From assembly GCA_013416795.1 (NCBI GenBank), contig RQSC01000011.1:327191-364168 (forward strand): 36,978 bases of DNA, written 5' to 3'. Below are positions 1-36,978 of this stretch, piece by piece. Both the position numbers and the translations under genes were made by a program. The stretch's first letter is position 1, and every line of letters starts with the position of its first letter. Origin of the DNA: Prasinococcaceae sp. CCMP 1430. Taxonomy: Eukaryota > Prasinodermophyta > Palmophyllophyceae > Prasinococcales > Prasinococcaceae. The notes below the pieces were generated by a model. It was not told where the DNA came from. It made no database searches and was given only the letters and a program-made list of their open reading frames with translations.

Positions 1-2
1 CG

Positions 3-524
3 GCGTACTTCGCCGGAGTGCGCGCCCGCGCCGCTGATGGCGGCGCCGCGGCGCGCGCGCTCGTCGACGTGCGCGAGGCCGCGGGCAAGGGCTACGGCGC
101 GTTCGCGCGGCGCGCGATGGCCCGCCACACGTACCTGGGCGACTACGCGGGCGAGCTTATTTCCAACGAGGAGCTGCGCGAGCGCACCGCCCGCGGCGCC
201 GGCGACTACGTCGTATGCAGCGGGGACGGCGCCGCGCTCGACGGGTACGCCGACGCGCAGGACCGGAGCAGGTTCACGCTCGCGCACACCAACCACGCGC
301 CGCGGGGCTCGCGCGAGGCGAACCTCTTCCGCGTCAAAATGTCCGGCGGGACGGGGGTGGGGATTGCGGAAGGGCGGGGCGATCGGGCCGACGGGGCCGA
401 CCGCGAGGACGCCGGCCGCCCGCGCTGGGCCTTCTTCACCAACAGGGACGTCGCCGCCGGCGAGGAGCTGCAGTGGACGTACTCGGACGGGTACTGGGAG
501 GGGAGGGAGGGGGAGATCGTGTAG
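3..524 (+). CDS. SET-domain protein, 3' end (5' partial)
   Basis: The reading frame is open from the window edge to the TAG at 522-524, so the start lies outside; no in-frame ATG is seen at the left end. The protein has SET-domain hallmarks in order: GKGYGAFA, then DYAGELIS (the N-terminal SET strand), then the LAHTNHAP/REANLF region where SET enzymes carry their conserved N-H motif, and a C-terminal AAGEELQWTY that matches the usual GEELTxDY, with Y near the end. SET proteins normally methylate lysine using S-adenosylmethionine; the substrate cannot be told from this fragment. A D/R/G-rich insert (roughly residues 115-135 of the visible part) separates the last two motifs. No cysteine-rich post-SET region follows. 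The gene converges on CBP20, with 267 nt between the stops. Confidence 0.7.
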   Translation, partial: AYFAGVRARAADGGAAARALVDVREAAGKGYGAFARRAMARHTYLGDYAGELISNEELRERTARGAGDYVVCSGDGAALDGYADAQDRSRFTLAHTNHAPRGSREANLFRVKMSGGTGVGIAEGRGDRADGADREDAGRPRWAFFTNRDVAAGEELQWTYSDGYWEGREGEIV

Positions 525-791
525 TGGAGTGCTGTTGCGTTGTGTAGCGTTACTTTCTTTCTGGCCAGGTAGCTGGCGAAAGCCGTGCCACTGGCGTCGC
601 TCACCAAGTCCTCGCGAGCGGAGCTGCAGCGCGGACGAGGGAGCGCGGGGCAGTCGCTTCGTCGTCCTCGTCGCCCCCGCGCCAAGAGCGGAGCGCGGTC
701 GCGAGCGAAGCGCCGTCGCGAGCGAAGCGCGGTCGCGCCCCCGCTCCCCGGGCGTCGGGCGGCCCTCCGCGAATCGGCGCCAGCGCGCCCG

Positions 792-1797
792 TCAGTCCTC
801 CTCATCGTCCTGCTCCCTCTCCCGCGCGAATCGCGCGTTCTCCTCGCCGCGCGCGCGCTTGGCGTCCCCCCCCTCGTCGCTGGGGCGCGAGCGCTTCTGC
901 GGTCGCACGGGCTGCTGCTGCTGCTGCGGCTGCCGCCGCGGGCCGGGTGGCGGCACTCCGCCTCCCCTGAAGCCCGGACTGCCGCCGAAGCCCGGGCTAC
1001 CGAAGCCTGCCCCTCCCCCGCCCCGCAGCTCGGCCTCCATGACCTTGCCGTACCCGCCGCGCTCCTGGTCGTACTCCGTGCGGTACTCGTCGCGCATCTG
1101 TCCCCCCGACTTGCCGCGGCCGAACTGGCGGCCATCCTCGAAGCCCCAGTCGAAGTCGGCACGGATCTCGCGCTCGTCGAGCATCGTGCCGTTGAGGTAC
1201 GCCACCGCGCGCTCCGCGCCCTGGCGCGTCTTGAAGATCACGAAGCAGAAGCCGCACGGCGTCTTGGTGTTGCGGTCGAGGCCCATCACCACGCGGTCGA
1301 GCTCACCCGCCTTGCCAAACACCTCGGCGATCTGCTCCTCCTTGGTGAAGAAGGACAGGTTGCCGACGTACAGGCTTTCATCGGTTGGGGAGGGTTGTTG
1401 TCCGGCGGTCGGGGGCGGAGGGGGGGGAGGGGGCGCAGGCGCGTTGGGTGGGGCGCGTCAGCACATCGATGTCCCGGGAGGGGGGGGAGTCGCGCAGAGG
1501 GGAGAGAGGAGCGCGCGGAGGGAGGGACGGAGCGAATGCAGGAGGCGCGCGAGGGGACGGAGCGCGCGAAGGGAGGGAGCGCACGAAGGGAGCGCGCTGG
1601 GGATGGCCGCGGCGCGCAGGCGGCCGCGCGGCAGGCCCGCGCGCCCGCGCCCTGATTCCGAGAACAGCCCCGCGCAGCGCGCGCGCGCACCACGGGCTCT
1701 CGGCGATGGCCTTGTCGTACTCGGCCTTGGTGCCCTTGAACTTCCTGTCCATGTATTCGGACAGCGGCACGAGCGACTTGTAGATTTTGGACGCCAT
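792..1797 (-). CDS. NCBP2: Nuclear cap-binding protein subunit 2 (CBP20), two exons
   Basis: CBP20 binds the m7G cap of nuclear RNAs together with CBP80. Exon 1 runs from the ATG at 1797 down to 1694 (donor GTGGTG) or 1691 (donor GTGCGC). Exon 2 is 1374-792, ending in TGA. Both donor choices keep the frame (228 or 229 aa). The join gives [11 protein letters not shown], the RNP2 motif of the RRM. Exon 2 then reads [20 protein letters not shown] (RNP1), [20 protein letters not shown], and a [20 protein letters not shown] stretch; all are near-identical to animal and plant CBP20 and include the cap-stacking region. The C-terminal tail is longer than usual and rich in G, P and Q, ending in an acidic DDEED. 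The intron (about 317 nt) is GC-rich and lacks a clear pyrimidine tract. This is one of the most certain calls here. Confidence 0.93.
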
Positions 1798-2142
1798 GGC
1801 TCGGCCTGGGGGGCGCTAGGGCGAGGACCTGGTCGCGCGCTGCCGGGGCGCGCGCTGTGTGGGCGCGGCCGGCCCTCTCGCGCGCCACCCAGCTCTGTGC
1901 CCCCCCCTCCCGCCGACTTTTTGTTTTGGGTAATTGTTTGGTATTTCCCTGATACATCACTTTTATTTCTAAATCAAAATCGGAACAGGCACTCTAAGAA
2001 CTTCTTAGTTAGCAAGGAAAAGGTGTGCGCGGGAGCCGATGGCAGAGTGGCGGCGATTCGAGTGTGGTGAGCTGTCAGCGCCAGTGCACGCTCGAGCGAG
2101 GCGTGGGTTCCGGCCGCCTTTCGGCGGCATCTCCCCCCACGT
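1798..2142. other. Intergenic: CBP20 promoter side and 3' flank of RCC1-like gene A
   Basis: This holds the upstream region of CBP20 and the downstream region of RCC1-like gene A. Positions 1915-2000 are markedly AT-rich against a very GC-rich background and are a plausible promoter. Positions 2035-2142 recur almost unchanged at 31023-31132 behind RCC1-like gene B, so the gene duplication included the 3' flank. Confidence 0.5.
2113..2128 (-). other. 3' UTR stem-loop with GAAA tetraloop
   Basis: Read on the minus (mRNA) strand this is GCCGCC-GAAA-GGCGGC, a perfect 6-bp stem closed by a GNRA tetraloop, about 15 nt after the stop codon of RCC1-like gene A. The same hairpin follows gene B (31101-31114) and, with a GAGA loop, the tail fragment (30331-30342). 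Role unknown; a 3' UTR structure is the obvious guess. Confidence 0.5.
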
Positions 2143-4473
2143 TCACTTGGGCGTGCACACGTTCTTCTTGAATGCGCAGAGCTTCTTGGCGTCGCCCTGC
2201 TTGCACTCCTTCTTGTTCTTGGCGGCCTTGCAGAGCTTCTTGATGGCCTTTTTGGAGAGCTCGGACTGGTCGGTCTTCTTCGACTCCTTCTTCTTGTTCT
2301 TGTTCTTCTTCTTCTTGCCGGTGGGCTCGTCGCCCTCCTCGGGAGGAGGCGACGGGGTGCCGGAGAGCTTGTCGGACTTGCCGGCCTTCTTCTTGTTCTT
2401 CTTCTTGTCCTTGCCGGTGGGCGACGACGCGCCTGGCAGAGTGATGTCGAGGGCTGGCGCTGTTGCGTCGTCGAACAGGCCCTCCGCATCTTCGGCGGAC
2501 TGGGCGGACGTCGAGGACTCGCCGCCCTCGAACGCGCCCGGCACGTCCGTCTGGCCGTGGTCGTCACGACCCCAGCAGTAGATCGCGCCGTCGTCCCGGG
2601 CGACGCCGCACGTGTGAGCCGCTCCGGCGCTCACGGACGCCCACGCGCCCACGCCGCTCGGCACGTCCAGCTGGCCGTCGGCGTTGTGCCCCCAGCAGTG
2701 CATCGAGCCGTCGTCCTGGGCGACGCCGCACGTGTGCCAGTCTCCTGCGCTCACTGAGGACCACGCGCCCGCGCCGCTCGGCGCGTCCGCCTCGCCGGCG
2801 GCGTTGCTTCCCCAGCAGTGAATCGCGCCGTCGGCCTGCGCGACGCCGCACGTGTGAAAGTATCCTGCGCTCACCGAGGACCACGCGCCCACCTCGCTCG
2901 GCACGTCCGCCTGGCCGTAGGAGCTCCGTCCCCAGCAGTGCAGCGCGCCGTCGGCCAGCGCGACGCCGCACGTGTGGAAGGTTCCGGCGCTCACGGAGGA
3001 CCACGCGCTCACAGTGCTGGGCACGTCGCTCTGGCCGAAGAGGTTCCACCCCCAGCAGCGGAGCGCGCCGTCGGCCCGCGCGACGCCGCACGTGTGGGCC
3101 CCTCCGGCGCTCACGGAGGACCACGCGCGGACGGCGCTCGGCACGTCCGCCTGGCCCGCGTAGTTGGACCCCCAGCACTGGAGCGCGCCGTCGGCCCGCG
3201 CGACGCCGCACGTGTGGGAGAGTCCGGCGCTCACGGAGGACCACGCGTTGTCGCGCCCCGCATCGTGCGGCACGTGCACGTAGCCGTCGCCCGGGGTCGT
3301 CGCGTCGAGCGGCAGCCGCACGCGCTCCGGCGTGCACACGCTCGCGGGCCGCGAGTGCCTTCGCGACGAGTCGTCCACAGCGAGGGGCGGCGGAGATTGG
3401 GGGTTGTTGGGCGGCGGGCTCGATGGCGAGCTCGAAGGAAGGCTCGGCGGAGGCGGGCTCTCTGGCGGAGCATTAGCCGGGACGGGGCTGGGCGACGGGC
3501 TCGACGGCGGGCTGGCCGCCGGCGGAGGACTCGTCGGGCTCGCCACGTCAGATGTGCTCGGCACGTCCGTCTGGCCATTTGTGTTTCTCCCCCAGCAGTA
3601 GATCGCGCCGTCGGCCACGCCGCACGTGTGGTGGATTCCGGCGCTCACGGTGGACCACGCGCCCACGCCGCTGGGCACGTCCGTCTGGCCATAGTCGTTG
3701 GTGCCCCAGCAGAGCAACGTGCCGTTGGCCTGCAAGATGCCGCATGTGTGCCACCCTCCGGCGCTCACGGTGGACCACGCGCCCGCGCCGCTCGGCACGT
3801 CGGTCTGGTTCCAGACGTCCTGTCCCCAGCAGCGCAGCGCGCCGTCCGCCAGCGCGATGCCGCACGTGTGGTAGTTTCCGGCGCTCACGGAGGACCAAGC
3901 GCTCACGTCGCTCGGCACGTCCGACTGGTTGTAGTAGCTGTTGGATCCCCAGCATTGCAGCGCGGAGTCCGCCTGCGCGATGCCGCACGTGTGGTCGTAT
4001 CCGAGGCTCGCGGAGGACCACGCAGTCACGTCGCTCGGCATGGCGGTCTGGCCCGCGTAGCTCAATCCCCAGCAGTGGAGCGCGCCGTCCGCCCGCGCGA
4101 TGCCGCACGTGTGAGTCGCTCCGGCGCTCACGGAGGACCACGCGCTCACGTTGCTGGGCACGTCCATCTGGCTGTCGACGTCGCGCCCCCAGCAGTGCAT
4201 AGCGCCGTCGTCCCGCGCGACGCCGCACGTGTGCGCGTCTCCTGCGCTCACCGAGGACCACGCGCTCACGTTGCTCGGCACGTCCACTAGCGCGCCGAGG
4301 TAGTCTTCGTCGTACATCATGGCATTTTCGGACGGTGCTTCGCCTCCCCAACAGCGCAGCTCGCCGTCGGCGAGCGAGAGGGCGCACGTGGCCCTGTATC
4401 CGGCGCTCAGGGAGTACGATTCGCGGTGCGAGTCGGGAGCGGCGGCCGCACCGCGCGGTGCGAGCAGCGCCAC
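2143..4473 (-). CDS. RCC1-like double beta-propeller protein with Lys/Cys tail (gene A)
   Basis: A tandem-repeat protein of about 776 aa. Each repeat (37-40 aa) carries AWSSVSAG, HTCG, DGA and CWG, the signature of the RCC1/BLIP-II propeller superfamily. Seven CWG repeats are followed by a Pro/Ser-rich linker (about 3400-3545), six more CWG repeats plus one scrambled blade, then a Lys-rich tail with four cysteines (KKLCKAAKNKKECKQG region). The frame is open above 4473 to a TAG near 4496 and encodes a hydrophobic AAWAAVALLAP stretch that resembles a signal peptide, but no in-frame ATG is present. The true start is therefore unsettled: GTG at 4473 is only the nominal start, and an upstream exon is possible. 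The signal-like start and SPPP linker suggest a secreted or wall protein, not a Ran exchange factor. The scrambled blade coincides with the complemented block at 3291-3360. Gene B at 31571-33691 is its paralog. Confidence 0.75.
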   Translation of the reverse strand: MALLAPRGAAAAPDSHRESYSLSAGYRATCALSLADGELRCWGGEAPSENAMMYDEDYLGALVDVPSNVSAWSSVSAGDAHTCGVARDDGAMHCWGRDVDSQMDVPSNVSAWSSVSAGATHTCGIARADGALHCWGLSYAGQTAMPSDVTAWSSASLGYDHTCGIAQADSALQCWGSNSYYNQSDVPSDVSAWSSVSAGNYHTCGIALADGALRCWGQDVWNQTDVPSGAGAWSTVSAGGWHTCGILQANGTLLCWGTNDYGQTDVPSGVGAWSTVSAGIHHTCGVADGAIYCWGRNTNGQTDVPSTSDVASPTSPPPAASPPSSPSPSPVPANAPPESPPPPSLPSSSPSSPPPNNPQSPPPLAVDDSSRRHSRPASVCTPERVRLPLDATTPGDGYVHVPHDAGRDNAWSSVSAGLSHTCGVARADGALQCWGSNYAGQADVPSAVRAWSSVSAGGAHTCGVARADGALRCWGWNLFGQSDVPSTVSAWSSVSAGTFHTCGVALADGALHCWGRSSYGQADVPSEVGAWSSVSAGYFHTCGVAQADGAIHCWGSNAAGEADAPSGAGAWSSVSAGDWHTCGVAQDDGSMHCWGHNADGQLDVPSGVGAWASVSAGAAHTCGVARDDGAIYCWGRDDHGQTDVPGAFEGGESSTSAQSAEDAEGLFDDATAPALDITLPGASSPTGKDKKKNKKKAGKSDKLSGTPSPPPEEGDEPTGKKKKNKNKKKESKKTDQSELSKKAIKKLCKAAKNKKECKQGDAKKLCAFKKNVCTPK
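3291..3360. other. Non-reversed complement block in RCC1-like gene A
   Basis: Every one of these 70 bases is the plain complement, in the same left-to-right order, of 32305-32374 in RCC1-like gene B. In gene B the block encodes a normal blade ending SHTCGLAHADGELRCWG; here the minus strand instead encodes an R/P-rich stretch with no CWG. Sequence on both sides aligns directly between the paralogs, so only this block is altered. Confidence 0.9.
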
Positions 4474-4595
4474 CGCCGCCCATGCCGCGCTCTATTTCAC
4501 CGTCAGAGCAATCAGCCAGGTACGCGCGCGGGGGCGCGTGCAGGGGCGCGCGCGGAGGGCGGGGCCGCCCTTCGCCGCCCTTCTCCGACGGCCGC

Positions 4596-6832
4596 GATGG
4601 GCGCCAAAGAGACCCGCGGCGTCCCGGTCGAGTACTGCGGCGTGCCCGTGACTTCCTTTCCCGCCCCGGCGCGTGAGTTCCTCGGCGCCTTCGACGCGAA
4701 TGGCGACGGCGTCATCGACCTGAGCGAGCTCGAGTCGGCCGCGCGCATGCTCGAACACGCGCGCAAGGGCAGCCTCACGGTTGACATGTTCCCCGAGCGC
4801 CTGCAAGACACCGTGCGTGCTCTCGACGATGAGGGCGACGGCGTGCTGGAGCTCGACGAGATCACCGAAATGGTCGAGACGTACGCCGCTCTGAAGGAGC
4901 AGAACAAGACGGGCGAGATCAACATATCCACCCTGCCCAAGGAGATCCAGCCATCGCTGAAGGTGTTTGACGTCGACGGAGATGGAACCGTAGCGCCCAT
5001 GGAGCTCGCACGCGGCGCCGAGCTGTACATCGAGTCCAAGAAGACGGTCAAGAAGCTCACCAGGCTCTCGGTTGCGCTGCTCTTGTTGATGGGCGTCATG
5101 CTCGCCGCTATCACGGGCCTCGTCTTCGCCGTGGTCGAACTGTCCAAAGAGACCAGCACCGGCTCGGGCGGCGTGCAGACCGTGAAGGGCGGGGATGCGC
5201 CCGTGGCGACCGCCAAGGTGGAGGAGCGCGGAAAACTCTTTGATCTGGCAAAGGCCAAGGACAGCACGCTGCTCGCCGTTACCAAGCTCGGCCCCCTCTT
5301 TTCGGGGGAGGACAGCCACGCCTTCAGCGTCACCGGCTACTCGCGCATGGGCGGCGAGGTGCGTTTCTACACCTCGAGCGGCAGCATCGTGTACGTGCGC
5401 GAAAACGAGTACCATGTCGCCTCGGCCCAGGGCGAGACGATCATCCCCGTCACGACCAGGGCCGATGCGAACCAGCGGCGGCGGCTGATGTCGGACACGA
5501 GCGAGGAGAGCTTCACCCAGGACGTGGGCGCGAGCATCGTGGATAACAACAAGCCCACGCCCCCCAAGGAGTGGACCTGCGATCCCGGCTATTACGCCGT
5601 GGGCGACGGCTGCGACTGCAACTGCGGCGCGCCCGACCCGGACTGCCTGACCTGCGAGGACGACGGGACGTACCAGCAAGGTGTGTTTGGCTGCAACAAC
5701 ACTCTGGACCGGTGCGCCGCCGACGCGACGTGCACATCGGGGCCGCACCACTGCGCGGATGGCAAGACGATGAGCGAGGAGGAGCACAGCGCGTGGCTGT
5801 TAACAGCCACCGACAGCTACAGCGACGACTACGCAGACAACCACACCGACTACGACTACGACTACGACTACGACGACTACGGCTGCGGCTACGGCTACCA
5901 CGAGGACTTTGGCTACGGCTACGGCTGCCACAACTACGACTACGACGACCCGACGCGCCGCCACCCTACGACTCCTTCTACCCGCCGTCACCGGATGCGC
6001 CCCCACCGTTCTACTCGCCGCCGTCACCGGATGTGCCCTGGCCGAACGCGCCCCCACCGAACGCGCCGCCACCGGACGCGCCCCCACCGGACTACTCCTA
6101 TGACTACTCCTACGCGCCCCCACCGGACGCGCCCCCACCGGACGCGCCCCCACCGGACGCGCCCCCACCGGACGCGCCGCCACCGGACGCGCCTCCACCG
6201 AACGCGCCACCACCGTACGCGCCGCCGCCGAACGGTGACGACTACGAGGACGATCCTCCCATCGAGATCCTCCGGACGTTGCCGGAAGAAGAGCTTGACT
6301 ACGCGGAGACGGAATTCGCTGTTGACCTTTTCGACAGAAGTTATGGGTACGATGGGCAGACTGCTATGATGGATATTGGAGAAGTGTATCACCCCCTGTG
6401 GCTCGTGTGGCGCTATTTTGCCAAGGTGCGGCGCGCAGACGACCGCTTAGGCCGGCGCAAGGGGGGGCGACGCGCGCCGACTTCAAGTGGGCGGCCTTTT
6501 CGAGAGCCATCGCCAGAGACCGCTTTGACATCCGCAGGCACTCCGACATCGACTTCGCGGCGACGGATGACGACGGCCACCTCTATCGCGAGGAGGGATT
6601 CGATGAAATGTTCCCCAAGTCACGGGAATGGAGGGAATTCGCGGACCTCTTCTATGGCGCGGATTACGATTACAGTGGTACTCTGCCGTCGCTCGAGTGC
6701 AAGCTGGACGACGTGGGCGTCGTGACAGGTGCTGTGTACGCCGATGCCGAGGTTTCCTTTGTCATGGATGGCGACGAGACGTCAGCATTGCGTTTCCGAT
6801 CGTTTTCCACAACGATCGAAAGGAACAACTGA
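4596..6832 (+). CDS. EF-hand, single-pass membrane protein with Cys-rich and Pro-rich ectodomain (two frameshifts)
   Basis: The ATG at 4596 opens MGAKETRGVPVEYCG. Three EF-hand-like calcium loops follow: DANGDGVIDLSE (about residues 31-42), DDEGDGVLELDE (about 75-86) and DVDGDGTVAPME (about 127-138). A basic KKTVKKL then precedes a hydrophobic helix LSVALLLLMGVMLAAITGL (about 157-175). The rest should lie across the membrane: a globular part, a cysteine-rich CDCNCGAPDPDC motif, Tyr/Asp/Gly repeats, a run of APPPD repeats, and a terminal EF-hand-like region ending in TGA at 6830-6832. The frame shifts twice: near 5950 (one C short in the run before the first PDAPPP) and at the G7 tract near 6461-6467 (8 G would restore the frame). 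Both are what single-base deletions would give, so sequencing error or recent pseudogenisation are both possible. Intact length would be about 745 aa. The CDCNCG motif with EF-hands is known from phytoplankton proteins; function unknown. Confidence 0.7.
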
Positions 6833-7711
6833 AGCCAAGACTATCGAGCCGGCACCGCTGGCCGCGTTGCTGACCGTCGCTGAGCGCCTCGACAAAACGT
6901 AGGCACTCCCCAGTTGAACTTCGCCCACGAGGACGGCGAGTTGCAAGGTGCGGTCACGCATCTTTGAGGGCGACAAGCTCAACAACCTTCGAGCCACCTG
7001 GGGTTCGAGCACGCAAATGTCAGACGCTGCACGATTGCGACCACAGCAGATAGAGCTATCGACGTCGCATCGCCCACTCCTAGTTTCCTGCGCCCGCCAT
7101 CCCAATGTGTATGAGACATGGCGTGTGTGGATCCAGTCGCTCGCCCCGCCTGCTCCGCCCCGCGCGCGCGGGGTGGCGGGCACGCCGCCGGCGCCGTTCC
7201 CCGGCAGCCGCGTACCAGGACTGTACTGTGGTCCAGCTAGACTCTCGAGGCAGCCGGCCGACAGCGCCGGGTCGCCAGGGTTCTCTAGCTAGCTAGAGAC
7301 TACTCCTACAGTCGTCGTACTGTAGAACGCAGCGTGACGCCGTGTCTGGCCGCACCAACGGGCGGTGAGACCGGGGATGACATCCTCTGACCGAGGCAGG
7401 AAGGCGGGGTCACCCGGGTGAGCGCGAAGGACAGTACATGTACATACAGTAGTCACTAGTGCAGTACTAGTACTACTGTACTGTAACTGCCCTCGAGCTG
7501 TACGAGCGAGCGTGTGTGGGGTGAGGGGGGTGGGTGGGGGCGGTAGCAGGAGCCACTCGAGGGCGCCCCAGCAGGCGCCCACCGCCGCGCCGCCTTGACC
7601 CCTCCCTGTTTCCCACGCGCGTGCCCCCTGTGGTGGTGTGTGTTGGGGGGGGGGGGGAGTGCGGCGCGGCGTGGGCGCGCGCTTTGCCGCCGCGGCGTCC
7701 CGAAGGCGACG
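6833..7711. other. Intergenic, palindrome-rich upstream region of the ABC transporter gene
   Basis: No convincing coding frame. The second half is richer in A/T than its surroundings and contains a cluster of perfect palindromes and hairpins (7282-7479, listed separately), then a G-rich run at 7645-7657 just before the transporter start. Confidence 0.5.
7282..7479. repeat. Cluster of perfect palindromes and hairpins
   Basis: An 18-nt perfect palindrome, TCTCTAGCTAGCTAGAGA, sits at 7282-7299. A 7-bp hairpin, CTACAGT/ACTGTAG, follows at 7306-7325. Two 10-nt palindromes lie at 7434-7443 (GTACATGTAC) and 7464-7473 (GTACTAGTAC). The second is nested in an 8-bp inverted repeat, ACAGTAGT/ACTACTGT (7446-7453 and 7472-7479). 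Such density in a GC-rich genome suggests binding sites or a cruciform-forming region. Confidence 0.6.
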
Positions 7712-9848
7712 ATGTCCATCTGGGAGGGCGTGGCGCCGCGTGCCGGGCTGCGCGAGCCGCTGCTCGCGCCGTCCGACGCGCACCGCCGCGCTGCTGGCGC
7801 TCGGTGCGCGCGAGGCCGCCTGGGTGGGCGCCGGCGTCGCGGCCCTGCTTGTGAGGCTGCCCTTCTCGCTGTCGATGCCGCTGTGGACCGCGCGTGCCGT
7901 GGACGAGCTCTATGGCTCCGACGAAGCGCGTGACATGGCGGCGGTGCGGCGCACGCTGCTGTACATGGCCGCCGCGGGCACCATCGATGCCGCGCTCGAC
8001 TTTTGGTGTGTGTTCCTCTTCGGCTATGCGCAGCAGCGCCTCGTGCGGCAGCTGCGGCTCGACACGATGGCGGCCATCCTGCGGCAGGAGGTGGCGTATT
8101 TCGACGCAACGACCAGCGGTGAGCTGCTGAGCCGGCTGACGGCGGACTGCGAGGCGATGGCGGGCGACCTCACCAACGTGCTGCGCTCGGTGGTGGAGGC
8201 CGTTGTGCGCATCGGCTGGATTGCCGCGTACATGCTCTACTCGTCGCCGCGGTTGGGCGGGGTTGCGTGCTGCGTGGTGCCGCTCACCGCCGCAGTGACG
8301 CGCTGCTACGCGCGCTGGCTGCATGCCAACGCCACGCGCGTGCAGGCGGCGCTCGCGCGCGCCAACGCCTCCGCTGCCGAGGCGCTCGCCGGCCTGCGGA
8401 CGGTGCTCGCCTTCGCCGCGGAGCGCGCCGAGCTCGCGCGCTTCGGCGCGGCCGTCGAGGAGCACCACTGGCTCAACGTGCGTCAGCTGGTCATAACGGG
8501 CGCGTACTACGCCGTGGCCGCCACCCTGCTCTCTAACACCGCCGTGGCGGTGGCGCTGCTAGCATACGGCGCCGTGCTTGTCGCGGAAGGCTCCATCTCC
8601 CCCGCCACGCTGCTGGGATTCATGCTGTACCAGGCGCAGCTGCAGGAGTATTGGAACAACCTTCTGAACGCGCTCACCGGCTTGGTGCGCTCGTCGGGCG
8701 CGGGCGCCAAGGTTTTCGAGCTGCTCGGTAGGCAGCCCAAGTGCGTGCGCCTCGACGGGGGCGGGCTCGGCGACGCGTGTGGTTGGCTCGGCGACGGACT
8801 ACGCGACAACACGGCGCCGGGGCGGACTGGTGGAGGCGGACGCGTGGGTGCTGACGCCGATGCGAGCACGCGCGCCAAGGCACGGGCGCATTTGCTGGGC
8901 GTCGACGTGCGCGACGTGTCCTTCGCGTACCCCACGCGGCCATCCGTGCGCGTGCTCGACGGCGTGGGCCTGCGCGCGGAGGCCGGCGAGACGGTGGCGC
9001 TGTGCGGGGCGAGCGGCAGCGGCAAGAGCACGCTTTTTCACATGCTTCAGGGGTTCTACGAGCCCGACGCGGGAGGCGTGTTCCTCTTGGGCGATGTGGT
9101 TGGTGGCGAGGCCGCTGTGTGTGCCATCCCACACCGTGCTCTGCATCGGCTGGTGGCGCTGGTTGGCCAGGAGCCGGTGCTCTTTTCCGGGTCCGTGGAG
9201 TATAACATCCTGTACGGCGCGCTCGCCGACCTGGTGGCGGAGCGTGAAGTAGCCGACGTCGCGCGCCCGCGCATGCGCGCTCGCGAGCGCACGCGAGCGG
9301 GGCTCGCGGGGGCGTTTGGGCTGCGCGGGCGCGTAGGCGCGGACTCGGATGTGAGGGCGAGCGGCTGGGAGGACCTCGTCGGCTCGCCCGCGGCCCTGGT
9401 AGACCTGCGCGCGCGCGCGCGCGCCGCTGCGGCCCTCGCGAACGCCGCGGGCTTCATCGATGCGCTGCCCGAGGGCTACGCTACGCAGGTGGGCGAGGGT
9501 GGCGCGGCGCTGAGCGGCGGGCAGAAGCAACGTGTGGCCATCGCGCGGGCGCTGCTCCGCGACCCGGCGCTGCTGCTGCTCGACGAGGCCACCAGCGCAC
9601 TCGACTCGGAGAGCGAGGCGGCCGTGCAGGAGGCGCTCGAGTCCGCTGCCGCCGGCCGCACCACTATGGTCATCGCGCACCGCCTGTCGACCATCCGCCG
9701 CGCGGACGCCATCCACGTGCTGCGCGCGGGCCGCGTCGTGCAGAGCGGCACGCACGCCGCGCTTCGCGCCGACGCGCGCGGCGCGTACGCGGCGCTCGCG
9801 CACGCGCAGGAGCTGCGCGACGACGCGGGGACAGATGAGGACTCGTGA
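7712..9848 (+). CDS. Half-size ABC transporter, ABCB/TAP-like (one frameshift near the N-terminus)
   Basis: One transmembrane domain followed by one nucleotide-binding domain, the layout of ABCB half-transporters that work as dimers. Nucleotide-binding motifs in order: Walker A GASGSGKST (near residue 432), Q-loop VGQEPVLFSG, signature LSGGQKQRVAIARAL (near 600), Walker B LLLLDEATSALDSES, H-loop IAHRLST. The only plausible ATG, 7712 (MSIWEGVAP...LLAPSDAHR), is one base out of frame with the rest; dropping one base near 7786-7792 joins it to ALLALGAREAAWVGAGVAA, a good first helix. An alternative is an intron with a GTGCGCG donor near 7802, which would delete much of that helix. About 45 extra Arg/Ala/Gly-rich residues (about 9265-9430) sit between the Q-loop and the signature, and a Gly/Asp-rich linker (about 8755-8880) joins the two domains. 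Substrate not deducible. Ends at TGA 9846-9848. Confidence 0.85.
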
Positions 9849-10344
9849 CGCGCGGCACGGACAGGGCGTCGCGCACCACCGCGAGGGACGCCACCCCAAG
9901 CCACCCTCCGCCACCCTCAGCCCCGTTGCGCGCGAGCCAGCTCCAGCCTGCTCCAGCCATGCCTTGCCGAGCTTCACATCCCGGTCGGGAAGCACCTTGT
10001 AATAATTTTTAATGTATACAAAACCCACGGGAGATCATTCTGGGCCCTAGACTAGACTAGTACTAATATTTGTGCATTATATACCCACGGGAGACTCATT
10101 TCCGTGCGCGTGCCCTTAAAAGCCCGATACGTTTCAAGACCCCACGGGAGAGTTACTGTACATTCACGCGAGCCTTTCGTTTTGACCTCGCGTCGCCGGC
10201 CGCGTTCCCCCGGGCGCGGCCGCGGCGAAAAGCGCGCCGGCGGCGCGCCACGCGTGCGCGCCCCGCCGCAGGCGCGTACCCGCGGACGCGCGCGCGCAAG
10301 GGAGCGAGAAAAGCGGCGTCGGGTACAGGCGGGAGGCTGTGCAC
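9849..10344. other. Intergenic with three CCCACGGGAGA repeats
   Basis: No gene seen. It holds an AT-rich patch near 10000-10085 and three spaced copies of an 11-mer upstream of the IQ-motif gene. The right-hand 150 nt are C/G-rich with many CGCGC tracts. Confidence 0.5.
10024..10151. repeat. Three direct copies of CCCACGGGAGA, about 60 nt apart
   Basis: Exact copies lie at 10024-10034, 10084-10094 and 10141-10151 (periods of 60 and 57 nt). Some flanking bases are shared too (an A-C before the first two copies, TCATT soon after them), so they may be decayed tandem units of about 60 nt or clustered regulator sites. Confidence 0.6.
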
Positions 10345-11370
10345 ATGGAGCTTCTGCAGCTGGACTTCGCGCGCGCCAAGGCTGCGCGCGGGCTCACAGC
10401 GAGCGAGGCGCGGTCGGTGCTGCGGCTGCTCGTGCGCACCGACGACGAGCAGGCTGCCGGGGAGCGCCTCCCCGCGGCCGACGCGTATGGCAGTGAGGCA
10501 GGCGCGGGCTACGAGCAGGAGGCGCCCTCTTCGGCGCTGCGCGCGCTGATGGCACTCGCCGCGGAGGCTGCACGCACACTGGCGGCGGAAGGCGAGCTCT
10601 GTTTCGACGACGAAGGCCCCGCACTTGCCGCCGAGCGTGCCCAGCGTGCCAGGAACGCGCTCGCGCTCGCGCTGCGCGCCAACGAGCAGATGGAACAGGC
10701 CGCCCGCGATGCTAAACGCCGCGCGGCGCGTGCGCGCGCCGAATCCCAGGCTCTGCGCACGGCGCTGGTGCGCGCCGAGCGCGCGTGCGCCTCAGCCGAA
10801 TCGCTGCCGCTCGCGCGGCTGCCAGCCATGGGTGCGGCGGCCACGCGCATACAGGCGGCCTACAGGGGAGTGAAGGGGAGGCGGAGCGCGCGCGCTTTGG
10901 CCATGGCCATCCTGCGCGGCGAGGACTTGGCGGACGGCCTCGAGCGCTCAGAGCAGCGCTCTCGCGAGGTGGCGACAGCTGCCTACTCGAAGGATTTGCA
11001 GGTCCCACAAACCGCGAGCTACCGCCAGCCCCCTCTGAGCGTCGTGTCGGCTGCGCGCAGGCGCGCCCGTGAGCTGGAGGCGGAATGCGAGCGTCAAGGT
11101 GCCAGGGCGCAGGCGCTCGAAGCGCAGCTCGAGAGCGCTCGCGCGATCGGAGGCGATGGCGCGTCGCAAACGCTGGCGCCGGGGGCGCTCGACGGCGAGG
11201 GGAACGTGGAAAAGGCGGACGCTGGCGAAAGTGCGGTACTGCTGCGCGCGCGCGTCACACAGCTTGAGCGTGCGTTGATAGCAACGGGGACGACACTGCC
11301 GCCGACGCCCGTCGAGGCCGACGGGCGCGTGCATGCGCGCGGCACGACCGTAGAGCTTATTGAAAGCTAA
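10345..11370 (+). CDS. IQ-motif, Ala/Arg-rich coiled-coil protein
   Basis: A single-exon frame from the ATG at 10345 (MELLQLDFARAKAARGLTA) to TAA at 11368-11370, 341 aa. One IQ motif is clear, AATRIQAAYRGVKGRRSARA (about residues 164-183), a calmodulin-binding signature. On either side are long Ala/Glu/Arg helical stretches with heptad character, around residues 75-150 and 225-300, typical of coiled coils. No enzymatic domain. Such proteins in flagellates are often cytoskeletal or ciliary, but that is inference; no closer family is recognised. The in-frame GTG six bases upstream is ignored in favour of ATG. Confidence 0.65.
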   Translation: MELLQLDFARAKAARGLTASEARSVLRLLVRTDDEQAAGERLPAADAYGSEAGAGYEQEAPSSALRALMALAAEAARTLAAEGELCFDDEGPALAAERAQRARNALALALRANEQMEQAARDAKRRAARARAESQALRTALVRAERACASAESLPLARLPAMGAAATRIQAAYRGVKGRRSARALAMAILRGEDLADGLERSEQRSREVATAAYSKDLQVPQTASYRQPPLSVVSAARRRARELEAECERQGARAQALEAQLESARAIGGDGASQTLAPGALDGEGNVEKADAGESAVLLRARVTQLERALIATGTTLPPTPVEADGRVHARGTTVELIES

Positions 11371-11730
11371 TCGGGAGGTGCACGAGCGAAGAAGGATCGC
11401 ACCTGTCGTGCCCCACGCACATCTGTTCACTGTACCAGCGGCGAAAGGCGCAAGCACGCGGGCGACCCGGCGAGCGCCTTGTCGGGGGATGCGTAAGGAT
11501 AAGTGCATGCCCTCGCAAAAGCTCCAGACTGACTTGTACTCTCCTGGCGAGCTTGCTGGAGCTACATGGCAAGAAGTCGCGCACGAGCTACACGCCACGT
11601 CCATCTAGAGCATGTCTATACACCAAAACGCCGGACGCGTGCGACACGTCTGAGTGGCGACGGGATACCGACAGCTAATTACGGCGAGAGCAGCAGCCGC
11701 CCAACGACAACGGCTTTCTCCGTGTGTCGA
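11371..11730. other. Intergenic, convergent 3' ends
   Basis: The stretch between the stop codons of the IQ gene (+) and the EMSY-like gene (-). I see no coding, repeat or RNA signal in it. Confidence 0.5.
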
Positions 11731-13210
11731 CTACGCATCGTCTGAGTCCGACTCGTCGTCGCTGCCGTCATCGCTGTCATCACTGTCGCTGTCGCTGTCC
11801 GCGAGGAGAGCCGCCTGCTGGCGGAGCAATTCGGCCTCCTGGTCCAGCGCCGCTTCGTCCAGCGGCAGCGGCGCCAAAGGCATCGGCAGCGTGGTGCCTG
11901 TTGCAGCCGGAGTGTTGCCGACGGCCTTCGTGACATCGATCTTGGCCTTGGGCAGAAGTTTGGCGTAGCCCTGCGCAAAGGCACGAACGGACGCGCGCAC
12001 GTTGACAAGCACGACAGCGAGCGTGCATGCGGTCGGGGAGGGCAGCCGTCAGCACACGCCCGCACGAGGGGACAACACTCCCCGCAAAGGCGGAGGCTGG
12101 CACATCAGTGGAGAATTAGGTTGTGTTTGTAAGGTTGTCGTCACGCTGCGCTCCGATCATTCGATGTCATCACCGTGCCAACTTGGCGACAGGCGCGCCC
12201 ACTTGCCCTTGCGCTCGCGCAGAACGAAGCCGCAGGATCTCGTTCAAGTGCGCCTTCGCGCGCGCGCGCGCGCACCTTCTTGTGCAGGTTGTGTAGGTTG
12301 TCGTAGTTGAAGCTCTCGTCCTTGGTGTTGAAGTTGTACGTCACGCAATGCGTCTTCTCCAGGGCATTGTAGTCTGTGACGACGCCCTCAGCCCACCCCT
12401 CCTCGAGCCAGTACACCAGTAGCGACTTCCCCATGAGCTGGAGCGGGTCGCCACGCAGGGCCGCGCCGAGCTCCTCCTCGCTGCCCATCATGAGCCCGGC
12501 GCTGTCAATGCGCCCCCGCTTCGCGCCAGCGCCGGTCTTTTGCTTCTTCGCAGCACCCCCGAGCTTGGCGCTCGCCGCGCGCTTGGCACCCTTCCGCAGC
12601 GTCGCAATCTGGCGCGAGCGCGCGGCGTCAGCGCCCACCGTGCGCACACCAGGCGGCGCGCTTTGCGGGATGACGCTGCGCCGCGTCGCAGAACAGCGCG
12701 GAACAGCTCGGCGCAGGGCGGTCCCGGGCGGCACGCGAGCAATGACCCGCACCTTCTTATCATCCTTCACCCGCAGCTTCTCCGACTCGCACCAGCCCAT
12801 CTCCAGGTGCTCGCACAGCCCACGCAGCATGCCGAGCACCTCGCCACCCTTGACGCTGCCCTCATCCATTGCGTACATCGCCTTGCACACAGCCTTCACA
12901 AGACATGCGAGCACCGGCCGCGGTGGTGTGAGCGCACGCGCGCGCGCGGCCGCCGCGGCAGAAGCAGAGCGGTGATCGGCACGCGCACGCGCCGCGCAGT
13001 GGGCGGCAGCGCCGACGGCGCGGTCAGCAACGATCGCGCTTGATCAGGCCCGTCCCTCCCTCCTCTCCGGTGCCATCCCACCCCACCCCTGGCGCTTATG
13101 AGCTGTGTGGGCGCCGCAGCTCGCGCTCGCTGCGCGCGCGCCTGCGGCCGCGTGCGCACCGTGTAGGCGTCCATCTGCAACTTGACGCGCATTTCGTCCT
13201 GGGTCGGCAT
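11731..13210 (-). CDS. EMSY-like protein: ENT domain plus Tudor/Agenet domain, three exons
   Basis: Exon 1, 13210-13160, encodes MPTQDEMRVKLQMDAYT. Donor GTGCGC. Exon 2, 12893-12276, continues AVCKAMYAMDEG... in phase 0. The join LQMDAYT-AVCKAMYA matches the first helix of the ENT domain (consensus LELEAYSAVLRAF), which neither exon shows alone. Late in exon 2, VYWLEEGWAEGVVTDYN and THCVTYNF resemble the Tudor/Agenet fold of plant EMSY-LIKE (EML) proteins, where the aromatic residues read histone methylation. A Lys/Arg-rich patch (KRAASAKLGGAAKKQK) between them is a likely nuclear signal. Exon 3, 11970-11731, is my best guess: acceptor GCGCAG, phase 0, adding GYAKLLPKAKIDVTKAV and an acidic SDSDSDD tail (302 aa total). 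An alternative small exon at about 12163-12245 (CGFVLRERKGKWARL..., then TGA) is also coding-like but does not join in phase. Domain calls are firm; the 3' structure is not. Confidence 0.72.
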
Positions 13211-14278
13211 GGCACCGACCGCCGTCGCCCACGCCCTTCCTCACAGCCCCCCTCCCTTTGCCTCCCTGCCCTTGTCCCCCACGCGGTGCGCTGGCGCCGC
13301 CGCCGCCGCTCGCCGCCGCCGCGGCGGCCGCCACACCAGGCCCGCCTCTCACCCCCCCACCCACTCTCCCACCGCCGCACGCAGCTGCTCGCGCGCAGCA
13401 ACGCCCTTGGCCACTTCGCTCAGGGCTGGCAAGCGCCCCGGCGGCGGGCGCCCCGCGAAACGCGCGCGAATTCGGCCGAAAGCAAAAGAGCTGGAAAACC
13501 AAAACCAAAACCAAAACCACAACCACAGCCCCGGTTGGGACCTCCCGGATGTGTTGGGGCTGACTGCATTGTACCAGGTACACACTAATATTCTATTCCT
13601 AACCACAACCAAAAACCAACCAAAACCAAAACTGGGAGTCCCGACCGACCGTTGGTGGCGGTGCCACCCCGACCTCGACCTCGGCACGCGTGCGCATCGT
13701 TGGCGGAGGTGCGGAGCGGAGCCCGGACCGAATGGAGCGTCGACGCGCGCGCGTGCCCCGCCCCCAATCCGACTGAGGGGCCTCGATCGGATCAAACCTC
13801 CCATCAACACGGCGGCGCCCGTCCGCCTCCAGCCCGGGCCGAACCGCAACGGATCCAACGAAACTCGCGGAATGAAACTTCATAAGTGTGCGAATCCATG
13901 CGGAACCCACACGCGGGGACTCTACCGACCGCGCGCCCGCCTTTTTTTTTTTTTTGAAATGGGGGAGGGGAGGAAAGAATGCAGGCGACGAGAGGCCATG
14001 ATCTCAGCCCTTTGTAAAAGGATCTAAATCAAAAATTTGAATTTTTCGCGCGCGTGGCTGAGAGCGGGGTGCATGGGCGGGCGAGGCGCGGCGGGAGGGG
14101 ACGCCACACCTCGCGCTCGGGGCGGGCGGACGGGAGGGGGGGGGGGACCAGGTGGGTTGAGGAGGGCGAGGAGGAGGGGAGGAGAGAGCTGGTCGGAGGG
14201 CTGCGCGCCGGTGCGCGCCGCTGCGCGCCGCTGCGCGCCGCTGCGCCGGGATGGCGCTACGGCGCGGGCGATGACGCC
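13211..14278. other. Intergenic between EMSY-like and CAP-D3 genes (divergent)
   Basis: No convincing gene. Contents: two (CCAAAA)n-like simple repeats at about 13497-13530 and 13600-13635, a 15-T run at 13941-13955 with an AT-rich stretch 13950-14045, and a G-rich run near 14125-14140. A 10-nt tandem repeat (CGCGCCGCTG) fills about 14210-14245 just before the CAP-D3 start. This is a shared promoter region for two divergent genes. Confidence 0.5.
14251..14274 (+). promoter_or_regulatory. Candidate upstream ORF of the CAP-D3 mRNA
   Basis: ATG at 14251 opens seven codons and ends in TGA at 14272-14274, four bases before the main ATG at 14279. If the leader contains it, it could reduce or condition CAP-D3 translation. 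Only position and frame support this. Confidence 0.3.
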
Positions 14279-17200
14279 ATGGACGTGGACGCCGACGCCG
14301 GCGCCGAAAGCGACGCGGGCGCCAGCCTCGCCTCGCCCGAGTCCCTGGCGCGCGCGCTGCGCGCCATCACCACGCGCCACGGCAAGCTGCTCTCGACGCG
14401 CAGCGAGGCCGTGCGCGCGGCGGCCGCGCTTTGCGGCGACGTGCTCGCGTGCGAGCGGTCGCCGGCGCAGGCCGTGGAAGACGCATGCGAGGCGCTGCGT
14501 GCGCTCTGTGTTGGCGGTGGCTTCGTCACCGTGGCGCTCGCCGCGTGCGTGCTCAAGGAGCTGCTGCCATGCCTGCTCTACGGCGCTCCGCCCGCGGCCG
14601 CGAGCGTCAACCGCTCGCAGCCCACCATGAGCCGCGCCCAGAAGGCGTGCCGCGCCGCGGCGCTCGAGGTGGCGTTGTGTGTTGCCGACTCGACCACCAG
14701 CGCGGCGGCGGCGGCGCTCTCTCGCCAGCTCTGCCTTCGCGCCCCCGAGCGCGCCGACCTGCACAACCTGGCCATCGAGGCCGCGCGCGACCTCGTGCAC
14801 ACGCTGCCGCTCGCGGAGCGCCATCGCATGGGCCGCTTCCTCGCCAAGCTCAGCAAGAACGGCAAGCCCGTGCGCCGCCAAGTCGCGGTCGAGCTCGCTG
14901 GCGAGCTGCTCGCCACCATGCCTGGTGCGCAGGACGAGATCCCGGCGGGCATGGAAATGGAGATCGTAACCCCCGGCTCCGTCGCCGGCACGCCGGGCTC
15001 AGTGTACGGCGGCACCCCCTCGGGCACGCCCGGTGGCGGTGGCGCGCGCTCGCCCTTCCCGGTCACACCCGGCGCTGCTGTTGGCACGCCGTACGCTTCC
15101 ACACCAGCCAGTGCGACCGCCGGCACGCCGCAGCCGACCCCAGGCGCGTTTGGCCAGAGCGCCCCCCTCTCGTGGGGTGCGTCCTGCGCTGGCGTGGTGG
15201 TGGCGCGCGCGAGCGACCGCATGCCCGCCGTGCGTGCCAAGGCTTTGGCAGCGCTGGCGGTCGCACTGCGCGCACTCACCGCCGAGGGCTTCCACGGCCT
15301 CGTGGCGCGCGCAGCGAGCGCGTCGCCCGGAAGCACGCTCCTTACCACCGGTGCGCACACCGATGCACTTCTGGGCTTTACGGCCCCCACAGATGCTGGC
15401 ACGAAGGCCACCGCGTCGACGCCGGTTGGACCGACGCCCATGGACGACACCGCGGGCAGGGAGGGCATCAACGCCGCTGCGCGTGCGTCCGCACGCGCAA
15501 TGGCGCCCCTGCTCTACCGCCGCGTGACGGACGTCAAGCCTGCGGTGCGCAAGGCAGCGCTAGCCGCGCTCGAGTCCCTCTGCACGTCCGCTGGCCACGC
15601 CACCCGCGAGGATATTGCAGCACTGTCCGCGTGCTGCTCCGACAGCCTCGTGAGCGTGCGACGGCAGGCTGCGGCGTCTCTCGGTGCGATGTGCGCGTGC
15701 CTGCCGAATGACCCCGCGCTTGCCCGTGCGGTCGCAGAGACGGTGCTTCCCCTCGCCGCGGACCCGGAGGCGCAGGTCGCAGACAAGGCCGCGGACGTCT
15801 GCGAGCAGGTCTTCCTCGCGCCCCTCGTGACCGGCGACGCATCAGCCGCCGAGGAGGTCGCGAGCACGCTGGGTGCGCTTGCAGATGCGCCGAGCGCGAT
15901 GGCGGCCTTGCCCCGCGCTCTTGGCGCGCTGCACGCCCGCAAGGCGGTGAAACCCGCGCATGTACGCGCGCTGCAGGCCTGCTGCGCCAAGGGCACGCGC
16001 ACGAGCGCGCGCGCGGGAGCGCTGGCACTCCTCGCGCAGCTCGCGGACTGCGCGCCGGGCGCAGTGTCGGCGGAATTCATCACCGCGCAGTGGAAGAGTC
16101 TGGACGCGTCCTCTTCCGTCGAGGAGGACTCCTCCATGGCCGACGTGCTTCGCATCATTGCCAAATGTGGCGCCTCTGCGCTGAGTGCCGATGCGGGCGG
16201 ACAGATGACTGCGACGCTGGCGGGTCGCCTGGCCGCGTGCGCCGCGTCGCCCGCGACCGTATCGGCGATGATGGGCGCTGCCATCGCCTTGGGCGGCACG
16301 CGCGTCCTGCCGCCACTCATGGAGTCTGCTGCCAAGCGCGTTGTGCGCGCGGTGACTGCCGGCGATCTCGGCACCGGCTTCGAGTCAGGCGTGCAGGACA
16401 GCGCGCAGAGCGCGACTCTCGTTGCTGCGCTGTTCATGCTCGGCGAGTCAGCGCTCATCTTGGAGCGCGAAGCGCCCGCCGAGGCCGTCACTATGACTCA
16501 GGCGCTGCTGGGCGCGTACCTTGAACGCTCCGGCGACGCCAGCAGCGTGCGCGTGCCCTCTGTTGTGCGCGCGCACGCGTGGTGTGCCCTGGGCAAGATG
16601 TGCGTCGCGTACGAGCCGCTCGCCAAGAAGTGTGCGGTGCTTTTCGTCGCCGAAGCCGAGTCCGGGGCCGAGGCCGCAAGCCGCAACAACGCGCTCGTGG
16701 CGCTGTCCGACCTCTGCGTGCGCTACACTGCGGTCGTCGACGGGCGCATGGAGAGGCTGGCGTCATGCCTGCGCGATCCCTGTGAGCTGGTGCGCCGCCA
16801 GGCGATGCTCCTGCTCGCGTCGCTGCTGCAGCGCGACTACCTGAAGTGGCGCGGCGCGGTCTTCCACCGCTTCTGCCTGGCTCTTGTGGACGAGAGCCCT
16901 GCCATCCGCGACCTCGCCACGCACCTACTGGGGAGCACACTTGCAGCTAAGGTGCCCATGCTCGCGCACAATCACTTCGTGGAGGCCTTCTTTGTGCTCA
17001 ACGCGTGCACGATCGGTCCTGGCGCGGGCGCTGCCGTTCCTGAGGGCGCCAAGGCCCGCTCCCTGTTCTGCCTCGAGGGGACGCACATGCGCTCTCGCCG
17101 TCTGGCCGTCTACCGCCGCCTGCTTGCCACCATGACGCCCGAGCAGCGCTTCGCCTCTACTGCCCGCCTCTGCAGCGAAGTGCTCGGCTGCGTCGCGGAC

Positions 17201-18196
17201 GGCGGCCTGCCGGTGAACGAGTGCGAAGAAGTCATCGCAGACGTCCTCAGCGTGCTTGCCAGCAAAGAGGCGCAGACTGGCGGCGCGCTGTCGACGAGCG
17301 CCGGCGCATCGGAGCCTGAGAATGCCATGGAGGCCGTTGCGGCCGCCAAGGGCCGTGTGGTGTCGCAGCTCATGCGCAAGAATACGCTCGAGAATGTGGT
17401 GCCCGTGCTTGTCGAGCTGCGTGCGCTGCTGCAGCGGCTGCGCTCGCCGCTGCAGGGGCACATGCTGGGCTGCGCGTGCGACGTCCTGCGCCCGCACCGC
17501 AACGAGCTGCGCGACGCGCTGGCGGCGGACCCGCTCTTTGCCGCGGAGGTGGCCGACGAGATGCGACGCAGAGATGCGACGCGCGCCGCTGGCATGCAGG
17601 CGCAGCAGCAGCAGCCGAGCGCGCAGAGCGCACAGCAGCCCGCGCCGCAGCAGCCTGCCGAGCAGGCTGCGGCCGCGCCTGCGAATCGGACTCCCGCGAC
17701 GGCCAAGACCGTGCGCATCGCCACCGAGGCGACGCCGAACGCCGATGCAAATGCCTCGCCCATGTACGCTGCCACGGGGACCCCAGGCGCGGGCCTCTCG
17801 GGCGGCACCGCCACGCTGCGGGCGCTCGCATCGGCCGGCACCCCGCGACACTCGGAGATGTCGGTGCCGCGGTTGCGCACAACGCGCGCGCGTACGCGCG
17901 CAGGCGCCGCTGCCGCGCTTGCGAGCGGCTCGCCGTCACCCGGTGGCGCGCGACGCGTGTCAGGCGTGGCCTTCGACGGTAGCGAGGGCGCGCAAGCGCG
18001 CGCAGCGGCGACCGTGTGCGCCATCCGCACGCCGGGCTCGGCTGCCGCTGGTCAGGAGCCCCGCGAGCGTTGGAATGTCACACTGGCCGCGCCAACCACA
18101 GACGCGAACGCCGACGCCGAGGACCTCGCTGCAGATGCAGACGCTGCTGCTGCTGAGGAGCCCAAGGCTGGCATGAAGCGCGCGCGTGGCGAGTGA
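14279..18196 (+). CDS. NCAPD3: Condensin-II subunit CAP-D3
   Basis: A HEAT-repeat subunit of condensin II, which compacts mitotic chromosomes with SMC2/SMC4, CAP-G2 and CAP-H2. One exon of 1,305 codons from ATG 14279 (MDVDADAGAESDAG); frame upstream is open but has no earlier ATG. HEAT-type helical pairs run through most of the protein (for example KPAVRKAALAALESLC, RVPSVVRAHAWCALGKMCV, CELVRRQAMLLLASLLQ). The diagnostic CAP-D3 block follows: RDYLKWRGAVFHRFCLALVD (about residue 852), HNHFVEAFFVLNAC, RRLAVYRRLLATMTPEQRF (about 938) and LPVNECEEVIADVLSVLASKE, aligning with the end of the condensin D3 core. A Thr-Pro-Gly-rich insert (about residues 230-290) interrupts the N-terminal HEAT array, and the C-tail is dense in SP/TP sites with an Arg/Lys end, as expected for a Cdk-regulated tail. 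Length fits the family. Absence of introns is notable beside its intron-bearing neighbours. Confidence 0.85.
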   Translation: MDVDADAGAESDAGASLASPESLARALRAITTRHGKLLSTRSEAVRAAAALCGDVLACERSPAQAVEDACEALRALCVGGGFVTVALAACVLKELLPCLLYGAPPAAASVNRSQPTMSRAQKACRAAALEVALCVADSTTSAAAAALSRQLCLRAPERADLHNLAIEAARDLVHTLPLAERHRMGRFLAKLSKNGKPVRRQVAVELAGELLATMPGAQDEIPAGMEMEIVTPGSVAGTPGSVYGGTPSGTPGGGGARSPFPVTPGAAVGTPYASTPASATAGTPQPTPGAFGQSAPLSWGASCAGVVVARASDRMPAVRAKALAALAVALRALTAEGFHGLVARAASASPGSTLLTTGAHTDALLGFTAPTDAGTKATASTPVGPTPMDDTAGREGINAAARASARAMAPLLYRRVTDVKPAVRKAALAALESLCTSAGHATREDIAALSACCSDSLVSVRRQAAASLGAMCACLPNDPALARAVAETVLPLAADPEAQVADKAADVCEQVFLAPLVTGDASAAEEVASTLGALADAPSAMAALPRALGALHARKAVKPAHVRALQACCAKGTRTSARAGALALLAQLADCAPGAVSAEFITAQWKSLDASSSVEEDSSMADVLRIIAKCGASALSADAGGQMTATLAGRLAACAASPATVSAMMGAAIALGGTRVLPPLMESAAKRVVRAVTAGDLGTGFESGVQDSAQSATLVAALFMLGESALILEREAPAEAVTMTQALLGAYLERSGDASSVRVPSVVRAHAWCALGKMCVAYEPLAKKCAVLFVAEAESGAEAASRNNALVALSDLCVRYTAVVDGRMERLASCLRDPCELVRRQAMLLLASLLQRDYLKWRGAVFHRFCLALVDESPAIRDLATHLLGSTLAAKVPMLAHNHFVEAFFVLNACTIGPGAGAAVPEGAKARSLFCLEGTHMRSRRLAVYRRLLATMTPEQRFASTARLCSEVLGCVADGGLPVNECEEVIADVLSVLASKEAQTGGALSTSAGASEPENAMEAVAAAKGRVVSQLMRKNTLENVVPVLVELRALLQRLRSPLQGHMLGCACDVLRPHRNELRDALAADPLFAAEVADEMRRRDATRAAGMQAQQQQPSAQSAQQPAPQQPAEQAAAAPANRTPATAKTVRIATEATPNADANASPMYAATGTPGAGLSGGTATLRALASAGTPRHSEMSVPRLRTTRARTRAGAAAALASGSPSPGGARRVSGVAFDGSEGAQARAAATVCAIRTPGSAAAGQEPRERWNVTLAAPTTDANADAEDLAADADAAAAEEPKAGMKRARGE

Positions 18197-18416
18197 CGAG
18201 AGGAGACGGGCCATCGCTGCGCGTGGGCGTGCTGTTGCCGCGCGCAGTATTAGGGCGAGTATATACACATTTTGTGCTCCACGCGCGTCGGGGTGCACAT
18301 CGGCGCAGGTGCGCGCGTGTGCCACGCGTGCGATGCGAGTTTACAAAATTCAGCCCTCGCGCCCGTTGAGTGTGTGTGTGTCTGTGTGTATTGGTTTGCT
18401 CCAGCGCACGCGACGC

Positions 18417-19652
18417 CTACGCCTGCGCGTCGATCTCCTTGAGCAGCGCCTCTCCCATGGCGTTGCAGCCGACCTGCGTCATGCCCTCCGACATCAGGTC
18501 CCCCGTGCGCAGGCCCTTGTCCAGCACGGCGTTCACGGCATCCTCTATCCTCTGCGCGGCCGCCGGCTCGTCGAGCGCGTAGCGGAGCATCATGGCAGCG
18601 CTAAGCACCATCGCCAGCGGGTTCGCCTTATCCTCGCCCGCAATGTCCGGGGCCGAGCCATGCACGGGCTCGAAGACGCCGGGCCACTGCGATGGCGAGC
18701 GCCCGCGAGAACGGCGCCAGTGGATGCGTCAGTGGCCAAGTCGCTGACGTGTACATTCGCGCGCGCGTGCGCATGGAAGCACGCGCGCGAGCGCGCGCGC
18801 GAGCGTTCATGCGCCGCAGCTCACCTTGTCGCCAATGGAGGCGCTGGGAAGCATGCCGATGGAGCCGGTGAGCATGGAGGCACAGTCCGACAGAATGTCG
18901 CCGAAGATGTTGCCCGTGAGCATCGTGTCGAACTGCGTGGGAGCGCGCACCAGCTGCATGGCGGCATTGTCCACGTACATGTGCGAGAGCGACACGTCGG
19001 AGAACTCCTTGCCGACCTCGTCAACGCGCGCGCGCCACAGCTGCGAGACCTCCAGCACGTTGGACTTGTCCACCGAGACGAGCTCGCCGCCGCGCTTGCG
19101 CGCGAGATCGAAGGCCACGCGCGCGATGCGGTCCACCTCGGGCTCGGAGTAGATCATGGTGTTGAAGCCCGTGCGATCGCCGGCGTCGTTCTCCCCGAAG
19201 CCGCGCGGCTCACCGAAGTAGATGCCGCCCACGAGCTCGCGCACGACCATGATGTCGGTGCCGCGCACGATGTCCTCCTTGAGGCTCGACGACGACACCA
19301 GCTGCGGCAGCACCACCGCGGGACGCAGGTTGGCGAAGGCGTCAAGGCCCGCGCGCAGCTTGAGCAGCCCGCGCTCGGGGCGCATCTCGGGAGGGTTGCT
19401 GTCCCACTTGTACCCGCCGATGGCCGACAGCAGCACCGCGTCACCCGCGCGGCACTTCTCGAGCGTCTCGTCGGGGCACGGCGAGCCCGCGGCGTCGATA
19501 GCGGCGCCACCGAGGTGCGCCTCGTCGAAGCTGAAGGAGATGTCCTCCTCCTTGCGCTCCACCGCCTTGAGCACGTCGAGCGCCACGCGCGTGATCTCCG
19601 GCCCGATGCCGTCGCCCGGCAGCACGGTGATCTTGTGCGTGCGCGCGGCCAT
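18417..19652 (-). CDS. 3-Isopropylmalate dehydrogenase (leucine biosynthesis), two exons
   Basis: Catalyses NAD-dependent oxidative decarboxylation of 3-isopropylmalate, the third step of leucine synthesis. Exon 1, 19652-18825, holds [12 protein letters not shown] at the N-terminus, the substrate loop [40 protein letters not shown] (catalytic Lys) and [18 protein letters not shown], then [27 protein letters not shown] (metal-binding Asp). Donor GTGAGC. Exon 2, 18686-18417, resumes [17 protein letters not shown], the NAD-binding loop typical of the dehydrogenase, and ends in TAG. Intron 138 nt. Total 365 aa, family-normal. I chose the ATG at 19652; the frame stays open upstream to an ATG near 19852 and could add an Arg/Pro/Ala-rich leader of about 67 aa that might be an organelle-targeting sequence. 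Confidence 0.93.
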
Positions 19653-21254
19653 CGCCGCCGCCGCGCGGCGCGGCGCCAGGGGGGCGGGGAGCGGGGGAAG
19701 GGAGAAGGTGGGTGCGCTCGCGCGAGTGCGGCGTGTGCCGCCACCGCGCCGCCACCCGCGCCCACGAGCCGGCGGCTGGGAGGGTTTGATCTCGGATAAG
19801 GCTCCAATTTCATCGATGCGAACACAACAAGAGGAGGTCAAATCACACATGGAAAAACGCTTCGAGACACATTTCAATATCGTCTTTGAAACCTCGAGGT
19901 TCACCGCCTGCACGGCGGTACGCTATTGAGTACACAGACCCTCTTCCCAAACGTGTACATATATGTATACCCTAAAACCAAACCTTAACTACCGGCGGGC
20001 GGCGGCCCGCTTTTGATCCGGCGCGTCGCGCGCGAGGGCGGCCGGAGATCTGCCCGAGGGAGATGCGGGCGGGATCTCGAACGGGGGCCGCCGCCAACCC
20101 AATACAACAACAACGGACGGACGCAGCCAACGCCTCATCAACAACACGTGCACCCGCGCTCATCATCATCACAAGCCACACCTACTACTTCTGTGTGTAC
20201 CTGCACGCGGTAACGGACGGCGGACGGCCGCGTGGTGGGAGTGTGCTGGCCCTCCCGCCCGCCGAGCGACCCGCCAGGCGGACCCACACCTGGATACGAT
20301 CGACGAGTTCGTCGTCGCACGCGCGAAGCCAGCGAGCGAAGCTCGCGAGAGCCCGGCGCCCACGCTGCTGGGCGCAGGCACAGGCAGGGCCTGCTCCTCC
20401 GCTGCTGCTGCGACGCGCCCAGGCAGCCAGCAGGTCAAACCACACGCGTCGATCGATCGGGCGGCGGGGCGGAGAGACAGACAGACAGGCGCATCAGACG
20501 CGCGACGCCAGCCGGGTGAGCGTGTGCCATGCAAGTGCTGTCTGTACGTCGCTGTCAGGGAGAACCGTGGACGGCGAGTGCGGAGCTTCCCCAGCGGACC
20601 GACCGAGCCTTCGATCCGATCCGTCCGTCGACGCCGCACCGCATCGACGGCGCGCGTTTCATCGAAAGCCTGGAGGAGATGCGGAGACGTTGACTTCCGG
20701 TCACCGAACCCTAACCTGAGCGGACTGCTGGAGTCGATTTGAATATGTATAAATGCACTCATCAACAAACCCTTGAACCCTAAACAGGGCCGCGATCTGG
20801 GATCTCCCTGCGTTTTTTTTTTTTGCGCGTTTTTTTTTTTTGCGCGGGCGAAGGCAGAATCTCCGCCCGGCCGCGCGGCGGGCGCGTCCGACTTTTCGGA
20901 GATGGTCGTGCGCGAAGAATTTGTTCATAAGGTGTGCATAATTCGCGGAATGGCGCATGGAATTGGGGGCAATTATGCGAAACTCACGCAGGCGCGCGTG
21001 CGCGCAGCGGGCGCCACAGCGCGCGCGCGGGGCGCGGCTGGGGGGGGGCGTGTGTGTGGCTGCGCCCGCCGCCATGACGCGCCACGCGCGGCTCGAACGC
21101 GAGCGGCAAAGCGGCGCGCAGTGGCGGTGATCCGCGGCGCGGCGCTGCGCCGCCGCCAGCCGCGGCCGCCGTTGCACCCCTCGCACAGCAGTCCGGCGCC
21201 AATGCAAAGGTTGAGGCGCCGGCGCCGGCGGAGGCGCAGAAGCGGGAGGAGGAG
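19653..21254. other. Long intergenic region upstream of the CEP104-type gene
   Basis: About 1.6 kb with no recognisable gene in any frame. Two 12-T runs separated by GCGCG lie at about 20813-20842, beside an AT-rich patch at 20910-20990. An exact copy of the 17-mer shared with two other upstream regions is at 21011-21027. If the CEP104-type gene has further exons they should be here, but I could not find one that carries known CEP104 sequence. Confidence 0.4.
21011..21027 (+). promoter_or_regulatory. Shared 17-mer GCGCCACAGCGCGCGCG, copy 1
   Basis: Exact copy of a 17-mer also found at 24717-24733 (upstream of MO25) and 27384-27400 (upstream of KRR1). All three are on the plus strand and upstream of plus-strand genes; here it lies 228 nt before the ATG at 21255. 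Candidate core-promoter or factor site. Confidence 0.3.
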
Positions 21255-21680
21255 ATGTGCGCGTGCCAGTTCTGCGGCCTGGTCGATCCCGCGTTCGGCG
21301 AAGACGAGGAAGGGTTAGCGCTCGACGAGCACTACCTCTCCGCGTGCCCGATGCTCGTTGAGTGCCCCGGCTGCGCGCAGGTCATCGAAGTGATGACGCT
21401 CAACGAGCACCTCCTCGAGGAGTGCGAGGCGTGCGCCGCGTACGCGAGCTGCCTTGTGTGCGGGGAGGCGTTCCACGTCGACGAGCTCGACGGCGCGCAG
21501 ACGTGCGGCGCAAACTGCGTTACGATGAAGTCGGCCGACTTCGCCGGGCGATGCCCGCTGTGTCACTGCGACATCGGCCCGGGCGAGGAGGGCTTCAGGG
21601 AGCACCTGCTCACCGATCTCGGCTGCCCGCAGAATCCGCGCGCGCTGCCGCGCGCGCCGCCGCGGGCGCGCCGGCGGTGA
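21255..21680 (+). CDS. CEP104-type C-terminal zinc-finger protein (possibly 5' incomplete)
   Basis: The 141-aa frame matches the C-terminal zinc-binding region of the ciliary-tip protein CEP104. Conserved features: [68 protein letters not shown] and a final Cys, giving the repeated Cys/His pairs of that module. A short basic tail ([10 protein letters not shown]) ends at TGA 21678-21680. Full CEP104 also has an N-terminal jelly-roll and a TOG domain; neither is seen upstream. The frame is open back to 21078 and encodes an Ala/Pro-rich, then Glu-rich stretch (APPPAAAAVAPLA, AQKREEE) without an ATG, which suggests real coding sequence continuing from an unseen upstream exon. So this is either the last exon of a longer gene or a stand-alone zinc-finger gene starting at 21255. 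Confidence 0.65.
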
Positions 21681-21945
21681 GTGGGGGAGGGATGGCCCTG
21701 GGGGATGGGATGTCGGGTGGGTGCGCGAGTTGGGAGCGGCGTCTCGCACTCGCGTGCATGCACCACAAACACGCACGCGCGACTCAGTATAATACACAAA
21801 CACACATGCACACACGCACAACCACGCGCAGCACACGTTCGCGGCGCGCCACATCGCCATCGAAGTGCGTTCGGAGTGCGCGCTGCCACGGCCGATTGCA
21901 TTACCCGGCGGGGCGCGCGCGCCGCCCCCAGCCCGCGTCGAAACG

Positions 21946-23661
21946 CTACATCCCCGCGTCCCCGTCCTCGCCCGCGCCTCCCCCTGGCGCCCCCGCGCCC
22001 GACCTCTCCTGCATCGCCGCCACCCTCTCGAGGAATTCCTGAACCTCGTCCGGGTCGCGCAAGCGAAAGTCGGCCGCGGTGCGCTTGGTGATCGACGCGA
22101 CAATGACGCCCGCACCGCCGGCCTGCGTCGACGCGCGCGCCGAGGGAAGCGGGGCGGCAGACCGTGTCAGCGCGGCGCGCGCGGACGCGCGCGCGCATTG
22201 CGTGGGAGGGAGGTGGCGCTCCGCATGACAGATAGAGTGGGAAGTGGCGCGGCGCCAACGATCCGCGGCAGCTCGGCTGGCGTACCTCGCGTTCGCGTAA
22301 GCAGCGGAAGGCATCCTCGTCGGTGGTGTCGTCCCCGAGGTAGATAGGCAGACACCCGGGGTCCGACGCGAGCCCCAGCGCCTCCAGCAGGTACGCCACC
22401 GCGCGCCCCTTATCCCAATCAATGCGAGGCTTGATCTCCATCACCTTGCGCCCCGAGCTTAGACGGAGGCGCTCCGAGTTCGCGGCGGCGACCTGTGTGG
22501 GCAAGCACGTGCGCGCGTGCGCGCGTGCCAAAGCACGCATTGGAACAGGCGTACGCGCGTCAGCGAGTGTCGGCTCGCGCGTGCGGACGCGCATCCGCGC
22601 ATCCGCGCGCGCGCGCGCGCGCGCGCACCTCCTCGACCGTCTTCCACACCCTGGGCCAGTCCGACTCCTCGACGCGGCGGTAGTGCACGCTGAGACAGTA
22701 TTTGTTGTGCTCCACCTCCGCACCGCCGATGCCCGACAGCCGCCGCTTCAGCTCTGCGCATACCGCGTCGAGGAGCTCCACGTAGCCCTCCGCCGGCTGC
22801 AGATCGATGCAGCCATTAGCTGCGACGCTGTTGGCGCCGTTCGGGCGGCTGTCAGGAGCGTCCTGCCGGCTCTGACCGCCGGCGCCCGAGCCGCCCGCAG
22901 AGGACGCCTGCGCAGCACAGCGGCCGCCGTTGGCGCCCACGCCCGCGGGGCCGGCGCCGGCGCCCGCGCCCGTAGTGCTGATGCGCGGTCCGCAGATGTC
23001 GAGGCCGTGGCTTCCAGCGTAGTAGAGCTCGTCAATACGCACGAAGTCGAAGACCTTGTCGCGGCCACGGCCGCTGATGATGGCGCACGGGCACGTCGCG
23101 GCAACGCGGCGCACGGCCGACCGCATTGCGTCCGTCATGAACGCCTGCGCGAGCGAGGAGAACGACGCACATCAGCGCGGGAGGGGCAGGGTGCGAAGAA
23201 AACGTCCCATCCAGCAGACGGGCGTGTGTCAGCGCGCGCGCGTGGCGTCAGCGGCGTCGTTGGTGTCTGCGTGAGCGCCCTCATGCTTGGCCATGGGGCA
23301 TGCACATGCGCTAGCGAGCGCACGGGCGCGGATGCGCGTGCTCTCTCTCTCCCCCGCGCATCCTGCACACGCGCTTGCGCGCTCGCGCGCTTGTGCGCTT
23401 GCTCGAGCGCGCGCCGTCGCCTGCACGCTCGTGCTCGCGCGTGCGCCCGCGCGAGGGCCGGTGTCGGGCGCGCACCTTCTCAGGCTCGGCGACGATGTGC
23501 GAGAGCGTGCCGTCGTAGTCGAGGAAGACGGCCAGCCGCTCGTAGCTGCGCGCGAGCGCCTCGAAGGCCGCCCAGTCGGCGAGCGCCGAGGGCAGCTCGG
23601 TTGACCGCCGGTCGCCCGTGCCCACATCCTCACCCGCTGCCGCCCGCGCCGCATCCGCCAT
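21946..23661 (-). CDS. Trehalose-6-phosphate phosphatase, four exons
   Basis: Removes the phosphate from trehalose 6-phosphate (HAD-superfamily, cytosolic type). Exons: 23661-23476, 23144-22629, 22492-22286 and 22122-21946, all joined in phase 0; total 361 aa. Motif I is LDYDGTL (nucleophile Asp48, acid/base Asp50). Motif II/cap entry is [11 protein letters not shown], followed by [10 protein letters not shown]. In exon 3 come [11 protein letters not shown] (motif III Lys region) and [12 protein letters not shown] (motif IV, Mg-binding Asp). Exon 4 gives [29 protein letters not shown], the usual C-terminal strand and helix. A Gly/Ala/Ser-rich insert of about 50 residues (about 119-170) interrupts the region after GSHG and has no match in the family. 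There is no fused synthase domain, unlike most fungal and many plant bifunctional proteins. Donors are GTGCGC, GTGCGC and GTACGC; the second intron begins with a 23-nt pure CG run. Confidence 0.92.
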
Positions 23662-23697
23662 CCGCGGCTTCACAGCACGCTCGGCAGACTTCTCCGA

Positions 23698-24000
23698 CCT
23701 GAAAAAAAAAAACAAAAATAAAACAGGACGAAAAATAATGAAAATGAAAATGACACTCAACAGAAACGGCGACCGAGACAGGAACAGAAACAAAAAACTT
23801 TTAAAAGATACAGTTTTATTCTAAATTATGAAAATTTTAGAACGAAGTTTCGCAGCAAAGAAAAAGTTTCGCAACTACGAACTGAAGTCAAAACGAACTG
23901 AAGAAAATAAAAGAGAGAAAAGAACAAATAAAATAAAATAGAAACGAAATAATAAAATAAAATAATAAAATAAAACAGCTTCGCCTAAAAAAGAACCGAA
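23698..24000. other. AT-rich A-tract island
   Basis: About 300 nt made mostly of A with scattered T and G, including repeated AAAATAAAATA-like units at 23918-23975. It stands out sharply from the very GC-rich surroundings and lies between two divergent genes. It could be a nucleosome-poor shared promoter, a matrix attachment region or a replication origin; nothing in the sequence decides which. Confidence 0.6.
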
Positions 24001-24716
24001 CCGACAGACAGAGCGGGAAGCCAAGCAAAAGCCACCCCAAACGACGGCGTTCGCGCGGCGCCTTTTCCCTTTTTTGTTTGTGTGTGTTTTTTTGTGGGGT
24101 CCGCAGCCCAATCAAAAACGGACGCCTGGTTGTTTGTTGAAGGTTTTTTTTTTTTTCGCGTCGCTGCGCTCAGTCGCGCGCGCGTGTGCGCGCGCGCGCG
24201 CGCGCGGCCTCTGGCCGGCGGCGGGGGCCTGGCTGGACCCAGAAAAGACTGGAGACTTTGGGTCCGGAGCTGCGCGGACCGAACGAAGGGCGTCGCGACG
24301 CGCCCCTGGGCCGAACCGGGGTGGGCGAGCGAGCTTCGTCGTCGGTCGGTCGGCGCCCCGTTTGCTTTCACTTCCGTTTTTATTTCATTTTCGTTTTTTT
24401 TGTTTTCCCACCTTTCCTCGTCCACTTCGCGTGTGCGCAAAGCAAAGAACACCCACCGACCGACCGAACGACGCGGCAAAAAAAAAAACGGACGCGACGT
24501 TCGGTCGGCAGTCGCAGCGCATGGAAAAAAAAAAAGCTCGAATTTGGGTTCGGCTGGCGCCGGAGCGGTTTCGCGGCAGAGCGATACGAAAAGCATAGAA
24601 TTGCGCGCAATTCGATCGTGCGGGATCGAGCGACGTCGCGAAGCCGCGCTTTTTTTCGACGGTAGGTTTTTCGCACCCAAAAGGCTTTTTGCGTTTGCGC
24701 GCGCTCTGTGCGCGGG

Positions 24717-24733
24717 GCGCCACAGCGCGCGCG
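24717..24733 (+). promoter_or_regulatory. Shared 17-mer GCGCCACAGCGCGCGCG, copy 2
   Basis: Exact match to the copies at 21011 and 27384; here 347 nt upstream of the MO25 ATG. The flanking bases GGGC before and CGG after also resemble copy 1. Confidence 0.3.
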
Positions 24734-25079
24734 CGGAGCAGGCGGCAGCGGGCTCGACGCCGGCGGCGGCGGCCGGTCCCCTCCTCGCCCCTCGCGGCGG
24801 CACGGGGGGTGGGGAGGGGCCGATCCGAGGGACAGGGAAACGAGGGGTGGGAGGTTGGGGGTCGGATCGGGAAGGGGCGGCGCACAGTGCGCGAGACCAG
24901 ACGCAAAGCGGCGCCGCGCCGCCGCTGGGCTGGGCGCTCCCGTCTTTTTTGTGCGCCGGCGGCGGCGGGGCCGTCGCCGGCACGCCGGGCTGCGTTGCCG
25001 GCGCGGCGGAAGGTGTCGCCAGCGCGGCAGCGGGCGTGACGGAGGCTGCGACGCGGCAGCCACTGCCGGCACGATCGAG

Positions 25080-26263
25080 ATGTTCAACTTCGGGAAGGAC
25101 AAGAAGCGCACCCCGGCTGAGCAGTGCGCCAAGCTCGCGGCGGACTTCCGTAAGCGCGAGGCGCTTGCACCGGGTGCGGCCGCGCCGGCATCGCTCGTCG
25201 AGGACACGTCGCGCCACCTGCGGCAGCTCGGCGAGATCGTCGGTCGCGATGCGGCAGCCGCGGCGCCGGCGATCCTCTCGGCGGGCCTGCCTGCTGCGCT
25301 CGTCGCCCACGTGGGCGATCTCGGCGCCGCCGAGCGCCGTGATGCCGACGATGTCTTCATCGCGGCCATGAAGAGCGAGGGCGCCGACGCCTACCTCGAG
25401 GCCAACAAGGTGCGCGGCCGTCGCCACGCGCGCGCACGTGGCCGGGCAGCGCGCGCGAGCCGGCAGCCTCGCTTGAAGCATGCGTCCGCTTGCTTCGCGC
25501 ACGCAACTCACACGCGCGCGCGCCCACGTGCGTGCCCTCGTGTACTTTCGCGCTGTCGCGGCAGGCGATGGTTGCGGCACTGTGCGCCGACTACGCGTCG
25601 CAGGCAGGCGCAGCTGCGGGCACCAACGCCGAGCTGCACCGAGGCATCATGCTGCGCGAATGCATCCGCCACGAGTCGGGCGCGCGCGCGGCGCTGTTCG
25701 CCGCAAACGGCGACGCGCAGGCCGCGCCGCCGCTGCTCGCCCTCTTCGAGGTGGCGGCCGCAGACAGCTTCGACCTGGCGAGCGACGCCCTCGAGACGCT
25801 GCGCGAGGCGCTCACGACGCACCGCTCCGCGGCCTCCACCGCGGTGCTGGAGTCGTACACCCTATTCTTCGGCGACTTTCACAAGCTACTGGAGCGCGGC
25901 TCGTACGTCGCCACGCGCCAGGGCCTCAAGTTGCTCGCCGACATGCTGCTCGACGAGGAGTACATCCGTGTGATGATGCGCTACATCGCCGAGCCGGCCA
26001 ACCTCATGCGCACCATGACACTCCTCCGCAACGACTCGGACTCAATCGCCTACGAGGCCTTCCACATCTTCAAGATCTTCGTGGCCAACCCCTCCAAGCC
26101 CGCGGCCATCGCCGCGATCCTCGCGCAGAACAGGGACAAGCTGCTGGCCTTCCTGGGGCGCTTTCAGGCCAAGCGCGAAGAGGAGGACGAGGACTTCGCG
26201 GCGGAGAAGGCGCTCATGCTCGAGACCATCGGGGCGCTCGTAGTGCCTGGAGCTGCGCAGTAG
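25080..26263 (+). CDS. MO25/CAB39-like scaffold protein, two exons
   Basis: MO25 is an armadillo-like scaffold that activates STE20-family and LKB1 kinases. Exon 1, 25080-25409, starts MFNFGKDKKRTPAEQCAKLA, close to the family opening (FGK..KTPAE), and ends in AYLEANK. Donor GTGCGC. Exon 2, 25565-26263, continues AMVAALCADYASQ and carries family landmarks: LRECIRHES, FFGDFHKLLERGSYVATRQGLKLLADMLLD, LMRTMTLLRNDSDSIAYEAFHIFKIFVANP, and a final ILAQNRDKLLAFLGRF followed by an acidic stretch. Joined in phase 0; 342 aa, almost exactly the usual length. The intron is 155 nt. A 24-nt pure GC run begins two bases after the stop codon. Confidence 0.93.
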
Positions 26264-26264
26264 T

Positions 26265-26288
26265 GCGCGCGCGCGCGCGCGCGCGCGC
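26265..26288. repeat. (GC)12 dinucleotide tract
   Basis: A pure alternating GC run two bases after the MO25 stop codon. Such tracts can adopt left-handed Z-DNA. Similar runs occur at 22604-22626 and 12256-12273, both at the beginning of introns on the minus strand. Confidence 0.8.
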
Positions 26289-26496
26289 CAATAATATGCT
26301 ATCGCGCCCTGGGAAGTGTGGGCGCGCGTTCGCGCTTGCGCTTGCGCTTGCGCGCACGCTGGTGGCCATGCGCACACACGTGCGCAGAGGGGCGTGCTCG
26401 CGAGCTCGCGCGCGGAGCGCACGGGGCGAGCGCGCCTCGCACGAGCGCGCACAGCAGTGTAAACGTGCCTCGAAGCTGCGCTCTTACGCGCGGCGC

Positions 26497-26935
26497 CTAC
26501 AGGCTGCTTGAGGAGAGCACGGCGCACGACCTGCGGGCGGGCGGCCAGGGCGCACGGGAGGGCGCAGGCGAGCGCGTCAGCGTCCTCGCGAATCGCTCGG
26601 TGTGCGTGCGTGTCTATGCGCGTGCGCGCGCGCGCGCGGGCTCGCACGTACACGATGTACACCGCGATGAGGCCAGCGGTGAGGTACGTCAGGAAGTCCG
26701 CGCCCTTGGCGCTCGAGCGAAAGAGGCCACTCTTGGAGAGCGCGCCGCTCGCGCTCGTGTCGTTGGGGTTCTGCAGAAGTACGAGGCCGATGATGCCCGC
26801 GCTCGTGGCGGCGACGACCGCGCCGCCCGCGCCGCCGGCCTCGCGCGGCTCATCCTTGGCATCCGCAACGCCCATCGCGCCCCCCATTCCGCGCGCCCCC
26901 GTCACCTCGTTGGGTCTCGCGACCACCGCCGCCAT
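26497..26935 (-). CDS. Small two-helix membrane protein, SecG-like
   Basis: ATG at 26935 opens MAAVVARPNEVTGARGMGGA. A hydrophobic helix AAVVAATSAGIIGLVLLQ-like follows, then NPNDTSASGALSKSGLFRSSAKGADFLTYLT and a second helix TAGLIAV. The LLQ at the end of helix 1, a Gly/Ser loop with LF.S..GA.FLT and a closing second helix are the pattern of SecG, the small subunit of bacterial and plastid Sec translocons. Exon 1 ends near 26661 in my model (donor GTACAT, phase 2), and a 34-nt exon 2, 26530-26497, adds SCAVLSSSSL and a TAG (102 aa). The alternative donor GTGCGA at 26647 gives no nearby stop. No transit peptide is obvious, which argues against a plastid role, so the family call is tentative. 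It is divergent from KRR1. Confidence 0.45.
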
Positions 26936-27441
26936 GCCTCACACGCCCCCGCAGGTGACTGCGCGCCGTCTGGCACACCCCGCCGCACCCAGCCCCCGCA
27001 CCCGCGCACGCGCCCGGAAGCCCGCGGCGGCAGGCGGCGGCGGCGCCGCAAATCCGCACCAAATCCGAACGATTGCATCCCGCACACACACGCACGAGCA
27101 ATCAACATACTTCGACCTCGCGACGAATGTTTCTGAGCGTCTCCCCAACAGATCTTTCCTCTGCCTCGCTCTCTCTTGCGGAGATCGGTGCCTCCAGGGT
27201 GCTGACCCTTCCCGCAAGTATCTTCTTTCGACGGGTGCCGTTTCGGGCAAGAGTTGAAGCAGTCGTCTCCATTCACTTTGACGTGACATTGAGTGTTTCT
27301 GAGCGTACCACGTGTCGCTTGTGTTATTGATCGTGTGCGTGTGTGGTGTCGGTGCGGCGAAAACCCCGATCCGATCTGACGGTGCGCCACAGCGCGCGCG
27401 AGCGCGTGCTGTGTTCCGCCCGTCGCAGCCGGGGGGGCGCG
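26936..27441. other. Bidirectional promoter region, SecG-like / KRR1
   Basis: About 500 nt between divergent start codons. Positions 27075-27340 have a lower GC content than the genes. The third copy of the shared 17-mer is at 27384-27400, 42 nt before the KRR1 ATG. No ORF here looks real. Confidence 0.5.
27384..27400 (+). promoter_or_regulatory. Shared 17-mer GCGCCACAGCGCGCGCG, copy 3
   Basis: Exact match to the copies at 21011 and 24717, ending 42 nt before the KRR1 start codon, the closest of the three to a start codon. Confidence 0.3.
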
Positions 27442-29017
<1,576 letters not shown>

Positions 29018-29279
29018 TGATGCGACGCGACGCGGCGCCGCGATGGATGCGGCACGATGCGGCGCGACGTGACGTGCCACGCCGTGGCGCGGCGACGCGA
29101 CAGGATGTGACGCTTCATGCTCGCGCCCCTCGCTCGACCGACCTGTAATTGTAATCGATATCGTACATGGAACAGCCGCCGGGCGTCGCGTGCGCGCGCG
29201 AGAGCACATCGAGTGCCCCTCGGAGCGAGTGCCCTCGGAGCGAGGCGCCCTCACGCCCTCGGAGCGGCAGCTCGATGCC

Positions 29280-30050
29280 TCAGAGCTCGCCGCGGCGCGC
29301 CTCGCCCGCCGGCGCTCTCGCGGCGGAGGTGCGCCTCCACTCGACGAACGCTTCCCAGCCCTCCGCGTGCTCCTCCCTCTCCCAGTCGGCGGCTTGCGCA
29401 CCCGCCTCGACGAGCAGGCGCAGCGCCTCCCAGTTGCGCGTGCGCAGGGCGAGGTGCACCGGGGTCCAGCCCTTGCTGGAGTCCCTGTCCGCCAGGTTTA
29501 CGTCCACGCCCGCCTCGATCATAATCGCGAGCGTCTCGACGTGTCCCCTCGTGCCCTTCCACAGCGCGCGGTGGAGCGGCGCGTACCCGTCCGGGTGGAA
29601 CGACTGCCAGTCGAGCCCCCCCTCGATGGCAGCCCTCATGGCGGCAGGCCTGCCCTGGAAGGCCGCGCCGTGCGCGCACGTATACCCGTCCCGCTCGCCG
29701 GCCAGCGGGTCCGCGCCCGCGTCGAGGAGCGCCCCGAGCATGTCTGCGTGGCCGTACAGGCAGCTCGCCATCAGCGCGGTCTGGCCATCGCTCGGATCCC
29801 GGTAGTCAAGGTCGTCCTCGGGGCGGCGCTCATCGAGCAGCGCGAGGAGCTCCTCCGTCGCGCCCGCCCTGACGGCTCGGAGGATCCTCGGGCCCAGGGG
29901 GGGTGGTTTGCGCCTTGTGGTGCCCGAGGCCGCAAGACTGCCAGCGGGCAGGTCGGTGGCGAGGACGAGCAGCGCTCCCAGGAGCGCCGCTCGGGTGAGC
30001 GGGGCTGCCGCGCGGCCGCTGGGGAGCCGGGCCGGCGGCGCGCGCGTCAT
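29280..30050 (-). CDS. Secreted ankyrin-repeat protein
   Basis: 256 aa from the ATG at 30050 (MTRAPPARLPSGRAAA) to TGA at 29280. Residues 18-45 look like a signal peptide: basic start, hydrophobic LTRAALLGALLVLATDL, then small residues before a possible cut near GSLA-AS. Four or five ankyrin repeats follow, with DGQTALMASCLYGHADMLGALLDAGADP, DGYTCAHGAAFQGRPAAM, DGYAPLHRALWKGTRGHVETL and GWTPVHLALRTRNWEALRLLVEAGA. The frame extends upstream of 30050 but reads into antisense of the RCC1-tail fragment, so the 30050 start is preferred. No catalytic domain. Partner and function unknown; secreted ankyrin proteins are unusual, so the targeting prediction deserves care. Confidence 0.75.
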   Translation of the reverse strand: MTRAPPARLPSGRAAAPLTRAALLGALLVLATDLPAGSLAASGTTRRKPPPLGPRILRAVRAGATEELLALLDERRPEDDLDYRDPSDGQTALMASCLYGHADMLGALLDAGADPLAGERDGYTCAHGAAFQGRPAAMRAAIEGGLDWQSFHPDGYAPLHRALWKGTRGHVETLAIMIEAGVDVNLADRDSSKGWTPVHLALRTRNWEALRLLVEAGAQAADWEREEHAEGWEAFVEWRRTSAARAPAGEARRGEL

Positions 30051-30330
30051 CCCCGGGCGGCCCTGCAATGCAGATGGGCGCGGTCCGGGGTTGGACAGGC
30101 ACCGGAGGCGCCGGCGGAAGCTGCCTAGCGTCGCTGAAGTCGGCTGGTGCGCGCGCTGTGGGGGGCGGCAGGTGCTGCCCGGACTGGTGGCACCTGGGAG
30201 GCGCGGCGCGTGGCTGCGGGCGGCAGTTGGATGTCGTGTCGCGTCGAGTTGTGATGACTGGGAAGAGAAGAAGATTGACTGAATTCGTGTCAAAATGCGT
30301 GAGGGCAGCACATGAGGCGCGTGCGTCGAT

Positions 30331-30342
30331 CGCCTCTCGGCG
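30331..30342 (-). other. Stem-loop with GAGA tetraloop behind the tail fragment
   Basis: On the minus strand: CGCC-GAGA-GGCG, 14 nt past the stop of the tail fragment. It matches the position of the GAAA hairpins behind RCC1-like genes A and B, with a different but still GNRA loop. Confidence 0.45.
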
Positions 30343-30355
30343 TCTTCCCTCGCTT

Positions 30356-30502
30356 TCACTTGGGCGCGCACGCGTTCTTCTTGAACGTGCAGAGCGTCTT
30401 GGCGTCGCCCTGCTTGCACTCCTTCTTGTTCTTGGCGGCCTTGCACAGCTTCCTGACGGCCTTTTTGGAGAGCTCGGACTCGTCGGTCTTCTTCGACTTA
30501 GG
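30356..30502 (-). pseudogene. Fragment of the RCC1-like gene tail (copy C)
   Basis: The minus strand encodes KSKKTDESELSKKAVRKLC, then KAAKNKKECKQGDAK and CTFKKNACAPK followed by TGA. This is the Lys/Cys tail of RCC1-like genes A and B, with the same 3' hairpin behind it. Upstream on the minus strand (30503 and higher) the propeller repeats are missing and unrelated Arg-rich sequence follows. It could instead be a terminal exon, since CCTAAG before it could serve as an acceptor, but no partner exon is visible. Confidence 0.65.
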
Positions 30503-31129
30503 CCGAGCGTTGCGTTCGCGGCACGAGGGCGCGCTCCGGCCGCGCGCGCGCGAGCGAGGATCTCGGAACGTTCCCTTCCTTCCTTCTTTCCTTCCCTGGC
30601 TCGTCGCACCTCGCGCGATCCGCTCCGCCCGGACCGCGCGCGGGGAGGGGCCGGACCGCGCGCGCGGAGAGTGAACTGGTTGCGAACCACCGACCGAAGG
30701 GGGGAATCGCAGAAACGGGCGAGCGCGTCCAGGCCACCGCGCGGAAACCGCGGACCCTGGAAACGACCCACCGACGGGGGACTCGGCGCAGACGTATGGC
30801 CCCCGTCTGGCTGGCTGGACCGCGAAGCCCGGTCACAGTGGCGTCGTCAAGTTAAGGTCTGGACGATGAGAGGGTTTACGTACTGTATGCGACGGCGCGA
30901 CGGCGACGGCCAATGCACAGCCTGCGCTTCGGCAGCGCGGAGCGGCGACTCGCTCTGCGCCCTTGGGCGCCTCTCCTCGCGCGCATCCTCGCGGTTTTAC
31001 GAGGCAGGCGCGGGAGACTATGACTATAGCAGAGTGGAGGCGATTCGAGTGTGATGAGTTGTCAGCGCCAGTGCGCGCTCGAGCGAGGCGTGGGTGTCGA
31101 CCGCCTTTCGGCGGCGTCTCCCCCCACGT
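30503..31129. other. Intergenic between tail fragment and RCC1-like gene B
   Basis: No convincing gene. Positions 31023-31129 are the duplicated 3' flank shared with 2035-2142. The rest has no feature I can support. Confidence 0.5.
31101..31114 (-). other. 3' UTR stem-loop with GAAA tetraloop (gene B)
   Basis: Minus strand CCGCC-GAAA-GGCGG, about 16 nt past the tail's stop codon; the counterpart of 2113-2128. Confidence 0.5.
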
Positions 31130-31570
31130 TCACCTGGGCCTGCACGCGTTGTTCTTGAATGTGCAGAGCTTCTTGGCGTCGCCCTGCTTGCACTCCTTCT
31201 TGTTCCTGGCGGCCTTGCACAGCTTCTTGATGGCCTTTGTGGAGAGCTCGGACTCGTCGGTCTTCTTCGACTTCTCCTTCTTCTTGTTCTTCTTCTTCTT
31301 GCCGGTGGGCTCCTCGTCCTCTTCGGGAGGAGGCGACGGCGAGCCGGAGGGCTTGGACTTGCCGGCCAAGAAGAACAAGAAGAAGAACGAGAAAAAGAAC
31401 AGGAACGGCCCGGGCGACGACGCGCCTGGCAGAGTGATGTCGAGGGCCGGCGCTGTTGCGTCGTCGAACAGGCCATCCGCATCTTCGGCGGACTGGGCGG
31501 ACGTCGAGGACTCGCTGCCCTCGAACCGCGGGCCGTGCAGGCAGACCGGCACCAGCAGTGCTGGGGTCGT
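31130..31570 (-). pseudogene. Detached C-terminal tail of RCC1-like gene B
   Basis: In gene A the corresponding sequence is translated as the end of the last blade, SSTSAQSAEDAEGLFDD, the Lys-rich stretch and the Cys tail. Here the same protein sequence (ESSTSAQSAEDADGLFDD, then KAIKKLCKAARNKKECKQG, ending ACRPR) is still open in frame, but a TAG at 31571-31573 cuts it off from the propeller. Two complemented blocks fall in or at this region. The part at 31368-31410 would be read as FLFFFSFFFLFF instead of Lys-rich sequence. Confidence 0.7.
31368..31410. other. Non-reversed complement block in the Lys-rich tail of gene B
   Basis: The first 21 and last 10 bases are the plain complement of 2387-2407 and 2408-2417 in gene A; 12 extra bases sit between them. 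On the minus strand Lys codons (AAG) become Phe (TTC) and Asn (AAC) become Leu (TTG), giving an apparent hydrophobic segment. Because the tract is nearly mirror-symmetric, simple inversion is harder to exclude here than for the other blocks. Confidence 0.7.
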
Positions 31571-31571
31571 C
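31527..31571. other. Non-reversed complement block that creates the stop in gene B
   Basis: All 45 bases are the plain complement, in the same order, of 2534-2578 in gene A; the flanks align directly with no gap. The last altered base (31571) turns TAC of IYCWG into TAG, ending the propeller frame. Confidence 0.9.
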
Positions 31572-33691
31572 TAGATCGCGCCGTCCTCCCGGGCGACGCC
31601 GCACGTGTGAGCCGCTCCGGCGCTCACGGAGGACCACGCACCCGCGCCGCTCGGCACGTCCGTCTGGCCGTCGGCGTCGCGCCCCCAACAGCGCATCGCG
31701 CCGTCGTCCCGGCTGACGCCGCACGTGTGCCAGTCCCCTGCGCTCACCGAGGACCACGCGCCCGCGCCGCTCGGCGCGTCCGCCTGGCCGTCGTCGTTGG
31801 ACCCCCAGCAGTGAATCGCGCCGTCGGCCTGCGCGACGCCGCACGTGTGAAAGTATCCTGCGCTCACCGAGGACCACGCGCCCACGCCGCTCGGCACCTC
31901 CGTCTTGCCAAAGCCGCTGCGTCCCCAGCAGTGCAGCGCGCCGTCGGCCAGCGCGACGCCGCAGGTGTGGAAGGTTCCGGCGCTCACGGAGGACCAAGAG
32001 GACCACGCGCTCACAGTGCTGGGCACGTCGCTCTGGCCGAAGAGATTCCACCCCCAGCAGCGGAGCGCGCCGTCGGCCCGCGCGACGCCGCACGTGTGGG
32101 CCCCTCCGGCGCTCACGGAGGACCACGCGCGGACGGCGCTCGGCACGTCCGCCTGGCCCGCGTAGTTGGACCCCCAGCACTGGAGCGCGCCGTCGGCCCG
32201 CGCGACGCCGCACGTGTGGGAGAGTCCGGCGCTCACGGAGGACCAGGTGTTGTCGCGCCCCGCATCGTGCGGCACGTGAACGTAGCCGTCGTGGCCCCAG
32301 CAGAGGCCCCAGCAGCGCAGCTCGCCGTCGGCGTGCGCGAGGCCGCACGTGTGCGAGCGCCCGGCGCTCACGGAGTGCGGTGTGGCATCCACAACGAGGG
32401 GCGGCGGAGAGTTCGGGTTGTTGGGCGGCGGGTTTTGAAGAGGCGGGCTCGACGGAGGCGGGCTCGACGGAGGCGGGCTCGACGGCGGCGGGCTCGACGG
32501 AGGCGGGCTCGACGGCGGCGGGCTCGACGGCGGGCTGGCCGCCGGCGGAGGACTCGTCGGCGGGCTCGGCGGCAGCCAGCTCGGCACGTCCGTCTGGCCG
32601 TATTCGCCGTCGCCCCAGCAGTAAATCGCGCCGTCGTCCCGGGAGACGCCGCACGTGAAGTACGACCCGACGCTCACGGAGGACCACGCGCTCACGTTGC
32701 TCGGCACGTCCGTCTGGCCGTTGCCATTGAGTCCCCAGCAGAGCAGCGCGCCGTCGGCCTGCGCGATGCCGCACGTGTGCCATTCCCTGGTGCTTACCGA
32801 GGACCACGCACTCACAACGACCGGCACGTCCGTCTGGCCCTCGCCGTTAGATCCCCAGCAGTGCAGCGCGCCGTCGTCCAGCGCGATGCCGCACGTGTGG
32901 TACATTCCGGCGCTCACGGACGACCACGCGCTCACGTCACTCGGCACGTCCGCCTGGCCGTAGTCGTCGTAGTCAGAGGGGGATCCCCAGCAGCGCATCG
33001 CGCCGTCAGCCTGCGCGATGCCGCAGGTGTGGTACATTCCGGTGCTCACGGACGACCACGCGCCCACGCCGCTCGGCACGTCCGTCTGCCCGTCGGTGTT
33101 CGATCCCAAGCAGTGCAGCGCGCCGTCGGCCTGCGCGATGCCGCACGAGTGGAACAGAGATGGGCTCACGGAGGACCACGCGCCCACGCCGCTCGGCACG
33201 ACCCCTTCGCCGTACATGTTATACCTCCAGCAGTACAGCGCAGAGTCCGCCCGCGCGATGCCGCACGTGGCGTAGGCGCCGGCGCTGACGGAGGACCACG
33301 CGCTCACATTGCTCGGCATCGGAATGTGCTCGTACTCGGAGACGTAGTAGTAGGTGGAGTCGGACGGTTCAATTTCTGGCCAGCAGCGCAACTCCCCGTC
33401 GGCGTGCGCGAGGCCACACGCGTGGAACGATCCGACGCTCACGGAGTACGGCGGCTCTGAGTCCGAGTCCGAGGCGGCGGTTAGCTCTGAGTCCGAGTCC
33501 GAGGCGGCGGTTAGCTCTGAGCCCGAGTCCGAGGCGGCGGTTAGCTCTGAGTCCGAGTCCGAGGCGGCGGTTAGCTCTGAGTCCGAGTCCGAGGCGGCGG
33601 CGGCGCCGTTGAGGCCCGGTGCGAGCGCCGCCGCGCATGTCGCGAGGAGCAGCAGCTTGTTGGTTGTTGCGAGGGGGGGTGGAGGGGGCAT
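31571..33691 (-). CDS. RCC1-like double beta-propeller protein (gene B)
   Basis: ATG at 33691 gives MPPPPPLATTNKLLLLATCAAALAPG, a clear signal peptide. It is followed by five 10-residue units of the type SDSDSELTAA, then seven RCC1-type blades (HTCG...DGALHCWG), a Pro/Ser linker of repeated SSPPP (about 32440-32560), and a second set of blades. The second set contains the CWG blade LRCWGLCWG at 32300-32340, which is scrambled in gene A. The frame stops at TAG 31571-31573 within the last blade, after AREDGAI, giving 706 aa. Gene A continues there, so the stop is secondary. A 9-nt duplication (WSSWSS) occurs near 31990-32000. Upstream the frame is open to 33937 without a better start. Probably extracellular; ligand unknown. 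Confidence 0.8.
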   Translation of the reverse strand: MPPPPPLATTNKLLLLATCAAALAPGLNGAAAASDSDSELTAASDSDSELTAASDSGSELTAASDSDSELTAASDSDSEPPYSVSVGSFHACGLAHADGELRCWPEIEPSDSTYYYVSEYEHIPMPSNVSAWSSVSAGAYATCGIARADSALYCWRYNMYGEGVVPSGVGAWSSVSPSLFHSCGIAQADGALHCLGSNTDGQTDVPSGVGAWSSVSTGMYHTCGIAQADGAMRCWGSPSDYDDYGQADVPSDVSAWSSVSAGMYHTCGIALDDGALHCWGSNGEGQTDVPVVVSAWSSVSTREWHTCGIAQADGALLCWGLNGNGQTDVPSNVSAWSSVSVGSYFTCGVSRDDGAIYCWGDGEYGQTDVPSWLPPSPPTSPPPAASPPSSPPPSSPPPSSPPPSSPPPSSPPPSSPPLQNPPPNNPNSPPPLVVDATPHSVSAGRSHTCGLAHADGELRCWGLCWGHDGYVHVPHDAGRDNTWSSVSAGLSHTCGVARADGALQCWGSNYAGQADVPSAVRAWSSVSAGGAHTCGVARADGALRCWGWNLFGQSDVPSTVSAWSSWSSVSAGTFHTCGVALADGALHCWGRSGFGKTEVPSGVGAWSSVSAGYFHTCGVAQADGAIHCWGSNDDGQADAPSGAGAWSSVSAGDWHTCGVSRDDGAMRCWGRDADGQTDVPSGAGAWSSVSAGAAHTCGVAREDGAI
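32449..32540. repeat. 15-nt tandem repeat encoding the SSPPP linker
   Basis: About six copies of GGCGGGCTCGACGGA-like units, each encoding SSPPP on the minus strand. Together they link the two propeller halves of gene B. Gene A has a more diverged linker at 3400-3545. Confidence 0.75.
33451..33600. repeat. Five tandem 30-nt repeats encoding Ser/Asp/Glu units
   Basis: Period exactly 30 nt (33451, 33481, 33511, 33541, 33571). The units are almost identical; one carries GCC for GTC, changing Asp to Gly. They form an acidic spacer just after the signal peptide of gene B and are absent from gene A. Near-identity implies recent expansion. Confidence 0.9.
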
Positions 33692-34094
33692 GTTTTTGTT
33701 TCGCAGGACGCGACGAGGCCCTGGTCGGTTGGGCGGAGGATGAGGCGTGAGAGGGGGGGGAGGGCGGAGTGGGAAGGCGGTCAGGGGCAGCTCGACCGTG
33801 CAAGCTCTACGAGCGGCAGCGCTGCCTGAAACCGAGCAGGCCGTAGGCGGCCTTGTACGATATGAATGCGGACACACACTAGCAAAAGCCAGCAAAAACA
33901 TGTACACGAAAACTGATGTCACACTTGCCTCGAGCACATAGCCAGACCATGCGCGGCCGGCGCACCGCCCGCGACCCGCCTGCTGTAGGCGGCGAGGCGG
34001 GGGGAGGGACTCGCTGGCTCATCGCGAGCGCCACACGCGCTCTCGGTCGCGCCCTCGCGGCCGGGACGCGCGCGCGCACAGGGGCGGGGGGGCG
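33692..34094. other. Divergent intergenic region, gene B / FAM135-like
   Basis: About 400 nt between divergent start codons. An AT-richer patch at about 33855-33950 may be the shared promoter. No coding signal that I would accept. Confidence 0.45.
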
Positions 34095-34370
34095 ATGGCG
34101 CCAGCGGGGGGCGCTGCAACCCCCGCCGCGACCCCGAAAGCGATCGCGATCGCGACCACGCCAGCGCCCGCGACGACGCCCGCCCCCGGCCTGGTGGACG
34201 CTCGTGCGGCGCAGCCGGGGGCTCCTCGGCTCGCGATTGGGGCCGCCGTCGTGGAGCTCAAGCTGTGGCTACACCGCTTCGTCAACGTGGACCTCTTCGA
34301 GCAAGGATGGTACGCCTTCCGCATCTCGGCGAGCGCGGATGCAGCGAATCACGCCACCGGTGGCAGCGGC
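34095..34370 (+). CDS. FAM135-like protein, N-terminal part, broken at an assembly N
   Basis: ATG at 34095 opens MAPAGGAATPAATPKAIAIA and an Ala/Pro/Thr-rich leader, then VVELKLWLHRFVNVDLFEQGWYAFRISA. That stretch matches the start of the FAM135 N-terminal domain (consensus VELHKFxNVDLFxxGYYxIR), a family whose C-terminal half is usually a lipase-like alpha/beta hydrolase. After NHATGGSG the frame meets the single N at 34371, and beyond it the sequence is repeat DNA of the opposite-strand FG-GAP gene. So only the first 92 codons are here; the rest is missing because the two sides are probably not truly adjacent. Confidence 0.65.
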
Positions 34371-34371
34371 N
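34371..34371. other. Single N: probable assembly join
   Basis: The only ambiguous base in the window. To its left a plus-strand coding frame is cut; to its right begins a Pro-linker of a minus-strand gene. Each side lacks its continuation, so this is more likely a collapsed gap or contig join than one unread base. Confidence 0.8.
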
Positions 34372-36863
34372 GGCGGGCTCGGAGGCGGGCTCGAGGGGGT
34401 CAGATCAAAGACGTACGCGCTGCCGCTATCGTCGCCGCCGTCGTTGTCCTCCCTATCAGCGCCCACCAGCGCGTAGTAGCCCGAGAGCGCCACGCTGACG
34501 CCGAAGTAGTCATCCGCCGCGGCGTCGCTTGCCACCAGCTTGGCGTGCTGCGACCACGACGTCCCCGACCGCAGGAAGACGTACGCGCTGCCGCTGTCGT
34601 CGCCGCCGACGGCGTCGTAAGGAACGCCCACCAGCGCGTAGTCGCCCGAGAGTGCCACGCTTGTGCCGAAGTTGTCATACTCCGCGCCGTCGCTGGCCAA
34701 CAGCTTGGCCTGCTGCGACCACGAGGTCCCCGACCGCACGAAGACGTACGCGCTGCCGCTGGCGGAGCCGTCAAAAGGGGCGCCAACCAGCGCGTAGTCG
34801 CTAGAGAGCGCCACGCTGGTGCCGAACTCGTCATTCGCCGCGCCATCGCTGGCCACCAGCTTGGCCTGCTGCAACCACGACGTCCCATTGCGAACGAACA
34901 CGTACGCGCTGCCGCTGTTGGAGCCACTGTCGTCGTCGTGGGGAGCGCCCACCAGCGCGTAGTCGCCCGAGAGCGCCACGCTGACGCCAAAGCGGTCGTC
35001 GTACGTGCCGTCGTCGGCCATAAGCTTGGCCTGCTGCGACCACGACGTCCCCGAACGCACGAACACGTACGCGCTGACAGGGTTGCCGTCGTTCCACCAA
35101 GCGCCAACCAGCGCGTAGTCGCCCGAGAGCGCCACGCTGGCGCCGAAGTTGTCAGATCGGCGCCGCAGCGACCGTTGGTCGAACCGGACGACGCTGGTGC
35201 TGCAGGGGCTGGGCACGAACACGTACGCGCTGCCGCTCTCGTCGCCGCCGTCGTCGTCATATAGAGCGCCCACCAGCGCGTGGTCGCCCGAGAGCGCCAC
35301 GCTCCAGCCGAAGGCGTCACCCGCCGCGGCGTCGCTGGCCACCAGCTTGGCCTGCTGGGACCACGACGTCCCATTGCGCACGAACACGTACGCGCTGCCG
35401 CTGTAGGGGCCGCCGTCCTCGTCTGAATAAGCGCCCACCAGCGCGTAGTCGCCCGAGAGCGCCACGCTGGTGCCAAAGTAGTCAGCGTCCGTGGCGTCGT
35501 TGGCCACCAGCTTGAACTGGTTCGGCGGTCCTGAGCTTCCTCCTGAGCCTCCTCCTTCCCAACCTCCGCCCGAGCCTCCGCCCCTCGGAGGCGGGGTCGG
35601 CGGAGGCGGGCTCAGCGGCGGGCTCGGAGGCGGGCTCGGCGGCGGGCTCGGCGGCGGGCTCGGAGGAGGGCTCGAGGGATTAAGATCAAAGACGTACGCG
35701 CTGCCGCTGAAGGAGCCGCCGTCGTCGTCCCATTCAGCGCCCACCAGCGCGTAGTCGCCCGAGAGCGCCACGCTGACGCCGAAGCGGTCATATTCTGCGC
35801 CGTCGCTGGCCACCAGCTTGGCCTGCTGCGACCACGACGTCCCCGACCGCACGAACACGTACGCGCTGCCAGTCCTTGCGACGCTGACGTTGTTCTCAAG
35901 AGCGCCCACCAGCGCATAGTCGCCCGAGAGCGCCACGCTGTGGCCGAAGAAGTCAGCCTCCGCGGCGTCGCCGGCCACCAGCTTGGCCTGCTGCGACCAC
36001 GACGTCCCCGACCGCACGAACACGTACGCGCTGCCGCTGTTCACGCCGCCGTCGTCATCGTACACAGCACCCACCAGCGCGTAGTCGCCCGAGAGCGCCA
36101 CGCTTTCGCCGAACAAGTCACCCGCCGCGCCGTCGCTGGCCACCAGCTTGGCCTGCTGCGACTACGACGTCCCCGAACGCACGAACACGTACGCGCTGCC
36201 GCTGTCAGGGCCGTCCCCGCGAGCGCCGATCAGCGCGTAGTCGCCCGAGAGCGCCATGCTGATGCCGAACAAGTCACCCTCCGCGCCGTCGCTTGCCACA
36301 AGCTTGGCCTGCTGCGACCACGACGTTCCGGTGCGCACGAAAACGTAGGCGCTGCCGCTGTTCTCGCCGCCGTCATCGTCCCCAAGAGCGCCCACCAGCG
36401 CGTAGTCGCCCGAGAGCACCACGCTGTCGCCAAAGTAGTCATCCTCCGCGCCGTCGCTGGCCACCAGCTTGGCCTGCTGCGACCACGTCGTCCCCGAGCG
36501 CACGAAGACGTACGCGCTGCCGCTCTGGAAGCCGCCGTCGGCGTCTCCAAAAGCGCCCACCAGCGCGTAGTCGCCCGAGAGCGCCACGCTGGCGCCGAAC
36601 TGGTCCAACGCCGTGCCGTCGCTGGGCATCAGCTTGGCCTGCTGCGACCACGACGTCCCCGACCGCACGAACACGTACGCGCTGCCGCTCATGTCGCCGT
36701 TGTCGTCATCAAATAACGCGCCCACCAGCGCGTAGTCGCCCGAGAGCGCCACGCTGCTGCCGAACTCGTCATCCCCCGCGCCGTCGCTGGCCAGCAGCTT
36801 GAACTCCTCCTCCAAGTCCGCATGCGTCATACGCACCGCCATGGTCTGGCGCCAGCAGCGCAA
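34372..36863 (-). CDS. FG-GAP double beta-propeller protein (in-frame TAG, 3' end lost at gap)
   Basis: A repeat protein with about 14 units of 45-50 aa, each with FGxSVALSGDYALVGA, GSAYVF and WSQQAKLVASDG, the FG-GAP/integrin-alpha type propeller blade. Seven units run from 36863 to about 35700; a linker of repeated SPPP (about 35575-35670) follows; seven more run to about 34400, where another Pro linker hits the N at 34371. Two seven-bladed propellers are thus indicated. Blade 4 has TAG at 36162-36164 where all sisters have TGG (WSQQ), a single-base nonsense change, so the gene reads as two frames. The third blade of the second half is entered through a complemented block (35158-35212). The visible start, MAVRMTHADLEEEFKLL (near 36843), lacks a signal peptide; a signal-like MPTPRRLLSAWVALLAP lies just upstream in another frame. 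Likely extracellular. Confidence 0.72.
35158..35212. other. Non-reversed complement block in the FG-GAP gene
   Basis: The plain complement of this block matches the sister repeat at 35959-36013 at 52 of 55 positions, and 37 consecutive bases at its right end are exact. Complementing it back restores RSGTSWSQQAKLVASDAAA in the reading frame, in place of the observed PSPCSTSVVRFDQRSLRRR. The flanks (TCTGAC on one side, FVR on the other) are normal repeat sequence. Confidence 0.85.
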
Positions 36864-36896
36864 CCCATGCGCTAAGCAAGCGACGAGGGGTCGGCA

Positions 36897-36913
36897 TTTT
36901 GTTGTTGTTGTTG

Positions 36914-36978
<65 letters not shown>
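36897..36978. repeat. (TTG)n then (TG)n microsatellite at the window end
   Basis: Six GTT/TTG units pass into about 29 TG units, broken near the end by TGCGTG. It lies upstream of the FG-GAP start and runs to the window edge. No function is implied. Confidence 0.95.

Follow-up and report, generated by a model that had tools for sequence, protein, structure and literature searches.

Segments complemented without reversal in RCC1 and FG-GAP repeat genes of a Prasinococcaceae draft genome: a probable assembly artefact

Introduction

Assembly errors usually take the form of collapses, wrong copies, indels and inverted contigs. To our knowledge, DNA copying is antiparallel, gives reverse complements and cannot make complements that keep the order of the copied strand; for that, synthesis would have to run in parallel, or strands be joined 5'-5' and 3'-3'. 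Here we describe six short blocks in the draft genome of Prasinococcaceae sp. CCMP 1430 that are nevertheless same-order complements of their paralogues. Like an in-place micro-inversion, such a block is a short segment changed in place, with its length kept and its flanks continuous, but a micro-inversion is a reverse complement and these blocks are complements in the same order, so they fall outside that class. Gap-filling and consensus errors of draft assemblies are closer: the blocks likewise lie in repeat genes that have close paralogues, on scaffolds with N runs and single Ns, and break reading frames, and they are absent from the one nonrepeat gene with an outside counterpart (7638-9848). 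They differ from the usual assembly errors in being complemented without reversal, a fault for which a narrow full-text literature search found no description.

The genes concerned belong by profile match to two known families of repeat proteins, RCC1 (PF13540; genes A and B) and FG-GAP_2 (PF14312; gene C). Unlike intact RCC1 and FG-GAP_2 units, those with blocks 1 and 4 lose the profile match wholly or partly.

Materials and methods

The genome comprises 24.5 Mb in 145 contigs. The window, meaning the whole 36,978-nt stretch that was analysed, is the right end of scaffold C3; further stretches of the genome were retrieved as numbered loci (L001 onward). In all, 148,081 non-N bases were scanned for complement blocks, and these scans detect blocks only in DNA that has paralogues. 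Loci L001 to L008, which are overlapping copies, were omitted from the extended complement, masked, base-swap, orientation-count and in-place inversion scans; L018, which is all N, was omitted from the FG-GAP-extended, base-swap, masked and in-place inversion scans; and L025 was omitted from the base-swap control. For the motif test, the reading frame was the gene's own for blocks 1 to 5 and one of three tried for block 6. Protein searches for genes A and C scored only the 8000 candidates sharing most words with the query.

Results

A 70-nt block in gene A is the same-direction complement of gene B. The original prediction held that one segment of gene A is the exact complement, unreversed, of a segment of gene B, and this proved correct to the base: read in the same direction, 3291-3360 and 32305-32374 are complementary at 70 of 70 positions and identical at 0 of 70. 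It had also held that the flanking sequence aligns directly, which is so on the right (29/40) but not on the left at the same offset (15/40). Gene B carries an extra near-duplicate of about 12 nt just left of its match to block 1, and once this is allowed for the left flank aligns directly as well (both by eye). Both edges of block 1 are sharp, and with a 3-mer entropy of 4.49 the block is not of low complexity. Its letters in the window are those of genome scaffold C3 (320-base query spanning the block, 100% identity), where by window offset it occupies C3:330481-330550.

The further claim, that the block is a normal RCC1 blade in gene B and destroys one in gene A, was borne out by profile search, the gene B piece matching RCC1_2 at 26.9 bits and the gene A piece being without any Pfam match. 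As found, block 1 translates as RHSRPASVCTPERVRLPLDATTP; complemented, it translates as SVSAGRSHTCGLAHADGELRCWG. In a genome-wide RCC1 profile search, the block 1 blade of neither gene A nor gene B was among the matches listed.

Block 1 is one of six. It had been noted as a single oddity; the scans put the number of blocks at six, five of them spread over genes A, B and C of the window and the remaining one on scaffold C76 (Table 1). A same-direction complement scan of the window by itself added two strong blocks, 31527-31571 (block 2) and the core of 35158-35212 (block 4). With 100 kb of upstream sequence on C3 (about 79 kb non-N) and 18 kb around other RCC1 loci included, block 6 was found on C76, and with 10.7 kb from the FG-GAP repeats on scaffolds C124 and C89 included, block 4 reached 55/55 and block 5 reached 56/56, both against one C124 locus. 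Five blocks are perfect against their best paralogue, at 262 of 262 positions (70, 45, 55, 56 and 36 nt), and these five are in-place, same-order complements with length kept and sharp edges. The weakest is block 3, complementary at 24 of its 26 alignable positions; its right edge is unclear, and the boundary given there is approximate.

Table 1. Positions of the repeat genes, the complement blocks and related features (window coordinates unless a locus or scaffold is named)
Feature	Position	Strand	Evidence
Gene A, RCC1-repeat protein ORF, 776 aa	2143..4473	-	ORF; PF13540 RCC1_2, 255.1 bits, 11 stretches
Block 1, 70-nt nonreversed complement in gene A, one RCC1 blade disrupted	3291..3360	.	70/70 to 32305-32374
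Gene B, RCC1-repeat ORF as read, 788 aa	31571..33937	-	Ends at stop formed at block 2 edge
Normal-orientation counterpart of block 1, in gene B	32305..32374	.	Alignment and RCC1_2 match
Block 2, 45-nt nonreversed complement in gene B	31527..31571	.	45/45 to 2534-2578 (gene A) and to L021:2393-2437
Block 3, complemented Lys-rich tract in gene B tail, reads Phe-rich	31368..31411 (approx.)	.	24/26 in alignable part
Gene C, FG-GAP_2 repeat ORF, 624 aa	34269..36143	-	PF14312, 593.3 bits
Block 4, 55-nt nonreversed complement in gene C, cuts FG-GAP unit	35158..35212	.	55/55 to L022 (C124); 52/54 to 35960-36013
Block 5, 56-nt nonreversed complement in gene C, with Pro-rich linker read as Gly-rich	35529..35584	.	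56/56 to L022:1518-1573, other strand
Block 6, 36-nt nonreversed complement, scaffold C76	L019:3666-3701 (C76:324666-324701)		36/36
Single N, edge of gene C repeat region	34371..34371	.	

Blocks 2 and 6 show the switch most clearly when set against their closest copies: each is flanked on both sides by 40/40 directly matching positions, which give way to 45/45 and 36/36 complementary ones with no mixed positions. The exact flanks shared with another copy extend over 67 and 59 nt for block 2 (copy in L021) and 55 and 51 nt for block 6, so that, with the block counted as complement, both blocks lie within matching stretches of more than 140 nt. Exact repeat flanks of this kind are where short-read contigs break. 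Blocks 4 and 5 are perfect to the C124 locus within the block, whereas the identity of their flanks to it is lower (31/40 and 33/40 for block 4; 16/40 and 36/40 for block 5), and they may therefore carry borrowed sequence.

All six blocks sit in repeat genes, RCC1 or FG-GAP, and the genome is a gapped draft of which only DNA with paralogues could be tested; since detection needs a paralogue, this confinement to repeat genes may be an effect of detection. Rescanning the 148,081 non-N bases with the six blocks masked brought up no further convincing block. What remained were 26 low-scoring complement rows, the best of them with a score of 17.7 at 49% complement, and the other base swaps left 13 and 2; we judged the 26 complement rows to be chance or palindromic. 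No complement block of their own was found in the repeat loci L020 to L024, and the large tandem FG-GAP_2 array that occupies C124:2179-9885 (L022 and L023) gave no convincing one in the scan. Genome-wide counting with complement queries returned one match each for blocks 1 and 4, by a method insensitive enough to have missed the 36-nt block on C76.

The blocks break protein motifs that plain complementing restores. The affected genes of the window all lie on the minus strand, and their profile matches lie above the family thresholds: genes A and B (255.1 and 231.3 bits) exceed the PF13540 cut-off of 22, and gene C (593.3 bits) exceeds the PF14312 cut-off of 23. The sequence as found breaks a protein motif in six of six blocks, and in each case the plain complement alone, translated as an isolated piece, gives the motif expected at that place, namely, an RCC1 blade (blocks 1, 2 and 6), a Lys-rich tract (block 3), an FG-GAP strand (block 4) or a Pro-rich linker (block 5). 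Block 3, for example, reads GPFLFFFSFFFLFF as found and PGKDKKKSKKKNKK when complemented. For block 4, the gene C piece yields one FG-GAP_2 stretch (33.1 bits) compared with two (53.9 bits) for the corresponding piece of another unit, and in the genome profile search the unit at C3:362251-362346 matches only model positions 15 to 49 and stops beside the block.

Two of the blocks also make stop codons, block 2 at its edge (31571-31573, in frame) and block 6 in its interior, in the motif frame. Past the block 2 stop, the frame of gene B continues uninterrupted into the terminal region that gene A also has and, except in block 3, looks conserved by eye. Open frames across block 6 go from 1359 to 288 aa, a change that the stop in the motif frame fits.

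A near-copy carries block 2 in normal orientation. On scaffold C49, a 331-nt stretch (L021:2326-2660) is a near-copy of genes A and B, 95% identical to gene A over its length. Outside block 2 it is closer to gene B (60/60 and 211/219 positions) than to gene A (58/60 and 206/219), and it has the block 2 segment in normal orientation, at 45 of 45 positions. At its end the near-copy meets a gap of two Ns and then a T run, and the sequence on its left is unrelated; it may be allelic or paralogous, or else a repeat contig that was stranded or misplaced.

For the nonrepeat ABC-transporter gene at 7638-9848, comparison with an ENA contig protein (P0121) gave 681 identical residues among 689 aligned, with no clustered mismatches. 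The ORF segment at 7712-7790 is without about 37 mostly Gly/Ala-rich residues that P0121 has near its start, and the frame changes there; this low-complexity difference is not a complement block, and its source may be an intron, natural variation or the collapse of a low-complexity stretch. For genes A and C, the protein collection held no close copy: the top match to gene A had 47% identity over 30% of the query, the best identity among the 120 matches listed being 56% over 30%, and the top match to gene C had 53% over 93%, with 58% the highest among the matches listed.

Discussion

Probable complementing without reversal during assembly. The blocks are present in the sequence record and are very probably not real in the organism. 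Our preferred reading, to which we give a probability of about 85%, is that segments were complemented but not reversed during the original assembly and would be absent from the organism's DNA. The original prediction had offered two possibilities, a processing artefact or a new phenomenon, and had taken the perfect match as the sign of a recent or artificial origin. What has since been added favours the artefact, namely, five further blocks, their spread over two scaffolds of one assembly (C3 and C76), a motif logic that holds in six of six cases, a near-copy in normal orientation and the absence of in-place inversions; the new phenomenon gained no support beyond the pattern itself. A string operation that complements without reversing gives exactly what is found, which makes a fault in strand handling the most economical account.

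That the origin lies in the original assembly, and which step was at fault, we infer. In the mechanism that we propose, short segments of 36 to 70 nt in repeat genes with close paralogues would enter the consensus complemented, with their order unreversed. The most likely moment would be gap closing, or strand handling as contigs were joined through repeats, and the filling sequence perhaps came from a paralogue, as blocks 4 and 5, with their better match to the C124 locus than their flanks have, may hint. The setting is that of a gapped draft: the scaffold stretches examined hold N runs that range in length from 150 to over 8,000 bases, more than 10 kb of N stands immediately before the window, and one or two Ns occur at each of five places (window 34371, L016 7622, L017 213, L019 8529 and L021 2658). 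The single N at window 34371, where other sequence meets the gene C linker, is likely a forced contig join, while part of the N runs may be something other than assembly gaps. Two observations count against a fault of assembly: N runs do not fall at the edges of the blocks, and the repeat loci L020 to L024 yielded no blocks.

Alternative readings. Chance and low complexity were ruled out by exact-match lengths and by base-swap controls. Among exact matches in the window with a 3-mer entropy of at least 4.0, the same-direction complement matches reach 70, 45 and 37 nt, compared with 18 nt for the longest reverse-complement match; on the same paired diagonals, the A-G/C-T and A-C/G-T swaps scored at best 16.3 and 18.8, compared with 82.0 for the complement. 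Ordinary inversion and plain reversal were rejected likewise: with each pair oriented first, no in-place inversion (reverse complement) and no in-place reversal of at least 26 nt was found. Once opposite-strand loci had been included, 171 reversal-only and 3,638 reverse-complement matches of at least 16 nt were counted, as opposite-strand copies would give. Short inversions are generally common and the region is GC-rich and repetitive, as a small inversion, a palindrome-driven template switch or a low-complexity coincidence misread as complement would have it; set against these results, the zero direct identity of the same-direction complement and the entropy of block 1, such a misreading has a negligible chance of being correct. 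A line-width or coordinate artefact was also rejected: the scaffold coordinates of block 1 fit round tens, and those of block 2 (C3:358717-358761) do not.

A fault introduced in silico after assembly, whether in polishing, record conversion, database handling or preparation of the copy, and including a deliberate test pattern, would leave much the same trace, as a faulty string operation on intervals would complement in place with the length unchanged. We consider it unlikely: the window and the genome scaffold agree over block 1, block 6 sits on a separately retrieved scaffold (C76, L019), and blocks in the repeat genes of a gapped draft fit assembly better than a blind operation on intervals, within the limits of a detection restricted to paralogous sequence. 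Far less probable still is a real cellular event in which 36 to 70 nt were copied in parallel orientation, or strands were swapped in place, in repeat genes. The sequence pattern itself, with several blocks in two gene families, speaks for it. On the other side, known polymerases and recombination are established to be antiparallel and to give reverse complements, the same repeats hold no in-place inversions, the five perfect blocks show no decay over their 262 positions, the frame past the block 2 stop looks conserved, and the near-copy of the gene B region has block 2 normally oriented. That a eukaryote process writes 36 to 70 nt of DNA in parallel (same-direction complementary) register in repeat genes, by a route unlike any known form of replication, repair or recombination, is if anything a shade harder to credit.

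Were the blocks real, the antiparallel rule of DNA copying would be contradicted. As an artefact of assembly they carry modest weight: complemented segments break repeat domains and create false stops while leaving length and GC unchanged. The signature is useful as a quality warning for a draft genome, and other draft genomes could be screened for it cheaply by scanning their paralogous repeats for same-direction complements.

Other features of the window and genome. The published account of Prasinoderma coloniale gives a GC content of 69.8%, compared with 69% for this window, and an assembly of 22 chromosomes from PacBio reads (PMC7455551). A run of TG, 32 copies long, forms the end of the scaffold (window 36915-36978). 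The ORF at 14054-18196 (1380 aa) has condensin (Cnd1) and HEAT matches, and its best PDB match is condensin-2 subunit D3. The organism is photosynthetic, with 22 matches to chlorophyll-binding genes in the genome; one chlorophyll-binding protein is nearest to PDB chains of LHCI-n (9vfj), which we take to be from Euglena, and of chlorophyll a-b binding proteins, presumably of the green lineage.
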